Positions 1 through 64,000 of a stretch of DNA of 64,000 nt are shown here, piece by piece. Under the pieces are notes generated by a model, which did no database searches, was not told where the DNA came from, and saw nothing but the letters and a program-made list of their open reading frames with translations. The stretch is taken from positions 1 through 64,000 of the forward strand of contig JAGCUO010000152.1 of the NCBI GenBank assembly GCA_017962825.1, in the 5' to 3' direction. The DNA is from Lachnospiraceae bacterium. GTDB lineage: Bacteria; Bacillota; Clostridia; Lachnospirales; Lachnospiraceae. Both the position numbers and the translations under genes were made by a program. Position 1 is the first letter of the stretch. Every line of letters begins with the position of its first letter.

Positions 1-815
1 GGAATGAGCTGCTGAGAAATGATAGCTTCGAGAACGCCCGCAAGCTGGATTCTGATCTGCTGCTGCTGGTGAGGAGGGAATACGTCGATAACACGGTCGA
101 CGGTAGAAGCAGCACCGATGGTATGCAATGTTGAAAGGACCAAGTGACCGGTCTCGGCTGCGGTAATAGCAGTGGAAATGGTCTCAAGGTCTCTCATCTC
201 ACCGACGAGAATAACATCGGGATCTTCACGGAGTGCAGCACGGAGAGCGTTTGCATATGAACCGGAGTCCATACCGATCTCACGCTGGTTAACAACAGAT
301 CTCTTATGCATATGGAGATACTCGATAGGGTCCTCAAGAGTGATGATATGTGCATCACGGTTCTCGTTGATCCTGTCGATGATCGAAGCGAGGGTTGTTG
401 ACTTACCGGAACCGGTAGGACCGGTAACGAGGATAAGTCCTCTCTTTCTCTCATGAAGATCTACAACAGCCTTGGGAACGCCGAGTTTCTCGGGATTGGG
501 AATCTCGGTACCGACAAGTCTGAGTGCAAGACCTGCAGATCCTCTCTGTTTAAAGATATTAACACGGTAACGGCCGAGAGCGGGGATTGAGAAGGACATA
601 TCGTATTCACCGATCTCCTCAAATCTGCGTCTCTGCTCTTCATTGGCGATGGACATAACTACGTCCAGGGTATCCTGAGGCATAAGTCTGTCATATCCTT
701 CGACAGTAATAAGGCTGCCGTTAACTCTCATCTTGGGAGGTACGCCTACCGTGATATGTACGTCACTGGCGCCGGCATTTTTAGCCTTTTGCATCACATC
801 ATAAATGTCTACCAT
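1..815 (-). CDS. pilT: Type IV pilus retraction ATPase PilT (3' end outside window)
   Basis: First 271 residues of a PilT-type secretion ATPase, the cytoplasmic hexameric motor that depolymerises type IV pili and drives twitching. The N-terminal domain begins with the family signature GASDVHI (residues 15-21). The ATPase core shows Walker A TGPTGSGKSTT (131-141), Asp box LEDPIEY (160-166), Walker B VILVGEMRD (201-209) and the His box STLHT (228-232). The family is usually near 350 residues, so about 80 are missing past the window edge. The ATG at 815 is preceded by AGGGGTG. It lies 43 bp behind the HD-type gene in the same direction, so the two are probably co-transcribed. Whether the product is PilT proper or a PilT-like paralogue cannot be settled from this part alone. 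Confidence 0.93.
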   Translation of the reverse strand, partial: MVDIYDVMQKAKNAGASDVHITVGVPPKMRVNGSLITVEGYDRLMPQDTLDVVMSIANEEQRRRFEEIGEYDMSFSIPALGRYRVNIFKQRGSAGLALRLVGTEIPNPEKLGVPKAVVDLHERKRGLILVTGPTGSGKSTTLASIIDRINENRDAHIITLEDPIEYLHMHKRSVVNQREIGMDSGSYANALRAALREDPDVILVGEMRDLETISTAITAAETGHLVLSTLHTIGAASTVDRVIDVFPPHQQQQIRIQLAGVLEAIISQQLI

Positions 816-858
816 AACTATTCACCCCTAAATAATTTAAGTTAATATATCCAGTTCC

Positions 859-1965
859 TTAATCGGGAACACTGATACCTGCCTGAGCAATGGCTGTCTG
901 GTCCATAATGTAACGGTTATCAAGGGTTTTCATGACATCAACCACTCTCATATCCGAATACTCGCGGATCGACAGATCCATAATTGAATTCTGACGGAAA
1001 GTAATGACCGTCGGTTTCAGGATATTTTCTTCGTTCTCGTTAATTATGAGCGCCTTCTCTCCCGAATTGAGAACAACACTGACTCCGGGGAAAAGAATAT
1101 ACACACTGTCCATAAGAGCTCTGACAACATGAGGATCGTATAACTCATCCTTATCCTGAAATTCTATTACCGCCTTGACTTCGGAAAGACTTTCACCGGT
1201 AAGGCTCATTCCGGTAATGGCATCATAACGGCTTGCAACCAGAAGGATCTTGGCTTCTACCGACATCTTCTTGGTCTCGATCTCTTCTCCGAGGGCTGCG
1301 GCTTTCTCGGCTCTTAATGCCTGCTGGGAAATTCTCTTAAGCCTGGGACCGTCGGTGCTGAAACATTCTTCCAAAACCTCAGCTCCGTGAATTGCTTCGT
1401 TAAACATGGATTCGAGATTGTCCCTGTCAGTCTCACCGCCGTAAATAGCGGGATTTGCGGAACCGAGCTTTCCGATATCATGTATCAGAGCAGCAGTTAC
1501 AAGAACAAGCCTGTCTTCCACCGGAATATTCATACGGCTTCCGATCATAGCACACAGAATAGCCGTATTAAACATATGTCTGCATACGAAATCATCCTTA
1601 CTGCGAAGGTTCTGATAAAAATGAACCTTACCGTCCAGATGACCGTACTGACGGATTATCTGGCTTACAATGGTGGGCAGATTTCGTTGTTTTTTGGTAT
1701 TGAGGATTCTCGAGATCTCATCCTGAAGTGACGCAACCGTCTTGATCTCGAACTTTTCAAAAGCAAGATCTTCCTCTGACATAGGAGGCAGAGGTTCAGC
1801 GGGCTCTAAGATATAGATTCCGAGGAGCCCGAAATTTTTAACGGATTCGATACTTGCCGCAGTGAGTTTCGCATCTCTTTCGTAGAGAAGAACTCCGCTC
1901 TTGGAATAGATAGGCCTTGCAAGCCTCATTCCGCTTTTAAGGTCTTCCCATTTGACGAATTTCAC
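859..1965 (-). CDS. HD-domain protein, degenerate HD-GYP type
   Basis: A 368-residue cytoplasmic protein. The HD metal site is clear (ALIHDIGKLG, His-Asp at about 162-163), followed by HGAEVL and, later, SRYDAITG, which matches the ADxFDAMT block of HD-GYP proteins. The HHExxDGxGYP block expected between them is missing: that stretch is Ala/Glu-rich with no paired His and no GYP. It may therefore be a divergent cyclic dinucleotide phosphodiesterase, or a binding or regulatory HD protein. The reading frame is open from a TTG at 1977, but a GTG at 1965 sits about 5 bases after a GGGGG ribosome site and gives the cleaner N-terminus (VKFVKWEDL). It stands directly upstream of pilT, which suggests a role in pilus control; that role is inferred. 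Confidence 0.8.
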   Translation of the reverse strand: MKFVKWEDLKSGMRLARPIYSKSGVLLYERDAKLTAASIESVKNFGLLGIYILEPAEPLPPMSEEDLAFEKFEIKTVASLQDEISRILNTKKQRNLPTIVSQIIRQYGHLDGKVHFYQNLRSKDDFVCRHMFNTAILCAMIGSRMNIPVEDRLVLVTAALIHDIGKLGSANPAIYGGETDRDNLESMFNEAIHGAEVLEECFSTDGPRLKRISQQALRAEKAAALGEEIETKKMSVEAKILLVASRYDAITGMSLTGESLSEVKAVIEFQDKDELYDPHVVRALMDSVYILFPGVSVVLNSGEKALIINENEENILKPTVITFRQNSIMDLSIREYSDMRVVDVMKTLDNRYIMDQTAIAQAGISVPD

Positions 1966-2014
1966 TGTTACCCCCAAGCAAAACCAAATTTTAATAAAAA
2001 ATTAATACTTACTA

Positions 2015-2043
2015 ATAATACTATATCGATTTGTAAATAACAA
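2015..2043 (-). promoter_or_regulatory. Sigma-A-type promoter for the HD gene and pilT
   Basis: On the minus strand, -35 TTGTTA (2038-2043) and -10 TATTAT (2015-2020) are separated by exactly 17 bp, about 50 bp before the GTG start of the HD gene. Confidence 0.6.
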
Positions 2044-2052
2044 GAAAAAATA

Positions 2053-2065
2053 CCGATTATATCGG
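2053..2065 (-). terminator. Short hairpin with T-run, possible terminator of the amr operon
   Basis: Minus-strand CCGAT-ATA-ATCGG is followed by TATTTTTT, 58 bp past the stop of the radical SAM gene. The stem is only 5 bp, so this is a weak call. Confidence 0.35.
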
Positions 2066-2122
2066 GCTTAATCGATTACTTAGCCGGGAAAACTTGCATA
2101 TAACGACCGTTTATAAAGCCGC

Positions 2123-2956
2123 TTACACATTTCCAAGCAGAACGTGCTTCAAGTGCCTTTCCGCCAATGTCTTAAGGTTTCTCATAAGATCAATATCAGT
2201 GGGCGCCTCCCTGTATTTGTATCTCGGGAAGTATCTGGTGATGTGCAGAGGAATTTCCGGATCAAGTGATGCTATCCATTCAGCTTCCTCTTCCATTTCT
2301 TCAGGCGAATCATTGAGCCCGGGTACTATAAGGGATGTTATTTCGATATGACACTTTTCGTGTGAAGTCTCAATGAACTGCATTACGGTTTGAAGTTCAC
2401 CGCCCAGCTTTTTATATCCGTCTTCGGTAAAGCATTTAAGATCGATGTTCATTGCATCCATAGAGGGTAGGATCTCTTCAAGAATCTCTTTGCACGCATT
2501 ACCGTTTGTTACAAGTACGTTCAGCATGCCCTCTTCATGAATGAGCTTTGCGGTATCACGTACGAATTCATATCCCACAAGCGCTTCGTTATATGTATAG
2601 GCTATTCCGATATTTCCTTCGGGTATCGTATCACAGGCTATTTCAAGAAGCTTTTCCGGGGATGCCGTTCGAAGGTCGGCAAAATGTTCTTCCCCCACTG
2701 AAGCTATATCGTAATTCTGACAAAAAGGACAGGACAGATTGCATCCGTAACTTCCCACAGAAAGGATCATACTGCCCGGATGAAAAAAGGCCAGCGGTTT
2801 CTTTTCGATAGGATCAAGCGCGATCGAAGTTATCTTACCGTAATTTGCGCTTACCACTTTTCCGTTTTTGTTAACCCTGGCCCGGCACCTGCCCAAACTG
2901 CCCTCAGGCAATATGCAGTGATGCGGACACACCGGGCACACAGCAGTATCAGACAT
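2123..2956 (-). CDS. amrS: AmmeMemoRadiSam system radical SAM enzyme
   Basis: A 277-residue radical SAM protein of the AmmeMemoRadiSam type. The cluster-binding motif CNLSCPFC (Cys72, 76, 79) follows an N-terminal Cys-rich segment (Cys7, 10, 14, 24) with the typical PHHC and GRCRARVN features. TYNEALVG and NIDLKCF are further family landmarks. It belongs to the PflA-related branch once annotated as a pyruvate formate-lyase activase homologue, but the Cys-rich N-terminus and the neighbours separate it from true activases. It overlaps the preceding AMMECR1 gene by 8 bp and ends a three-gene operon with the Memo homologue. As far as I know the substrate is not established. Confidence 0.92.
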   Translation of the reverse strand: MSDTAVCPVCPHHCILPEGSLGRCRARVNKNGKVVSANYGKITSIALDPIEKKPLAFFHPGSMILSVGSYGCNLSCPFCQNYDIASVGEEHFADLRTASPEKLLEIACDTIPEGNIGIAYTYNEALVGYEFVRDTAKLIHEEGMLNVLVTNGNACKEILEEILPSMDAMNIDLKCFTEDGYKKLGGELQTVMQFIETSHEKCHIEITSLIVPGLNDSPEEMEEEAEWIASLDPEIPLHITRYFPRYKYREAPTDIDLMRNLKTLAERHLKHVLLGNV

Positions 2957-3464
2957 GACGGATCACCTCAAAGCGTGACAGTTTAACATCGTCATCATCT
3001 ATATCTATGCCTGCCTTTTGTTTTGCAATTGCAATCTGATAATCTACAGTGTCAACACCGTCGAGGTCAGGAAGAAGAAGTCCTCTTTTAAATCCTTTTT
3101 CCACGATGACGCCGTAACGTTTAACATCAAGTTCATCAGGCGAACCGATTGGTTCGGGAGTTGTAAGAACATCTACATTTATCTCAAGTTCATTAAGTTC
3201 ATCCGGTCTGACAGCCGGAAATCTGGGGTCCCTGGTAGATGCTGCTATGGCATTGGATATGATCTCCTCGGCAACATTTATACATGTAGGAGCTATTGTT
3301 CCGATACATCCTCTTAATGCACCGCCTTTATGGATGGATACAAAAGCACCTGCACGAACCGATTTCATCTCATCCGGCAGGTCGTCACCGGAAGGATCAT
3401 AGATTTCTTTTTCCGTGATGTATTTCTCGATGGTATTCTTCGCAAGTTCTACGTATTTGTCCAT
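2949..3464 (-). CDS. amrA: AmmeMemoRadiSam system protein A (AMMECR1 domain)
   Basis: A 171-residue protein consisting of one AMMECR1 domain. The signature GALRGCIGTI lies at about residues 49-58, with RDPRFPAV following near 99-106. The human homologue is AMMECR1; the bacterial protein is found with Memo and a radical SAM enzyme. The ATG at 3464 follows CCGGAGG, and the stop of the Memo homologue lies 1 bp before the start, so translation is probably coupled. The biochemical role is unknown; the tight three-gene linkage argues that all three act on the same substrate or complex. Confidence 0.92.
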   Translation of the reverse strand: MDKYVELAKNTIEKYITEKEIYDPSGDDLPDEMKSVRAGAFVSIHKGGALRGCIGTIAPTCINVAEEIISNAIAASTRDPRFPAVRPDELNELEINVDVLTTPEPIGSPDELDVKRYGVIVEKGFKRGLLLPDLDGVDTVDYQIAIAKQKAGIDIDDDDVKLSRFEVIRHV

Positions 3465-3465
3465 A

Positions 3466-4269
3466 TCAAACCTCCGGATGATAAATGCAAAAACCGTAAC
3501 CTACTCCAAATGTTGCTTCGTGTGATAACCTTTTGGTATTGATTTTTAATCCTTCAAACGCACCGCCCATGATCGTAAAAGATCTGTGACCGCATTCCAT
3601 CGATGCATCGAGAAGAGTCTCATCGTAATTTACAAGCGATTTAAAATCACCGGCTCCCATTGTATTCATGATCTTCTCGTCATATACAGGTCCTTCTTTT
3701 TGATATCCGTACGGACCGTCTTCCTTCTGACAATGGCTCAGATCTCCGCTTGCAACGAAAACCACTCTTCTGTCTGTTTTATCTATTGCCCTTCGAATGG
3801 CTTTACCAAAATCATAATGAGTCTGAAGACTGAATCCGGAAAGCCCGATCCTTACCAGCTTATAACCTGTATATCTCTTATTAATAAAATACATGGGAAC
3901 GGTTGTACCGTGATCGAGAAGCGGATCCCGTTCGCCTTCCGTACCTGCAGGAATGCCTGATTTGCCTGCTTCTTCGGAGATTGCTTCTACAAGTTCCTCA
4001 TCATACAGGGTGCTGAAAGTGACACTGCGTGCTCCGAACCTGCCAAAATCTCCTATAGCGGATCTTCCGGGAGAAATATGAAAATAATCACGATAAAGAA
4101 TTGAATGAGGGGATGTCAGAATAACGGTGTCAGGCTTGATTGACGCAATATCAGCAGCCACCTCATCAAAAGAGGCTAAAGTATCGGCAATCTTAAGTTC
4201 TTCTCCCCGTCCGATCTCAGGAACGGCGATAGGCGGGTGAGGTACCATATATCCGGCCAGAAGTGGCAT
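3466..4269 (-). CDS. amrB: AmmeMemoRadiSam system protein B (Memo-like)
   Basis: A 267-residue Memo-family protein, related in fold to extradiol (class III) dioxygenases. Recognisable features are GYMVPHPPIAVPE at the N-terminus, TSPHSILYRDYF, LLDHGTTVPMYF, VFVASGDLSHC and the ECGHRSFT segment; the His and Cys residues in these blocks correspond to the putative metal pocket of the fold. The start is the ATG at 4269, which follows GGAGGAACATA; the frame stays open to 4311 but lacks a site there. It is the first gene of the operon, with amrA and amrS downstream, and sits behind its own promoter-like sequence. Confidence 0.9.
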   Translation of the reverse strand: MPLLAGYMVPHPPIAVPEIGRGEELKIADTLASFDEVAADIASIKPDTVILTSPHSILYRDYFHISPGRSAIGDFGRFGARSVTFSTLYDEELVEAISEEAGKSGIPAGTEGERDPLLDHGTTVPMYFINKRYTGYKLVRIGLSGFSLQTHYDFGKAIRRAIDKTDRRVVFVASGDLSHCQKEDGPYGYQKEGPVYDEKIMNTMGAGDFKSLVNYDETLLDASMECGHRSFTIMGGAFEGLKINTKRLSHEATFGVGYGFCIYHPEV

Positions 4270-4300
4270 TATGTTCCTCCATGAGACTCTGATTGAACAT

Positions 4301-4322
4301 AAGCCGCTCAAAAGAGCGGCTT
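4301..4322. other. 9-bp perfect hairpin in the hemW-amrB gap
   Basis: AAGCCGCTC and GAGCGGCTT flank a 4-base loop. On the minus strand the hairpin is followed by TTATGTTC, not a clean T-run. It lies after hemW but inside the leader predicted for amrB, so it could be a weak terminator of hemW or a leader element 32 bp before the amrB start. Confidence 0.5.
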
Positions 4323-4339
4323 ATAGATTTATTTGACTT

Positions 4340-4368
4340 ATGATAATGATACACCTTTGAAGTCACAA
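4340..4368 (-). promoter_or_regulatory. Promoter candidate for the amr operon
   Basis: Minus-strand -35 TTGTGA (4363-4368) and -10 TATCAT (4340-4345) with a 17-bp spacer, upstream of amrB. Confidence 0.45.
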
Positions 4369-4404
4369 GGTAAACAATCACACATTGATATAGCATACCT
4401 TTGA

Positions 4405-5541
4405 TCAGATAAATGCCTGCATAACGTGATTGGCAAGATCGAGTCCTTTTTCCGTAAGGTGAATCCTTCCGTTTTCTTCGATAAGCAGCCCTTCAGCCTT
4501 GAAACGCTCTATTTCCCTGCCATATACACCGGAAAGATCCCTGCAGAATCTTTCTTTAAACTCAGCAGGATCAACGCCCTTAGTAAGTCTGAGCCCCAGT
4601 ATCATAAACTCGCTCATTTTATCAGCATTTGTCAGCTTTTCATCGAGTTTGAAAGAGTCTATGGGATCATCCATATATACGGAAAGTTCAGATGTGTTTG
4701 TAAATCTGCAGCCCTCGTAATATGATGCGGCACCGAGTCCCGCGCCGTAATACGTAACTCCTGTCCAATATCCCAGATTATGTCTGCATTCACGACCTTT
4801 TTTTGCATAATTGGAGATCTCATATCTGCCGTATCCGTATTCAGACAAAATCCCGGATGTCATATGATACATCTCTCTGTCCGTATCTTCATCGGGAATA
4901 TCAAGTTTGCCCTCATCTGCCATCTCCGCAAAAGGAGTACCTTCTTCGACTATCAGGCTGTATGCGGAAATATGTGCGGGGGAAGGCTTAAGTTCGCATA
5001 CGGTCCTGAGAGTTTTTGTCCAGGAATCAACGCTCTGCCCCGGGATGTCGCTCATAAGATCCACATTGATATTGGTAAAACCTGCCTTTACGGCAGCTTC
5101 ATAGCTCTTGAGGAAATCCTCATAGGTATGGATCCTTCCGAGCTTTTTTAATTCGTCATCATGTACTGACTGAAGACCGAAGCTGATACGGTTTATACCG
5201 CAGGCAAAATATGCTTTCATCTTCTCTTCATCCACGGTACCCGGATTGCACTCCATGGTCACTTCCGCATCGTGATCGAGGGTAAAGTTTTCTTTTACGC
5301 AATCCATCACGCGAACCATCTGATCCGCAGGAAGCACGGAGGGAGTTCCTCCTCCGATAAAAACGGAAGAAAGAGAGGTCTTACACCTCTCTTTTCCTAT
5401 AAACATCAGCTCTTCGCAAAGAGCATCTATATACTTTTCCTTGGTCTTCTCATCCGCATTAAAAGAAAGAAAATCGCAGTACAGACACTTTCTTACGCAG
5501 AAGGGGATATGTATATATAATTCAGACTTAGTTATCATCAT
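4405..5541 (-). CDS. hemW: Radical SAM heme chaperone HemW
   Basis: A 378-residue protein of the HemW (HemN-like) family. The radical SAM motif is CxxxCxYC at Cys15, 19, 22, just after YIHIPFC. Further landmarks are FIGGGTPS, the RISFGLQS block and CRHNLGYW in the C-terminal half. HemW is a heme-binding chaperone, not a coproporphyrinogen oxidase; the family lacks the extra cysteine of true HemN (CxxxCxxCxC), and here the residue after the third Cys is Asp-Phe, in line with HemW. The start overlaps the lepA stop: ATGATG at 5541/5538 lies inside the last codons of lepA, so translation is probably coupled. A GTG at 5556 is possible but less likely. Confidence 0.92.
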
Positions 5542-7336
5542 CCAGTTTAAGCACACTCATGAACGCAGACTGAGGGATCTCTACGCTTCCCACCTGTCTC
5601 ATACGCTTCTTACCTTCTTTTTGCTTCTCGAGAAGTTTCTTCTTACGCGAGATATCACCGCCGTAACACTTTGCAAGGACATCTTTTCTCATTGCCTTGA
5701 CAGTCTCACGCGCGATTACTCTTCCGCCGACGCAGGCCTGAATGGGAATCTCGAAGAGATGTCTGGGAATCTCATCCTTAAGTTTTTCGCACATTCTGCG
5801 GCCTCGCTCATATGCCGAGTCGGAATGCACGATAAAGCTGAGTGCATCGACCTGTTCTTTATTGATAAGGATATCAAGCTTGACGAGTGAACTCTTTTCA
5901 TAACCCTTAAGGTCATAGTCAAAGGATGCATATCCTCTGGATCTTGATTTAAGAGCATCGAAGAAATCATAAATGATCTCATTTAAGGGTAGTTCGTACT
6001 TTATAAGCGCTCTTCCTGCTTCAATGTACTCCATGCTGATATAACGTCCGCGTCTCTGCTGGCAAAGCTCCATGATGGATCCTACGAAATCCTTGGTAAC
6101 CATGATCTCAGCATTAACGATGGGCTCTTCCATATACTCGATCTCACTGGGATCGGGAAGGTTGGAAGGATTGGTCAGGTCGATAACGGTTCCGTCTGTC
6201 TTATATACCTTATATACAACCGAAGGAGCGGTTGTTACAAGGTCAAGATCATACTCTCTTTCAAGTCTTTCCTGAATGATATCAAGGTGAAGAAGTCCTA
6301 AAAATCCGCATCTGAAACCGAATCCCAGAGCAAGTGAGGTTTCAGGCTCATAGAAAAGAGAGGCATCGTTAAGCTGAAGCTTTTCGAGTGCTTCCTTAAG
6401 GTCTTCGTACTTGGCGCTGTCTGCGGGGTAAACTCCGCAATAAACAACCGGCTGGACTTTTTTATATCCGGGAAGAGGCTCGGTGCAAGGGTTATCCGTC
6501 TCAGTTACGGTATCACCGACTTCCGTTTCTGAAAGTGTTTTGATGGATGCGGTTATATATCCTACCATTCCGGCAGAAAGTTCTTCGCAGGGAAGGAATC
6601 TTCCGGCGCCGAATGTACCTACCTCAACAACCTCCTCGCAGGCTCCGGTAGCCATCATTTTGATCTTGGTACCCTTCTTTACTGTACCGTTCATTACACG
6701 TACAAATACGATAACTCCCTTGTATGAATCATAAAGAGAGTCAAAGATAAGAGCCTGAAGAGGTGCTGTTTCATCTCCGGAAGGAGCAGGTATCTTATGA
6801 ACTATAGCTTCAAGAACTTCATCGATCCCGATTCCGTTCTTGGCAGAGATAAGAGGGGCATCCTGTGCTTCGATACCGATAACATCCTCGATCTCATCCT
6901 TTACTCTCTGAGGCTCCGCACTGGGAAGATCGATCTTATTGATAACGGGGAAAACATCAAGATTATGGTCCAGTGCCAGATACACATTGGCAAGAGTCTG
7001 GGCCTCAACACCCTGAGCTGCGTCAACCACAAGAATCGCACCGTCGCAGGCGGCAAGACTTCTTGAAACTTCATAGTTAAAGTCAACATGGCCCGGAGTA
7101 TCTATCAGGTTAAAGATGTACTCTTTTCCGTCATTAGCCTTATAAACGGTACGGACAGCCTGGGACTTGATGGTTATTCCCCTCTCCCTCTCAAGCTCCA
7201 TGTTATCAAGGACCTGCTCCTGCATTTCCCTTGCAGTAAGAAGGCCTGTTTTCTCTATGATACGATCGGCAAGCGTGGACTTACCGTGATCGATATGAGC
7301 AACTATGCAAAAATTTCTGATAAGACTCTTATCCAT
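5528..7336 (-). CDS. lepA: Elongation factor 4 (LepA)
   Basis: A 602-residue translational GTPase of normal family length. G motifs are AHIDHGKST near residues 13-21, DTPGHVDF near 80 and NKIDL near 134. The C-terminal domain carries the LepA-specific end with [20 protein letters not shown], and the last residues are [10 protein letters not shown]4 binds ribosomes and acts on stalled or mistranslocated complexes. The gene follows rpsT, with the rpsT terminator between them, and overlaps hemW. The order rpsT-lepA-hemW is common in Firmicutes; the germination protease gene often found in this group is absent here. Confidence 0.97.
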
Positions 7337-7405
7337 ATATACCTCTGTAATAACTATTCAAAACCCACATTTATCGATTCTATCAGAAAACAGGGCAAAA
7401 AACAA

Positions 7406-7431
7406 AGCCCCCCGGGAAATCCCGAGGGGCT
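7406..7431 (-). terminator. Rho-independent terminator of rpsT
   Basis: GC-rich hairpin (AGCCCC...GGGGCT, 11-bp arms around a 4-base loop), followed on the minus strand by TTTGTTTTTTG. Confidence 0.9.
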
Positions 7432-7450
7432 GAAATGTTCTCGCAAAAGC

Positions 7451-7714
7451 TTAAGCCATCTTGTTAACAGCCTTAGCCATCTTAGAAGTCTTGTTTGCGA
7501 CGTTATTCTTGTGATATACACCCTTAGTAGCAGCCATCTCAAGAGTCTTGGTAGCAGCCTTGAGTTCTTCAGCTGCTGCATTCTTATCGCCGTTCTCTAC
7601 TGCGGTATAAACCTTCTTGATCGCAGTCTTAGCGGAAGAACGGATAGCCTTGTTTCTCTCTTCGTTTCTACGATCAACAAGTACTCTCTTCTTTGCAGAC
7701 TTAATGTTAGCCAA
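7451..7714 (-). CDS. rpsT: 30S ribosomal protein S20
   Basis: An 87-residue basic protein that fits bacterial S20: ANIKSAKKR at the N-terminus, RNKAIRSSAKTAIKK in the middle and GVYHKNNVANKTSKMAK near the end. S20 binds 16S rRNA early in 30S assembly. The start is a TTG at 7714, placed 5 bases after a strong GGAGGTG site; an upstream in-frame ATG at 7741 would add nine residues not seen in S20. S20 genes often use non-ATG starts, which can serve autoregulation. It has its own promoter, a leader of about 110 nt and a terminator, so it is probably a single-gene unit. Confidence 0.96.
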   Translation of the reverse strand: MANIKSAKKRVLVDRRNEERNKAIRSSAKTAIKKVYTAVENGDKNAAAEELKAATKTLEMAATKGVYHKNNVANKTSKMAKAVNKMA

Positions 7715-7773
7715 AGTAACACCTCCAAATGTTATAAACAATGAAAATATTTAAGTGCCGGTGACTTTAGCCG

Positions 7774-7793
7774 GATGCAATGACGGTTGCATC
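7774..7793 (-). promoter_or_regulatory. Hairpin in the rpsT leader
   Basis: A perfect 7-bp stem (GATGCAA/TTGCATC, 6-base loop) lies within the rpsT 5' leader and is followed by a CCGG-N9-CCGG pair. It is a candidate for S20 autoregulation, but no known family was recognised. Confidence 0.4.
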
Positions 7794-7832
7794 TAAGCGA
7801 GACACGCACGCTAAAACATCACACACTTTGCT

Positions 7833-7861
7833 AATATACTCATTTCTATCGCTTTTGTCAA
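7833..7861 (-). promoter_or_regulatory. rpsT promoter
   Basis: Minus-strand -35 TTGACA (7856-7861) and -10 TATATT (7833-7838) with a 17-bp spacer, giving a leader of about 110 nt. Confidence 0.8.
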
Positions 7862-7881
7862 CGGATTTTTCCGCAATTTTG

Positions 7882-9129
7882 TTAATTCTTATTGAGTTTC
7901 CTGGTCCTGGTCTCCCTTCCTAGATAATTATCCGTTGAAACAAGCACCTTCTTATTCTCGGAAGCCACATAGGTAGCGGCATTTACGGTTACGGTGCCCG
8001 CTGCAGGATGAAGATTTACAAATCCTACTATGAGACCTATGACAATGGCGGCTATAACAGCAAATGCAAAACTGAATTCCATAAAGTATGCCGCTGCAAG
8101 TCCTATCACAAGACAAACCGCCGCAACAATTGCCGCAAAGCTCCATACTCTTCCCGCATCTACTGGTGCCTGACCCACAAGTTTTCCGGTCTGGCCGTTA
8201 ATGAAGAAGGGATAAGGAGTTCCCTTATAGGAATAATCATACTTCCAAACGGGCATAAGTCCGTAATGAGGAACTACGGATTTATATGTTACATTGAGGT
8301 TCTTATTCTGGACTTTGTCGTATTTTCCGTGAGAACCGCTCTTGGCAGCATCGGAACACATATCCATTCCGAATTTTTGAACCTGATCCTCGGCACGGGG
8401 TCTGAGCTCACCGGAACCGTTATTATACTGTTCCGAATAGAAGCCGGACAGATATCTTGAATCGTAAGGAAGTGAATCCTTGGTATCGAAGGGTGCCAGA
8501 AGATCCATCATTTCATCGGGAAGCGCTTCCGCAGCATCAACGGGTAGTTTATCGAACTTGGCGTCAATGACACGGTTTACGTTATAGGAATCTATGTCGG
8601 TATATTCCGTATCGCCCTTGGTGTATCTCTTTTCCTGAATACCGGTTCCGGTAAAATCAAGAGTGGTATCCATATCATAGAACCATGTGGGCATATACCA
8701 GCCCTGGATCTTATTGAGTCTTGCCTCGCTGACAAGATCCCTGGGAGCAAATCTCATGGAAGCAAACTTCTGCTTTACCATGTCCTTGGCCTGCTTTTCG
8801 TTAATCTTGAAGGGAGTCATGAACTCGGGCTTATAATCGCCCTTCATTCTTGAATCTACAATAATATTTGAATCACATGCGGGACACCTTAATGCCGAAG
8901 TGAATTTTCCGAGCTCTATCTCGCAATTACAGTTGGGGCACAGAAGATTTCCTGCCTTGGAATAACCGAGTTCCTCCGCTGTTTCTTCGGTGGCTACATC
9001 ACCGTCTTTTACCACCGAACCGGTGCTTTCCTCTTCGCACTCAGTAGAATCGCAAAACGGACACTTCATCTTGCCGATCGAAGGCTCAAATTCCATGTCA
9101 CCGCCACAGTTTTTACATTTGTAGATCAT
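7882..9129 (-). CDS. Zinc-ribbon membrane protein
   Basis: A 415-residue protein of the kind annotated as TFIIB-type zinc-ribbon containing. Two CxxC...CxxC ribbons are present: CKNC/CPFC (about residues 5-26) and CPNC/CPAC (about 64-86). A long central domain follows with LNKIQGWYMPTWFYDM and PVWKYDYSYKGTPY, and then a hydrophobic stretch near 330-372 that can form two membrane helices. The final 40 residues are polar. It is probably anchored in the membrane with the ribbons in the cytosol. No catalytic motif is visible and the function is unknown. It follows no clear operon partner; the downstream rpsT has its own promoter. Confidence 0.75.
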   Translation of the reverse strand: MIYKCKNCGGDMEFEPSIGKMKCPFCDSTECEEESTGSVVKDGDVATEETAEELGYSKAGNLLCPNCNCEIELGKFTSALRCPACDSNIIVDSRMKGDYKPEFMTPFKINEKQAKDMVKQKFASMRFAPRDLVSEARLNKIQGWYMPTWFYDMDTTLDFTGTGIQEKRYTKGDTEYTDIDSYNVNRVIDAKFDKLPVDAAEALPDEMMDLLAPFDTKDSLPYDSRYLSGFYSEQYNNGSGELRPRAEDQVQKFGMDMCSDAAKSGSHGKYDKVQNKNLNVTYKSVVPHYGLMPVWKYDYSYKGTPYPFFINGQTGKLVGQAPVDAGRVWSFAAIVAAVCLVIGLAAAYFMEFSFAFAVIAAIVIGLIVGFVNLHPAAGTVTVNAATYVASENKKVLVSTDNYLGRETRTRKLNKN

Positions 9130-9168
9130 AGCTTCCTCCTGAATTTTCAGACGTTTCCGCGTCTGTAA

Positions 9169-10188
9169 TTAATAATAATCGTGTACAGACTCGGGATAAT
9201 GATCAAGGTTCATCTGAGCCTCGGAAATAAGGAAATAATTATATCTGAGTTTGTCTCTGCGTACACCGTTTACTCTGTAGATGGGGTCATCCCAGGTAAC
9301 ATCCACATAGAGCCAGACTCCGTTTACTGCAACTCTGTTCCATGCATGTTCTCCGCCCTCAATGGTCTCACAAGGGATTCCAAGAACAGTCATGAAATAT
9401 TCGAAAGCCTTGGTATATCCTGAGCATACGGCGGTTCTGTTATACATGAAGCCTTCAAGCGTCTGGGATACATCCATTTCGGATTCATCATAATTGGCGT
9501 AGTTTATCATCCAGTCATGAACCGCTTTGATCTTCTGATCGGGGGTCATTGCAGGATTGGTGATCTGTGAAGCGACCTGAATGATCATGATCTTGGCATT
9601 TGCATTAAGAGTGGTTCCCGCTACAGGTCTTCCCTGATAAACGCCCTCATTTTTGTACTCGTTCCAGAGAGCATCCTTGGAAGTTCCGTAAACAGCCGCA
9701 AGATCGGGATTCATGGTAGCATAAGCCGCAGCATCGAAAAGAACAGATTCATCCCTGTATACGTTGATTCCGTTTCCTCTGAGGCTCCACCAACGTTCGG
9801 GGCAGTCGATCCTCATATATCCTGCGGATTGCTCGGTGATCCTTCCGTTTTCAAAAACATTTCCGTGACCGACAAGAGCACCGAAAACATCAAGCTGAAC
9901 CTGAGCTAAGTTGTTAACAGGTACAGGTGATGCGGCAACAATGGTAAGTCCCGCCGGGGCATAGGGAAGTCTTCCCTCAGCCTGTCCGCATAAAACATAA
10001 TGCATATAGAGCATATCCGCATCATTTCCAAATACGGCAGCAACATCGGGATAGGTCGCAGCATAAAACTCGGCATCAAAAAGATTGCCGTCAGCCATCT
10101 GCTTCGGTGCGGCGAAGGCCGTCTGTGAACAGCACATCACTGCAACGATACAGGCCGCTATCGATAATAATAGTTTTTTGATCTTCAT
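9169..10188 (-). CDS. Secreted transglutaminase-like protein with two NPDL-type repeats
   Basis: A 339-residue exported protein. The start is the ATG at 10188, which follows GGAGGAATCGCT; the signal peptide begins MKIKKLLLSIAA and probably ends at AFA-AP. Two repeats of about 45 residues follow, of the form FDxxxYxxxxPDLAAVFGxxxxxLxxHYxxxGxxEGR; the first has YPDVAAVFG and the second NPDLAAVYG. The C-terminal transglutaminase-like domain carries the catalytic Cys in VCSGYTKAFEYF, the His in EHAWNRV and the Asp in YVDVTWDDP. It probably acts on the cell surface as a cysteine peptidase or cross-linking enzyme. A BMP-type binding protein gene lies 61 bp upstream. Confidence 0.85.
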   Translation of the reverse strand: MKIKKLLLSIAACIVAVMCCSQTAFAAPKQMADGNLFDAEFYAATYPDVAAVFGNDADMLYMHYVLCGQAEGRLPYAPAGLTIVAASPVPVNNLAQVQLDVFGALVGHGNVFENGRITEQSAGYMRIDCPERWWSLRGNGINVYRDESVLFDAAAYATMNPDLAAVYGTSKDALWNEYKNEGVYQGRPVAGTTLNANAKIMIIQVASQITNPAMTPDQKIKAVHDWMINYANYDESEMDVSQTLEGFMYNRTAVCSGYTKAFEYFMTVLGIPCETIEGGEHAWNRVAVNGVWLYVDVTWDDPIYRVNGVRRDKLRYNYFLISEAQMNLDHYPESVHDYY

Positions 10189-10249
10189 AGCGATTCCTCC
10201 ATGAGATATTTCATATATCATATCATAAAAATTCGGGAAACCCTCGTTT

Positions 10250-11458
10250 TCAATTCTCAATAATTACTATGTCTTTGAGAATATAATGGAAAGACGGTGC
10301 CGAGGCGTCCGAGTTTTCCATATATTCGATCCTGAGATTAATGGTATCGTCAGGATTTTCGGGATCGTAACCGTAATATTCTCCGGAAAAAACATGGATG
10401 CTTCCGTTAATGAATCCTTCTATGGTCCGATCTACCAGCTCCCTGCCGCCTTCAGGAGCGATGGCGGGATTAAGCTCAAGCATCTCAACCCAGTTTCTCT
10501 CAAATCCGGCCCCGATATCATTTCCGTGAACATGACCTTTAACAACATCTTCGATCCTGCGGTCTGTCATCACAGCCTTTATCGCATCGCTTATATATGG
10601 AGTCCAGTTGATCCTTGTTCCGATAAGTGATGTCGTGGGTGCAACATCGATCATATCCTGATTATAACCAACATGGTATACCGGATGGTTTGAGATAGAG
10701 TTTTCGCACATAACTGCGGGACCTATCGTATCCGAATGCTGGGAAATAATGATACAGCCTTCTTTGATAAGCAGGCCAGCCATCTCTTTTTCCTTCGTGT
10801 ATCCGGTCCAGGTATATGTATATCTGACTCTCATCACCGCACCGGGGCAGGTCTGCCTTGCGCCGAGTATAAATGCGGTGTAACCGGATATAACTTCGGG
10901 GCAGGGGTAAGCTGCGACATAGCCGATATATGCTTCATCACTGCCTATCACTCCGGCATCAATAAGCTCCTGAAGTTTAAGTCCCGCAACCATACCGGCA
11001 ATATATCTTCCCTCGTATATCTCACCCATAAATGTATGGTAATTGGACAAAACAGTATCGCTGTTTGCGTTATCGCCTGTTGCCTGACAAAACTCAATAT
11101 CGGGATATTGTACTGCAACGTGCTTTACTGCTTTCGAATAGTCGTAGGAATTGGAAAAAATAATGTCGCATCCGTTTGCAGCCAGTTCCATAAGAACGTC
11201 CTCAACATCATCATAGGGAACATTGCATCTCGTAAGCAAAGTTACCCTTCCGCCGTATTCGGGAAGCACCGACTCCACTGCATTGATGAAATTTCTGCTG
11301 TAAGGCGTACTTTCATCGCCGTCGAGAACAAGACCTACCTTAACTTCTTTTACCTCAGGTTTAAAATAATCCTGAAGGTAATGATAGGAATAGAATCCGA
11401 TGATACACAGAAGAGCTGCGACGATAACCCATATTAAGTTTTTCTTCTCAGCACCCAC
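10250..11458 (-). CDS. BMP/PnrA-family substrate-binding protein, membrane anchored
   Basis: A 402-residue protein of the basic membrane protein (PnrA-like) family, whose studied members bind purine nucleosides for ABC import. A single N-terminal helix (LIWVIVAALLCIIGF) replaces the usual lipoprotein signal: no lipobox Cys is visible. The binding domain begins KVGLVLDGDESTPYS and carries GCDIIFSNSYDY, EGRYIAGMVAGL and the NDIGAGFERNWVEM segment. No ABC ATPase or permease gene is nearby. Instead it starts 16 bp after the stop of a large HD-GYP receptor gene in the same direction, which suggests a sensing partner more than a transport role; this is inference. Confidence 0.8.
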   Translation of the reverse strand: MGAEKKNLIWVIVAALLCIIGFYSYHYLQDYFKPEVKEVKVGLVLDGDESTPYSRNFINAVESVLPEYGGRVTLLTRCNVPYDDVEDVLMELAANGCDIIFSNSYDYSKAVKHVAVQYPDIEFCQATGDNANSDTVLSNYHTFMGEIYEGRYIAGMVAGLKLQELIDAGVIGSDEAYIGYVAAYPCPEVISGYTAFILGARQTCPGAVMRVRYTYTWTGYTKEKEMAGLLIKEGCIIISQHSDTIGPAVMCENSISNHPVYHVGYNQDMIDVAPTTSLIGTRINWTPYISDAIKAVMTDRRIEDVVKGHVHGNDIGAGFERNWVEMLELNPAIAPEGGRELVDRTIEGFINGSIHVFSGEYYGYDPENPDDTINLRIEYMENSDASAPSFHYILKDIVIIEN

Positions 11459-11474
11459 TTATCTTATCCTCCGA

Positions 11475-14400
11475 TTAATCATCAGAAAAAGATTTTGTAT
11501 CTATATCCCCGTTTTCTATCAGTTCCAAAAAAATATCCAAAAGCTCCGGGTCAAACAGTGTGCCCCGGCCTGCTTTAAGTTCTCTCATAACCTCCTCGAA
11601 AGGCATACCCTTTCTGTAAACACGGTTTGCAGTCATGGCATCGAAAGTATCCGCTATTGCAATGATCCTTCCGTAAAGAGGTATATCGTTTCCCTTAAGT
11701 CCTTCGGGATAACCGGTTCCGTCGTAGCGTTCGTGATGATACAAAGCACCTTCAGCGGCATTATCGACAAGGGTGAAATCCTTGAGTATCTCCGCACCGA
11801 GAGTTACATGACTCTTCATAAGTTCATACTCTTCGGGAGTAAGCTTGTCGGGCTTATTAAGTATCGCGTCCGGAATACCGATCTTTCCGATATCATGCAA
11901 AAGAGCAGCTTTCCTGAGATTATCAAGTTCCTTTTCCGAAAAACCGTATTTCCTTGCGATCATTACCGAATATTCCGAAACCCTCTGTGAATGACGACTG
12001 GTCAGAGCATCCTTTGCATCAACGGTTCTTGCGATAGCCATGATTGTTTCATTACCCATGGATACCTGTTTAAGCGCAAGGGAAAGTCTTTCCTGCTGAA
12101 GGGCCATGGTCTTCTGAGCCTGATATCTTGTCCAGAACCATGTAGCCCATCCCACGAAAAGTCCTCCGACAATCAGCATATACAACATAAACCAGTTGTT
12201 ATCGTAGATGGAATTTTCTTTGATAAAACCGTAAGTACTCTCTTCAAGTATCTTACCGGTATCTTCATCGATTATCGCAATATGGAATGTATAATCACCC
12301 GCAGGAATATTGGTATAGATCGCGCTTGTGATCTCGCTTTGCGGGACAGTCTTATAATCCGGATCCACTCCCTCCAGATAATATGAGATCTTGGGATCTT
12401 CAAGAGAGAAGTTTATGATCTCAGGCACGAACTCTATGGTGCTTACATCTCTGCCGATCCTGAGTGAATTTCCTCTTTCGATGGTAACGGGAACTCCGTC
12501 AACGAGTATCTCGGAAACCATGATCCTAAAGGATTGTGTATCGTTCCTGTAATTATCAAGGTTAAAAGAAACCACACCACGGTCCGTAGACAGATAAATA
12601 TCCCCATACAAAGAAACCTCGTTCCATGAATTGGCGGTAAGTGAACACTGAAGGCCAAATCTGGAATTGAGAAGAAGTCCTTCCATGGGGGAATTAGTCA
12701 GAAGGTCTTTCTTGCTGACAACATAGATACCGGCGCTTCCAAGTACAAAGGCTTCCCCGTCATCATCAAGAACGATATCGTAGTTATTGGAATAAGGGAA
12801 ATTGGTGACGGTCCTTATAAAACCGTCCTTCATGATACAGATACTGTTACTGGTTACGATAAACATTGCATCGGTATCTTCATCATATACCATCTTCAGG
12901 ACCACTTCGGATCCGAGTCCGTCTTCCTTGGTCAGATGACCGGATATCATGCTGTTGGAATATACAACGATTCCGTTTCCGTCGGTTCCAAGGTACAGCG
13001 TTCCGTCGGGAGTCTGACACATGGATATTATCTGAGAGGACCCGAGTTCCCCTCCGTAAGCAATTGTCTTAACAACAGTGTATCCGCGGATTATGGACAG
13101 ACCGGTATCCGCACTTACGGCGATGGAATTATCGTTAAGTTCGATACAGCCGCGCACTCTTCTGCCGACTCCCATTTTCTCCGTATCAAATTCCAAAAGC
13201 TCTCCGCTTTCCGTCAAACATGAAATTCCTTTACCGTATGTACATATCCAAAGATTTCCCAAAGAATCCCTGGTAAGGCATCTGATACGTACGCCCTCGT
13301 ACATCTTGGTCAGATTATTATCCAACACAATTCCGGGATAAAGATTTATCGCCGATAATCCGCTGTCCGTACCGATGTACAGAATTCCGCCGATAAGAGC
13401 GGTGCTGTTTACGACAGCGGGGTCCATATCGAATTTTACATACATATTGGAAAAGCAGGATGAAGACAACTGAAGTAGCCCGTGTCTCGATGAAGCAAAC
13501 CAATAGTTGCCCTGATAGTCGACCGTCATGTTGACTATTGATGAATTATAATCTTCGGTCGATACTCTTGAATAAGTAGGCCCTTCTATAAAACCGATCC
13601 CGTTATCCGAAAGTACCCATACACGGGTATTATCAAAATAGATCTTGTTTATCTCCGATGCACCTTCGCACTTGATGGTATGCTGAAGAAGCGCATTTCC
13701 GTCACTTATACGATATACAAGAATCCTTCCGTCTGAGGTTCCCGCATACAAAAGTCCTTCCGCACTGAACTGACATGATGAAAACCTTATATCATTATGT
13801 GACGGACGAATCTCAAAAAGTACTTTTTTATCCTTTAAGACATACATCCTGCCTCCGGTGGTAACGGCAGCCACAAGCCCGGTTCTGTCTGCAGTCAGAC
13901 TCTGTGCATAACGTATCTCGGGAAGTTCTCCCGCCACGGTAATACCATCCTTAAGACACACAACGACCATCTCATCGGATGTTCCGATATAGTAATCTCC
14001 CGAAGCACTCTGAACAATGCTTCTGACCGAATCAGAAGAAAGGCCCTTGTCGGTATCAAATATATTGACCTGTTTTCCTTCAATGGCTACGACAACGCCG
14101 CTGTCATTGGTTCCGATCCAAAGCCTGCCCTCCTCATCGACGTAGAGACAGTTAACATTCTTAACACTGTCGAACTCTTCCATGAAGGTAAATGAACTGC
14201 CGTTGTATCTGTAAAGTCCGGAATTACTACCAACCCATAAAATACCGTCATAAGTCTGAGCAATGTCATTGGCATGACCGCACGTAAGCCCGTTATCGGC
14301 ATTATAGTACCTTTGGATGTATGTATAGTCGCCGGTTTCGGCATGTGATCCGAATGAAGGGATAAGTGAAGAAAACGCTATGGCAGCGATCAGAAACAAA

Positions 14401-14993
14401 CCTATACCAAAATTGCCGAATACACTGCCGTTTTTGGCAGATCTCACAATCTTTACGACCAAGTACATGAATAAAACGGTAAAGATCTTATCAAGAAAAT
14501 CAACATAGAGTTCACCGATGGCGGACGCCATGATCCCGGGAACACCTTTCTCCAGGAGAAAAGAAATAACTCCGTCGCCCCAGACATTTCCGGTGAAACC
14601 GTCATAACAGAAAAGATTGAATATGGTAGAGATGATAACGGAGCCCACAGTAACACCGCCCGCAACGGTCGTAGCCCCGATAAATGTATCAAAATAACGT
14701 CTGCGTGCGGCCAGACCAAAGCTAACACCTATGAAAATACTTGTGAGGGCATAAATAAGTGAATTCCGATCCCAGAAAAAATAAATGATATTTGTAGTAC
14801 AGCCCACAATAGCACCGCTTACGGGACCGAGAACGTAAGCAGCAAAAATAGTCCCGAGCGAGTCAAGCCATAAAGGAAGTTCGCAGGTTATCGCACTGTG
14901 CTTTCCGACAAAATTAATAAAAACACTGCAGAAAACAATGACCATGATAACAATCGGACGATTTCTTAAATTGTTATTACGCAGTTTTCCCAT
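11475..14993 (-). CDS. Membrane receptor with beta-propeller and HD-GYP phosphodiesterase domain
   Basis: A 1172-residue receptor. Residues 1-200 hold about five or six membrane helices that resemble ECF-type S components (LPLWLDSLGTIFAAYVLG). Residues 210-850 form a two-component-regulator propeller (repeats such as GILWVGSNSGLYRYNG and GTLYLGTDGNGI), followed by a Y_Y_Y-type domain and a helix near 950. The C-terminal HD-GYP domain is complete: LLHDIGKIGIP, HHERYDGTGYPEGL, and ADTFDAMTANRVYR. HD-GYP proteins hydrolyse c-di-GMP, so extracellular sensing probably changes c-di-GMP. The frame is open from a TTG at 15029, but a TATAAT box lies between the two starts and the ATG at 14993 gives a better N-terminus, perhaps with a very short leader. 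Start is uncertain. Confidence 0.87.
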   Translation of the reverse strand: MGKLRNNNLRNRPIVIMVIVFCSVFINFVGKHSAITCELPLWLDSLGTIFAAYVLGPVSGAIVGCTTNIIYFFWDRNSLIYALTSIFIGVSFGLAARRRYFDTFIGATTVAGGVTVGSVIISTIFNLFCYDGFTGNVWGDGVISFLLEKGVPGIMASAIGELYVDFLDKIFTVLFMYLVVKIVRSAKNGSVFGNFGIGLFLIAAIAFSSLIPSFGSHAETGDYTYIQRYYNADNGLTCGHANDIAQTYDGILWVGSNSGLYRYNGSSFTFMEEFDSVKNVNCLYVDEEGRLWIGTNDSGVVVAIEGKQVNIFDTDKGLSSDSVRSIVQSASGDYYIGTSDEMVVVCLKDGITVAGELPEIRYAQSLTADRTGLVAAVTTGGRMYVLKDKKVLFEIRPSHNDIRFSSCQFSAEGLLYAGTSDGRILVYRISDGNALLQHTIKCEGASEINKIYFDNTRVWVLSDNGIGFIEGPTYSRVSTEDYNSSIVNMTVDYQGNYWFASSRHGLLQLSSSCFSNMYVKFDMDPAVVNSTALIGGILYIGTDSGLSAINLYPGIVLDNNLTKMYEGVRIRCLTRDSLGNLWICTYGKGISCLTESGELLEFDTEKMGVGRRVRGCIELNDNSIAVSADTGLSIIRGYTVVKTIAYGGELGSSQIISMCQTPDGTLYLGTDGNGIVVYSNSMISGHLTKEDGLGSEVVLKMVYDEDTDAMFIVTSNSICIMKDGFIRTVTNFPYSNNYDIVLDDDGEAFVLGSAGIYVVSKKDLLTNSPMEGLLLNSRFGLQCSLTANSWNEVSLYGDIYLSTDRGVVSFNLDNYRNDTQSFRIMVSEILVDGVPVTIERGNSLRIGRDVSTIEFVPEIINFSLEDPKISYYLEGVDPDYKTVPQSEITSAIYTNIPAGDYTFHIAIIDEDTGKILEESTYGFIKENSIYDNNWFMLYMLIVGGLFVGWATWFWTRYQAQKTMALQQERLSLALKQVSMGNETIMAIARTVDAKDALTSRHSQRVSEYSVMIARKYGFSEKELDNLRKAALLHDIGKIGIPDAILNKPDKLTPEEYELMKSHVTLGAEILKDFTLVDNAAEGALYHHERYDGTGYPEGLKGNDIPLYGRIIAIADTFDAMTANRVYRKGMPFEEVMRELKAGRGTLFDPELLDIFLELIENGDIDTKSFSDD

Positions 14994-15046
14994 CCTATAA
15001 ATTTTATTATATATGGCCTTTTTTATCAATTTTTTCGAAAAAAAGA

Positions 15047-15068
15047 CCCGGGCGGTAACCCGCCCGGG
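15047..15068 (-). terminator. Terminator of the flotillin gene
   Basis: A 9-bp GC-only stem (CCCGGGCGG and its complement, TAAC loop) followed on the minus strand by seven Ts. Confidence 0.93.
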
Positions 15069-15084
15069 CCAATATACTGAAAAT

Positions 15085-16599
15085 TTACTCTTCGGAGGAG
15101 TTATTTACAGCTTTTGCTGACTCTTTTACGATCTCGGCATCAAGGCCGGTAACGTTGATGTTCTTGGTAACCTTAGCATCATAGGTATTTGCTTTCATGA
15201 CTTCGGTAAGATCAAAACCGGTAGTTTCCTTAACCGACTGGATAACCTTAGCCATAACTGCGGGAGCATATCCGCCGACGCTTGCAACACCTGACTCACC
15301 GCTGCCGGAATCGATAACGGTAACCTTGTCGATGGAAGCGATGGGAGCGGCAACTTCCTTGGCAATAGCGGGAAGCTGTTTGATGATCATTTCGGTAATA
15401 GCGGCATTGTTATACTTAGCGTATGCTTCTGCCTTCTTCTCCATTGCTTCTGCTTCTGCAAGACCCTTTGCCTGGATAGCTTCTGCTTCTGCGCGACCTA
15501 CGGCTGCAATACCGGCTGCTTCCTTCTCTTTAGCATAAACTGCCGCGTCTGCCTGAGCTTTAACAGCCTCAGCTGCCTTCTCCTGCTCGTACTTACGAGC
15601 ATCTGCTTCACGCTGTCTCTCAATGAGATTAGCTTCAGCTTCCTGCTGACGACGATACTTCTCAGCATCTGCTTTCTTTCTGACTTCAGCGTTGAGGACC
15701 TGCTCTTTAACGTCAGCTTCACGCTGCTTGAGTTCGGTCTCTCTCTCCTGACGTGCGATGTCTGCATTCGCTCTGGTGACCTCGATGGTCTTTCTCTGTT
15801 CCTGCTGCTGAATCTCGTAAGCTGCGTCTGCGACTGCCTGCTTGGTATCAGCTTCCTGCTTCAGTTCGGACTGCTTAATAGCAAGTTCGTTCTGCTTGGT
15901 AGCGATCTCGGTCTGAGACTTAACCTGCTCTTCGTTTGCAGCTTTGTCAGCCTGCGCCTGAGCAATCTTAATGTCTCTTTCAGACTCTGCTCTTGAAATA
16001 GCAGCTGCCTTCTGGATACGTACTACGTTATCAACACCGAGGTTCTCGATTACGTGATTGTCATCAACGAAATTCTGGACATTGAAGCTGGTGATCACAA
16101 GACCCATTGCTTCAAGATCGGGATCTGCGTTCTCTTTTACGAGAGTTGCAAACTTCTGACGGTCTGAAACCATCTCTTCAAGATGCATCTTACCGACGAT
16201 CTCACGGACATTACCTTCGAGAACTTCTCTAGCAACCGCTGCAATGTACTCGGGCTTCTTGTTCAGGAAGTTCTTGGATGCCTTCTTGATAAGATCGGGA
16301 GTATGACCGATCTGAACGTTTACGGTAGCATCAACCATGATGTTGATGTAGTCGGCGGTGGGAACCGCAGAACTGGTCTTAACATCGATAGGGATCAACT
16401 GGAGTTTCAAAACGTCTTTCTTCTCGAAGAAAGGGATTTTGATACCCGCACGACCTATCAGATATCTGGGCTCCTTGTGAAGTCCCGTGATGATGAATGC
16501 CTCATCGGTCGAAGCCTTTACGTAGCCGGTGATAAATATGATGATCAATACGACCAGCACTATCGCCGCTATCACAATTGCTCCTAAATATTCGTCCAT
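15085..16599 (-). CDS. floT: Flotillin-family SPFH protein
   Basis: A 504-residue flotillin. An N-terminal membrane segment (residues 5-25, IVIAAIVLVVLIIIFITGY) leads into an SPFH domain that includes VDATVNVQIG and the block around EGNVREIVGKM. A long Ala/Glu/Lys/Gln-rich coiled coil covers about 215-390, and the C-terminus has the flotillin-type segment around AIAKEVAAPIASIDKV. Flotillins scaffold membrane microdomains in the cell envelope. The start is the ATG at 16599 after AGAGGAAC. The gene stands alone between a consensus promoter plus riboswitch upstream and a strong terminator downstream. Control of a flotillin by a yybP-ykoY-type element is unusual. Confidence 0.9.
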   Translation of the reverse strand: MDEYLGAIVIAAIVLVVLIIIFITGYVKASTDEAFIITGLHKEPRYLIGRAGIKIPFFEKKDVLKLQLIPIDVKTSSAVPTADYINIMVDATVNVQIGHTPDLIKKASKNFLNKKPEYIAAVAREVLEGNVREIVGKMHLEEMVSDRQKFATLVKENADPDLEAMGLVITSFNVQNFVDDNHVIENLGVDNVVRIQKAAAISRAESERDIKIAQAQADKAANEEQVKSQTEIATKQNELAIKQSELKQEADTKQAVADAAYEIQQQEQRKTIEVTRANADIARQERETELKQREADVKEQVLNAEVRKKADAEKYRRQQEAEANLIERQREADARKYEQEKAAEAVKAQADAAVYAKEKEAAGIAAVGRAEAEAIQAKGLAEAEAMEKKAEAYAKYNNAAITEMIIKQLPAIAKEVAAPIASIDKVTVIDSGSGESGVASVGGYAPAVMAKVIQSVKETTGFDLTEVMKANTYDAKVTKNINVTGLDAEIVKESAKAVNNSSEE

Positions 16600-16676
16600 A
16601 TAGTTCCTCTCTTTCCGCCGCTTCATACGGCTGTGAAAATTGTTTTGCGGAAGCGGCTCCGCCTTTGGTTAAAAAA

Positions 16677-16716
16677 AAGACTTTTACCGCAACCGTTTAG
16701 TTACAGTAAAAGTCTT
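16677..16716 (-). terminator. Riboswitch expression platform terminator
   Basis: An 11-bp stem (AAGACTTTTAC/GTAAAAGTCTT) followed by eight Ts on the minus strand. Its 5' arm includes the CTTTTAC that forms the 3' side of aptamer stem P1, so ligand-bound aptamer and terminator exclude each other. This predicts an ON switch. Confidence 0.88.
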
Positions 16717-16813
16717 GCCTTCTAACTTGATACGGGTCTTACCTTACGATAATTCCGAGTGACGATTTCAAGCCGGATGGAAAAGTTTCCACCTTTGGGC
16801 TACTCCCTTTCAC
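16706..16813 (-). ncRNA. yybP-ykoY-type (manganese) riboswitch aptamer
   Basis: On the minus strand, stem P1 is GTGAAAG (16807-16813) paired with CTTTTAC (16706-16712). Directly inside are the conserved GGAGTAGCC on the 5' side and GGCAAGAC on the 3' side, the hallmark of the yybP-ykoY class, and a second-arm loop with ATCGTCAC. A hairpin GGTGGAA/TTCCATC forms one arm, and CTTGA/TCAAG closes the other. Known members sense Mn2+ and control exporters such as MntP and P-type ATPases. Here the gene served is a flotillin. The assignment rests on motif and pairing by eye; a covariance search would settle it. Confidence 0.85.
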
Positions 16814-16821
16814 TTGAATAA

Positions 16822-16850
16822 ATTATATATATTTTCAGTTTCCGTGTCAA
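16822..16850 (-). promoter_or_regulatory. Full-consensus sigma-A promoter of the riboswitch-flotillin unit
   Basis: Minus-strand -35 TTGACA (16845-16850), 17-bp spacer, -10 TATAAT (16822-16827). Transcription would begin just before the aptamer. Confidence 0.93.
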
Positions 16851-16906
16851 GAAAAATCGGGGGTTTGTAATACTGTTTCTTCAGCGGATGCATTCCGGGA
16901 TTTTCT

Positions 16907-18337
16907 TTATAAAGGTCTGCATACGTAACCTCTGAGAACATACCCGAAAGTACCGTCCGTGGGATACATTACAAATCTCACAGATGATACTGTTTCACCC
17001 GTCATATCGCTTATTATATTAGCTTTTACGATGCAGGCGGATGAACTCTCCGCAACCGATATTATCTCGGCATACTCTTCATAGCCGCACCCGCAATACG
17101 AGTAGCAATATCCGTCATCAAGACAAATGATCCCTATTTCCGGAAGATCTTTATCGGTAGAATCCGGTCCGAAATCCGGCTCATAATCTCTTTCTTCACC
17201 AAACACTTCACTATAAAATGCCGCAAGATCATCAGCAGACATCCTGTAACGTGCAAACCCGGAAAGACCTCCCAAAATCTCCGGCTCGGAAAATTCTGTT
17301 TCCTCTCCGAAAGAACAAACTGCTTCGTAATCATTAAGTGAATTAAGATGGTCCTCAGATATTGCCACATTTTCCTGAAAGATCATCATGGAAACCGCTT
17401 CAAAAAACTTTACTTCATCCTCCGAAAGATCGCCTGTATCCTTAAGGTCATATATCTCTTCCGAAGAAGCGGGTATTGTATTCAGGCCGCTCATTAAGAT
17501 CACACAATGATCGTCATATCGGATCTCAATATCTTCGACTCTGTTCATCGATCCGAAACCGACCCACGCGATTCCGCCGTCCTCAAGTTCCCAACCGTAC
17601 AACCATATGAGGGATTCATCATCGAATTCATCATAAGGACCCAGATCATTTACCAGTTCCTCATAAGATGTTTGATCATCCAGCCCCTCAAAATACTCTG
17701 CCGTCGCGGGAAGATACAGATATGACGGTTCCTGAGGCTCGGTAAAAAGAGCCCACTGTTCTTCCGCATCTTCCCTGGCATCATTAATAACTTCACTTAA
17801 GGTGACAACGATATTGTGGTATCTCTCCTGCTTCCTGCCATCCCCGAGTCCTGCGCAATAACCGCCGCTCAGATACGTTCCGTTCTCTGTCCTGACCTCT
17901 ATAAAATATGAGGGACCGTCGTATATATCGTCCACCTTCATATTTTCCGGAAGTTTCTCGAATTTATTATCGATAACCGCGCTAACGATCCTTTCCCATC
18001 CTTCCGGGCTGAGATCGATCCACTCTTCTGTATACTCACCTTCACCGGGAATATCATCAGTAAAATAATGATACCCGCCGGTAGCATTCATCCAATACTT
18101 GGTAAAATCATAAATGGTGATCTTGTCAGGTGTAATGACATATACGATATATGATCCGGGATCGCCCACGCAAACCTGGAATGTTATCTGCTCATACTCG
18201 GATACATCCGGTGCACTGTCAGGTTCACGATCACTTACGCCTTCTTCGCTTTCCGGGTCAGGGCCTGCGTTTTGGGTGCATCCCGCAAATATAATAAGGC
18301 ACATAAGAATTGCCGCTATTTTAATGATCTTTTTCAT
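16907..18337 (-). CDS. Predicted lipoprotein, function unknown
   Basis: A 476-residue exported lipoprotein. The signal peptide MKKIIKIAAILMCLIIFAG ends at a lipobox with Cys20 (FAGC), followed by an acidic linker rich in Asp, Glu and Ser. The mature part is acidic, with no catalytic motif that I recognise. The start is the ATG at 18337, preceded by GGGGAGG; the open frame continues to 18382 without a better site. The gene follows an esterase gene by 105 bp and is followed by the riboswitch-controlled flotillin unit. No family was recognised. Confidence 0.75.
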   Translation of the reverse strand: MKKIIKIAAILMCLIIFAGCTQNAGPDPESEEGVSDREPDSAPDVSEYEQITFQVCVGDPGSYIVYVITPDKITIYDFTKYWMNATGGYHYFTDDIPGEGEYTEEWIDLSPEGWERIVSAVIDNKFEKLPENMKVDDIYDGPSYFIEVRTENGTYLSGGYCAGLGDGRKQERYHNIVVTLSEVINDAREDAEEQWALFTEPQEPSYLYLPATAEYFEGLDDQTSYEELVNDLGPYDEFDDESLIWLYGWELEDGGIAWVGFGSMNRVEDIEIRYDDHCVILMSGLNTIPASSEEIYDLKDTGDLSEDEVKFFEAVSMMIFQENVAISEDHLNSLNDYEAVCSFGEETEFSEPEILGGLSGFARYRMSADDLAAFYSEVFGEERDYEPDFGPDSTDKDLPEIGIICLDDGYCYSYCGCGYEEYAEIISVAESSSACIVKANIISDMTGETVSSVRFVMYPTDGTFGYVLRGYVCRPL

Positions 18338-18442
18338 ATACGATCCTCCCCTACACCTGTATAGACGAGACAGGCAAAACATACGTCACATACCGGGTTG
18401 AGTTTGCGGGAAAGCCGGTGTCCCCGGACTTATTGAATAATA

Positions 18443-19228
18443 TTAATCGAACATTTTCGGCATAAATATTTCCGAATATTTGCTCCAGAACTTCATATCA
18501 TGAATGCCTTCCGACTCTTCATATACATGATCTATACCGGTGTCCGTAAGGAACTTGTGAAACGCTCTGTTGGGCTCCAGAAGAAAGTCTTCCGTTCCGC
18601 ATGCCATGAAGATCTTAGGTATCTTTTTTCCTATAGCTTTAAGTCTCTTTGCCAGAACTTCCGGGTTGTTATCGCTCTCAGACAGCTTTGCCGGTTCTCC
18701 GAAGCACTCGCGGTAATACTCGTAATTGGCCACGGAATTGCCTTTACCCGGCTCCATCTTTGCTACTTCATTATGAATCAGAGCAGATGATAAAGCCGTG
18801 CATACGCCAAAAGTCTCGGGAAACATAAGTGCAGTATGGAGTGCACCGAATCCTCCCATGGAAAAGCCCATGACCGCGGTCTTATCGGGAGTCATAGCTA
18901 TACCGAAAGTATTTCTGATATAGTCTATAAGTTCAATTCCCACATAGGATGCATACTGCCTTCCGGTAGCCTCACCATCCAGCCAGAAACTGTTCTCACC
19001 GGAAGGAGCAACAACAGCGATATTAAGTGAAGCCGCCTGTTCCTTGTTAACCCATATATCTCCATCTCCGGTATATCCGTGAAGAAGAATGATGGTCTTC
19101 ATGTCACCCTTTACGTGTTTCTCATCCTCCCAGGGAATATCATTTCTCTTATCATTGGGGAGAAACATCTTATACTCCACCGTTCTCCTCAAACAATTTG
19201 AAAAAAATCTGATACTAAGGTCTGCCAT
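18443..19228 (-). CDS. Esterase-family alpha/beta hydrolase
   Basis: A 261-residue hydrolase of the esterase D / CE1-like type. IILLHGYTGDGDIW supplies the oxyanion region, GFSMGGFGALH the nucleophile elbow with its Ser, and the C-terminal GIHDMKFW the likely catalytic His; the Asp is probably in ACGTEDFLLEPN. Many such enzymes remove acetyl or feruloyl groups from plant polysaccharides or act on small esters, but no signal peptide is present, so this one is probably intracellular. The start follows GGAGG. It lies 24 bp after an LRR lipoprotein gene in the same direction, so the two may form an operon. Confidence 0.85.
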   Translation of the reverse strand: MADLSIRFFSNCLRRTVEYKMFLPNDKRNDIPWEDEKHVKGDMKTIILLHGYTGDGDIWVNKEQAASLNIAVVAPSGENSFWLDGEATGRQYASYVGIELIDYIRNTFGIAMTPDKTAVMGFSMGGFGALHTALMFPETFGVCTALSSALIHNEVAKMEPGKGNSVANYEYYRECFGEPAKLSESDNNPEVLAKRLKAIGKKIPKIFMACGTEDFLLEPNRAFHKFLTDTGIDHVYEESEGIHDMKFWSKYSEIFMPKMFD

Positions 19229-19252
19229 AAAATCCTCCGATACACTTAAATA

Positions 19253-20278
19253 TCAATCTCTGTAGATATCGTCTATAACATTTTCTCTGAACATTCTGCG
19301 CACCGCCGTGTATCTGGCACCGCTCCTCCATCCCTGATCTACAGAGCCTTCCCCGTTAACCACTATCTGAGCGCCGGGATAGAGCTGCCTGAGACGATAG
19401 CACCCGTCCCCCGATATATATGTATGCTCCATCCAGAGTTTCTTTATATGAGGCATATTGGTCATATACTGAATGCTTCCTACAGGATTGTAACTGATGT
19501 TGAGATCTTCAAGTTCCGTCAGATTTTCCAGAAAAGAAAGATCCGAAACATTATTTGCAAATATCTCCAAATATCTTAACTTGGTACAGTATTGTACTTC
19601 CGACAGATCTGTCAGATGTCTTAAGGTCTCTCCCTCTTTTTCTTTTACATTATCAACCAGAATCAGAACCTTCAGATCAGGCATATACCTGAGAAAAGAA
19701 AGATCCGAGACATAGTTATGTCCGAGATCAAGTGCTACCAGTTCATCGCAGTACTTCAGGTAATACGCATCATCATTGTTCATGTAGTATTCTTCCGCAG
19801 TTGTCTTAAATGTACTGAATGCTACAACATCCGTGCGTATCGTCCAATAATCAAGGACTATCTCCCATACTATTTTGACACCGGGATGTCTGTCCTGAAG
19901 CGATGCATACCCGTCATTATCAAGTCCGCAATCTATCATGACAAGACGGGTCAGATTCGGAAGTGCATCGATGACCGCATCAATATTTATTTCACTTACA
20001 TCAATGTGGGAAATGTCTGCATATTCTGCCTGAGCGTAGATATGATGATCTTTTATCCACTCCAGTGCTTTTTCCTCTTCAGATACAGCCGGTTCATCAT
20101 ATGTATATTCAGATTCGCTTACCTCTTCATAAGTTGAAAGGTCAGTCACCGCCTCCGGATTCGGATCGACATATACAGGTTCTGTTGCAGGGGAAACGTT
20201 TGAACATCCCATCAGGAAAAAAGCGGATAAACAGGATATATATAACTTTATTTTTTTACGCAGATCATATCCAAACAT
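19253..20278 (-). CDS. Leucine-rich repeat lipoprotein
   Basis: A 341-residue exported protein. The N-terminus is basic (LRKKIKLY), followed by a hydrophobic stretch and a lipobox, FLMGC, with Cys near residue 25. After an acidic linker, leucine-rich repeats of the SDLSFLxxxxxLxxLxI type cover about residues 95-290 (for example DISHIDVSEINI, LVALDLGHNYVSDLSFL and LEDLNISYNPVGSIQYM). It is probably a surface protein for protein-protein contact. The downstream esterase gene follows after 24 bp. The tpiA terminator lies upstream, so it should have its own promoter. Confidence 0.82.
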   Translation of the reverse strand: MFGYDLRKKIKLYISCLSAFFLMGCSNVSPATEPVYVDPNPEAVTDLSTYEEVSESEYTYDEPAVSEEEKALEWIKDHHIYAQAEYADISHIDVSEINIDAVIDALPNLTRLVMIDCGLDNDGYASLQDRHPGVKIVWEIVLDYWTIRTDVVAFSTFKTTAEEYYMNNDDAYYLKYCDELVALDLGHNYVSDLSFLRYMPDLKVLILVDNVKEKEGETLRHLTDLSEVQYCTKLRYLEIFANNVSDLSFLENLTELEDLNISYNPVGSIQYMTNMPHIKKLWMEHTYISGDGCYRLRQLYPGAQIVVNGEGSVDQGWRSGARYTAVRRMFRENVIDDIYRD

Positions 20279-20384
20279 AGTCTATCCGGAATTCCTCAAC
20301 TGGTATTGTGATCGATAAGAATAAGAAATCACTTATCATTCTCTAGAAATTATAAGCATTTATCATATCTTTGCATAGACAAAA

Positions 20385-20410
20385 AAAGAGAGATCCGAAG
20401 ATCTCTCTTT
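20385..20410 (-). terminator. Terminator of tpiA
   Basis: An 11-bp stem (AAAGAGAGATC/GATCTCTCTTT) with a 4-base TTCG loop on the minus strand, followed by Ts. Confidence 0.92.
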
Positions 20411-20429
20411 ATAAAATATAGCAGTAAGA

Positions 20430-21176
20430 TTATGCGTTAACGATCTGTCCGAAATCAGGCTTGAGTGAAGCTCCGCCGATAAGTCCGCCGTCAATGTCGG
20501 GCTTGGAAAGAAGCTCTGCTGCATTGCCTGCATTCATGGATCCGCCGTACTGGATACGAACTGCCTCAGCGGTAGCCGCATCATACATCTCGGCAATAAG
20601 ATCACGGATAAGCTTGCAGACTTCCTGAGCCTGATCAGCAGTAGCGGTCTCGCCGGTTCCGATAGCCCAGATAGGCTCATAAGCTATAACAAGCTCTTTA
20701 ACCTGATCTGCGGTAACTCCATCGAGATCCCACTTGATCTGTCTTGCAATCCACTCTTTATAGGTATCAGCCTTACGAAGTGCAAGTGACTCACCGCAGC
20801 AAAGGATGGGCTTTAATCCTGCAGCAAAGGCCTTCTTAACTTTAGCATTGATGAGAACGTCATTCTCGCCAAAGATATCTCTTCTCTCGGAATGTCCGAT
20901 GATGATGTACTCAACACCTGCATCCTTAAGCATGGGAGCTGAAATCTCACCGGTGAAAGCACCCTTGTCTTCGATGTAGAAGTTCTCTGCACCTACATGT
21001 ACATTGGTTCCCTTTACTGCCTCTGCAACGGGAACGATATCGATAGCGGGTACGCAATAAACTACATCTACGGCATCATTCTTAACAAGGTCCTTAAGCT
21101 CTGCACAAAGTGCAACTGCCTCTGAAGGAGTCTTGTTCATCTTCCAGTTGCCGGCAATAATTCTTCTACGTGCCAT
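20430..21176 (-). CDS. tpiA: Triosephosphate isomerase
   Basis: A 248-residue TIM-barrel enzyme that interconverts dihydroxyacetone phosphate and glyceraldehyde 3-phosphate. GNWKMNK holds the substrate Lys, IIGHSERR the catalytic His, and [11 protein letters not shown] the catalytic Glu and loop 6; the phosphate site GGSMNAGN is present. The start is the ATG at 21176 after AAGGAG; a frame open to 21218 adds unrelated residues. It is the last gene of a gap-pgk-tpiA cluster, but a 216-nt palindromic rod separates it from pgk. Confidence 0.97.
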
Positions 21177-21202
21177 AATAATTCTCCTTAAAAATTCATC
21201 CC

Positions 21203-21418
21203 GGAAATCTTCATTCAAGTTTTGTTTGCTTGCCTGTGCCTTCGCTTATCGGAGCTCCGATTTCTTACATATTCGAAACCGCCCGAACGCAACTCGCAAC
21301 GCTCGTGCTAATCTGCACGAGCTGCTCGAACAATGCATTCGGGAACCGGTTTCATGTAAGGCATCTGCGCTCCTGCTCAGGCGGGCAGCGCAAACAAAAA
21401 CTTAAACTGAAGATTTCC
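21203..21418. repeat. Giant nested hairpin between pgk and tpiA
   Basis: A 216-bp gene-free stretch whose halves pair along most of the length. The outer arms GGAAATCTTCA/TGAAGATTTCC (21203-21213 with 21408-21418) are perfect. Next come AAGTTTTGTTTGC with GCAAACAAAAACTT, then CTTACAT plus GAAACCG (21264-21281) with CGGTTTCATGTAAG (21347-21360), then CCCGAA with TTCGGG, and an apical 8-bp stem GCTCGTGC/GCACGAGC (21301-21322). No T-run follows, so it is not a simple terminator. It could be a long structured RNA, an mRNA processing site, or a non-autonomous palindromic insertion. Confidence 0.75.
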
Positions 21419-21446
21419 TGAATATAATTGTTAATTCAGAACAATA

Positions 21447-22682
21447 TTACTTGTTGTCTGCTGCGTCTACGCCGGGAAGAACCTTGCCCTCAAGGAACTC
21501 AAGGGAAGCTCCGCCACCGGTGGAGATGTGGCTCATCTTGTCAGCGAAACCAAGCTGGTTAACAGCTGCTGCGGAATCTCCGCCGCCGATGATGGTGGTA
21601 GCATCGGTCTCTGCAAGAGCCTTAGCTACTGCCTTGGTACCTGCTGCAAGAACGGGATTCTCGAATACGCCCATAGGTCCGTTCCAAACAACGGTCTTAG
21701 CGGACTTAACAGCCTCTGCATAAAGAGCTGCGGTCTCAGGTCCGATATCAGCGCCTTCCTTGTCTGCAGGGATAGCGTCAGCCTTAACAACCTCAGTCTT
21801 GATGTCAGGATTGTCGATGGGATCGGGGAATGCATCGATAAGAACGGTGTCAACGGGAAGAAGAAGCTTCTTTCCAGCTGCCTCAGCCTTAGCGATCATC
21901 TCCTTGCAATAATCGATCTTGGACTCGTCAAGGAGTGACTTACCGATCTCATATCCCTTAGCCTTGAGGAAGGTGTAAGCCATTCCGCCGCCGATGATGA
22001 GGGTATCGCACTTCTCGATGAGGTTATTGATAACGTTGAGCTTGTCAGCAACCTTAGCGCCGCCAAGGATAGCTACGAAAGGACGAACGGGATTCTCAAC
22101 AGCATTTCCGAGGAAGTCGATCTCCTTCTGCATGAGATATCCTACAGCACAGTTGCCGCCCTTCTCACGAACATACTTGGTAACAACAGATACGGAAGCG
22201 TGAGCTCTGTGAGATGATCCGAATGCATCGCATACATAATCATCGCAAAGATCGGCAAGCTCTTTAGCAAATGCCTCTCCTGCCTTCTCGGGCTTGGTCT
22301 CTTCTTCCATACGGAAACGGGTATTCTGAAGGAGAATAACATCGCCTTCGTTCATAGCGTTAACAGCTGCAGTGGTAGCTTCGCCGGTAACGGAATAATC
22401 AGCAATGAACTTAACTTCCTTGCCGAGCTTCTCGGAAAGAGCCTTTGCAACAGGTGCAAGAGATTCCTTCTCGTTAGGTCCTTCCTTAACTTTTCCGAGG
22501 TGAGAGCAAAGGATAACCTTTCCGCCGTCGCCTACAAGCTTCTTGATGGTAGGAAGAGCTGCAACGATACGGGTCTCGTCAGTGATCTCACCGGACTTGA
22601 GAGGTACGTTGAAGTCGCATCTTACGAGGACTCTTCTTCCCTTTGCATTAAAATCGTCAACAGATTTCTTGTTTAATGCCAT
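21447..22682 (-). CDS. pgk: Phosphoglycerate kinase
   Basis: A 411-residue enzyme that makes ATP and 3-phosphoglycerate from 1,3-bisphosphoglycerate. The N-terminal domain has [12 protein letters not shown] and [10 protein letters not shown]; the C-terminal nucleotide domain has [20 protein letters not shown] and [11 protein letters not shown]. The ATG at 22682 follows AAGGAG. Only about 30 bp separate it from the gap terminator, which leaves little room for a promoter, so expression probably depends on read-through from gap. Confidence 0.98.
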
Positions 22683-22719
22683 GATACTTCTCCTTAATTG
22701 ATTTTTTTGTTAAAAAAGA

Positions 22720-22740
22720 CCCGGCCCTTGCCGGACCGGG
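22720..22740 (-). terminator. Terminator between gap and pgk
   Basis: An 8-bp GC-rich stem (CCCGGTCC with GGGCCGGG, one G-U pair) followed by six Ts on the minus strand. It probably lets part of the transcripts through to pgk. Confidence 0.85.
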
Positions 22741-22771
22741 CCCTTACTTCATATTTAGGTTTGCTTTCTAA

Positions 22772-23788
22772 TTACTTAAGAAGGCTTCCGAAGTGCTTGA
22801 TGGTACGAACCATCTGGCTGGTGTATGAATTCTCGTTGTCATACCATGAAACAACCTGAACCTGAGTGGTTCCGTTATCAAGAGGAAGAACCATGGTCTG
22901 AGTTGCATCGAAGAGTGATCCGTAGGTCATTCCAACGATATCGCTGGAAACGATCTCATCAACATTGTATCCGAAGCTCTCGTTTGAAGCAGCCTTCATA
23001 GCGTCGTTGATCTGCTCCTTGGTAACGTTTCCTTCAACAACTGCGGTAAGGATAGTTGTTGATCCGGTAGGGGTAGGAACACGCTGAGCAGCTCCGATGA
23101 GCTTTCCGTTGAGCTCAGGGATTACAAGGCCGATAGCCTTAGCAGCACCGGTAGAGTTGGGAACGATGTTGCAAGCAGCTGCACGAGAACGTCTCTTGTC
23201 GCCCTTTCTCTGAGGTCCGTCGAGAGTCATCTGATCGCCGGTGTAAGCGTGGATGGTGCACATGATACCGGACTTGATGGTAGCAAGATCATTGAGAGCC
23301 TTAGCCATAGGAGCAAGGCAGTTGGTGGTGCAAGATGCAGCAGAGATGATCTTGTCATCAGCGGTAAGGGACTGATGGTTTACATTGTAAACGATGGTAG
23401 GAAGGTCGTTTCCTGCAGGAGCAGAAATGATAACGTGCTTAGCGCCTGCATCGATGTGAGCCTGAGCCTTCTCTTTGCTGGTGTAGAAACCGGTGCACTC
23501 AAGCACAACGTCTACTCCGAGCTGTCCCCAAGGAAGATCAGCGGCCTTAGCCTCAGCATAGATGGTGATCTTCTTGCCATCTACAGTGATGCTGTTCTCA
23601 TCGAAAGAAACCTTGTCTGCTAATGCATACTTTCCCTGAGTTGAGTCATACTTAAGGAGATGAGCAAGCATCTCGGGAGAGGTAAGATCGTTGATAGCTA
23701 CGATCTCGAATCCCTCAGCACCAAACATCTGTCTGAATGCAAGACGACCGATACGGCCAAAACCATTGATAGCAACTTTAACTGCCAT
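22772..23788 (-). CDS. gap: Glyceraldehyde-3-phosphate dehydrogenase
   Basis: A 338-residue NAD-dependent GAPDH. The Rossmann start is [17 protein letters not shown], the catalytic Cys lies in [12 protein letters not shown], and [26 protein letters not shown] and [13 protein letters not shown] are typical. NAD specificity is suggested by AINDLT. The ATG at 23788 follows AGGAGG. It is the first gene of the gap-pgk-tpiA cluster. The upstream gap holds a TTGACA sequence inside an inverted repeat. Confidence 0.98.
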
Positions 23789-23823
23789 TTTTAATTCCTC
23801 CTAGAATTATTAAGTTTTTAAAC

Positions 23824-23841
23824 TGACAAAAAACTTTGTCA
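23824..23841. promoter_or_regulatory. Inverted repeat overlapping a TTGACA in front of gap
   Basis: TGACAAA and TTTGTCA arms with a 4-base centre (positions 23824-23841). The minus-strand TTGACA is part of the repeat; no good -10 box stands at 17 bp, so the role (operator or promoter part) is uncertain. Confidence 0.4.
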
Positions 23842-23970
23842 AATTTTTATCAGCCAACGAAATTTATTTTACAAGTTTCACCTGCATAATTCAAGTGAAA
23901 TAAATCGTTTTTTTCGCCTTTATAGATAACGTCAGTTATCAGTAACCACGCTGTTTTCAAAGAATTCGGA

Positions 23971-24462
23971 TCACTGTCTCTTTCCGCAGCTGGGGCAGAA
24001 TGAAGAATCCTCTTCAAGGTTAGCTCCGCAAGCCTTACATCTGGGGCGTGAAGCGGGACGCATAACCTTCTCTTTTTCCTCAGTTTTGGAAGGGAACTTA
24101 TATCCGCACATATTACAGAAACGGCTGGCAAGAACGACTTCGTTCTCACACTCGGGACATCTCTTGAGTCCCTTGGCAGCGAGTTCATCCGCAATAATCG
24201 TGTCAATCCTGTTTATGATAGTGTTGATTCTCTGAATCTGATCGTTGAAAAGAGATGCTCTGGGAACTTCTCTGGGACCCTTGCCGTTCTGTCCACAGCA
24301 CTCCTTGTAGAATTTCTGACCGAGCTCGGTATAAACGGACTCAAGCTCTGATTTCAGTTCTTCTTTTTCCGCTGTTTTATCGACATGAGATGCTGCAGTC
24401 ATCTTCTTCTTGCTGTCGAAATCAACAACTACTTCTTCTGCGCTCAAAACCTTTTCTTCCAT
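23971..24462 (-). CDS. Double zinc-ribbon protein
   Basis: A 163-residue soluble protein. Residues 1-95 are charged and helical, with a possible coiled coil around NDQIQRINTIINRIDTIIADE. Two zinc ribbons follow: CPEC...CNMC (about 102-120) and CKAC...CPSC (about 142-159). The ATG at 24462 follows AGGAGG. It probably binds a partner or nucleic acid; no enzyme motif is seen. It is transcribed away from the PHP phosphatase gene. Confidence 0.72.
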   Translation of the reverse strand: MEEKVLSAEEVVVDFDSKKKMTAASHVDKTAEKEELKSELESVYTELGQKFYKECCGQNGKGPREVPRASLFNDQIQRINTIINRIDTIIADELAAKGLKRCPECENEVVLASRFCNMCGYKFPSKTEEKEKVMRPASRPRCKACGANLEEDSSFCPSCGKRQ

Positions 24463-24566
24463 AATACCCTCCTAAAAAAATTGTCAGGAAAACCGTCCCT
24501 CTTATTTCCCCGTCGAGAGACAGCGAAAATATTATACCATTCAATATAAAATTATAAAAGGAATGC

Positions 24567-24578
24567 AATTGTACAATT
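24567..24578. promoter_or_regulatory. 12-bp palindrome in a divergent intergenic region
   Basis: AATTGTACAATT is a perfect palindrome between the divergent zinc-ribbon and PHP genes, near a TAAAAT -10-like box that faces the PHP gene. Possible operator. Confidence 0.3.
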
Positions 24579-24648
24579 ATTAATGGTAAAATATCAGCAC
24601 ATTTACTTAAAAACTCATTTTTTTAATCTAGTTTTCGGAGGTACTTAA

Positions 24649-25482
24649 ATGCCAATTCTTGCAGACTGTCACATGCATTCTCACCACTCAGGCGACTCGG
24701 ATGCTTCAATGGAGTCAATGATCGAAAGCGCCATCAATGCGGGCCTTGAGACAATTTCTTTTACCGAGCATCAGGATTTCGATTATCCCAAATCTCCCGA
24801 GGGCGAAGAAGAATATTGTGATGAAAATGCTTTTATGTTAAATGCTGACTCTTATCTCTATGAACTTCTGAGCATGAGGGAAAAATACAAAGATAAGATC
24901 CGTATCGAATTCGGACTTGAGGTGGGGCTTCAGCAAAGCTGTGTTAAGAATAATCTCATCTTCTGCAGAGACCATGAATATGATTTCATCATTGCTTCTC
25001 TGCATGTAGTCGTTGGAAAAGACCCTTACTACAAATCTTTTTTTGATGGCCGTTCCGAAAAAGAAGCCCTAAGAGAATACTTCACGGAGTATCTCGAGAA
25101 TATCAAGAAGTTCCACAACTTCGATGTTATCGGTCATCTGGATTACATGGTCAGATATCTTCCCAGTGGAACCAGAGAATATGACTATTCCGAGTACGGT
25201 GACATCATCGATGAGATCTTCAAACATCTGATCGAAAATGAAAAAGGAATCGAGATCAACACAAAAGCCATGAGCAAAGGAATGAAGGAATTCCATCCCG
25301 CCATGGCAGCACTTAAGAGGTACAAAGAACTTGGCGGTGAGATCGTCACCATAGGCTCGGATGCTCATAAACCCGAGAATGTTGCGGATCACTTTGATAA
25401 AGTACCCGATGTATTAAAAGAAGCCGGTTTCAAGTACTACTGCATCTACGAAAACAGATTGCCTGAATATCACAAACTGTAA
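24649..25482 (+). CDS. PHP-domain histidinol-phosphatase
   Basis: A 277-residue metal-dependent phosphatase of the PHP superfamily, HisK/HisJ type. Metal ligands appear in DCHMHSHHSGD at the N-terminus, FTEHQDF near residue 38, the FGLEVG block, IASLHVV, IGHLDYMVRYL and the C-terminal GSDAHKPEN. HisK-type enzymes remove phosphate from histidinol phosphate in histidine synthesis. No other his genes are in the window, so the substrate is assumed from the family. The ATG at 24649 follows CGGAGG. It shares a bidirectional terminator with the convergent XRE gene. Confidence 0.85.
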   Translation: MPILADCHMHSHHSGDSDASMESMIESAINAGLETISFTEHQDFDYPKSPEGEEEYCDENAFMLNADSYLYELLSMREKYKDKIRIEFGLEVGLQQSCVKNNLIFCRDHEYDFIIASLHVVVGKDPYYKSFFDGRSEKEALREYFTEYLENIKKFHNFDVIGHLDYMVRYLPSGTREYDYSEYGDIIDEIFKHLIENEKGIEINTKAMSKGMKEFHPAMAALKRYKELGGEIVTIGSDAHKPENVADHFDKVPDVLKEAGFKYYCIYENRLPEYHKL

Positions 25483-25498
25483 TCTGCCATTAAAAAAA

Positions 25499-25530
25499 AT
25501 ACCCATCGGTGCATTTGCACCAATGGGTAT
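25499..25530. terminator. Bidirectional terminator between the PHP and XRE genes
   Basis: A 14-bp stem with one mismatch (ATACCCAT-GGTGC and its complement, ATTT loop) with a run of Ts on one side and As on the other, between convergent genes. Confidence 0.92.
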
Positions 25531-25534
25531 TTTT

Positions 25535-26683
25535 TTATCTGCCATCATATTCACAACATCCATCAAAGAGCTTAGATCTGACAGCATAAATACAAAACCG
25601 ATCAAGTGAAGTACCGTTCTCAAAATCATACTCGGACGGATCCGACTTAAGATAATCTCTGTACTCCGATAACTCTTCATAATCGGGATAACCTAAAAGC
25701 ACATATATTATACGATTGTCTTCATCATCTATAAGGGCATACTCATAATTGTGGGTATAACCGTCTATTGCAATATATGCCGGATAATTATACATATCCT
25801 CATCATAGATAACGGACTGAGTAATATCTTCTTCCCCGTCACTTACCGTACATGTAATTTCCGATATACGTTCTATTTCTTCGACAAATTCTTCATCGGA
25901 ATACACAGCCGTTAAGAAAAACGATCCATCGGTATCGAGAAGTCCGGTTTTATACTCGTACCAAAACTCAGCATCTTCAGCTTCATCAAGATCATCCGGG
26001 AACAGGAAAAAGTGGGAAGTCATATCTCCCGAAAATTCTTCTACCAAATATGACCTATCGTAATTCTCGATTCCCTCGACCCGTTTCATGGGATTTACAA
26101 AGTCAAAAACCAGAAATGCGAGTACAAACAGAAGCCCAAATATGTACCTGAGTACGATCAGTAATATTATTGCGATAAATACTATGATCAGCACTGTTAA
26201 TTTCCTGTTGTTGGCAATCCTTCGAAGCAGCCCCGTAACATACAATGTCAGTACCATCATGGATAAAAGTGCGGTAAAGGATAACAATACCGTCACAAGC
26301 GATGTACCTGAAGGCTCATAATTTACACATGTAAAAATGGTAGCAGCCGACATCGCTATAATACCGATTATTCCGAAAAACTGAGCAAATCGCAGCAGCC
26401 TGCTTTTTTCGGCATCAGCATAAACCGCCATTTTTTCGGCGGTATCTCTTATATCTTCATTCATCATCTCGCTTTTTTTCTCTCCTTCGATAATTTCTCT
26501 GACATCCACGTCGTAGAAATCCGCAATATCAACAAGAAGGGAAATGTCAGGCATATTCGAGCCTGTTTCCCATCTGGATACGGTTCTACCCGAAACGCCG
26601 ATTTTTTCTGCAAATTCTTCCTGGGTAATTCCTTTTTCTTTTCTTAGCTTTTTTAAAAAATGTCCGATCTTAGACTGATCCAC
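25535..26683 (-). CDS. XRE-family regulator with membrane helices
   Basis: A 382-residue protein. The N-terminal helix-turn-helix (about 6-62) is of the XRE/Cro type (LRKEKGITQEEFAEKIGVS, TVSRWETG). After a charged linker, about four hydrophobic helices follow (near 97-205), and then an acidic C-terminal domain of 170 residues that probably faces outside. Such one-component membrane regulators may read an envelope signal; the signal here is unknown. The start follows AGGAGG. Two copies of a 10-bp direct repeat lie upstream and could be its operator. Confidence 0.82.
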   Translation of the reverse strand: MDQSKIGHFLKKLRKEKGITQEEFAEKIGVSGRTVSRWETGSNMPDISLLVDIADFYDVDVREIIEGEKKSEMMNEDIRDTAEKMAVYADAEKSRLLRFAQFFGIIGIIAMSAATIFTCVNYEPSGTSLVTVLLSFTALLSMMVLTLYVTGLLRRIANNRKLTVLIIVFIAIILLIVLRYIFGLLFVLAFLVFDFVNPMKRVEGIENYDRSYLVEEFSGDMTSHFFLFPDDLDEAEDAEFWYEYKTGLLDTDGSFFLTAVYSDEEFVEEIERISEITCTVSDGEEDITQSVIYDEDMYNYPAYIAIDGYTHNYEYALIDDEDNRIIYVLLGYPDYEELSEYRDYLKSDPSEYDFENGTSLDRFCIYAVRSKLFDGCCEYDGR

Positions 26684-26728
26684 CTGGAATACCTCCTTTC
26701 ATTTGCAGAATAAAAAAACTATCGAAAT

Positions 26729-26768
26729 ATTTACACGACACAAAGCGAGAAATGCCGTATTTACACGA
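26729..26768. promoter_or_regulatory. Two direct repeats upstream of the XRE gene
   Basis: ATTTACACGA occurs at 26729-26738 and 26759-26768, exactly 30 bp apart (about three helical turns), 46-85 bp upstream of the XRE start. Candidate autoregulatory operator. Confidence 0.4.
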
Positions 26769-26810
26769 TTAGACAACCTTGTCCTTAAAGCTTTTAATCA
26801 TGATATCGGT

Positions 26811-27473
26811 TCATAGAACCGTAAGTATATTCTCAGAAACGCGAAACTTTATATTTCGTCCGGCATATGTAAGCCCATAAATTCTGTCAGGATCATTTTG
26901 ATATGAGGGTCTCGGATCAAGCGAAAGAATCTCTCTAAGCCCCTTTGCCTCCTCGGGAGTGAACTGATCAAGAATCGAATCGGGAATATTTACTTCCAAA
27001 ACGTGATTTATATTTTCTTCCTTCTGCGCAAATCCGCCCTTTACTTCAGGAAAAGCATCCGCATAAGGAAGATAGGGCTTTACGTCATAAATTTCCGTTC
27101 CATCGGTCATATCCGCACCGGACACGACTATCTCCATTAAGCCGTCATCCCTTTTGCCAATCGCCTCAATCTTAACATTGGTCAGTCCGAGATGATTCGG
27201 TCTGAAGGGAGAACGGGTTGCAAATACGCCCATATAAGTATTTCCTCCAAGTCTCGGAGGTCTTACTTTAGCCCTGAATGTATCGTCTTCTTTCACATCA
27301 AATTTCCAGATGATCCAAAGTCTCTCAAATTCCTCAAGCCCTTCAAATGCCGCCGGATCCGAATACTCTTTCTCGAAAACAATCCGTCCCATAAGATGCG
27401 GAGCCAGACCGCTCTGTCTCGGCACTCCAAACTTCTCAGGCAATGCACTTTTATACGTCGCAATTCTCTTCAT
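26811..27473 (-). CDS. trmO: tRNA (t6A37) N6-methyltransferase TrmO
   Basis: A 220-residue protein of the TrmO (TsaA) family, which uses SAM to methylate N6 of threonylcarbamoyladenosine 37 in tRNA-Thr. Family blocks are FGVPRQSGLAP, ERLWIIWKF, VRPPRLGG, GVFATRSPFRPNHLGL and VKPYLPYADA. The C-terminal region with DPRPSYQNDPDRIYGL is also typical. The ATG at 27473 follows AGGGTGAATC. It lies behind two long hairpins downstream of mnmA; the shared theme is tRNA modification. Confidence 0.95.
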   Translation of the reverse strand: MKRIATYKSALPEKFGVPRQSGLAPHLMGRIVFEKEYSDPAAFEGLEEFERLWIIWKFDVKEDDTFRAKVRPPRLGGNTYMGVFATRSPFRPNHLGLTNVKIEAIGKRDDGLMEIVVSGADMTDGTEIYDVKPYLPYADAFPEVKGGFAQKEENINHVLEVNIPDSILDQFTPEEAKGLREILSLDPRPSYQNDPDRIYGLTYAGRNIKFRVSENILTVL

Positions 27474-27495
27474 GATTCACCCTATTACATTCAAA

Positions 27496-27548
27496 GCCGC
27501 CTGCAATGATATTTTGCCGTGCACTTACAAAATATCATTGCAGGCGGC
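27496..27548. repeat. Perfect 21-bp inverted repeat in the trmO leader
   Basis: Arms 27496-27516 and 27528-27548 are exact complements (GCCGCCTGCAATGATATTTTG and its complement) with an 11-base loop. The 3' end on the minus strand is 22 bp before the trmO ATG. No T-run follows, so it is not a standard terminator. It may be an mRNA leader element or a palindromic insertion. Confidence 0.8.
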
Positions 27549-27584
27549 CTTGTATTATGGGAGCTACATAAAAATCTTAAAACA

Positions 27585-27741
27585 GAGCGGTATAGGTGAT
27601 GAAGATTTCATAAGCGGACCCTTGTTTTGTCGTCGGTACTTAACGAATGCGAGCTGTGCGAAGCATGAGTTTAGTACCGCTACGGCAAAACGCGGAGACG
27701 CGAGTCGTGTCCGTGCTGAAACTTCATCGACTATGCCGCTC
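27585..27741. repeat. Giant nested hairpin downstream of mnmA
   Basis: A 157-bp palindromic stretch. Outer arms 27585-27610 and 27717-27741 (GAGCGG...TTTCA with TGAAA...CCGCTC) pair with a few G-U pairs and one bulge. Inside, GGAC pairs with GTCC, TTTTG with CAAAA, and CGGTACT with AGTACCG. It starts 10 bp after the mnmA stop. The architecture resembles the pgk-tpiA element but the sequence is different. Confidence 0.7.
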
Positions 27742-27750
27742 GTGATTTAT

Positions 27751-28845
27751 TCATGTCTTTATGATGGTGCCACCGCCGTAGATATAAGTTCCGGCTTCGT
27801 CGTAGAATACGAGGGCCTGTCCTGGGGCGGCTGCTCTGACAGGTTTGTCGAACGTGACTTTGACGAGACCTTCGCCCGCACTCTCAAGATAGCCCGTTTC
27901 ACCCGGATGATTGTAACGGATCTTAGCCTTAACTCGTACTCTTTCACCGGGCGCAATGCCTTCAAGCCCCATCCACCTAATGTCATCCGCTGATACTACG
28001 GATGTCATGAGATCGTCATTAGAGCCAAGAGTAACCTTTCCCGATGCAGGATCGATGTCCGTAACATAAATACGCTCTCCTGCAGGCACGCCGAGACCTC
28101 TGCGCTGACCGATGGTATAATGAGTAATTCCCTTGTGCCTTGCAATAAATTCACCGGAAGGTGTCACGAAATCCCCCGGGCCGGGAACGGTTACACCGTC
28201 TTCTTTTTCGATGAAGGAAGCATAATCCCCGTCGGGAACAAAGCATATTTCCTGGGAGTCTTTCTTGTGTGCCACAGGAAGTCCCGCTTCTTCTGCGATC
28301 TTACGCACATCCGTCTTTTCATATTCGCCTATGGGTAAAAGAGTATGTGCAAGCTGATCCTGCGTAAGTGCATACAGGGCATATGTCTGATCTTTAGCCG
28401 CAGTCTTGGATGCAGAGATGGAATACCTTCCGTTTTCAAGCTGAGATATTCTTGCGTAATGACCCGTTGCCAGATAATCCGCACCTATATCCCTTGCTTT
28501 CTGCAAAAGAGCTTCCCACTTTACATGCCTGTTACATTCTATGCACGGATTGGGAGTAAGTCCTTTTACATACTGGGCTGCAAAATGATCGATGACCCAC
28601 TTCTGGAATTCGCTTCGAAAATCCATTACGTAATAGGGAATATCAATGGTCTCCGCAACTCTTCTTGCATCATCAACCGCTGACAGACCGCAGCATCCAC
28701 CGTTGTCAGCAATATCGCAGACATTCTCGGGACGCCATATCTGCATCGTCACACCTATAACATTGTATCCCTGTTCTTTTAAAAGATATGCGCAGACAGA
28801 GGAATCAACACCGCCGCTCATACCTACAACTACTGTTTTACTCAT
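27751..28845 (-). CDS. mnmA: tRNA-specific 2-thiouridylase MnmA
   Basis: A 364-residue enzyme that puts sulfur on C2 of wobble uridine 34 in Lys, Glu and Gln tRNAs. The PP-loop GMSGGVDSSV is at residues 8-17. The first catalytic Cys lies in PNPCIECNRHVKW, and the second in DSQEICFVPDGDY. GHYARI, IGQRRGLG and the C-terminal barrel with KIRYNHPG are typical. Start and stop overlap with the upstream cysteine desulfurase gene as TAATG, so the sulfur donor and the thiolase are translationally coupled, as in other Firmicutes. Confidence 0.97.
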   Translation of the reverse strand: MSKTVVVGMSGGVDSSVCAYLLKEQGYNVIGVTMQIWRPENVCDIADNGGCCGLSAVDDARRVAETIDIPYYVMDFRSEFQKWVIDHFAAQYVKGLTPNPCIECNRHVKWEALLQKARDIGADYLATGHYARISQLENGRYSISASKTAAKDQTYALYALTQDQLAHTLLPIGEYEKTDVRKIAEEAGLPVAHKKDSQEICFVPDGDYASFIEKEDGVTVPGPGDFVTPSGEFIARHKGITHYTIGQRRGLGVPAGERIYVTDIDPASGKVTLGSNDDLMTSVVSADDIRWMGLEGIAPGERVRVKAKIRYNHPGETGYLESAGEGLVKVTFDKPVRAAAPGQALVFYDEAGTYIYGGGTIIKT

Positions 28846-30020
28846 TAAAAATTCTTTCCGTTCCTGAGTTTTTCTACAATTTCCGCTATTATTCCGGCCG
28901 CCTTATCGATCTCCTCCATCGTATTGTGATGAGAAAGAGTAAACCTCAGAGACCCTTTGGCCTCATCGTCAGATCTTCCGATGGCCTTCAGAACATGAGA
29001 AGGTTCCATGGCCCCTGTTGCGCAGGCAGATCCCGCGGATGCACATATGCCTTCTCTGTCCAACATGATAAGAGCAGATTCCCCTTCAATACCCTTTATA
29101 CAAACGGATACATTACCGGGAAGTCTTTTCAGATAATCACCCGCATTATATGGCCCATTAATAATAACATCTGTTATATCGCTTAATTTTGCAATTAACC
29201 TGTCACGAAGCAGGATTTCTGCGGAGATTTTTGAATCAATTCCTGCAAAAGCCAGCTTACAAGCCTCTCCGAAGCCTGCAATGCCTGCAACGTTCTCCGT
29301 GCCGGCTCTTCTTCCGCTCTCCTGCATTCCGCCTCGCATAAAGGGAGAAAATTTAATTCCGTCTCTTATAAAAAGAATTCCGACACCTTTAGGACCACCT
29401 AATTTATGGGAACTTGCGGATAAAAGATCCGCATGTTTTGCAATTCCCTGCAGATTTATCTGACCGAATGCCTGTACCGCATCGGTATGTATGAGAATAT
29501 CCTTTCTGATACCGCGAACTGCATCCGCTATCTCGCAGACAGGTTCTATGGTTCCTATCTCATTGTTTGCGGTCATTACGGATACGAGAAATGTATCGGG
29601 GCGGATTGCTTCGGTAACCTGTGCCGCAGTGATTAATCCTTCGTGATCAGGTTTCAGATACGTAACGGAAACCCCGAGGCTTTCCAGATACTGAGCAGTA
29701 TGAAGAATTGCGTGATGTTCTATAGCCGTCGTGATGATATGGCCTGAAGATTCCGTATTCTTTTTACGGAAAGTTTCATATGCGCCGCATAAGGCCCAAT
29801 TATCGGACTCGGTTCCTCCGGATGTAAAAAAGATCTCGGAAGGCATTGCCCCGATCAGGGAGGCGGCATTTTTTCTTGCTTCAAATATCGCTTTCTTGGA
29901 CCTTCTTGCAAGTTCATAGACAGCAGAAGCATTGCCATACTCCTCTTTCAAAAAGGGGAGCATGGCATTAAATGCAGGTTCTTCGATTTTGGTTGTTGCA
30001 GCGTTATCTAAATAGATCAT
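28845..30020 (-). CDS. Cysteine desulfurase (NifS/IscS type)
   Basis: A 391-residue PLP enzyme that takes sulfur from cysteine and passes it on as persulfide. The N-terminus IYLDNAATTKI is typical; the PLP Lys is in SSHKLGGPKG, and the catalytic Cys lies in the loop with CASAGSACATG. It overlaps mnmA by one base and most likely supplies sulfur for tRNA thiolation. It abuts the nhaC-type gene: the upstream stop ends at 30021 and this ATG is at 30020. No iscU-like scaffold gene is nearby. Confidence 0.95.
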   Translation of the reverse strand: MIYLDNAATTKIEEPAFNAMLPFLKEEYGNASAVYELARRSKKAIFEARKNAASLIGAMPSEIFFTSGGTESDNWALCGAYETFRKKNTESSGHIITTAIEHHAILHTAQYLESLGVSVTYLKPDHEGLITAAQVTEAIRPDTFLVSVMTANNEIGTIEPVCEIADAVRGIRKDILIHTDAVQAFGQINLQGIAKHADLLSASSHKLGGPKGVGILFIRDGIKFSPFMRGGMQESGRRAGTENVAGIAGFGEACKLAFAGIDSKISAEILLRDRLIAKLSDITDVIINGPYNAGDYLKRLPGNVSVCIKGIEGESALIMLDREGICASAGSACATGAMEPSHVLKAIGRSDDEAKGSLRFTLSHHNTMEEIDKAAGIIAEIVEKLRNGKNF

Positions 30021-31637
30021 TTATGAACTCTGTTTTCCGTAACGACTCAGAATAAATGAAAGAAATACCATTACCGCAACACCTGCGAAAAGAGGAAGAA
30101 CGGGATTCTTGGCAAAGCCTACGAGGCAATAGCATAAACATGATATAAATGCACATACCAGTGCATAAGGTATCTGAGTCGATACATGATTTAAATGGTT
30201 ACACTGAGCACCGGCTGAACTCATGATGGTGGTGTCAGATATAGGTGAGCAGTGATCTCCGCAAACCGCACCCGCCATACATGCACTCATGGAGATGATC
30301 ATCATGGTATAGTCCACGCCGTCAAATATATTTACAACAATGGGGATGAGTATTCCGAAGGTTCCCCAGGATGTTCCCGTTGCAAAAGAAAGAAAAACTG
30401 CGATCAGGAAAATAACTGCAGGAAGAAGATTCATATACTGTGAAACAGATCCGGTCATAACCAGATTTGCCACATATTCCTTGGCACCGAGAGAATCTGT
30501 CATAGCTTTTAAGGACCAGGCAAATGTCAGAATGAGTATGGGGGCTACCATTGATTTAAAGCCTTCGGGAACACATTCCATACATTCTTTGAAGCTCAGA
30601 ACTTTTCTGCACAAATAAAGCAAAAGCGTGATGAAGAGTCCGAAGAACGACCCGATAACAAGTCCTACGGAAGCATCGGAATTGGCGAAAGAGTCAATGA
30701 AAGATTCTCCGGAAAAGAAACCTCCCGTATAGATCATTCCGAGTATGCAGCAGATAACAAGAGCCACAACAGGAATCACAAGATCTATAACCTTACCCTT
30801 GGAACTGACCTTATCATCGCCTTTTTCAGCGTAGGGTCTGTCGGGAGTGGTGAACAGATCTCCTTTTTCGATGGCATTCTTTTCATGAACGGCCATAGGT
30901 CCGAAATCTCTCTTGGATGCTGCAAGAGCGATCATCATAACTATGGTGAGTAGCGCATAGAAATTATAGGGAATGGTGGATACAAAAAGTGCAATACCAT
31001 TCTGCTGTCCGGGTACAAATCCGGAAACTGCCGCAGCCCACGAAGAAACGGGAGCAATGATACAGATAGGAGCAGCGGTCGCATCTATCAGATAAGCAAG
31101 CTTGGCTCTTGAGATCTTGTGCTTGTCGGTAACAGGTCTCATGACGGAGCCTACGGTAAGACAGTTAAAATAATCATCTATAAAGATCAGGATTCCCAAA
31201 AGTATGGTTGCAAGCTGTGCACCTACTCTGGACTTGATATGACTTGAAGCCCATTCTCCGAAGGCAGCACTTCCTCCGGCACGGTTCATAAGTGACACCA
31301 ATATTCCCAGAAGCACCAGGAACACAAGGATTCCGACATTGTAAGAATCCGATAACACAGTGATAATACCGTCGTTTATAACGTGGTTGATGGTTCCTTC
31401 AAAGGAGTACCCGGAATACAGAAGTCCGCCGACCACAATTCCCAGGAAAAGAGAACTGTATACCTCTTTAGTGATCAGAGCCAGCATGATGGCTATTACG
31501 GGAGGAACGAGAGCCCATAAAGTAAGCTGTACATTATCGGCATTTGTAGTAAATGCACCTAACAGCACTACAAAAACTATCCAGCAAACAGCTACGATCT
31601 TGATTATCTTGAGTATTATGTCTTTTGTAGTTTTCAT
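30021..31637 (-). CDS. NhaC-family Na+/H+ antiporter
   Basis: A 538-residue membrane protein with about 12 helices. Blocks such as LWALVPPVIAIMLALITKEVYSS (19-41 region), IFIDDYFNCLTVGSVMRPV, IAPVSSWAAAV and FATGTSWGTFGILIPI with GDHCSPISDTTIMSS near the end are typical of NhaC. It exchanges Na+ for H+, or in related members organic acids. It directly precedes the cysteine desulfurase gene without a gap, though the functions do not obviously connect. Confidence 0.92.
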   Translation of the reverse strand: MKTTKDIILKIIKIVAVCWIVFVVLLGAFTTNADNVQLTLWALVPPVIAIMLALITKEVYSSLFLGIVVGGLLYSGYSFEGTINHVINDGIITVLSDSYNVGILVFLVLLGILVSLMNRAGGSAAFGEWASSHIKSRVGAQLATILLGILIFIDDYFNCLTVGSVMRPVTDKHKISRAKLAYLIDATAAPICIIAPVSSWAAAVSGFVPGQQNGIALFVSTIPYNFYALLTIVMMIALAASKRDFGPMAVHEKNAIEKGDLFTTPDRPYAEKGDDKVSSKGKVIDLVIPVVALVICCILGMIYTGGFFSGESFIDSFANSDASVGLVIGSFFGLFITLLLYLCRKVLSFKECMECVPEGFKSMVAPILILTFAWSLKAMTDSLGAKEYVANLVMTGSVSQYMNLLPAVIFLIAVFLSFATGTSWGTFGILIPIVVNIFDGVDYTMMIISMSACMAGAVCGDHCSPISDTTIMSSAGAQCNHLNHVSTQIPYALVCAFISCLCYCLVGFAKNPVLPLFAGVAVMVFLSFILSRYGKQSS

Positions 31638-31709
31638 TCCATGCTCCTTTTCGGTGAAAAAACAAAACCAAAATAATTATAAAACACGCATGAGATTAAG
31701 AAAAGAAAA

Positions 31710-31735
31710 AGAGAACAGGTTTTAACCTGTTCTCT
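31710..31735 (-). terminator. Terminator downstream of the 31.8-kb small gene
   Basis: A 12-bp stem (AGAGAACAGGTT/AACCTGTTCTCT) followed by TTTTTCTTTTCTT on the minus strand. Confidence 0.9.
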
Positions 31736-31760
31736 CGGAATATCATTCATAATATCATCA

Positions 31761-32141
31761 TCATTTAGCGATGACCGTTCCCTCTTCCCCTGCATAAACG
31801 GGTACCTGAGTTTCGGATGAACGGTAGCTGCTTAAGATATCATCCCTCTTCGAAAGAGAGACAACCTTTGCCACATCAAGATTGGTGATATCACTTGTGG
31901 TACCTATAAGATCAAAATCATCATTCTTATTGAAAGATACGGATATATCTTCAAGTCCGATAAGCTTACCCGGGCTGGCAGCAACCTGCTCTTCAAGACT
32001 AATCCTGCCGGCACCGGTATTGTCAACCGCCTTGGGGGAATCCTCACGAACAGGTGTAACTTCGGATAAAGTATCACGAAGCTTTATGGATGACAGATCG
32101 TTATATACCTGTGAATAATCAAAGCCTTCGCCTATTCTCAT
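31761..32141 (-). CDS. Small conserved-looking protein, function unknown
   Basis: A 126-residue soluble protein with no signal peptide, membrane segment or Cys. It is rich in Ser, Asp and Val, with a low-complexity middle and a C-terminus that ends GEEGTVIAK. The central segment VSFNKNDDFDLIG is the most structured part. The ATG at 32141 follows a clear GGAGG, and a strong terminator follows the gene, so it is expressed as a separate unit or as the last gene after nrdR. I recognise no family. Confidence 0.65.
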   Translation of the reverse strand: MRIGEGFDYSQVYNDLSSIKLRDTLSEVTPVREDSPKAVDNTGAGRISLEEQVAASPGKLIGLEDISVSFNKNDDFDLIGTTSDITNLDVAKVVSLSKRDDILSSYRSSETQVPVYAGEEGTVIAK

Positions 32142-32227
32142 ATGTTGACCTCCGTGTCAAACAAGTGCCGTCTAAACTATATATCGACAGTTTATGGCAA
32201 ATATTTAACCGGAAGAACACAAAAGAA

Positions 32228-32683
32228 TTATTTCTTACCGATAAAGCCTTTCAGCTCATCCATAAAGGAATCAACATCCTTGAACTCTCTGTAAACGGAT
32301 GCAAATCTTACATACGCAACGGCATCGAGATCCTTAAGCTTCTTCATAACGATCTCACCTATTACGCGGGAAGGAATTTCCTTATCCTCAAGAGTGGAAA
32401 TCTCATTTTCAACTTCATCAACAAGCTGGGTGATCTGAGTAGCACTAACAGGTCTCTTATGGCATGCTCTCAAAACACCGGACTCGATCTTGGCGCGATC
32501 ATAGGTCTCTCTGTTGTTGTCTTTTTTTATGATGATAAGAGGAATCGTCTCAACCTTCTCATAAGTGGTGAAACGCTTCGTGCAGTTATCGCAGATCCTG
32601 CGCCTTCTGATGGAATAATTGTCATCAGCAGGTCTCGAATCGATAACTCTGGTATCATCGCTTCCGCAATAAGGACACTTCAT
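32228..32683 (-). CDS. nrdR: Transcriptional repressor NrdR
   Basis: A 151-residue regulator of ribonucleotide reductase genes. The N-terminal zinc ribbon is CPYC...CDNC (MKCPYCGSDDTRV and RRRRICDNCTKRFTTYE), followed by an ATP-cone that binds ATP/dATP. It senses dATP and represses nrd operons through NrdR boxes. It lies after the division cluster, 21 bp behind a small gene that overlaps ftsZ. No nrd genes are in the window. Confidence 0.97.
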   Translation of the reverse strand: MKCPYCGSDDTRVIDSRPADDNYSIRRRRICDNCTKRFTTYEKVETIPLIIIKKDNNRETYDRAKIESGVLRACHKRPVSATQITQLVDEVENEISTLEDKEIPSRVIGEIVMKKLKDLDAVAYVRFASVYREFKDVDSFMDELKGFIGKK

Positions 32684-32703
32684 ACCCTTCTCCTATAAAA
32701 CGG

Positions 32704-33042
32704 TTATTCCGCGGAATAGCGCTTCCAATCGGTAGCTGCTTTCTCCCATTTTACGGGATCTTCCGCAAGTTTATCGTTCATCCAAGATATGGCATCTGTA
32801 ACTCCGTCTTCGTCAAAAGAAAACTCTGCGGATTCCTTCAACTCATCGGGAGTCGTATGATAGTTGAACGGTCCGGGCCAGATCTCACAAAGGAGTGCAT
32901 CCTGCTTGATCTCTTCTCCGGAATCCGAAACTGATTTTTTGGAAATCTTATTAAGTCTGTATCTTAATCCGCCACAGGAACCCGAATAATCGGATTTTTT
33001 CAGAAATCCCATGGGCAGGATATCTTCACGTACGATCATCAT
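32704..33042 (-). CDS. Small protein coupled to ftsZ, function unknown
   Basis: A 112-residue protein. Gly and Cys occur in GSCGGLRYRLNKI, and CEIWPGPFNYHTTPDE is a notable segment; the C-terminus is acidic with WMNDKLAEDP and WKRYSAE. No membrane helix. The start is one of two adjacent ATGs (33042 or 33039) that overlap the ftsZ stop, so it is translationally coupled to ftsZ. Its position between ftsZ and nrdR suggests a housekeeping role, but I recognise no family. Confidence 0.7.
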   Translation of the reverse strand: MMIVREDILPMGFLKKSDYSGSCGGLRYRLNKISKKSVSDSGEEIKQDALLCEIWPGPFNYHTTPDELKESAEFSFDEDGVTDAISWMNDKLAEDPVKWEKAATDWKRYSAE

Positions 33043-34280
33043 TCGTCATTCTTTTTTCTGAGGAATGAAGGAACCTCCATGTGAACATCCTTTACCCTGC
33101 TCTTAAGGCCGGGAATCTCACCTGCGGGTGAAGCAGCGGTAGCCGAAGGATTAACGGTTCTGATGGGAGAAACGGTTCTCTCGGTGATACTGCTCTTAAC
33201 GGCAGGCTGAGGTGCAACAGGTGTAGGATTGTATGCAACAGCATCAACGGGAGGAATATGACTGGTTCCGAACTTGCTTGCAGATGAAGGAACACTGCGG
33301 GGAACGAAGCCTCCGTGAATTGAAGTGTTGTCATCAATACCGGTAGCGATAATAGTAACAGAAAGCTTCTCTCCGAGGCTCTCATCACTACGCATACCAA
33401 GGAAGAATTCGACTCTGTCTCCGAGGAGTTCCTGAAGATACTCATCAACTTCCTGAATATCACCGGCGGTAACATTACCGACAACGTTTGCGATAACGGC
33501 GCTTGCGGAATTGATCTTGGAATCGAGAAGTTTGCTCTCAACGGCAGCCTTGACTGCAGCGGAAGCTCTGCCTTCTCCTTCTGCCTCACCGATTCCGATA
33601 AGAGCGGTTCCCTTATCCTTCATCGCCTTCTTGATATCAGCGAAGTCGAGGTTCAGGTCTCCGTCTTCATTGATGATATCGGTGATACCGCGAACAGCCT
33701 GCTTAACAACCTCATCCGCAAGTTTGAACATTGCTTTGATGGGGGTTGAGGTGCTGGCCAGATTAAACAGTTTATCGTTGGGAATTACAAGAATGGTATC
33801 GAGATCGTCACGGATCTTGGCAATACCGAGTTCCGCATTCTCTCTTCTGACTGCTCTCTCGATAGAGAAAGGAGTGGTCATAACACCTACGGTAAGGATT
33901 CCCATGTCTCTCGCTTCGTGTGCTATAACGGGAGCCGCACCGGTACCGGTACCGCCGCCCATGCCGCATACGATGAACAGCATGTTAGCATCCTTGATGT
34001 GCTCTCTGATCTCGTCTACGCTCTCCTGAGCTGCTCTTTCACCGACTTCGGGATCGGCACCTGCGCCGAGGCCCTGGGTTTCTTTTTCGCCAAGAGGCAC
34101 TTTATCGGGTGCAAGAGAAAGCTCCAGATCCTGGAGATCGGTATTCATAGCTACGAACTCAACGCCCGTAACATTGTCTTCTATCATTCTGTCTACAACG
34201 TTGTTGCCGGCACCACCGACTCCAACTACGATTATTCTTGCTTTTCCGTTAGGTTTTGTGGACTCTTTTATCTCATACAA
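33039..34280 (-). CDS. ftsZ: Cell division protein FtsZ
   Basis: A 413-residue tubulin-like GTPase that forms the division ring. GVGGAGNNVVDRM is near residue 20, the tubulin signature GMGGGTGTGAAPV near 106, and the T7 region with NLDFADIKKAM near 210. The C-terminal linker is Pro/Ser/Thr/Val-rich, and the protein ends in the conserved peptide EVPSFLRKKNDE, which binds FtsA or SepF-type partners. No ftsA is present in this cluster. It lies 92 bp after ftsQ and is coupled to the small gene downstream. Confidence 0.98.
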   Translation of the reverse strand: MYEIKESTKPNGKARIIVVGVGGAGNNVVDRMIEDNVTGVEFVAMNTDLQDLELSLAPDKVPLGEKETQGLGAGADPEVGERAAQESVDEIREHIKDANMLFIVCGMGGGTGTGAAPVIAHEARDMGILTVGVMTTPFSIERAVRRENAELGIAKIRDDLDTILVIPNDKLFNLASTSTPIKAMFKLADEVVKQAVRGITDIINEDGDLNLDFADIKKAMKDKGTALIGIGEAEGEGRASAAVKAAVESKLLDSKINSASAVIANVVGNVTAGDIQEVDEYLQELLGDRVEFFLGMRSDESLGEKLSVTIIATGIDDNTSIHGGFVPRSVPSSASKFGTSHIPPVDAVAYNPTPVAPQPAVKSSITERTVSPIRTVNPSATAASPAGEIPGLKSRVKDVHMEVPSFLRKKNDE

Positions 34281-34372
34281 GGTTTTGTCCTCCTACTTAA
34301 AAACACAACATACTGTATTATAATAATTTATAAACACAATTATTTCAACTATTTATGAAATATCTGGCGTTA

Positions 34373-35125
34373 TCATTTAGTGTCATCGGGGGTGAAAACA
34401 TAAATCCCCTCTTCGCTGTATTCTTCCATATCCAGAACACCGCTTAACGATCCTACGCGTTCAAGGAATGTTCCGAGAAGCATAACCTTATCTTCTATGC
34501 CCTCTTCATCCGTTCCGAGATCCACTCTTGCATTGCCAAAATATATGGTAACTTCGCCGTTTTCGTGGAAGTGGATCCTGTCTGCGGTAAGTTCATATTT
34601 GGCAAGAAGTTTTGTAAGATCCAACGTTCTTGCGAATATATCGGTATCATCGGATGAAAGAGGTTTTCCCACCTGTATCCCGGAGAAAACAATACCGGTT
34701 ACCTGAGGGATTCCCGCGGTAAGAACATCCGAACTTTCGACTACCGTTCCGTCTTTGTCAAAGTAAATATATCTGTCCAGATACTTGACGTATCCCGCAA
34801 GTGCTTTTTCAAAAACCCTTATTCTGATGGAGTCCGATGAAACAACCTCTACGGTTATTGCATCGACAAAAGGCACGTCGGTTATTTTTTTATTTTTATA
34901 TTTCAGTGACAGAACAAGGGAGTTATCGCCCAAAGGGCCGTTCATCACAATGTCGATTATCTGCTGATTAGTGTAATGAGTATTTCCGTCCACATAGATC
35001 TTGGCGGGATCCACCCTGTAGATCTCGATAAAATATTCAACTCCCATAACGCAGGCAAATACTATCAGGAATATCAGCAGAGGGATCATTATCCTGCGAA
35101 TACCTCTGCCTCTTGAGGCGCTCAT
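34373..35125 (-). CDS. ftsQ: Cell division protein FtsQ/DivIB
   Basis: A 250-residue bitopic membrane protein. One helix (about 15-35, IPLLIFLIVFACVMGVEYFI) is followed by a POTRA domain (IYVDGNTHYTNQQIIDIV) and a beta domain that ends in a short tail. DivIB/FtsQ joins FtsL and the septal synthases FtsW and PBP. The start overlaps the ftsW stop by 4 bp. Sequence identity in this family is low, so the assignment leans on topology, POTRA signature and position. Confidence 0.88.
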   Translation of the reverse strand: MSASRGRGIRRIMIPLLIFLIVFACVMGVEYFIEIYRVDPAKIYVDGNTHYTNQQIIDIVMNGPLGDNSLVLSLKYKNKKITDVPFVDAITVEVVSSDSIRIRVFEKALAGYVKYLDRYIYFDKDGTVVESSDVLTAGIPQVTGIVFSGIQVGKPLSSDDTDIFARTLDLTKLLAKYELTADRIHFHENGEVTIYFGNARVDLGTDEEGIEDKVMLLGTFLERVGSLSGVLDMEEYSEEGIYVFTPDDTK

Positions 35126-36348
35126 CCTCTCCTTCTTTCCGCTCTGATCGTCCTGTCGATGTTAAGAACAAGTCCTACTTCGATAAGGAGGAAAAGAGCT
35201 GATGATCCGCCGTATGAAATAAAGGGAAGTGACACACCGGTATTGGGAATCGAACCTGTAACGACCGCGATGTTAAGAACGATCTGGATTGCAAAGTGTG
35301 CCATGACTCCGCTTACAATCATGAACTCAAATCTGTCCTTGGTGTTTCTGGCAATATAATACATACGATAGATCATGAGGGCGAACATGATCATAAGTGC
35401 TACGGCACCTACGATTCCAAGTTCCTCACAGATTACCGCAAATATCATATCGTTATGAGGCTCGGGAAGTACGGATACTTTCTGAACACTCTGTCCGAGA
35501 CCGCGTCCGAATACACCGCCGTTACCGATGGCATATAATCCCTGAAGCATCTGGTGTGCGGATGTTTCTGTGGAATTTTCGGGACGAAGCCAGGAAGAAA
35601 TTCTTGTAAGTCTGAATGAACCGTCGGATGCTCCTTCCGTTGATGCAACGTACGCAACAAGTCCGCCCGCTGCACCCAGTCCTGCAAGCGTCAGCAAAAT
35701 GTATTTTTTATAATCCGCAGCCGCAACAAAACACATTACGTATGCGATTGCAAATACGATAAGTGCGGAGCTCAGGTTATCGGTAAGTGTGTAAAGAAGA
35801 AGTGATGCAAAAGATGCGATTCCCATGCAGAACAAGAATCCCTTCCAGGATGAAACAAGCTTATTTCCCATGGAGTTGATCATTGCGGCAAGGAACAGGA
35901 TCATGAATAGCTTGGTTATCTCCGCAGGCTGAAGTCTCTGTCCTATAAAAGGAACCTGTATCCATCTTCTCGCACCGTGTGATTCGATTCCGAAAGGAAT
36001 GACCAGGAAAATAACTCCGATCGCAACTGCCAGGAAGAAGTATTTAAATCTCTCGATTTTCTTAAGAGGCACAAACAAAGTAACAATCATACAGAACAAG
36101 CCGAGAGCATCGGCAATGATCTGTTTTCTGAAAAAGTAAGAGGAACTTCCGAAATCGCGAAGTGCTACATAAGACGATGCGGAATAAACCATCAAGAGTC
36201 CGAATCCCACCAAAAATAAAACGATAAAAAGCAGGTTTAAATCGATGTTACTTTCAATATAACCTCCCAGCTCCGAGGTTGTTCCCCTCAGATCCGGGAC
36301 TTTCATATTGATGACATTATTATGTTTTGTCTGCTTTCTCTCTGCCAT
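35122..36348 (-). CDS. ftsW: FtsW/RodA/SpoVE-type peptidoglycan polymerase
   Basis: A 408-residue membrane protein with about ten helices. The N-terminal cytoplasmic tail is about 35 residues. Typical blocks are LMVYSASSYVA, RRWIQVPFIGQRLQPAEITKL (with the functionally important Glu), GNGGVFGRGLGQS, LPEPHNDMIFAVICEELG and GVSLPFISYGGSSAL. SEDS proteins polymerise lipid II together with a cognate class B PBP, here the gene directly upstream. In a division cluster the FtsW assignment is preferred over RodA. Confidence 0.93.
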   Translation of the reverse strand: MAERKQTKHNNVINMKVPDLRGTTSELGGYIESNIDLNLLFIVLFLVGFGLLMVYSASSYVALRDFGSSSYFFRKQIIADALGLFCMIVTLFVPLKKIERFKYFFLAVAIGVIFLVIPFGIESHGARRWIQVPFIGQRLQPAEITKLFMILFLAAMINSMGNKLVSSWKGFLFCMGIASFASLLLYTLTDNLSSALIVFAIAYVMCFVAAADYKKYILLTLAGLGAAGGLVAYVASTEGASDGSFRLTRISSWLRPENSTETSAHQMLQGLYAIGNGGVFGRGLGQSVQKVSVLPEPHNDMIFAVICEELGIVGAVALMIMFALMIYRMYYIARNTKDRFEFMIVSGVMAHFAIQIVLNIAVVTGSIPNTGVSLPFISYGGSSALFLLIEVGLVLNIDRTIRAERRRG

Positions 36349-36357
36349 TTAGTGTTA

Positions 36358-38694
36358 TCAGGTTCCGGTAGTTGTGGTCTCTGTAGTCTGTGTGGTCTGC
36401 GTTGTCTGTGGATTTTCCGATTCGATATTACCATTAACGGGTATCGAATCATCAAGTATCGTCTGCGTTGTTGTTGCAAGTTCGCCGGTATCGGCATCGT
36501 AATATTTTCCGTCAGGGCCGACACGGTAACCCGTTGCAGGATCTATGGGGAAACTCATCCATCTGGGATAAACGTTTGCGGTCTCTCCTGTGGAATCGGT
36601 TATCTCCTGCATTTCGATTTCTTCGTAAGGATCTTCCTCGCCGGGTTCAGTGGTCTGTTCGTCATTAATCTGAGAATATCTCAAAGTATTCTCAAGCTGT
36701 CTTTCTTCGAGATATTTTATCTCCTCATCCGTAAGAGGTTCAGTCATGTAGATTCCCATGTAGGGAAGCACTTCCTGAAGGATATCCCTGCAGAGAAGAC
36801 ATGCGTACTTTACGTTATCCTGCTTGGCAAAGTTAGGTCTGTCGATAACAACATAGATCGCGATCTGAGGATCGTCAGCAGGTGCAAATCCCATGAAGGA
36901 AATAACGATCTGTCCGGTCTCACGGGGAATGGTCTGCGCTGTTCCGGTCTTACCGCCGATAGCGTATCCGTAAGGTCTTGCATTACGTCCGCTTCGTCTG
37001 GATCCGCCCTCTTCCATAACCGTTGCCCTGCAGTACTGTCTGATCCTGTCGGAAACCGACTCGGATACGGTCTGCTTTAAGATCCTGGGCTCGATGTTTT
37101 CGATAACCGCTCCGGTGGAGTCGGTGATCTTGCTAACGATATGAGGCTCGTAATAATATCCGCCGTTTATAAGTGAACTGTATCCGCAGATCATCTGGAT
37201 CATGGTTGCGTTAAAGTTCTGACCGAAGGAATTGGTCGCAAGGTCTACGGCGCCCATTGTCTGAGTATTATACACGAGCGTATCGGTTCTTGCTTCGCCC
37301 GCAAGATCGATATTTGTCTTAAGTCCGAGATTGAAGATTCTCTGGTACTTGCACATGTTCTCGGTTCCGAGAGACTGCGCGATCTTCATGAGTGCTACGT
37401 TACAGCTCCATGCTATGGAATCCTGTACGGTTACAACTCCGTCTCCGCCGGAATCATATGTATGGCATTTAATAAAATAGTTAGATACCTGAAGTGCTCC
37501 GTTACAGGTATAAACCTCATTTCCGGTTATTGCACCGCAGTCAAGTGCTGCAGCTACTGTAAAAGGTTTTGCTGTCGAACCGGGCTCATAAGTATAGCTG
37601 ATGCACTGATTCTTCCAGAGGTTATACAGATTGACATTAACCTGATCCGGTGTCATCTGATCGATCATTTCCTGAGTGATGATATCGGTGGACTTTCTGT
37701 ACTCGATATATCCTCCGGCATTGGTAACCGCCTCATAATAGTTGCATCCGATAAGAGGATCGGTGTTCATGTAATCGCCGGGATTATATCCGGGGAAATC
37801 AGCCATCGCAAGGATCTCACCGGTATTAATGTTCATGATGATACATCCGAGATTTTCCGCGCCGTTACCGGGACGGTAATTATTCTTATATGTCTCGTTG
37901 AACTCGTTTAATTTGTCTTCTACGATTCTCTGAATTGTGGAATCGATCGTAGTGTGTATGGTATATCCGTCAACCGCAGGCTTGATGGTACGCTCAAGAG
38001 TCGCATCTTCGTTCTGATATCCATACTCTCTTCCGTCAGTTCCGGTAAGAACCGATTCATAATACTCTTCAAGTCCGTACATGCCGCCCGAATTTGTATT
38101 ACCGGTTGTATATCCGAGAATAGTGGAGCAAAGAGTACCCATGGGATAAACCCTCTTATACTCTTCTTCAAAAGTAACTCCGCGGATATAAGTATTATCA
38201 GCCTGCATATTCAAAAACTCGCTTATCTCGCCGTAGGAAAGGCGCTTAGCAAGGATCCTGTACTGGCTGGTCTGATTATTTAATACGAATGTACGAAGCT
38301 CGTTAATATCGATCTGAGGGAAGCATGCTCCGAGTGCGGTAAGAGTAGGCTCGAGATATCTGTCATCATCATATGTGGTCATGACGGATGCATCGACGAT
38401 CAGATTGTAAACCTTCTCGCTTGTGGCGAGAATGGTACCCTTTGAGTCAACAATATCCCCTCTTCTGAAGGGGATGATAACAGAGTCATATCTTTGATTG
38501 GATAAAACTATTCTCTGATACTCTTCGCCGTTATCTCTTACGATCTTGATAAGTCTGATGGTAAGGGCAACGAGGATCACCAATAAAATCGAAAACAAGA
38601 CAGTCAGCTTGTTAAACCTGATCTGCCTTGCCGAGAGCGTGCCCCGATTATTCTTTTTTGAATTGTTTTTTGTATTCTTTTTCCGAGGTGCCAT
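36358..38694 (-). CDS. ftsI: Class B penicillin-binding protein (FtsI/PBP2B type)
   Basis: A 778-residue septal transpeptidase. After a basic start and one membrane helix (about 30-50) comes the dimerisation domain and then the transpeptidase with SxxK in PGSTAKPF, SxN in SCN, and KTG in GGKTGTAQ. There are no PASTA repeats. The end is a Thr/Gln-rich low-complexity tail (TTQTTQTTETTTTGT), and about 130 residues between the catalytic domain and tail are acidic. Such a tail may span the cell wall. The gene lies between ftsL and ftsW with small gaps. Confidence 0.93.
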   Translation of the reverse strand: MAPRKKNTKNNSKKNNRGTLSARQIRFNKLTVLFSILLVILVALTIRLIKIVRDNGEEYQRIVLSNQRYDSVIIPFRRGDIVDSKGTILATSEKVYNLIVDASVMTTYDDDRYLEPTLTALGACFPQIDINELRTFVLNNQTSQYRILAKRLSYGEISEFLNMQADNTYIRGVTFEEEYKRVYPMGTLCSTILGYTTGNTNSGGMYGLEEYYESVLTGTDGREYGYQNEDATLERTIKPAVDGYTIHTTIDSTIQRIVEDKLNEFNETYKNNYRPGNGAENLGCIIMNINTGEILAMADFPGYNPGDYMNTDPLIGCNYYEAVTNAGGYIEYRKSTDIITQEMIDQMTPDQVNVNLYNLWKNQCISYTYEPGSTAKPFTVAAALDCGAITGNEVYTCNGALQVSNYFIKCHTYDSGGDGVVTVQDSIAWSCNVALMKIAQSLGTENMCKYQRIFNLGLKTNIDLAGEARTDTLVYNTQTMGAVDLATNSFGQNFNATMIQMICGYSSLINGGYYYEPHIVSKITDSTGAVIENIEPRILKQTVSESVSDRIRQYCRATVMEEGGSRRSGRNARPYGYAIGGKTGTAQTIPRETGQIVISFMGFAPADDPQIAIYVVIDRPNFAKQDNVKYACLLCRDILQEVLPYMGIYMTEPLTDEEIKYLEERQLENTLRYSQINDEQTTEPGEEDPYEEIEMQEITDSTGETANVYPRWMSFPIDPATGYRVGPDGKYYDADTGELATTTQTILDDSIPVNGNIESENPQTTQTTQTTETTTTGT

Positions 38695-38698
38695 TTGA

Positions 38699-39139
38699 TC
38701 AGTTTCCGTATCTTCTCATATAATCACCGGTTTCACCTGAGTAAAAACAGATCTGTCCTTCATCAGCGTAAGTCATTCCGAGTTCGCCTCTTGCGACTGC
38801 TTCGATGGAAGCAAGATCAATGGAAGCCATGATGCGATTATACTCAGCATCATTGTGAGAGATCATGGAGCTGAGCTCTGATCTCTTGCCGGTTACGGAA
38901 CGGCTCATTTCGGTGAGCTCACTGCGGAGCCTTACATATGATACCATCATATATGCACAAACGGCAAAAGAAAGTACGGCAAACATAAAAGATGCAGCAA
39001 CGGGAAGGGAAAAACGTCTTCTTGCGACCTTTCTCTTGGGTGCCTGATGCTCTACGGGACGAACATAAGGTCTTGCGGGCGCTTCTTTTCTGACTGCCGA
39101 GCCCTGTATGAAATCTGAATAATTTGAACGAATTGCCAT
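38699..39139 (-). CDS. ftsL: FtsL-like division protein
   Basis: A 146-residue bitopic protein. The cytoplasmic part of about 45 residues is basic (KRKVARRRF), then one membrane helix (about 45-68, VAASFMFAVLSFAVCAYMMV) and a coiled-coil segment (RLRSELTEMSRSVTGKRSEL), ending in a short extracellular tail with Gly-Met-Tyr. Position between rsmH and the septal PBP, size and topology match FtsL, which is poorly conserved in sequence. It joins DivIB and a DivIC-like protein in the divisome. Confidence 0.82.
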   Translation of the reverse strand: MAIRSNYSDFIQGSAVRKEAPARPYVRPVEHQAPKRKVARRRFSLPVAASFMFAVLSFAVCAYMMVSYVRLRSELTEMSRSVTGKRSELSSMISHNDAEYNRIMASIDLASIEAVARGELGMTYADEGQICFYSGETGDYMRRYGN

Positions 39140-39189
39140 TTCTTAATCCCCCTCTTTTTAACTGAAGAATCCTTTCTTCAACGAGCTTT

Positions 39190-40122
39190 TCATTTTGTTT
39201 TTTCAAATACCCTGAGCTTTGCGCTCCTGGATCTCGGATTCATCTCTATTTCTTCATCCGTCGGAGCTATGGGCTTCTTGGTAATTACTTTGCCTTTTGA
39301 TACCTTTCCGCATACGCACTGAGGAAATCCGGGTGGACATGTGCACGGGTTTTCAAATCTCTTGAACGCGTTCTTTACTATCCTGTCTTCCAGTGAATGG
39401 AAGGTTATGATGCAAAGTCTTCCGCCGGGATTTAAGAAATCCGCCATCTCATCGAGTGAGTTCTCAAGTACGTCCAATTCTTCGTTGCAGGCAATGCGGA
39501 GTGCCTGATATGTCTGTCTTGAAGGATGCCCTCCCGCTCTGAATTTGGCAGGTATCGAATCCTTTATGATGTCGTTAAGTTCAAATGTTGTTTCTATCTT
39601 CTTTTTGCTTCTTGCTTTACAGATGTTTGAAGCAATATTCGAAGCAAATTTTTCTTCACCGTAATCTCTTAATATCCTTCTGATCTCTTCTTCCGGATAT
39701 TCGTTAACTATCACCGCTGCGGATAAGTCTTTTCTCGTATCCATCCTCATATCAAGAGGAGCGTCATAGTTGTAGGAAAAACCTCTGTCTCCCTGATCGA
39801 ACTGCCAGGAGCTTACTCCAAGATCAAGAAGTATTCCGTCCGCGCCGCCGACTCCCATTTCCTTGAGGATCCTTACGGCATTTCGGTAATTGTCTCTTAT
39901 TATCGTTACGTTCTTTTCGTAGGGCTTAAGTCTTTCTGCTGCCGCTTCTATCGCATCGCTGTCCTGATCCACTCCGTAGAGATGTCCGGTCGTGAGTTTT
40001 GAAGCAATACAGGAGGAGTGGCCCGCTCCGCCGAGTGTGCCGTCGAGGTATACCCCGCCTTCGCGGACCATCATGCAATCGACTGTTTCATTTAAGAGTA
40101 CAGAGATGTGTTTGAATTCCAT
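39190..40122 (-). CDS. rsmH: 16S rRNA m4C1402 methyltransferase RsmH
   Basis: A 310-residue SAM-dependent enzyme (MraW) that methylates N4 of C1402 in 16S rRNA. The N-terminus HISVLLNETVDCM, the SAM motif DGTLGGAGHS and the blocks GILLDLGVSSWQFDQGDRGFS, HPSRQTYQALRI and FHSLEDRIVKNAF are all typical. It sits 3 bp after mraZ, as in most dcw clusters. Confidence 0.98.
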   Translation of the reverse strand: MEFKHISVLLNETVDCMMVREGGVYLDGTLGGAGHSSCIASKLTTGHLYGVDQDSDAIEAAAERLKPYEKNVTIIRDNYRNAVRILKEMGVGGADGILLDLGVSSWQFDQGDRGFSYNYDAPLDMRMDTRKDLSAAVIVNEYPEEEIRRILRDYGEEKFASNIASNICKARSKKKIETTFELNDIIKDSIPAKFRAGGHPSRQTYQALRIACNEELDVLENSLDEMADFLNPGGRLCIITFHSLEDRIVKNAFKRFENPCTCPPGFPQCVCGKVSKGKVITKKPIAPTDEEIEMNPRSRSAKLRVFEKTK

Positions 40123-40125
40123 CTG

Positions 40126-40569
40126 TCAGATAACTATTCCTCTTTCGAAAAGGTTCTTGGCTGCATCTTCGGGGCTTACATTTCCCGCCTCTGCATTCCA
40201 CTTATCCGTATCCCAGACCTCTGCTCTTCCGTCTGCGGTTCCTACTATCGTTACGTCTTTCTTCAGCCCCGCATATTCCATAAGTGATGCAGGTACCAGA
40301 ACTCTTCCGTGCGAATCGATATCGACTCTTGTTGCACCCGATCCGAAGAATCTCTTTATCTGACGAGCCTGAGGATCAAAGGAAGGAAGAGAATTCAGTT
40401 TTTCGGAAAAAAGAGTCCATTCCTCATCCGAATAAATAACGAGGCATCCGTCAAAACCTTTTGAAATAACGAATGATTCGCCCAAAACCGTACTGAATTT
40501 TGAGGGGACTGACATGCGGCCTTTGGCGTCAATTGTTCGATTGTATTCGCCGATGAGACCGGTCATCAC
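40126..40569 (-). CDS. mraZ: Transcriptional regulator MraZ
   Basis: A 147-residue protein with two AbrB-like (SpoVT) repeats, each carrying DxxGR: DAKGRMSVP near residue 14 and DSHGRVLVP near 89. MraZ forms a ring and represses the dcw operon by binding repeated GTGGG boxes at its own promoter; three such boxes are visible upstream. Two adjacent ATGs (40569, 40566) could start it. It is the first gene of the division cluster. Confidence 0.97.
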   Translation of the reverse strand: MMTGLIGEYNRTIDAKGRMSVPSKFSTVLGESFVISKGFDGCLVIYSDEEWTLFSEKLNSLPSFDPQARQIKRFFGSGATRVDIDSHGRVLVPASLMEYAGLKKDVTIVGTADGRAEVWDTDKWNAEAGNVSPEDAAKNLFERGIVI

Positions 40570-40645
40570 TCGTTACCTTCTTGAAACGCTTGATTTTACT
40601 GGGTTTTGTGGGATTGTGTCTGTGGAATTGTGGTTTGATATTTTT

Positions 40646-40681
40646 CCCACTCTTTGGGTTAATTTTCCCACTTATTCCCAC
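40646..40681 (-). promoter_or_regulatory. MraZ-binding GTGGG boxes
   Basis: On the minus strand GTGGG occurs at 40677-40681, 40667-40671 and 40646-40650, that is 10 and 21 bp apart, about one and two helical turns. They lie just after the -10 box, where bound MraZ would block the start of transcription. Confidence 0.8.
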
Positions 40682-40691
40682 CGACACGTTA

Positions 40692-40720
40692 ATAATACCG
40701 AATTTATGAAGGGATTGCAA
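40692..40720 (-). promoter_or_regulatory. dcw (mraZ) promoter
   Basis: Minus-strand -35 TTGCAA (40715-40720), 17-bp spacer, -10 TATTAT (40692-40697). The leader is about 115 nt and contains the MraZ boxes at its start. Confidence 0.75.
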
Positions 40721-40772
40721 GCAAATTATTAAATTTGTTAATAAATTGTTTGGGTAAAAAATGACAAAAAAA

Positions 40773-40800
40773 GACCCCCAAAATCTACATTTTGGGAGTC
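40773..40800 (-). terminator. Terminator of lgt
   Basis: An 11-bp stem with one mismatch (GACTCCCAAAA with TTTTGGGGGTC on the minus strand), followed by seven Ts. Confidence 0.9.
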
Positions 40801-40829
40801 GATTTAGACAAAGAAACTATATTTTGTTT

Positions 40830-41726
40830 TTAGTGGGAAGAAGTGGGGCAAAAAATAATATTTTTTAATTTTCCCTTGGATATCAAGATCCTGATGACGA
40901 TATCCGCAGCAAGGCTTCCAACGAACATTACAATGGCCAAAACCTGGGATACTGCAAGGGTCGTACCCGGGATAAACAACGTATCCGTGCGGATTCCCTC
41001 GATCCAGAACCTTCCCAGCCCGTACCCGCCGAGATACCAGAGAGCGACTTCTCCGACGAATTTCTTCTTAGGTTCAAACTTTACCATGAGCGCCACTATT
41101 GCAAGATTCCATAAACATTCATATAAGAAAGTAGGATGAACCTGTATGTAGTTCTGTCCTTCCGCCATATGAGCTCGGATGCTTTCCGAAATATCCTGAG
41201 GTCTTACTCTGGAAACCGGAAGTCTCATGGCAAAGAAGTTCTCGGTATATTCTCCGAATACTTCTCTATTAAAGAAGTTTCCCCATCTTCCGAATGCCTG
41301 CCCCAGTGCAAGACCGGGTACGGAATAATCCAAAAGCCTGAAGGGATTTATTTTCGTAACCTTACAATATATAAATACGGTTATGAATGCGGCTATCACG
41401 CCACCGTATATAGCAAGTCCGCCCTGTCTTAAATTGAAGACCTGAACAGGATTTGCTTTGTAGAAGTCCCAGGCAAAGATCACATAATAGATCCTGGCTC
41501 CAAGAACTCCGAATACTACTCCGTAGAAAAAGAAATCCCATATCTTCTCTTTATCCCATCCGCCCCTTTTGGCAAGATACGCGGCAAGGGTTCCGCCGGC
41601 AAACATACCGAGGACAACGCATATAGCGTAGAGCTTTATCTCCAGTCCGAATACGGAAAAACCTTCGGGAACATTGTGAAGATCTATTCCCATATTGGGA
41701 AAAGATATCTCATTTACATTCATCAT
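40830..41726 (-). CDS. lgt: Prolipoprotein diacylglyceryl transferase
   Basis: A 298-residue membrane enzyme that moves a diacylglyceryl group from phosphatidylglycerol to the lipobox Cys of prolipoproteins. About seven helices are present. Key blocks are RQGGLAIYGG, the signature GQAFGRWGNFFNREVFG, and HPTFLYECLWNL with GLGRFWIEGIRTD. The start overlaps the ychF stop by 4 bp. It would serve the lipoproteins seen elsewhere in the window. Confidence 0.97.
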   Translation of the reverse strand: MMNVNEISFPNMGIDLHNVPEGFSVFGLEIKLYAICVVLGMFAGGTLAAYLAKRGGWDKEKIWDFFFYGVVFGVLGARIYYVIFAWDFYKANPVQVFNLRQGGLAIYGGVIAAFITVFIYCKVTKINPFRLLDYSVPGLALGQAFGRWGNFFNREVFGEYTENFFAMRLPVSRVRPQDISESIRAHMAEGQNYIQVHPTFLYECLWNLAIVALMVKFEPKKKFVGEVALWYLGGYGLGRFWIEGIRTDTLFIPGTTLAVSQVLAIVMFVGSLAADIVIRILISKGKLKNIIFCPTSSH

Positions 41727-42820
41727 ACATTAAACCTGAACAGGATAACGTCTCCGTCCTGTACAACATATTCTTTACCCTCGATACGGACGATTCCTTT
41801 TTCCTTCGCTGCTGCGATGGAGCCGTTATCGAGAAGGTCCTGATAATTGATAACTTCTGCCTTAATGAATCCGCGCTCGAAATCGGTGTGGATCTTTCCT
41901 GCTGCCTGAGGAGCCTTGGTGCCCTTCTTAATGGTCCAAGCACGGCACTCGTCCTCTCCTGCGGTAAGGAAGCTCATAAGTCCGAGCAGGTCGTAGCTTG
42001 CTCTTACAAGCTTCTCAAGACCGGATTCCTTAAGTCCCATGGCTTCGAGGAATTCTTTCTTTTCAGCATCATCGAGTTCCGAAATCTCTTCCTCGGTTCT
42101 GGCTGATATTACGAATACCTCCGAACCTTCCTGAGCTGCAAACTCGCGAACCTTCTTTACGTTCTCGTTGTTAGCACCGTCATCAGCAAGGTCGCCGTCT
42201 TCAACATTGGCAGCATAGATAACGGGCTTATCGGTGAGGAGGTTAAACTCCTTGCGATACTTGATCTCATCCTCATCTTCGGTAACAAGAGTTCTGGCTG
42301 CATTATTGGCCTCAAGATGAACTTTGAATCTCTCAAGCAGGTCAAGTTCCTTGGCCGCTGTCTTATCCATTCTCGCGGTCTTGGCAGTCTTGGCGATACG
42401 CTTCTCTAGAACTTCAAGATCTGCAAAGACAAGCTCGAGATTAATGGTCTCGATATCTCTTATGGAATCAACGCTTCCGTCTACATGGATAACGTTATCA
42501 TCATCAAAGCATCTTACTACGTGAACGATTGCATCTACTTCACGTATGTTTGCGAGGAACTGGTTTCCGAGTCCCTCTCCCTTTGAAGCACCCTTTACGA
42601 GTCCTGCGATATCTACGAACTCGATGGTTGCGGGAGTTACCTTCTTGGTGTTGTAGAGCTTGCCGAGCTTCTCGATCCTCTCATCGGGAACTGCAACTAC
42701 GCCTACATTGGGATCAATGGTACAAAAGGGGAAGTTCGCAGCCTGCGCTCCTGCCTTTGTGATCGAATTGAAGAGTGTACTCTTTCCTACGTTGGGAAGA
42801 CCGACGATTCCTAATTTCAT
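41723..42820 (-). CDS. ychF: Redox-regulated ATPase YchF
   Basis: A 365-residue Obg-family protein that prefers ATP. The P-loop [12 protein letters not shown] is at residues 6-17, with [14 protein letters not shown] near 68. The coiled-coil insertion ([18 protein letters not shown]) and the C-terminal TGS-type domain ([36 protein letters not shown]) are typical. It interacts with ribosomes and proteasome-like partners in other organisms. It is followed by lgt with a 4-bp overlap. The region upstream is the 73-bp repeat array. Confidence 0.97.
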
Positions 42821-42966
42821 TTTTACTTATATCTCCTTAAAAATGCCTTTATTTATGGGCTTTTTATCATATGCATTTTTGACATGGTACCAAAGCGGGT
42901 ACCACGACATAAAATCCAACACATAATATCATATTTCCTCCCAATAATAAAGAAGCCAAAGCCCTG

Positions 42967-43006
42967 CTATAATCCGGCACTTTTTGAATTTAGTGCCGGA
43001 TTATAG
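42967..43006. repeat. Perfect 14-bp inverted repeat at the edge of the array
   Basis: CTATAATCCGGCAC (42967-42980) and GTGCCGGATTATAG (42993-43006) are exact complements with a 12-base AT-rich loop. The ends CTATAA/TTATAG match the ends of the 73-bp units, but the spacing to the first unit is not 73. Confidence 0.8.
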
Positions 43007-43050
43007 TATGTGGTGTTGTTCATTTTTTTGGGGGGATTTGCGGGGAAGGG

Positions 43051-43597
43051 CTATAAAAATGGAGTCTGAGGTGAGGTTTATAGCCCCGGAGCAAAGTTTA
43101 GCTGTGGTTTCAGGCGAAAGGGGCTATAATTCCGTGGAAACCAAATCTTTTTATAGCCCGGGAGTAAGGTTTAGCCGTGGTTTCGGGCGGACGGGGCTAT
43201 AATTCCGAGGAAACCAGATCTTTTTATAGCCCGGGAGCAGGTTTTGGCCATGGTTTCAGGCTATAGGGGCTATAATTCCGTGGAAACCAGATCTTTTTAT
43301 AGCCCGGGAGCAGGTTTTGGCCGTGGTTTCGGGCGGACGGGGCTATAATTCCGAAGGTTATCACGCCTTTTACAGTCCAAATGCTGGATTTCACAGCTTT
43401 ACTTGACCATGTGGACTGTAAATTTCAAACACCTCCAATCATTTACAGTCCAATTCCAAGATTTCGTCGCTTTACCGAACTGCGTGGACTGTAAATTTCA
43501 AGCAATCTCCGTCTTTTACAGCCCAAGTCCGGAATTTCACAGCTTTACACGACTGCGGGGACTGTAAATTTCAAATTCTCCACAATTCTTACAGTCC
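43051..43597. repeat. Array of 73-bp palindromic units in two sequence families
   Basis: Right arms (CTATAA or CTGTAA) begin at 43051, 43124, 43197, 43270, 43343, 43416, 43489 and 43562. Left arms (TATAGCC or TACAGYCC) begin at 43079, 43152, 43225, 43298, 43371, 43444, 43517 and 43590. Every interval is exactly 73 bp. The first units have stems GGGCTATAA/TTATAGCCC; the last ones GGACTGTAAA/TTTACAGTCC, so arms changed together. Family 1 also has TGGTTTC in the spacer and GGAAACCA in the loop, which could pair between parts of a unit. No open frame with protein character fits. The region 42821-43609 holds no gene. Confidence 0.92.
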
Positions 43598-43609
43598 GGT
43601 CGTCATATA

Positions 43610-44521
43610 TCACTCAATACCCACGATTCTGTAATCCGGAATCCCAAGCTTTCCGGCGGCTTCTTCAAAATATTCTTCCTTAATAAGCGGCCAGCCTTTA
43701 CTCTCACCGGCCACTTCGGAAAGTTTAGTCGCTAGTTCTACCATTGCCGCGGAATTATCAGTTCCCGTAAGAAGAATCTGTATATTACTGTTGATGAACC
43801 AGGGTGCTTTATCCAGCAAACCTGCAGAGATCATATCCTTTACAACCTTATGATTATCATAAGGAACTTTAAGAAATGTTGGCTTCCAGAAGACCACGCC
43901 ATTATCATCAACACAAGAATCCAGCATCATGCATTGAGCAAAGCCTGCATCGTTAATCGATATCCCCACACATCCCGAGTTCATGTACAGCTTCCCATGA
44001 TATTCATATTCACCCGGAAAGTGAGTATGCGCACAAAGCAGATAATCCTCAGAAATATTATCAAGCCAAAATCTTGCCCTGTCGCTTCCAAGCTGTATCA
44101 ATTCTCTGGAACTTTCCGGTGAACCGTGACAACATCTTATGGAAGGGTAACCTTCTTTCTCGTATACAAAAGAAATCGGAAGACTCTTAAAAAAATCAAA
44201 GTCCATATCAGTCAGCAACTCATAAGAGTACAAAAGATTACCGCTCGCAGAATTATATAACCACTTCTTATCTTCTATCCCCGACTCCAAATCTTCCTTT
44301 TGAGTGAGCATATATTCTTCTCTGTTACCCCTAAGCAGATGGCAGGTATGAGTCTCAATAAACTCATAGAGAAAATCCAAGGTTTCTCTTGTATAAGAAG
44401 TATCGGATACATAATCACCAAGAAATAAATACTCATCGCATCCTTCTGCTTCCAGAAGGTCTACGCATTCTCTGAAGGCTATGTAATTACTGTGGATATC
44501 GGATATTACGCCAATTCGCAT
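43610..44521 (-). CDS. Metallophosphoesterase
   Basis: A 303-residue calcineurin-like phosphoesterase. Metal motifs are GVISDIHSN at the N-terminus, FLGDYVSD near 33, GNREE near 70, CCHGSPES near 128 and AHTHFPGEY near 160. The fold matches the YfcE/ApaH-like group that cleaves phosphodiesters or dinucleotides. The C-terminal 90 residues extend beyond the core. It stands alone: the array lies downstream and the merR terminator upstream. Confidence 0.85.
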   Translation of the reverse strand: MRIGVISDIHSNYIAFRECVDLLEAEGCDEYLFLGDYVSDTSYTRETLDFLYEFIETHTCHLLRGNREEYMLTQKEDLESGIEDKKWLYNSASGNLLYSYELLTDMDFDFFKSLPISFVYEKEGYPSIRCCHGSPESSRELIQLGSDRARFWLDNISEDYLLCAHTHFPGEYEYHGKLYMNSGCVGISINDAGFAQCMMLDSCVDDNGVVFWKPTFLKVPYDNHKVVKDMISAGLLDKAPWFINSNIQILLTGTDNSAAMVELATKLSEVAGESKGWPLIKEEYFEEAAGKLGIPDYRIVGIE

Positions 44522-44556
44522 GATCTTTAAACTTCATCCTTTGATGATAAAAATAT

Positions 44557-44598
44557 TAGGGAACTTTTCCGGTTTCACTGCTCAAAAAGTTCCCTAAG
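44557..44598 (-). terminator. Terminator of the MerR-type gene
   Basis: A perfect 13-bp stem (TTAGGGAACTTTT/AAAAGTTCCCTAA), loop of 16 bases, followed on the minus strand by TATTTTTATC. Confidence 0.85.
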
Positions 44599-44628
44599 TC
44601 ATTTTACATTATGCGGTTAGTTTTTTCA

Positions 44629-45429
44629 TTACTCAACCGGGAAGCATGCTTCGGTCACATATTCATCGGGATTCTGAGTCTGTGCGGGGCTTACGTGATA
44701 GATATTGAACATGGGACCGTTCATCTTATATCCGTTCTCCTTAATCCACGCTACAAGTGTTGCATATGCATCAGTCATCTGTTCATAGCTTCCCTTGATG
44801 ATACAGCTTGCAACCTTTACGGCAGGAAGTGTTTTAAACTTTACATGCTCCGTGTCCTCGTACTTACCTTTTACGGACATGGATACAATCAGATCTACAT
44901 TCTCTTCCTTGAACTCGTCGTCAAGGAACTCTGCGATCGCATAACAGGGTTCGTCCGGAATCAGGTTTTTACACTCTCTCATGGCAGCCCATGCCATTCC
45001 CTCATCCTCATAGCGGGGAACGATCATGTGTACAGTGGCTGCATATCTCTCGGGGATAGTCTTTATGTTTACATCAAAACTCATTTTGTGCTCCTTTCTC
45101 AGTCCCTTTCGGGCTGTGTCCAGAAGCATCAGTTTATACTCCGTCTCTTTGGCCTGCTCATTCAGTTCCTTTTGCCTTTCGGAAAAGAAAACATCAAGCT
45201 GTTCCTGATCATCGTATATCTCCAGGATGTGGACAATATCCGCCAGGGCAAATCCCATATCCTTAAGTGCGGTGATCCTTCCGATGACAAAAAGCTGTTC
45301 TTCACGATAATAACGGTATCCCGTAAAATCATCGATCTGAGCCGGCTTTAATAATCCGATGTCGTCGTAGTGGCGCAGCATCCTGATGCTTACTCTGGAT
45401 AGTTTGGAAAAATCTCCTATTTTAAGCAT
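44629..45429 (-). CDS. MerR-family regulator with GyrI-like effector domain
   Basis: A 266-residue regulator. The N-terminal MerR helix-turn-helix has IGDFSKLSRVSIRMLRHYDDIGLL and FTGYRYYREEQL, followed by a dimerisation coiled coil to about 110. The C-terminal half (about 115-266) is a GyrI-like (BmrR-type) effector-binding domain with KTIPERYAATVHM and EYVTEACFPV. Such proteins bind hydrophobic drugs or metabolites and twist promoters with a 19-bp spacer; the gene's own upstream promoter has exactly that spacing. Confidence 0.9.
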   Translation of the reverse strand: MLKIGDFSKLSRVSIRMLRHYDDIGLLKPAQIDDFTGYRYYREEQLFVIGRITALKDMGFALADIVHILEIYDDQEQLDVFFSERQKELNEQAKETEYKLMLLDTARKGLRKEHKMSFDVNIKTIPERYAATVHMIVPRYEDEGMAWAAMRECKNLIPDEPCYAIAEFLDDEFKEENVDLIVSMSVKGKYEDTEHVKFKTLPAVKVASCIIKGSYEQMTDAYATLVAWIKENGYKMNGPMFNIYHVSPAQTQNPDEYVTEACFPVE

Positions 45430-45471
45430 TTACTTAACCTCCATGGATGTTTGTTTCCTGAGCTCACTACT

Positions 45472-45502
45472 ACCCTAATCCCTACCATAATGTCAGAGTC
45501 AA
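45472..45502 (-). promoter_or_regulatory. MerR-type promoter with 19-bp spacer
   Basis: Minus-strand -35 TTGACT (45497-45502) and -10 TAGGGT (45472-45477) are 19 bp apart, with ACTCT and AGGGAT-like imperfect dyad parts in between, as expected for a MerR-activated autoregulated promoter. Confidence 0.55.
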
Positions 45503-45543
45503 CAGATATTTCTAAAAATTTTTCTTACGAATTTCAATTGCGG

Positions 45544-46707
45544 TTATCTGATCACAACTTCAGTTGCAAATCCTTTACCCTCCTCAGAGGAAAAGAAAAC
45601 TCTGTACTTATACTTTCTTGCAACCTGCTTTACCACACGTATTCCGAGACCGTGTTCCGGAAGATAATCAGATTTCAGTTTTGAATTCAATGACCTGATC
45701 TTAATTCCGTTTGCACCTGCGCCGTCATCCGATACCACAAGTTTTACTCTCCCTTTTGATACCTGCTTTAATGACACCATGATATTACAACCCTTTTCAT
45801 TATGGGTAACGGAATTTGATATAAGATTTTCGATCATTCTTCTGATAAGTCCTTCATCCGCGCTGATAGTATGATCTTCCAGTTCTTCATCATAATCAAA
45901 TTCGAATGTATAAGGCTCATCATAAGAATTGATATAGTCGCATACGATTTCTCTCAAAAGGGGAACGATTTTAATCTTCTCTTTATTCCACTTGCCGGTT
46001 CCTGATTCCAGTTTGTTTTCCGTGTTGAGATTGCCTATGAGATCTCTTATTTTAATGCACTGTTTTTCGGAAGTACTTCCCTTTTCCACTGAACCCATCA
46101 CGATACTTAAAGGTGTTCTGATGTCATGGGACACCCCGGCGATCCACTCAGTCCTTGAATTTTCTCTGTTCCTGATCCACTTTCTCGTTATCAGAACAGG
46201 CAGAATGATAAGGATAAGTATATTAACGAGTAAAAGAACAGGTAAAATTACCATGAAATTCTCCAATGAATTCATCCTGACATTCACGGAATATTTCCAG
46301 GTGCTTCCTACAGGTTCTCCGACCACCAATAACCCTTCATCTCTTGTCCAGATATAAACGGGATGATCATTAAGATACCATCTGGAAAAAGCAGCAATAT
46401 CTTTGATACCGTAGTGATCTTCAATGTCGGAGGGTTTGTTGTAATCCCAGATAACATCTCCGTTATCATCGATTATCATCGCAAAGAAGTTCTCCCTATC
46501 CATCTTCTCGCCAAGTGAAGGAAGAATCGTAAACTCTCCGTCCGAATAAATTATTTCGTCTGACACAGAGGATATAATATCTTTTCCCAGAAATCCTCTG
46601 TCACCTTTAATACTGACTATTCCCAGTATTATAAAATCCGTAAATATCAATGCCACAAGAACAAGCAGCATCGATAAGAAATATCCGCTAACTCTTTTCA
46701 TCATCAT
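45544..46707 (-). CDS. Sensor histidine kinase
   Basis: A 387-residue membrane kinase. Two helices (about 10-32 and 150-172) bracket an extracellular domain of about 115 residues. The H-box is GVSHDIRTPLS (His near 196), the N-box NLISNSVTHN, and the G-boxes are DDGAGANG and HGLGIRVVKQ. The ATG overlaps the stop of the response regulator gene by 4 bp, so the two form a pair. The divergent ABC transporter genes are the probable target, which suggests response to an antimicrobial or envelope stress. Confidence 0.93.
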   Translation of the reverse strand: MMMKRVSGYFLSMLLVLVALIFTDFIILGIVSIKGDRGFLGKDIISSVSDEIIYSDGEFTILPSLGEKMDRENFFAMIIDDNGDVIWDYNKPSDIEDHYGIKDIAAFSRWYLNDHPVYIWTRDEGLLVVGEPVGSTWKYSVNVRMNSLENFMVILPVLLLVNILILIILPVLITRKWIRNRENSRTEWIAGVSHDIRTPLSIVMGSVEKGSTSEKQCIKIRDLIGNLNTENKLESGTGKWNKEKIKIVPLLREIVCDYINSYDEPYTFEFDYDEELEDHTISADEGLIRRMIENLISNSVTHNEKGCNIMVSLKQVSKGRVKLVVSDDGAGANGIKIRSLNSKLKSDYLPEHGLGIRVVKQVARKYKYRVFFSSEEGKGFATEVVIR

Positions 46708-47414
46708 CTTCCCGTAACATTAAGTCTGTAGCCCAGCCCTCTGACTGTCTGAAGAAACTTTGGTTCCGAAGGATTCTCCTCTATCTTCTCCCTGAGTCTT
46801 CTTATATGAACTATAAGTGAATTTTCAAGTCCGTAACTTCCGTCAGGCCAAAGTGTATCCATCAGTATATTCATAGATACTATCTTTCCCCTGTTATCAT
46901 AAAGTTTCGTAAAAAGAGTTAACTCCTTGGCAGTAAGTTCTGCTTCTCCGTCAGCTCTGTAGACGATCCCGGAAGAAAGATCTATCCTCACACTTCCAAG
47001 TTCAACCGTTTTATTTTCCGTAAGGTTATAGGTGCGTCTGAGGACAGCCTTGATCCTGAGGAGCAGCTCTTCCGGAGTATAAGGTTTGGTAACGTAATCG
47101 TCTGCGCCGAGTCCCAGCCCTTTGAGTCTGCTTGTTTCCTCATCTCTGGCGGATAAAAAGATTACAGGTATATTAATCCCCCGCTTTTTCCACATCTCAT
47201 AAAGTGATAATCCGTCCAGATCCGGAAGCATTATGTCCAGCACCACTATATCCGCCTTCGAATTCTCTATAACTTTATTTGCTTCTTCCGCACATCCGCA
47301 GGTTTCTATATTTGTAAAGCCGTCGTTTTCAAGAAGCTTTTTGTTTATATCAAGTATTTTATTTTCATCATCAACCAGCAGTATCCTGCTATCCGTTAAG
47401 ATCATATCTATCAT
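46704..47414 (-). CDS. OmpR-family response regulator
   Basis: A 236-residue regulator. The receiver has the acidic pair in LLVDDENKI, the phosphorylated Asp in VVLDIMLPD, and Lys in YVTKPYTPEE. The C-terminal winged helix has VELGSVRIDLSSG and the recognition region YGLENSLIVHIRRLREK. The start is the ATG at 47414, 4 bases after GGAGG. It is paired with the downstream kinase and lies divergent to the ABC transporter. Confidence 0.95.
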   Translation of the reverse strand: MIDMILTDSRILLVDDENKILDINKKLLENDGFTNIETCGCAEEANKVIENSKADIVVLDIMLPDLDGLSLYEMWKKRGINIPVIFLSARDEETSRLKGLGLGADDYVTKPYTPEELLLRIKAVLRRTYNLTENKTVELGSVRIDLSSGIVYRADGEAELTAKELTLFTKLYDNRGKIVSMNILMDTLWPDGSYGLENSLIVHIRRLREKIEENPSEPKFLQTVRGLGYRLNVTGR

Positions 47415-47473
47415 CCAGCCTCCAATGACAGTATACACTTTTAAATTGCATCGGGCATTTTGAAATTCACTTT

Positions 47474-47493
47474 GTAATGTAACCGTAATGTAA
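47474..47493 (+). promoter_or_regulatory. Tandem response-regulator site before the ABC transporter
   Basis: GTAATGTAA occurs at 47474-47482 and 47485-47493, 11 bp apart, the usual spacing of OmpR-type dimers. A weak -35 TTTAGA, 17-bp spacer and -10 TATTAT follow, so activation of the transporter genes is likely. Confidence 0.55.
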
Positions 47494-47576
47494 ATGTCAT
47501 TTTAGATTAATGTAGTTTTTTTATATTATGCACAACCCGGATACATCACCGGAAAGAACACACATAGGAGAACAAC

Positions 47577-48296
47577 ATGAAAGAATATGTAGTACAAACA
47601 TACGCCATCAGTAAAAAGAGCGGAAGAAAATACCGTATCAAGGATGTGAACTTAAACGTCCCCCGCGGAGTCGTATACGGATTTCTGGGACCGAACGGAG
47701 CAGGTAAAACAACCACCATGAAGATCTTGCTGGGACTGATCAAGGCAGATACGGGTGTTGCAGAAATCCTGGGTAAAAAAATGAATCCTGCAAACAGATT
47801 CCGTATAAACCAAAACACAGGAAGTCTTATCGAAAGTCCCGGCTTCTATCCGCATCTCACCGCTCAGGAAAATCTCGAGATAATCGCAAGATATAAAAAG
47901 CTCGGAGAAAAAGATATCAAAGAAGTACTGAAGATCGTACAGCTATTTGACAGAAAAGATGATAAGGTAAAAAGCTACTCTCTCGGAATGAAACAGCGTC
48001 TCGGAATTGCCATGGCTCTTATGGGCAAACCGGAAATACTGATACTGGACGAGCCCACAAACGGTCTTGATCCCGCAGGTATACAGGAGATCAGAAATCT
48101 GATAAGGAGCATCCCGGAAAAATTCGGATCAACGGTTATCATATCAAGCCACCTCCTCTCCGAAGTGGAACAGATGGCTGACTATGTAGGAATTATCAAT
48201 AAGGGAGAGCTGATCTTTGAAGGACCTCTTTCGGAACTTGAAACCGGAAATGATTCACTCGAAGCGGTATTTCTGGAAATGACAAAAGGAGCATAA
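47577..48296 (+). CDS. ABC transporter ATP-binding protein (BcrA type)
   Basis: A 239-residue ATPase. Walker A is GPNGAGKTTTMK (near 39), the signature is SLGMKQRLGIA (near 137), and Walker B is LILDEPTNGLDP. The SSHLLSEVEQMAD segment is typical of the bacitracin/lantibiotic-type self-protection exporters. The ATG follows AGGAG. It is paired with the permease gene 5 bp downstream and probably controlled by the divergent two-component system. Confidence 0.93.
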   Translation: MKEYVVQTYAISKKSGRKYRIKDVNLNVPRGVVYGFLGPNGAGKTTTMKILLGLIKADTGVAEILGKKMNPANRFRINQNTGSLIESPGFYPHLTAQENLEIIARYKKLGEKDIKEVLKIVQLFDRKDDKVKSYSLGMKQRLGIAMALMGKPEILILDEPTNGLDPAGIQEIRNLIRSIPEKFGSTVIISSHLLSEVEQMADYVGIINKGELIFEGPLSELETGNDSLEAVFLEMTKGA

Positions 48297-48301
48297 AACA
48301 A

Positions 48302-49813
48302 ATGAATGTTTTAAACGATTTTTTGATAGAAACAAAAAAACACAAACATCGTTTCAATCTGCTTATCCCGGTGTTTGTAGTGCTTGCGGAAATCTTCTTT
48401 ATATACGGAAATTATCACGGAAGGACGGGACTTGAAAACGGATGGATGCTTCTTTTCTACAACTATCCGATAATCAACAGCCTGTTCCTCCCTGTTGCAA
48501 TCGCATGTTTTGCGTCAAGGCTAACGGATATTGAATATAAAGGAGATATGCTCAAATCCTTATATACATTCTCCACACCCGAAAGAATCTTCTATACCAA
48601 GTATATATACGGAGTCATCTCTGTAGTTCTTCTCGTTTCAATGATGTGCGGATCTTTCTATATAAACTGCAAGATCCTTAATTTCCCTACAAAATTCCCG
48701 ATAAAATATCTCATCATATTTGCGGTCACAAATTTCATCACATGTCTTACGCTGTTTACGATTCACATGATCCTTGCTTTCTTCTACAGAAATCAGGCAG
48801 TAAACATCACCGTAGGAATTCTAGGAAGTTTTATGGGACTTTTTACCGCATTCCTCCCCGAGACAATCTTTCAAAAGATTCTTCCCTGGGGATCATTTAC
48901 TACATCCATGTTTGTCAGGATAGACTGGGACAGAGAGACCAGAGTTACCGACTGGATACTGACAGATCCCAGCTTTTTCCCGACAGTTATCAATATCCTA
49001 TGGATCGTATTACTAACATGTCTGACACTGCTTATGTTAAAGAGATCCTCTGTCGAAGAAAAAGAAAAACAAAAAAGAAGACCCGTTAATAACAAGATTT
49101 CCTTGCATAAACGTCCTATAGAGGTACTGAAGCTTAAGGGTTCACCCGCATGGGTCGCATTTATCATAGTTCCTGTTTTATCGGCGATCATTGGAACCAT
49201 TAACTATACAGGCAACCTAAGCATTCTTACCGATGGCTGGTATTCACTCTGGTCACAGCATACACTTTTTCTATGCTACTTCTTCATGTCCGTAATGATA
49301 GGCCTCTTTGCAGGATGCATCTGGAGAGCGGACCATGCAGGAACCAACATGAATATTCTGCTGACTCATAACAAAGCTTCTACAATAATCCTCGGAAAGT
49401 ACCTGGCCACCTGCTTTATAACTTCTCTTTCCATAATATGGATGGTTGTGCTGTTCATAATATCCGGACTGATCGTCCATGTGGACGGACCTCTTCCTTC
49501 GGAAATGATCGGATGGGTTTCAGTAGGCATGATCGCATCCTGGGCAATTTGCGCTTTCCAGATTTTCACTTCTCTTGTTATCAGAAATCTGATCATTCCA
49601 ATAGTGATCGCATTCATCGGCGGACTCGCAGGACTTGTCTGCATTTCAAAGGATATACCCTATCTTACGCCCTACTCCGTATTTGATGCCGCAATGAACA
49701 GGGGAGGTGCAGGCATCATACCTTCAATAATTTCATCAGGATTATTTATCGCACTGTTCCTGACTCTGTCCATATTATACCTGTCTCGCAGTGACGCAAA
49801 AACTCAGGAATGA
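48302..49813 (+). CDS. ABC-2 type permease
   Basis: A 503-residue membrane protein with about 12 helices in two halves, split by a charged cytoplasmic loop near 250-280 (KRSSVEEKEKQKRRP). Both halves look like ABC-2 permease domains, so the protein resembles two fused subunits of the BcrB/LanEFG type. It works with the ATPase encoded upstream. The substrate is unknown; peptide antibiotics are the family norm. Confidence 0.85.
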   Translation: MNVLNDFLIETKKHKHRFNLLIPVFVVLAEIFFIYGNYHGRTGLENGWMLLFYNYPIINSLFLPVAIACFASRLTDIEYKGDMLKSLYTFSTPERIFYTKYIYGVISVVLLVSMMCGSFYINCKILNFPTKFPIKYLIIFAVTNFITCLTLFTIHMILAFFYRNQAVNITVGILGSFMGLFTAFLPETIFQKILPWGSFTTSMFVRIDWDRETRVTDWILTDPSFFPTVINILWIVLLTCLTLLMLKRSSVEEKEKQKRRPVNNKISLHKRPIEVLKLKGSPAWVAFIIVPVLSAIIGTINYTGNLSILTDGWYSLWSQHTLFLCYFFMSVMIGLFAGCIWRADHAGTNMNILLTHNKASTIILGKYLATCFITSLSIIWMVVLFIISGLIVHVDGPLPSEMIGWVSVGMIASWAICAFQIFTSLVIRNLIIPIVIAFIGGLAGLVCISKDIPYLTPYSVFDAAMNRGGAGIIPSIISSGLFIALFLTLSILYLSRSDAKTQE

Positions 49814-49867
49814 GCATATGAGGTAATGCGATTTAAAAAAATTTAATCATTCTCCGTTAAGTATCTC

Positions 49868-49896
49868 TTGACAATTAATTGAACTATTGGTTTAAT
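49868..49896 (+). promoter_or_regulatory. Promoter of the nitroreductase-tetR operon
   Basis: -35 TTGACA (49868-49873), 17-bp spacer, -10 TTTAAT (49891-49896). The TetR-type palindrome covers the spacer and -10. Confidence 0.75.
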
Positions 49897-49917
49897 TAAA
49901 CCCGTAGTTCAATTAAT
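49874..49917. promoter_or_regulatory. Long operator-like palindrome
   Basis: Perfect 13-bp arms ATTAATTGAACTA (49874-49886) and TAGTTCAATTAAT (49905-49917) enclose a second palindrome GGTTTAATTAAACC (49889-49902). It overlaps the promoter, as expected for an autoregulating TetR repressor encoded in the same operon. Confidence 0.8.
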
Positions 49918-49932
49918 CAAATGGAGATAGTT

Positions 49933-51033
49933 ATGAAAATCAAAATTATGATCCTTGTTGTAACAATTGTTTTAGCTCTCATAGCCGTATTGCTGATCTG
50001 CGGAAGGAAAATAGATGTTCACACAGAAAAATCCGTAGGAGGTCTCAGTGAAGAATTACAGGATATCCTCTATTTAGGTTCACTGGCTCCCAACTCACAC
50101 AACATCCAAAGCTGGATCATTGAGGTATATCCGGAAGAGGAAACGATCAAAATAAAGATAGATCCTGACAGAACTCTGAACGTCATAGATCCAGTACTCA
50201 GAGAAAACTATATCTCGCTCGGCTGCTATACCATGACATTGATGAATAGTTTTCAAGCATATGGCTACGGAACCACTCAAAGTTACAATGAAGAATCAAA
50301 AGAAATATCACTGAAATTTCATAAAACAACCGGAGAGACGGATCAGGATTTAATCGATCTGATCCTTAAGCGTCACACGGATAAAAGAGCATTCAACCCG
50401 GCTGAACTTACATCGGAAACATTTAATAACGCATATCCGGTTTCAGATTCGATTCATTATTACTCTTCCGACTCTCCGGAGTTTGCCGCCATAAAGAATG
50501 CCACATTAAATGCTTATATAGCTCAGGCCGGCGATCCTCGCGCAGCTAAAGAGTTATCGGACTGGCTCAGGTTATCAAACTCGGAAACCATCAGTACTAA
50601 AGACGGACTTCCCGCTGAGCAGCTTGGAATAAGCGGACTCAGGAAAAGTATCTATTATCTCATTACCACTCATGAAAGTGCTACAGGCGAATCCTTTGCG
50701 GATCAGGGTATTACAACTGCTGAAAATCAGCTGGATAATTGCTCCGGTTTTGTAATTATCACTTCCGGTGATTCAGAAGATGAACTTATAGACTGCGGAA
50801 TGCGGACCGTAAGTCTATGGCTGTCATTAACCGACGCCGGTATTTCCGTCCATCCAATGAGTTACGCCATTGAAGAACATGTATACAAATCGAATCTTGA
50901 AAAAGCTCTTAATATAGAAAATATTCAAATGATACTGCGTATCGGTTATACTAATGACTACGGAACAAATTCTGCTATAAGGAGGGATTTAGCCGATTAC
51001 ATTTCGGTAAATGGATCATGGCAAGACGAGTAA
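49933..51033 (+). CDS. Membrane-anchored nitroreductase-family protein
   Basis: A 366-residue protein. One N-terminal helix (KIMILVVTIVLALIAVLLICG) anchors it, with the large domain outside. The nitroreductase-type core shows LAPNSHNIQSWIIEV (flavin site), RHTDKRAFNP and VSLWLSLTDAGISVHPMSY near the C-terminus. Nitroreductase proteins bind FMN and reduce nitro-aromatics or quinones; an anchored, outside-facing member is less common. The start at 49933 follows GGAG; an ATG at 49921 is possible. The tetR gene overlaps the 3' end by 16 bp. Confidence 0.82.
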   Translation: MKIKIMILVVTIVLALIAVLLICGRKIDVHTEKSVGGLSEELQDILYLGSLAPNSHNIQSWIIEVYPEEETIKIKIDPDRTLNVIDPVLRENYISLGCYTMTLMNSFQAYGYGTTQSYNEESKEISLKFHKTTGETDQDLIDLILKRHTDKRAFNPAELTSETFNNAYPVSDSIHYYSSDSPEFAAIKNATLNAYIAQAGDPRAAKELSDWLRLSNSETISTKDGLPAEQLGISGLRKSIYYLITTHESATGESFADQGITTAENQLDNCSGFVIITSGDSEDELIDCGMRTVSLWLSLTDAGISVHPMSYAIEEHVYKSNLEKALNIENIQMILRIGYTNDYGTNSAIRRDLADYISVNGSWQDE

Positions 51034-51614
51034 AAGAAGAACCTTCAATACACAGAAAAAGAATATCGGAAGCTGCGGAAAAGCTCTTCATCAGGCAGGG
51101 TATAGAAAAAACCACGGTTTCACAGATTGCAGAACTTGCCGGATACAGCAAAGCGACAATCTACGTGTATTTTGAAAATAAAGAAGAGATCATCTCGTAT
51201 CTTGTTTTACACAGCATGGAACTGATCAAAAAACAGATCCTATCTTCTACCGATGATACTTACTCGGATGAAGAAAACTTCATGGGTGTGTGTAACAGTC
51301 TGCTGAAATACAACAAGAAGTATCCTATGTATTTCCAATTTCTGCAGGATACCATCAATGTAGATTTTTCCTCAGAAAAATATTATCAATCCGAAAAAGA
51401 TACATATATGATCGGTGAAGAAATACATACGTACCTGACTAAACTGTTTAACCTTAAAGATGATACCTTCATTACTGTTTTTACTGTCTGGTCTTCCATC
51501 TGTGGTGTCATTCAAATGACCGCAAAAAAAGCCAAGTATATAAAAAAACAAACAGGTCTTTCCGAAACTGACTTTATTCAAGCCGAGTTTCGGCGCCTGT
51601 TTAAAATGCTCTGA
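51018..51614 (+). CDS. TetR/AcrR-family repressor
   Basis: A 198-residue regulator. The N-terminal helix-turn-helix has RISEAAEKLFIRQGIEKTT and IAELAGYSKATIYVYFENKEE, the usual TetR signature; the C-terminal two thirds form the helical ligand domain. It overlaps the nitroreductase gene and probably represses the operon through the long upstream palindrome. The last 63 bp, including the stop, form one copy of a repeat that occurs twice more in the next 10 kb, in the same frame and with the same stop position. Confidence 0.92.
   Translation: MARRVKEEPSIHRKRISEAAEKLFIRQGIEKTTVSQIAELAGYSKATIYVYFENKEEIISYLVLHSMELIKKQILSSTDDTYSDEENFMGVCNSLLKYNKKYPMYFQFLQDTINVDFSSEKYYQSEKDTYMIGEEIHTYLTKLFNLKDDTFITVFTVWSSICGVIQMTAKKAKYIKKQTGLSETDFIQAEFRRLFKML
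51552..51614 (+). repeat. 63-bp repeat, copy 1 (3' end of tetR)
   Basis: Encodes the last 20 residues of TetR (TGLSETDFIQAEFRRLFKML) and the TGA. Contains inner arms CCGAAAC/GTTTCGG. Copies 2 and 3 have the same length with no gaps. Confidence 0.92.
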
Positions 51615-51684
51615 TGGTTTGGCAGCCGACATTATCCTTATATGACTGAGAGATTTGTCTCTTGGCAATTTTGGGCAACCTATA

Positions 51685-52638
51685 TCACCTGCCACGTGAG
51701 AATGATTCAATTTTGGTAAAGACTAAAGGTACAAAAAAGATTATGCAAAAATACATGATCGAATTCTGTGCAAAAGCCGCCAACCATGTAATCGGTATGA
51801 TCGAAGAAACTATAGATGCAAGTAATGCCGAGGCAAAAAAAAGAACGATTCCCACAGCTGCCCTCATGATCCTCTGCATGATACCCAAATCATCGGTGGT
51901 GAAATCAATATATTTTTCTTCCAGTATCCAAGCCGTCAGGAATCCTGTCATCAAACCCGCTTTAGCGGCGAATGACGATACAGACTTGGAAGGATCATAC
52001 AAAATATTACCCATCGCATCATAATCAACAGGATATTTTTTCATCGTTACATATATCAGAGCAGCCGCTGTAATTACTACTGATATCAGGTATACGACAA
52101 ACCGTTTCTTCTCCGAGTCTCCAACTGTCTTCTGAATGTTATGTGCCAGAATCATTCCCGCAACGGCGATAATCATTCCTGTCAGAACGTCCTGCGGTGT
52201 ATGAACCCCCAGGTAATTTCTGGAAAAAGCAACAGCCAGTACTATGCACACACATATCACAGAAAGTAATTTCTTTTTGCGATATACATATGCCAGAGAA
52301 CCAAATGAAGATGCACTTCCCTGAGTGTGACTGCTCGGAAAAGAATAATCTCCCGCACCCTCTATGGCATCCGCCGCAGGCTTTATAAGGTCCGAACGTA
52401 TCCAGGGTCTGTAAACGCAAAGCAGATTCTTAATAAATACATTGATTACCGATGAAACTGAGAGGGAAATCCATATAAATTCACCTTTTTTCTTATCAAT
52501 GCAGAAGAAAACAATCATAGGAATCAGGATAATAAACAGACCCCCGGCTGCATCGGTAATAAACTGCACCGTACAGTTAAACCACTCCGGAGCCCGCTCA
52601 CGAAGCTCCTGTAAAATCAATAAATATTCAATATCCAA
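51685..52638 (-). CDS. PAP2-family membrane phosphatase
   Basis: A 317-residue protein with about eight helices. The acid phosphatase motifs are present: KNLLCVYRPW (KxxxxxxRP), PSSHTQG (PSGH-type) and SRNYLGVHTPQDV (SRxxxxxHxxxD). Substrates in the family include lipid phosphates such as undecaprenyl pyrophosphate and phosphatidic acid. The start is probably the TTG at 52638, 8 bases after AGGAG; the frame is open to 52656. It sits between repeat copies 1 and 2 and faces the tetR gene. Confidence 0.88.
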   Translation of the reverse strand: MDIEYLLILQELRERAPEWFNCTVQFITDAAGGLFIILIPMIVFFCIDKKKGEFIWISLSVSSVINVFIKNLLCVYRPWIRSDLIKPAADAIEGAGDYSFPSSHTQGSASSFGSLAYVYRKKKLLSVICVCIVLAVAFSRNYLGVHTPQDVLTGMIIAVAGMILAHNIQKTVGDSEKKRFVVYLISVVITAAALIYVTMKKYPVDYDAMGNILYDPSKSVSSFAAKAGLMTGFLTAWILEEKYIDFTTDDLGIMQRIMRAAVGIVLFFASALLASIVSSIIPITWLAAFAQNSIMYFCIIFFVPLVFTKIESFSRGR

Positions 52639-52734
52639 GTAAATCACTCCTTTCAAAACAATTGTTATTGCTCAATCTTATGTTTATATCGGAACAATCT
52701 TAATATAGTAATCCTTAAAAAATCTTTAAAAAAA

Positions 52735-52759
52735 CAGCATCGGAATAATTCCGATGCTG
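52735..52759 (-). terminator. Orphan terminator
   Basis: A perfect 11-bp stem (CAGCATCGGAA/TTCCGATGCTG) followed by eight Ts on the minus strand. No intact minus-strand gene ends here, only the remnant at 52821-52985. Confidence 0.85.
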
Positions 52760-52820
52760 AAATTTATCTGTGCAATTGTTGCCGTGTGATCAGTCACAGC
52801 CACCCGGGCGATATATCTCG

Positions 52821-52985
52821 TCAACGAATTTCCACGGTATTAATAAGCGAATGGGATTCCTTGTATGTTGCGGAAAGCGCCATAAGGCACGGAACACTGA
52901 AGGTACTTGCAAACATGAAAGCAAGCGCTTCTGCACCGGATATAGTCTGTGTCATGATCTGTGACAGATTATCCGGATAAGATCT
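52821..52985 (-). pseudogene. Gene remnant, possibly the C-terminal end of a FeoB-like transporter
   Basis: A minus-strand fragment of about 55 codons between repeat copy 2 and an orphan terminator. It reads DNLSQIMTQTISGAEALAF, then FSVPCLMALSATYKESHSL, then breaks. A hydrophobic helix with a Pro-Cys pair and a following YKES segment recalls the C-terminus of ferrous iron transporter FeoB, but the match is by eye only. Another frame continues past the break and ends in GGCD, which suggests a frameshift. No start, P-loop or upstream part is present. The rest of 52639-53133 holds repeat copy 2 and no gene. Confidence 0.35.
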
Positions 52986-53000
52986 CAGGCCAAAAAACAA

Positions 53001-53063
53001 ACAGACCTTTCCGAAACCGACTTTATTCAAGCCGAGTTTCGGCGCCTGTTTAGGATGATCTGA
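53001..53063 (+). repeat. 63-bp repeat, copy 2
   Basis: Same length as copy 1, with the reading frame and TGA of the TetR end kept (TDLSETDFIQAEFRRLFRMI). The similarity extends about 10 bp to the left. It shares an identical 37-bp core with copy 3. Confidence 0.92.
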
Positions 53064-53133
53064 TAGAGATTTCCGTATCTGTTTAGGAGCACTCCAAGAG
53101 CGCTCCAGAATTCAAATATGTGTCTTTATTCTT

Positions 53134-54816
53134 TCACTCCATTCTGATATTCCAACTCATACGCACAATAGGATCGTTACAAATCGGTTCTTTAAGTATA
53201 TCAGACAATTCCGATTTCATCTTCCCAGCCTTATCAAACATAGACACTTCTTCATAAAAATATTCATTCTCGTATGTGCCCCAATTTCTTATGTGAGACA
53301 AGTTAACACCATCGAATTTCTTATCTATGGCCCACTTAATAAAACAAGGAATTTCCATGTAATTGGCTTTCTGAACTATCATTATCACTTTGACACTGCT
53401 GACTTTATTCTCCTTCCGAAGCTCGGAAAGAAAATCCATATTTTTCATCAGGTTACCAAAGTTTCCGCCGCACCTTACTTTTTCATAGGTCTCTTTGGTG
53501 GCGGCATCAACGGATACCATAAAACCTATATGCTCATACTTTTCTTCAAGTTTTTCCCATTCGCGCGTCGTAAAAAGAGTACCGTTGGTCATAATGATGA
53601 CACTGTTTCTCTTATCGCTCCCTCCATACAAGAGCTTTTTATAATTCTTCGAAAGGAAAACTTCTCCGCCACCTCCAACAAATAATTTATCCGCCTTCTC
53701 GAGCCAACTGGAGTCGGTAATGGCATCTATACACGAATCGATTGCAAGCTGTTCGCCATCATCGTTTTTAGAATAAATACATTTTCTGCATGACGGGCAG
53801 TGAAGATTGCATACATAGTCATTGGCAATATTCAGAATACCCGGATGATCTTTTTCACGTGTGGCTCGTCTTTCAAGCAAGGCTGTCTGTTCTTTGCCTT
53901 CCGAAAGCTTTCCGCAGGTCTTACGCGAACAAAAAGTATATGTATTATTGATCACCGACAACCTTATGATCTTCGCAACAGGTGAATTCCAAACATCTGA
54001 TGTATCAGTCACTCCGATGTTTCCGCAGCTAATATCCAGATAATCCGGGCAGTCACAGAGCCTCGTGGTACCGTTTCTTCCAATCCACAAAGTATTAAAA
54101 GGTGTGTCACACCCGCAGCTGTTTTGCCTTTTGTCGTAATAAACAGCTTTCATATATGATGATGCCATAGTATGTAATTTAAGTTCTTCTACAGTGATCA
54201 CTTTTCCTTCTGCCGAAGGGTGATCCTGTTTAAATCTCACGGCATCGGATGCATTCAAAAAGCTTATATGATCATAGTTTTTATAATCATTTCCGTGAGC
54301 AAAAATCTGCGGAAACGCTTCGATCATGGCAGGAATCAAATACAATGCATGAAACAGTCTTTGAACCGCTACACTGCCGGGTTGTGGAAAATGCCTTTTT
54401 GCCAAATCAGCCATGTGAGGATCTTCGGGAAGGACGATTCCATGCCGTGCTGTGTATCCGAACAGGACAGCTTTAAGACTATCGATTACTTTTCCAGAGT
54501 ATGCCTTGTACGCTATTTTTTGATCTTTCCAATCATCCAACAGGCAAAAGAAATCATCAGCAAAAAAATAATCTTTTCGATATTCAAACCCTAAAGCATG
54601 TAAAAATGCAGTTGCTGCTTTTCTTTTATAAGTGCAACAAATATATGCATCATATTTATCCTTTGGAAGGCTACCGCCTGCATTCTCAGAAAAAGACTCG
54701 ACAATGTTCAATTTATCCGAAAAAATATATCTGAAATCAGCTGAAAGCTTGTTACTGTCCTTCCCGAATTCAATTATCCCATATTTCATTTTTCCATTTA
54801 GTGCTCTTATATCCAT
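53134..54816 (-). CDS. Radical SAM protein with SPASM-like Cys cluster before the SAM core
   Basis: A 560-residue protein with unusual domain order. Residues 1-220 are of unknown fold. A Cys-rich segment follows, with Cys234, 236, 254, 256, 264, 296 and 301, including LWIGRNGTTRLCDCPD and the SPASM-like GNIGVTDTSDVWNSP. Only then comes the radical SAM core with CNLHCPSC (Cys336, 340, 343), GGGGEVFLS and MVSVDAATKETYEKVR. In most known proteins SPASM follows the core. The gene is the last of the glycan cluster and overlaps the flippase gene by 1 bp. It may modify a glycan or a sugar nucleotide; the substrate is unknown. Confidence 0.82.
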   Translation of the reverse strand: MDIRALNGKMKYGIIEFGKDSNKLSADFRYIFSDKLNIVESFSENAGGSLPKDKYDAYICCTYKRKAATAFLHALGFEYRKDYFFADDFFCLLDDWKDQKIAYKAYSGKVIDSLKAVLFGYTARHGIVLPEDPHMADLAKRHFPQPGSVAVQRLFHALYLIPAMIEAFPQIFAHGNDYKNYDHISFLNASDAVRFKQDHPSAEGKVITVEELKLHTMASSYMKAVYYDKRQNSCGCDTPFNTLWIGRNGTTRLCDCPDYLDISCGNIGVTDTSDVWNSPVAKIIRLSVINNTYTFCSRKTCGKLSEGKEQTALLERRATREKDHPGILNIANDYVCNLHCPSCRKCIYSKNDDGEQLAIDSCIDAITDSSWLEKADKLFVGGGGEVFLSKNYKKLLYGGSDKRNSVIIMTNGTLFTTREWEKLEEKYEHIGFMVSVDAATKETYEKVRCGGNFGNLMKNMDFLSELRKENKVSSVKVIMIVQKANYMEIPCFIKWAIDKKFDGVNLSHIRNWGTYENEYFYEEVSMFDKAGKMKSELSDILKEPICNDPIVRMSWNIRME

Positions 54817-56318
54817 TACGCTCTAGATGCTGTGATTTTCTTCATAATACTAATAGCATATCCCCTAAAAGATTTATTGACTAAAACGTTCATTACAAAA
54901 ACAATTACAGCATATATCCCCATCAATCCGATGCCATACAACAAAAATTCAAGATAATTCTGAACCTCAATCGGTTTTATATATTGAAGGAATACTGTCA
55001 CCGCAAACACTATATAATTACCGGAAAGTAATATAACAGTTCCAAAAGCTTTTCTGTTCAATATCTTCCTGTCAGCAAGATAATTGACGTATATCAATTT
55101 AACCAAAAGAGCTATGACAGTTGCATACAGAACACCGTAAATTCCGAATTTACCAACAAGAATTACAGATAAAGCAATATTTATCACAGCCTCAAGGAGC
55201 GAAACATAACTGACCTGCCTGGCATATCCGGCAATTCCGGTAAGATTTCCTGCAACCATACGGCTTCTTGATAACAGTTTCACCAGACAAAAACCGAGAG
55301 GAAGCCAGGCCCAAATATAGTTTATATCCGTTACTCCCCTAGTATATATCTTAATAAATGGAATGATCAGCAGATAGCAAACAGACAAAAGAGCAACCGA
55401 GCTTCCGACGAAAACAGAATTGAATGTATCGTGAAGCTTTTCATACTCTTCTCTTTTATCATGATATGTAATTCCGAGAAGATATTTGACGCTGTAATAA
55501 ACACCGTTAAGCATCGTCTCCAATGCGACAAAGATCATATTATATGTTGCATATACACTTGCCATCTTAGTCGAAACAGCAATCGAAAGAATGATCATAT
55601 CGGATGATGAAAAAACCGTCCATGCCACTTCGGTGATTACATATGCTTTTCTGTCGGGAAGTATATCATTAACATCCGCAGACCTGTAATCGATCCACGA
55701 ATAATGCCTCTTAATATAAAAACAGTAAAAAGCAAGCGGGATCAAGGCCACAAGAAAACATCCAATCTGTATGATCGCAATATTCACTTTTCCAAGCGAT
55801 AAAACGATTATAACTGCATACAGAAGTACTTTACCAAGCAAAGAAATTAAATTTGTAATGTAACTCTTTCCGTTTGCATTCAGAAAAACAGTCCATAGAG
55901 ATGTGAAATAAAAAGAGATAAGAGAAGTCGCGCCGCCAAATATGACATATAAAGAAACAACCCATCCCGAGACTTCTGTTTTAAAGACAAAAGGTAATAA
56001 TGCAGAAACAATAAGAACTGTTACGGCATATATGGTGGAAATCTTTCTGTAATATCTTCTTGCGATGGACATGATACGGGAAATACCATGCCTGTCTTCA
56101 TCAGACAAATAATTATATAAAGCATTCTGAGTAGCCTGCCCTATTCCGGCTGCAAGAAGTGCCATATATGTATATATCTGTGTAACTGCATTGGTCAATC
56201 CGTTGGTATCCGATCCGTAATTGATCATTACGAGCCTTGGAATGACCATTGCAAGCACAACTATGATCACCTGGCAGATTAAACTGACAAGTGAATTTTG
56301 AATCGCGGTTTTTTTCAT
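54816..56318 (-). CDS. Polysaccharide flippase (Wzx type)
   Basis: A 500-residue membrane protein with about 14 helices of the MOP superfamily. The N-terminal block SLVSLICQVIIVVLAMVIPRLVMINYGSD, of which the first 20 residues are most typical, is followed by GLTNAVTQIYTYMAL. Such proteins flip lipid-linked oligosaccharides across the membrane. It overlaps the pyruvyl transferase gene by 4 bp and the radical SAM gene by 1 bp, which places it firmly in the glycan operon. No polymerase (Wzy) or chain-length gene is in the window. Confidence 0.9.
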   Translation of the reverse strand: MKKTAIQNSLVSLICQVIIVVLAMVIPRLVMINYGSDTNGLTNAVTQIYTYMALLAAGIGQATQNALYNYLSDEDRHGISRIMSIARRYYRKISTIYAVTVLIVSALLPFVFKTEVSGWVVSLYVIFGGATSLISFYFTSLWTVFLNANGKSYITNLISLLGKVLLYAVIIVLSLGKVNIAIIQIGCFLVALIPLAFYCFYIKRHYSWIDYRSADVNDILPDRKAYVITEVAWTVFSSSDMIILSIAVSTKMASVYATYNMIFVALETMLNGVYYSVKYLLGITYHDKREEYEKLHDTFNSVFVGSSVALLSVCYLLIIPFIKIYTRGVTDINYIWAWLPLGFCLVKLLSRSRMVAGNLTGIAGYARQVSYVSLLEAVINIALSVILVGKFGIYGVLYATVIALLVKLIYVNYLADRKILNRKAFGTVILLSGNYIVFAVTVFLQYIKPIEVQNYLEFLLYGIGLMGIYAVIVFVMNVLVNKSFRGYAISIMKKITASRA

Positions 56319-57427
56319 GCTTTCAGGTACTCAACAAAGATATCAAACTTAGCCTTCTCAGCTTTCCTAATTCCGTCAAAATCTTCCTTGCAAAATCCGG
56401 ACTTAATTTTATTTATAAAATCATTTTCCGTGGTTCTCAGTCCCGGATTGGAACACCGGATATAATGATCTTCCATTTCATATCTGTGAAGAAGATCATA
56501 CCCTTTACTGAACTCATTCGATTCAATATCTCTTTCTTCACAGAAAAGGAACGGAATATTACTACTTAATGCTATGCACATGCCATGATAAAAAGCGGTG
56601 ATAAGACCATCCGAAGCCGCAATGATCTGTACCCATTCTTCAGGTTTTATATTTGGATTATTTTTTAATCCCGGATAATATGAATAAAGAGATATAAACT
56701 GAACATCAATATCTTCGTTCAGATTTCTGATAATATCTCCGGTGGAATCCATTATCGCGATCACTTTTTTGCCGGGATCAACATGAAATTTCTCCCGGAT
56801 CAATCTGCGTCCCACTTCTCTGTCAAATGAAAAATCGTAAGCCATTGTGGGATCACAGACAACGGATGATTCTTTCCCTTCCGGAAGAAATCCGTCTATC
56901 AATTTCTTGGATATGCCATCCCTGACGGTTATAAATTCAAATTCATCAATATATATCTTTATTTTATCTTTCGTATCATCAGTAAGATCGCAGATTCTGT
57001 TTCTGCCGGATATCGCATATGTAACCTTCCTGACGCCCTTTATTTTCGGAAGCCAATACGCATTTGGAAAAGGTCTGAATCCACTCACATTCCACACTTC
57101 ATCGCTTCCGACAACGATCAGATCGTATCTGTTTTCAATGAATTCATTGAAAGCATCTATATCATCCGTCACAAGTGAATCTTTAGAAAGAGGAAGGTTT
57201 CTGCGAAAATCCGTAAACATCAAATGTCTTCTGATGTTATAGATCATTCCGCGCACGCCGCGGTGAAAAAACTGGCCCTTATAATATTCCGCAGCCGATT
57301 TCGAATCATAATCTATTATTTCAACATCATATCCGGTTCTTTCGGACAACAATATTTGCAGACAGTAAGCCTGCAAATATGCTCCGTAATTTACCGATCT
57401 GTGATATGTAAGAATTCCGACCTTCAT
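56315..57427 (-). CDS. Polysaccharide pyruvyl transferase-family protein
   Basis: A 370-residue protein. The N-terminus KVGILTYHRSVNYGAYLQAYCL, VVGSDEVWNVSGF and SNIPFLFCEERD are typical of the CsaB/WcaK-related family that attaches pyruvate ketals to sugars from phosphoenolpyruvate. Pyruvyl groups give the glycan negative charge and can bind S-layer domains. It lies between the flippase and glycosyltransferase genes, 25 bp after the latter. Confidence 0.9.
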   Translation of the reverse strand: MKVGILTYHRSVNYGAYLQAYCLQILLSERTGYDVEIIDYDSKSAAEYYKGQFFHRGVRGMIYNIRRHLMFTDFRRNLPLSKDSLVTDDIDAFNEFIENRYDLIVVGSDEVWNVSGFRPFPNAYWLPKIKGVRKVTYAISGRNRICDLTDDTKDKIKIYIDEFEFITVRDGISKKLIDGFLPEGKESSVVCDPTMAYDFSFDREVGRRLIREKFHVDPGKKVIAIMDSTGDIIRNLNEDIDVQFISLYSYYPGLKNNPNIKPEEWVQIIAASDGLITAFYHGMCIALSSNIPFLFCEERDIESNEFSKGYDLLHRYEMEDHYIRCSNPGLRTTENDFINKIKSGFCKEDFDGIRKAEKAKFDIFVEYLKA

Positions 57428-57452
57428 TTATAGATTACTCCGCCCGACAGTA

Positions 57453-58442
57453 TCACTTTATTCTTTCTAGCTCAGATTTGACATTTGCAAAATCACCCGA
57501 GATTAAAACTCTGTATGCAGCCTTATAACATTCCTCAAGATGATCTTCATCCATTTCGCAATACTTTATTGTTTTTCCGGTTATCTCAGAGGCAAGATCA
57601 TTAAACGCGTCCTTATCATCTATTGCACGCAGCTTAAGCATGATGACATAACCCACGAGTTTCTTATATGTATCCGAATACTTATCAAATACTCTTCTTT
57701 CTTTAAGTTCATCATGAATTGCATACATTGCACGGGTACAGTCAAGAACATTTTTTCCCGCATTTCCCCGAAGGCTGCTTTTATTTCCAACCCGGTAACC
57801 TATAAAATCTTTCTGAAGGAATAATATACGCCCAGCACTGACCGTGGTTATACGGGAGAAAAACTCATCATTTGTATTTTTCAAAGCCTGAAACTTCACT
57901 CCAGAGTCACGCAGGAAACCCAGATTATAGAACTTATTCCAGGGCATTCCGTGGTCTGCCTGAAACAATCTGTCCGCTATGTCACCGGGAGCAACTGCCT
58001 TATTCAGCGGCACCTTTAATGTTTTAGGTGAGAAATCTACATGTATCTTACTTGCTTTGTCAAACTTATAATATCCGAACAACACAATATCCGTATCATG
58101 TTTGACCGCTGTTCTCACCAAAATCCGAATCATATTTTTATTCAGAACATCATCGGCATCGAAAAAATAGATATAATCTCCCTTTGCCTCTTCCATCCCG
58201 CGATTTCTTGCCACACCCGCGCCACCGTTTTCTACTGTTATAACTTTTACTCTCGGATCGCATTGTTTGAGCTTCTGAAGCAAAGCGGGACTTTCATCTG
58301 TAGAACCGTCATCAACACAGATTATTTCCAGATTCTTATAAGATTGGTTCAAAACAGAACGTAGAGATTCCTCAAGATAATCTTCTGCGTTGTATACGGG
58401 AATTATTATACTTACAAGTGTCTTACTATCTTTTCCAAACAT
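57453..58442 (-). CDS. Family 2 glycosyltransferase
   Basis: A 329-residue GT-A enzyme. The start has SIIPVYNAEDYLEESLRSVLN, CVDDGSTDES follows near residue 41, and the metal-binding DxD lies in FFDADD near 93. It moves a sugar from a nucleotide donor to a growing lipid-linked glycan on the cytoplasmic face. The start overlaps the next upstream glycosyltransferase gene by 17 bp. Donor and acceptor cannot be told from sequence. Confidence 0.93.
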   Translation of the reverse strand: MFGKDSKTLVSIIIPVYNAEDYLEESLRSVLNQSYKNLEIICVDDGSTDESPALLQKLKQCDPRVKVITVENGGAGVARNRGMEEAKGDYIYFFDADDVLNKNMIRILVRTAVKHDTDIVLFGYYKFDKASKIHVDFSPKTLKVPLNKAVAPGDIADRLFQADHGMPWNKFYNLGFLRDSGVKFQALKNTNDEFFSRITTVSAGRILFLQKDFIGYRVGNKSSLRGNAGKNVLDCTRAMYAIHDELKERRVFDKYSDTYKKLVGYVIMLKLRAIDDKDAFNDLASEITGKTIKYCEMDEDHLEECYKAAYRVLISGDFANVKSELERIK

Positions 58443-59433
58443 TTTTTATCTTAGATAACAGGTATATCGATCTTTTCATTTTCAAGAGAGAAAAGATAAT
58501 GATAAGAGATTCTGCAATGGAATTTTTCTCTGCTTTTGCATCCCTGAACGGATACGCAAGAACAAATCTTATTATTTTACGATAGTTATCATCACGAGTT
58601 ATACATCCAATGACAGATAAAACATCAACATCAAACGGTTTCATACTCAGATTTTCAAACACATAGGTATAAATGCCGTAATAGTAAACCCTGCATATAT
58701 GATGTCTTGCCAATGCTTTCAGAGAATCATCTTCTATCCGTCCTAAAAGCTTTCCGTTAACGGACAGAAGCTTATTAATTCCGTCAAACGCCCCATCATT
58801 ATATGTGGATGAAAGCCCGTCTCCGCATACAATGTATCCGTATAAAGTTTCATTTACAAATGCGATTTTCGGATCATTGTCCAGATAATATCTGATACAG
58901 AATATACTGTCTTCACAGGTTGAAATACTCTCATCAAATAAATGCTTTATCTTCTCTCTTACGAACAATTTATTCCATAAGATGCATAACAGATCTTCTC
59001 TTATATATTCAAAGACTTTATCACCGATATTAAGATTTCCATATGAGTGAACAGTCTTCCTGCCTTTTCTGATCTCGTAATAATCGCACACTGCCAGATC
59101 CGCACTGTTTTCAGTCATTGAATCATGGAGTTTTTCAAGGAATGTTTTATCAATTTGGTCATCCGCGTCGATAAAACTTATATATTTCCCCGCAGCATTT
59201 TCAAGTCCGGTATTTCTGGCAGCGCTGACTCCGCGGTTATCCGTATGAATAACCCTGACTCTTTGATCTCCGGCTGCCAGCTCATCACATATTAAGCTGC
59301 TCCCGTCCGTAGAACCGTCATCTATCAAAAGGAGTTCAAAATCTTCAAATGTCTGATCCAATACGGAGCTTACAGCATTTTTAATCGTATTTTTTTTATT
59401 ATATACAGGTACGATAATGCTTATTTCACGCAT
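58426..59433 (-). CDS. Family 2 glycosyltransferase
   Basis: A 335-residue GT-A enzyme with SIIVPVYNKKNTIKNAVSSVL at the start (first 20 residues are the signature), LIDDGSTDGSS near 37 and the DxD in FIDADDQID near 89. The C-terminus is basic and partly hydrophobic. It overlaps both neighbouring glycosyltransferase genes, so translation is coupled through the operon. Specific sugar unknown. Confidence 0.93.
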   Translation of the reverse strand: MREISIIVPVYNKKNTIKNAVSSVLDQTFEDFELLLIDDGSTDGSSLICDELAAGDQRVRVIHTDNRGVSAARNTGLENAAGKYISFIDADDQIDKTFLEKLHDSMTENSADLAVCDYYEIRKGRKTVHSYGNLNIGDKVFEYIREDLLCILWNKLFVREKIKHLFDESISTCEDSIFCIRYYLDNDPKIAFVNETLYGYIVCGDGLSSTYNDGAFDGINKLLSVNGKLLGRIEDDSLKALARHHICRVYYYGIYTYVFENLSMKPFDVDVLSVIGCITRDDNYRKIIRFVLAYPFRDAKAEKNSIAESLIIIFSLLKMKRSIYLLSKIKNVWKR

Positions 59434-60265
59434 CCGCTTCTCCTAAACCGGCGGTCATAAACTTGTCCGAATACCATCCGCGTTTTTGCGAATAGAATTT
59501 ACTGCCAAGAATCTTTATGGCTGTTTTCCTGATTCCATAGATCAGACAGTTTTTAAATATCAGTATTTGGGGAAAGATAACTCTTTTAAGTCCGTTCTTC
59601 TTACGAGACAGATCAAACTCCTTCTCTCTCTCCCGAACACATACACTGCTGACACCACACATCGGATAAATGCATAGAACCGCATCCGATTTTTTGAATC
59701 CATATTTACCCGATAGATATATTCGCAAAAACAGATCAAAATCCGATGCGATCTTATAGTCTGTATCAAACGAAAAGTTTCGCACAATCTCTCTTCTGAC
59801 CATGGAAGCCTGATGACATATGGGATTGCAGCACGCATAATCCTCAACACTTTTAGCTTTTAACAGTTTATATTTCTCAGCGTCCTTCAGAACTGCATCG
59901 CCATAAATAACATCCATTCCGTCAGAATTTTCCGACGAATAAACACTCAAAACATTTTCGTCAAACAGGGCATCCCCTGCATTTAAATAAATGATCCACT
60001 CACCGGTTGCGTATCCGGCTGCTTTATTCATCGCATCGTATATTCCGTTATCTTTTTGTGAAATGATTCGATAAGAGATTCTTTTTCCGGCAAAGCGACA
60101 AGCATATTCTTCCGCAATACTAAGCGTAGAATCAGTCGAACCACCGTCTATGATCAGATATTCATAGTCCGAAAAGTTTTGATCAAGTACGGATTCTATA
60201 GTATATTCAATTTCTTTTTCCGCATTGAGACATACGGTTATAACTGAGATCAAAACTTCATCCAT
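59426..60265 (-). CDS. Family 2 glycosyltransferase
   Basis: A 279-residue GT-A enzyme. SVITVCLNAEKEIEYTIESV opens the domain, IIDGGSTDSTL follows, and the acidic motif is YLNAGDALFD, which has the LNAGD form common in WcaA/WbbD-like enzymes instead of DADD. The ATG at 60265 is used here; a TTG at 60271, 7 bases after GAAGG, may be the true start, and the frame is open to 60328 within the neighbouring gene. The downstream glycosyltransferase gene overlaps by 8 bp. Confidence 0.88.
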   Translation of the reverse strand: MDEVLISVITVCLNAEKEIEYTIESVLDQNFSDYEYLIIDGGSTDSTLSIAEEYACRFAGKRISYRIISQKDNGIYDAMNKAAGYATGEWIIYLNAGDALFDENVLSVYSSENSDGMDVIYGDAVLKDAEKYKLLKAKSVEDYACCNPICHQASMVRREIVRNFSFDTDYKIASDFDLFLRIYLSGKYGFKKSDAVLCIYPMCGVSSVCVREREKEFDLSRKKNGLKRVIFPQILIFKNCLIYGIRKTAIKILGSKFYSQKRGWYSDKFMTAGLGEADA

Positions 60266-60281
60266 CTTCAAAACAGTACCT

Positions 60282-61238
60282 TCAACAAATCTTGCCATAT
60301 AGGTAAGACAATAACCCGTAAGAAACAAAAGATATTCGACATGCCATTTTTGTTTTGAAGGTTGTTTTATGACTAAGCAGTGTTCTTAACCGATATTTTC
60401 TGACTACATCCGATGCTTTTTCTCTCAACCTTTCACCCTCTGGTCCCTGATCATGACACGAATTCAAATACACAAAAAAAGCATTGTTCACCAAAAAAGC
60501 ATTCGCGCATTTTGCGAATTTTGGAAATTTATCAATGCATAAATCCCTGATACCCTCGCTTGCATACAATGCATCGGCAAGATCCGGTATCTTCTTAGCT
60601 CCGGTTATACTGTCCTCACGTCTAACATAATAGTAAAGGCGTTCAGGGATAATCGAAACGTATCCCTTACACCCCAATAAATACTCGACGACAAAAAAAG
60701 CATCCTCGCAGTAGTTATAACTGCGAAACATATATTTGATATCAGCGGTTCTGTATATCTTGCCCCAACAGGTTCCGCCTTCTGCTCTGCAGTAAAATGT
60801 ATCCTCAAGGAATTCCTTTACAGAGCATTTTCCGCTTTTCGAAAAGATACGTTCCGAAAAATCATCGTCTCTGACATCGTATGCATTGCACATTGCCATG
60901 ACGCAGTTTTCTTTTTCGATTTCGGATACGAGCTTTTCTATATATTCGGGATCAATATGATCGTCAGCATCTATAAAGGCGATATATTTTCCCTTTGCTT
61001 CTTTTATGCCGAGATTTCTTGCGGAAGCAACTCCTTCATTACCGGTGTGAAACACACTGATCCTGGAATCAGCTTCACAGTATTTATCACAGAGATTTTC
61101 AGATGAATCATTTGAACCGTCATCTACCAAAATGATCTCAAGATTGGAATAAGTCTGAGAAAGTACAGAATTAACACATTTTTTTAAGGTTTTTAGATTG
61201 TTATATACAGGAATGATTACTGTAACATAAGATTGCAT
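60282..61238 (-). CDS. Family 2 glycosyltransferase
   Basis: A 318-residue GT-A enzyme and the first gene of the glycan operon. VTVIIPVYNNLKTLKKCVNS, ILVDDGSNDSSENL and the DxD in FIDADDHIDPEY are present; the C-terminus has a basic and aromatic patch that may bind the membrane. The ATG at 61238 lies 8 bases after GGGGAT. A promoter-like pair is found about 55 bp upstream. The four glycosyltransferases resemble each other in the first 110 residues, as expected for a family. Confidence 0.92.
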   Translation of the reverse strand: MQSYVTVIIPVYNNLKTLKKCVNSVLSQTYSNLEIILVDDGSNDSSENLCDKYCEADSRISVFHTGNEGVASARNLGIKEAKGKYIAFIDADDHIDPEYIEKLVSEIEKENCVMAMCNAYDVRDDDFSERIFSKSGKCSVKEFLEDTFYCRAEGGTCWGKIYRTADIKYMFRSYNYCEDAFFVVEYLLGCKGYVSIIPERLYYYVRREDSITGAKKIPDLADALYASEGIRDLCIDKFPKFAKCANAFLVNNAFFVYLNSCHDQGPEGERLREKASDVVRKYRLRTLLSHKTTFKTKMACRISFVSYGLLSYLYGKIC

Positions 61239-61292
61239 TGCATTATCCCCAAAAAACAAATGTTAAAAGCCAAAATGTTTATAACGCATTTT

Positions 61293-61321
61293 ATAATAGT
61301 ATTGTATCGTATTTTGTGAAA
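61293..61321 (-). promoter_or_regulatory. Promoter candidate of the glycan operon
   Basis: Minus-strand -35 TTTCAC (61316-61321), 17-bp spacer, -10 TATTAT (61293-61298), in the AT-rich gap before the first glycosyltransferase gene. The gap 61239-61605 otherwise holds only repeat copy 3. Confidence 0.4.
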
Positions 61322-61458
61322 AACACACATAAATTTAATTTAAAATTAATAGTATCATACGAAAACCTTTTCCGCGCTCACTCAAAATTATACAAAAAAG
61401 TGAACATTCCGGTGTGCATATTGCGCTACCTGAATGCCCTATAAAATGATAAGTATAT

Positions 61459-61521
61459 ACAGGCCTTTCCGAAACCGACTTTATTCAAGCCGAGTTTCGG
61501 TGCCTGTTTAAAATGCTATGA
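61459..61521 (+). repeat. 63-bp repeat, copy 3
   Basis: Same length as copies 1 and 2; the frame encodes TGLSETDFIQAEFRCLFKML and ends in TGA at the same place. No tetR body precedes it. Confidence 0.92.
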
Positions 61522-61605
61522 TAAACCTGCTATTCCTAAGTCGGAAGATTGAAGCAAGACGCATAATTCCTGCCGTCAAATCTGATCATATATGTACATG
61601 CGTTT

Positions 61606-62172
61606 TTACAGTTCAATATCATGAGTCACTATAATGACAGTTTTTCCTCGGTTCTTCAGGTCATTTAATATATCCGCAACCAGAATCATATGATAATAAT
61701 CCAGCCCGCTTGTAGGTTCATCAAATAAAATAATATCCCTTCCCGAAGCAATGGCGGATGCAACCGCAACTCTCTGCTTTTGTCCGCCGGATAAAGCAAG
61801 AGGATGTTTATCTGCATATTTTCCAAGATCCAGAGATTCAAGAATATTCAATGCTTCATCCTTGTTCTCAATTTCTTGTGATATCATTATTTCTTCCAGT
61901 ACACTATCTGTAAAAAGCTGATGATTCACATCCTGCATGACCATATAGATCTTTCTGCGTCTTGCTTTATTATCCAGGGATTCATTACGAGTCTTCATCG
62001 TGGCCTTACAGCTTCTTTCCATACCGCACAGACAGCGCAGGAAGGTGGATTTGCCGGCACCGTTTGCACCCACGATTCCGACTATTTCACCGGCAGGTAT
62101 TTCCATTCTCGGAATATCAAATACCGGTCTTTCTCTGCGATACGAATATTTCATATCACTCAGAATAAGCAT
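61606..62172 (-). CDS. Truncated ECF-type ABC ATPase
   Basis: A 188-residue ABC ATPase of the energy-coupling factor type. Walker A is GANGAGKSTFLRC (near 34), the signature is LSGGQKQRVAVA (near 127), and Walker B with the Q-loop neighbour is IILFDEPTSGLDYYH. MVMQDVNHQLFTDSV marks the second ATPase half of EcfA/YkoD-type proteins. It stops at THDIEL, right after the switch His, where the family normally has another 30 or more residues. No T- or S-component, first ATPase half or partner gene is nearby, so it is probably a decaying fragment. The break faces repeat copy 3, about 85 bp away. Confidence 0.8.
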   Translation of the reverse strand: MLILSDMKYSYRRERPVFDIPRMEIPAGEIVGIVGANGAGKSTFLRCLCGMERSCKATMKTRNESLDNKARRRKIYMVMQDVNHQLFTDSVLEEIMISQEIENKDEALNILESLDLGKYADKHPLALSGGQKQRVAVASAIASGRDIILFDEPTSGLDYYHMILVADILNDLKNRGKTVIIVTHDIEL

Positions 62173-62196
62173 ATAAGCATATGTGTGATCATCCCG

Positions 62197-63033
62197 TCAC
62201 CCCTTGAACTCAATCCTGACAATTATCATATTCACATACTTATCACAGAAATTGATCATAAGTTTATGCTGCAGACTGACATCGTTATATATATCCCTGT
62301 ATCCACGCATATAACTCTTTGATGATACTTTTGCAAAGTTGTCACTCCATGAATCAAGTTCAGTCACATCCTCCAGCGAAAAATACGCCTGTACATCACT
62401 TATCCCGGCTTCTTTTAGCCAGGTCTTCGTCATCATCTTCGCGCCTCGTCCGTTACATGCATCAAAAACGAGAATTGCACCGGGGAAGTGCTTTGCCATC
62501 TTAGAAAACAAAGTTCTTACAGTCTCGGTTCTGAAATAGTAGAACACGCCTGTTGCATAAAATACTGCACCATTATCACTGGGTATCTCATCCATCCACC
62601 TGTCATCGTTTAAGTTATACCCGAGATTTTTCTCACGCTCTCCTGCAGGAAGTATCTCATTTCGAATATCTGTTACATCGGGCATATCTATGTTGAATCC
62701 CAAGCAGATTCCGTTATCACATTTACGAAAAGTATCATCCAGTCCGCATCCCAGATTTATGACTGCCGCATTCGGATGATTGTTAAGGTACTCCTTAACC
62801 TCGCATGCAATATCATATTGACGCTGAGCTACTTCAATCGCTCCGAACAGGCCAACACCGGCTTCCATCCGATTTCCTTTTTCCGCAAAGTCATAATCCA
62901 GCATATTGCAGATACGCTCGGCCTCATCATCCTTAAAAAGATCAGGAAAACGCTCAGAACAGACCTTTCGGCCGTATAGAGGAATTATCAAAGTTTCCTG
63001 AACCGTATTTTTTTCAATATGATATTTACCCAT
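62197..63033 (-). CDS. Leucine carboxyl methyltransferase-like SAM methyltransferase
   Basis: A 278-residue class I methyltransferase of the LCM/Tcmp group. The SAM motif is AAVINLGCGLDDTF, with GFNIDMPDV following; FYATGVFYYF and ILVFDACNGRGAKMM fit the fold. The family includes protein carboxyl methyltransferases and small-molecule O-methyltransferases from polyketide pathways; the acceptor here is unknown. The frame is open to 63333 within gpmA, so a start inside is needed: ATG at 63033 (used) or 63054. It lies 24 bp before the truncated ATPase. Confidence 0.8.
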   Translation of the reverse strand: MGKYHIEKNTVQETLIIPLYGRKVCSERFPDLFKDDEAERICNMLDYDFAEKGNRMEAGVGLFGAIEVAQRQYDIACEVKEYLNNHPNAAVINLGCGLDDTFRKCDNGICLGFNIDMPDVTDIRNEILPAGEREKNLGYNLNDDRWMDEIPSDNGAVFYATGVFYYFRTETVRTLFSKMAKHFPGAILVFDACNGRGAKMMTKTWLKEAGISDVQAYFSLEDVTELDSWSDNFAKVSSKSYMRGYRDIYNDVSLQHKLMINFCDKYVNMIIVRIEFKG

Positions 63034-63121
63034 TTCAACACCATCTCTAAACATAACGAAATCAGCTGCCGATATTCGGAAGCTGATCTCGAAATTCTTT
63101 ATATTATTGTCGTAAAAAAGA

Positions 63122-63868
63122 TCACTTAGCTTTGCCTTGGTTGGCAACAGCTTCCATCTTGGCTTTAAGAGCTTCCTGATCTCCGAGATAATAATGCTTA
63201 ATAACCTTAAAGTTATCATCGAACTCATATACAAGAGGAACTCCGGTAGGAATATTAACGCCAAGAATCTCATCGGGAGTAAGATCATCGAAGTACTTAA
63301 CAAGAGCTCTGAGTGAATTTCCGTGAGCGGCAATGATAACTCTCTTTCCTGCCTTCATATCAGGCTTAATGACCTCATTGAAGAAGGGAACAACACGTTC
63401 GATGGTGATCTCAAGGCTCTCGGTAAGAGGAAGATTCTTCTTATCGACATCTCTGAACATAACCTGATTCTGAGGCGCTCTCTCATCGGACTCTTCAAGC
63501 GCGGGAGGTGTTACATCAAAAGATCTTCTCCAGATCTTAACCTGCTCTTCTCCGTACTTTTCTGCAGTCTCAGATTTGTTAAGTCCCTGAAGTGCACCGT
63601 AGTGACGCTCATTTAACTGCCAGCATTTATGTACGGGAATCCAGTTTCTGTCCATCTCATCAAGAATATGTCCCAAAGTGTGGATGGCTCTCTTCAGATA
63701 AGAGGTATATGCTACGTCAAAATCATAGCCCTCTTCCTTCAGAGTCGTTCCGCCCTGCTTTGCTTCTTCATGTCCTTTTTCACTCAGATCAACATCAGTC
63801 CAGCCGGTGAAAAGATTGAGTTTGTTCCATTCGGATTCGCCATGTCTGACGAGTACAAGTTTCATCAT
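63122..63868 (-). CDS. gpmA: 2,3-bisphosphoglycerate-dependent phosphoglycerate mutase
   Basis: A 248-residue dPGM of normal length. [20 protein letters not shown] has the phosphorylated His and family signature; [15 protein letters not shown] and [15 protein letters not shown] complete the active site. It converts 3- to 2-phosphoglycerate without a metal, in contrast to the Mn-dependent GpmI common in Clostridia. The ATG follows AAGGAG. The promoter carries two GTTAG-N6-CTAAC sites, which suggests metal-linked repression. Confidence 0.97.
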
Positions 63869-63892
63869 AGAATTGTCTCCTTATGATTAATA

Positions 63893-63908
63893 GTTAGTCT
63901 TCTCTAAC
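63893..63908. promoter_or_regulatory. GTTAG-N6-CTAAC operator, copy 2 (leader)
   Basis: GTTAG (63893-63897) and CTAAC (63904-63908) with 6 bases between, just downstream of the gpmA -10 box; same architecture as the spacer site 32 bp away. Confidence 0.6.
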
Positions 63909-63918
63909 CTCTTCAAAA

Positions 63919-63947
63919 AGTATAGTTAGATGCGCCTAACTTGTCAA
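63919..63947 (-). promoter_or_regulatory. gpmA promoter
   Basis: Minus-strand -35 TTGACA (63942-63947), 17-bp spacer, -10 TATACT (63919-63924). Confidence 0.85.
63925..63940. promoter_or_regulatory. GTTAG-N6-CTAAC operator, copy 1 (promoter spacer)
   Basis: GTTAG (63925-63929) and CTAAC (63936-63940) fill 16 of the 17 bp between the -10 and -35 boxes. The half-sites resemble those of DtxR/IdeR-type iron regulators (TTAGG/CCTAA), but the match is partial. Confidence 0.65.
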
Positions 63948-63951
63948 GTGA

Positions 63952-63999
63952 TCATCCCTGCTGTAATGACACCATATGAGCGTAAGTTCCGTTACTGCT
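63952..63999 (-). CDS. C-terminal end of an ABC exporter (rest outside window)
   Basis: The last 15 codons of a minus-strand frame entering from the right edge, reading SSNGTYAHMVSLQQG and then TGA. The NGTYAxMVxLQ pattern is typical of the end of ABC exporter half-transporters. The stop lies directly before the gpmA promoter. The fragment is short, so the family call is tentative. Confidence 0.5.
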   Translation of the reverse strand, partial: SSNGTYAHMVSLQQG

Positions 64000-64000
64000 C

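Follow-up and report, generated by a model that had tools for sequence, protein, structure and literature searches.

Intergenic arrays of palindromes are known in many bacteria, and their purpose is disputed. Phased A/T tracts, for their part, bend DNA and favor its wrapping. In published accounts, REPs are stem-loops with a GTAG or CGTC tag (PMC3733652) and show a bias toward tandem and convergent gene pairs (PMC3733652; PMC1525189); BIME-2 elements are bound and cleaved by gyrase and act as transcription-independent strong gyrase sites (PMC6379681; PMC12393610, a preprint). The E. coli gyrase motif is presented there as symmetrical and 130 bp long, with a 36-bp center, two 47-bp wings and a 10.75-bp periodicity of GC (PMC6379681), and periodic A-tracts have been connected with nucleoid proteins that bridge DNA (PMC3940949).

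Here we describe an array of palindromes in a 64,000-nucleotide stretch of a Lachnospiraceae contig, hereafter the window, together with its relatives in other genomes. The window array belongs to a family of intergenic DNA arrays that are scattered through the genomes of some rumen and gut Lachnospiraceae. In the open literature searched on palindromic, tandem or intergenic repeats, helical phasing or phased A-tracts, we found no title or opening of an abstract that describes them.

The array in the window

Eight 37-bp palindromic repeats (8-bp arm-N21-8-bp arm), separated by 36-bp spacers, occupy positions 43049-43596 of the window. They lie between two ORFs that, on reading the sequence, we take to encode a ychF-like GTPase and a metallophosphoesterase-like protein.

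41723..42820, minus strand: left flanking ORF (presumably ychF-like), its start facing the array
43049..43085, no strand: repeat 1, family 1, GGCTATAA-N21-TTATAGCC
43122..43158, no strand: repeat 2, family 1
43195..43231, no strand: repeat 3, family 1
43268..43304, no strand: repeat 4, family 1
43341..43377, no strand: repeat 5, hybrid, left arm of family 1 (GGCTATAA), right arm of family 2 (TTACAGTC)
43414..43450, no strand: repeat 6, family 2, GACTGTAA-N21-TTACAGTC
43487..43523, no strand: repeat 7, family 2, right arm TTACAGCC
43560..43596, no strand: repeat 8, family 2, the last, with 13 bp between it and the 3' end of the phosphoesterase-like ORF
43086-43121, 43159-43194, 43232-43267, 43305-43340, 43378-43413, 43451-43486, 43524-43559: seven 36-bp spacers
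43610..44521, minus strand: right flanking ORF (presumably metallophosphoesterase-like), its 3' end facing the array

The preliminary description of this DNA had counted sixteen palindrome arms in two registers, each recurring every 73 bp, and the count is borne out as eight left and eight right arms. The left-arm 9-mers start at 43048, 43121, 43194, 43267, 43340, 43413, 43486 and 43559, and the right arms at 43077, 43150, 43223, 43296, 43369, 43442, 43515 and 43589, the last of these (repeat 8) being matched in a form one base shorter. Steps of 29 bp from left to right arm and of 44 bp from right arm to the next left arm sum to 73 bp with zero exceptions, and Tandem Repeats Finder returns two period-73 arrays, at 43077-43353 and 43368-43597.

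The two arm families that had been assigned to the two halves of the array are likewise real. First-half arms read GGGCTATAA/TTTATAGCC and second-half arms GGACTGTAA/TTTACAG(T/C)CC; as 8-bp arms, repeats 1-4 carry GGCTATAA/TTATAGCC and repeats 6-8 carry GACTGTAA/TTACAG(T/C)C. The switch sits within the repeat at 43341-43377, not between repeats. Because its left arm belongs to family 1 and its right arm to family 2, repeat 5 is not fully self-complementary. A suggested pairing between GGAAACCA in the loop and TGGTTTC in the spacer is complementary in the first half but is not general across arrays.

As had been stated at the outset, no gene lies in the array: zero coding-scored ORFs fall inside it. 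Neither a tRNA nor an Rfam match reaching the gathering score turned up in the window, and a terminator scan around the array found no terminator-like site in that region. A separate inverted repeat, CTATAATCCGGCAC/GTGCCGGATTATAG, with 14-bp arms and a 12-nt loop, lies at 42967-43006, between the array and the ychF-like ORF. An assembly artefact, which would have undermined the earlier account, is unlikely because an array of the same kind is flanked by the same two genes in another genome (loci L054 and L104).

A dispersed family and its gene setting

A search of relatives for the 73-bp unit, run with arm patterns, brought the total to at least 30 arrays in this genome and two relatives. The loose two-arm pattern matched 53 times per strand in the genome of the window (G000), 36 times in strain P6A3 (G012, which holds loci L046-L055) and 8 times in G028; the reversed control pattern gave 0, 1 and 1 matches, respectively. 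With 53 matches per strand against 0 reversed, the arm pattern of the window occurs far beyond chance. Among 56 other relatives, three had one match each and the remainder zero. Arrays were chosen from 50 of the 53 forward matches of G000 and 34 of the 36 of G012; 28 stretches around the matches listed, with the window, yielded a set of 30 arrays for study, drawn from three members of the genus. Most arrays thus described come from G000, G012 and G028, the last being a MAG; the assembly of the window's genome comprises 204 contigs and is 81% complete.

Arms in the family read GRCTRTAA or GGCTAATAA, and interiors are often unrelated. With exact 8-bp arms of a single type, 23 of the 30 arrays start with a left arm and finish with a right arm; several P6A3 arrays run on past the first arm type into the second. 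Lone repeats listed in G000 lie at C59:9760-9796, C63:16988-17025 and C87:9213-9249, the last of which forms a 12-bp stem and could be a hairpin of the ordinary kind. In several MAGs, chiefly RUG14112, arrays lie near contig ends (L064, L066, L082, L095, L083, L089); arrays of this kind may break short-read assemblies, and copy numbers in MAGs may accordingly be too low.

On a wider scale, a single genome was scanned for each species, which yielded 39 loci in 14 genomes, mostly Lachnospiraceae MAGs and strains P6A3, XBB2008 and RM5, the remaining ones being one Eubacterium, one Clostridiaceae MAG and one Thermoplasmata MAG. The archaeal locus and perhaps the Clostridiaceae locus may be chance matches, since we estimate that such a collection would give about half a match by chance. 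Arrays with these arms occur in 3 of 31 genomes of the genus, and the three-arm pattern was found in 0 of 298 other genomes of the family, sampled at about one per genus with G012 and G028 outside the sample.

All 30 arrays are intergenic. Scored by codon usage, the flanking ORFs form 25 tandem, 4 convergent and 1 divergent pair; a longest-ORF table gave 22, 6 and 2, disagreeing at some loci, and the codon-scored ORFs were used. The placement resembles that of BIMEs and REPs, mostly tandem or convergent. Array orientation assigned by EM, itself weak, agrees with that of the flanking tandem genes in 13 of 21 cases and disagrees in 8 (L057 has no orientation), and a preferred orientation was rejected. 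The flanking genes that were read include presumed ychF, pnp, iron transporter and RecD-like genes among others, and share no common theme.

Arm types, shared sites and the question of mobility

Across 29 labeled loci, arm types form contiguous blocks and are never interleaved; one repeat of L048 is unlabeled, and mixed repeats (for example, in L058) took the label of their left arm. Within a 37-bp repeat, both arms are usually of one type, the window being an exception. Fifteen arrays switch arm type (L058 omitted); the switch falls in a spacer in 13 of them and within a repeat in 2, the window and L038. All six two-block arrays on contig 1 of P6A3 run TAATAA then TATAA in the direction of the contig, and one array on contig 2, beyond the change in GC skew, runs the opposite way. 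A tie between block order and replication found no support: the relation to GC skew is opposite on contigs 1 and 2, with no consistent link.

Sites shared between species show how arm types and interiors have fared. L054, in P6A3, is the counterpart of the window array, lying between the same two flanking genes. It has four TAATAA-type repeats beside the phosphoesterase and four TATAA-type positions beside ychF, with one degenerate arm per block; the window has TGTAA-type and TATAA-type repeats where L054 has TAATAA-type and TATAA-type. The interiors of these two arrays are unrelated, with a best score of 0.45 against a mean of 0.454 (sd 0.072) for all 406 locus pairs. At the site shared by L036 and L049 the interiors are homologous (0.85; best pair with 100% identical core and 78% identical spacer), and the arms differ, TGTAA in one and TATAA in the other. 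Among 12 locus pairs that are possibly orthologous by their flanking genes, only L036-L049 is clearly homologous, the others scoring 0.44-0.67; pairs at different sites that score 0.69 to 0.76 also exist. Orthology of sites beyond ychF and pnp was judged by reading the flanking genes. Among the matches listed for P6A3, every GGCTRTAA arm is GGCTATAA and none is GGCTGTAA. The pnp site holds an array in G000, G012 and G028, a single repeat (GGCTAAAA-N21-TTTTAGCC) in G007 and no repeat in G016. We read this as old array sites whose content turns over fast and whose set of arm types is specific to the lineage. On these comparisons, a trans-acting reader would explain lineage-wide arm types, and homogenization within arrays would explain part of the pattern.

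Two further features of these loci deserve mention. The motifs CCTCAGAAA and CAACTGAGG, in either orientation, turn up in several arrays that otherwise differ (for example, L036, L045, L049, L050 and L055) and are possibly a second recognition motif or a mark of shared ancestry. Upstream of ychF in several members of the genus (L103, L106, L113, L119), the DNA reads, by a motif, like a presumed tyrosine recombinase gene; the region may be a hot spot for integration of mobile elements.

Could the arrays themselves be selfish mobile repeats? The 37-bp palindrome would then be the substrate of a transposase or recombinase that seeded the arrays, with the ruler set by the enzyme complex. Several observations are in keeping with this: the distribution is patchy among close relatives; single copies occur, both at the pnp site of G007 and as the lone repeats of G000, beside the empty pnp site of G016; related interiors are found at different sites (L033 with L049, L036 with L048, best scores 0.75); and REPs are regarded as selfish (PMC3733652). 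However, arrays stand at the ychF site in two species and at the pnp site in three, with flanking genes suggesting more such cases, and since array sites are shared between species the spread is not recent. The IS200-like (PF01797) genes that were read, two of three hits (L190 in G000 and L195 in G012), are flanked by a different palindrome, so that an IS200-like gene flanked by the same repeat, as in REP/RAYT systems, is not found at these two loci; G028 carries arrays with no PF01797 hit. A RAYT as the spreading enzyme was rejected on these grounds. Instead, these two genes lie between long GGGGACG...CGTCCCC palindromes, a second and unrelated extragenic family. Phage, plasmid or viral origin was likewise rejected, with zero matches to the pattern in a viral contig collection and zero blastn matches of the window array to phages and plasmids. 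We consider mobility unlikely as the explanation for the arrays, though less so than the structured RNA, functionless and operator readings considered below.

RNA versus DNA

A structured RNA had been among the first guesses. Transcribed arrays would form chains of arm hairpins that act as mRNA stabilizers, attenuators or an RNA scaffold. The arms are self-complementary in most repeats, and REPs, at similar positions, are in many cases believed to be transcribed (PMC3733652). The window array beats its shuffles in folding on both strands (z -4.6 and -4.3), but the strands show no preference, and both fold well because any palindrome array would. Similarly, a column analysis gave excess pairing of the bases flanking the left arm, but the excess disappears when pieces taken from separate arrays serve as the control: outside the arms, pieces of one array pair no better than these (z 0.3, -0.5 and -0.5), and compensatory changes there do not rise above the control. 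A hairpin enclosing the left arm was rejected as a general feature (z 0.3 and -0.5), its signal coming from a few arrays that share CCTCAG/CTGAGG.

The arms themselves point the same way. Left and right arms correspond at position 5 in 134 of 136 repeats, as they would also in a symmetric protein site, whereas of the 36 repeats that vary at position 2 only 4 show the matching change in the opposite arm and 32 are altered on one side alone. Together, these two positions suit half-sites read by a protein better than a stem. Six arrays contain both A.C and G.T combinations, one of which is a mismatch on either strand. A structured RNA also gives no reason for a fixed 73-bp unit with A/T at each turn of the DNA, and Rfam offers no match. 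We regard it as improbable, and the guess of a structured RNA is not upheld.

The 73-bp ruler and its helical phasing

Repeat, spacer and period each stay within one base pair of their usual length. Measured end to end, the repeat is 37 bp long in 178 of 189 cases (36 bp in 2, 38 bp in 9), the spacer is 36 bp in 129 of 139 (35 bp in 6, 37 bp in 4), and the period is 73 bp in 122 of 139 (72 in 8, 74 in 9). These counts come from 52 sources, with search windows of 30-44 bp for the repeat and 25-48 bp for the spacer; they omit 15 already represented P6A3 and RGIG8894 loci, one archaeal locus and units with unrecognized arms. With looser arms, the spacing of neighbors is 73 in 96 of 107 cases, 74 in 4 and 72 in 4, with 146, 220 and 221 once each. 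The second arm type of P6A3 is instructive in this regard: its arms are 9 bp long (GGCTAATAA/TTATTAGCC) and its middle 19 bp instead of 21, which leaves the outer 37 bp unchanged. At L044, units measure 74 bp through four steps, which means that not every array keeps exact phase from end to end.

Within this unit, A/T is distributed by the turn. With units aligned and strands averaged, A/T content is highest at the repeat center (0) and at distances from it of about 11 (the arms), 21-22 and 30-31 bp, with lows near 6, 17, 25-27 and 36 bp, giving seven peaks per 73 bp; outside the arms, the dinucleotides behind the phasing are mainly AA/TT. After masking of the arms, the best period in the range 6-20 bp is 10.6 bp for 28 arrays of G000, G012 and G028, and it is 10.5 bp in other genomes (16 of 23 loci, those with usable repeats); 0 of 2000 permutations reached either signal. 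AA/TT phasing at 10.2-10.8 bp exceeds that of the array's own dinucleotide shuffles in all 30 arrays (z 2.8-11.1, mean 7.0), and neighboring control segments reach z >2 in 1 of 30 (mean z -0.24). A tandem repeat of 73 bp will in any case gather its power at harmonics of 73, so harmonics were compared in the 27 arrays with usable exact 73-bp steps. For AA/TT the 7th harmonic (10.43 bp) exceeds the others in all 27 arrays and for A/T in 20 of them; with arms masked, it does so in only 13 of 27 and 14 of 27, respectively. Since the 7th harmonic dominates and the phasing with masked arms recurs in other genomes, 73 bp most likely represents seven turns of DNA.

These measurements bear on a functionless origin, in which tandem duplication and concerted evolution derive all arrays from one 73-bp unit whose length was simply inherited. 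Units within an array are usually alike (core identity of at least 55% in 105 of 139 adjacent pairs), and the shared site of L036 and L049 holds homologous arrays, as this origin would predict. But adjacent repeats with core identity below 55% (n=34) still keep a period of 73 in 27 cases, with 72 in 5 and 74 in 2, where drift would bring larger indels, and the helical phasing that persists with masked arms, and repeats in other genomes, is not accounted for. This origin is already disfavored and we think it quite improbable. The earlier suspicion of selection for phasing over slippage has thus held up, in the sense that selection, or a ruler, acts on spacing and phasing: length is kept despite unrelated middles, and A/T is helically phased. 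Least probable of all is an array of operators through which an ordinary transcription factor regulates downstream genes, for the inverted half-sites of 8-9 bp and the position of 25 of 30 arrays between tandem genes, hence upstream of one of them, would fit, but the flanking genes that were read have no common theme and several to eleven consecutive sites, with half-site starts 29 and 44 bp apart, would be unusual for an operator.

A bending or wrapping array as candidate function

Alongside the observed ruler, phasing, dispersal, tandem or convergent placement and blocks of arm types, we put at about even chances a reading at the level of DNA: arrays that bend or wrap, bound by a putative protein and placed after genes in the manner of BIME-2 or strong gyrase sites. 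Of the three guesses first made, a protein-binding scaffold is the best fit; a role of the 73-bp arrays as a recombination substrate is conceivable. The proposal of bending or wrapping draws on the bending of DNA by phased A/T, on the parallels with the gyrase motif and BIME-2, and on the link between A-tracts and nucleoid proteins.

In the proposed mechanism, each unit would comprise seven helical turns (73 bp), namely, a 37-bp repeat with inverted half-sites at its ends and a 36-bp spacer. A patch of AA/TT at every turn would make the DNA helically phased, such that it should curve or wrap a protein easily. We infer that a protein reads the GGCT..AA half-sites, the phased A/T pattern or both, and wraps the array; the conserved half-sites would set the position of the wrapping protein. 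The most plausible role for such an assembly may be to retain or relieve supercoiling where transcription units end. Arrays probably expand and contract by unequal recombination of the 73-bp unit.

Gyrase is the leading named candidate for the wrapping protein, although a tentative one, and a nucleoid or site-specific protein is the alternative. Gyrase is possible but leaves the arms and the narrow distribution unexplained. Because gyrase is universal, and the arrays occur in so few genomes of the genus and in none of the 298 others sampled across the family, a lineage-specific factor would suit better. Were a trans-acting protein to alter its specificity, with its sites following suit, a lineage-wide switch of half-site would be expected, as suggested by TGTAA against TAATAA in the corresponding block at the same site. 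Rather speculatively, then, the 73-bp unit could be a single seven-turn wrap, and arrays of several to eleven units after genes could act as topological insulators in a chromatin-like element whose anchoring half-sites have been switched between lineages across many loci.

The broader interest lies in a spacing kept within one base pair across unrelated sequences, strains and species, and equal to seven turns with A/T patches. The arrays offer a natural test of wrapped or bent DNA against RNA hairpins and allow one to ask which protein reads them. Their blocks of types, and the change of type between species, provide a record of dispersed DNA sites changing together.

Comparison with known systems

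By the features compared, the 73-bp array is not a tagged REP, a NIME or a CRISPR. Like REPs and BIME-2, which in some families also form arrays, it consists of intergenic palindromic units, mostly between tandem or convergent genes. However, 8-9 bp are conserved at each end, the middle is largely free, and a strict 73-bp ruler and A/T phasing are added; the GTAG/CGTC end tag is absent from the 30 arrays read, in which arms are GGCT..AA and the middle 19-21 bp largely unconserved.

NIMEs (dRS3 with RS) are likewise intergenic arrays of short elements with terminal inverted repeats, variable middles and sequence between them. Their dRS3 is ATTCCC-N8-GGGAAT, of 20 bp, with RS of 30-160 bp, whereas the arrays here have other arms, a 37-bp repeat and a fixed 36-bp spacer. 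CRISPRs, too, alternate palindromic repeats with spacers of equal length. But in place of invariant repeats and unrelated spacers, the arrays read here have repeat middles that vary and spacers that are often near-identical within an array, and one genome has many such loci.

With the gyrase motif and the Mu strong gyrase site, compared by period and size only, the arrays share an alternation of A/T and G/C about once per turn and a 36-bp element with periodic stretches on either side. The motif itself spans 130 bp and is degenerate; as we read its description, fixed half-sites and tandem 73-bp repetition do not figure in it. Finally, the arrays resemble phased A-tract DNA in carrying AA/TT steps in helical phase: in all 30, these steps recur every 10-11 bp above chance. 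To that phasing they add a palindromic unit, conserved arms and a fixed ruler.
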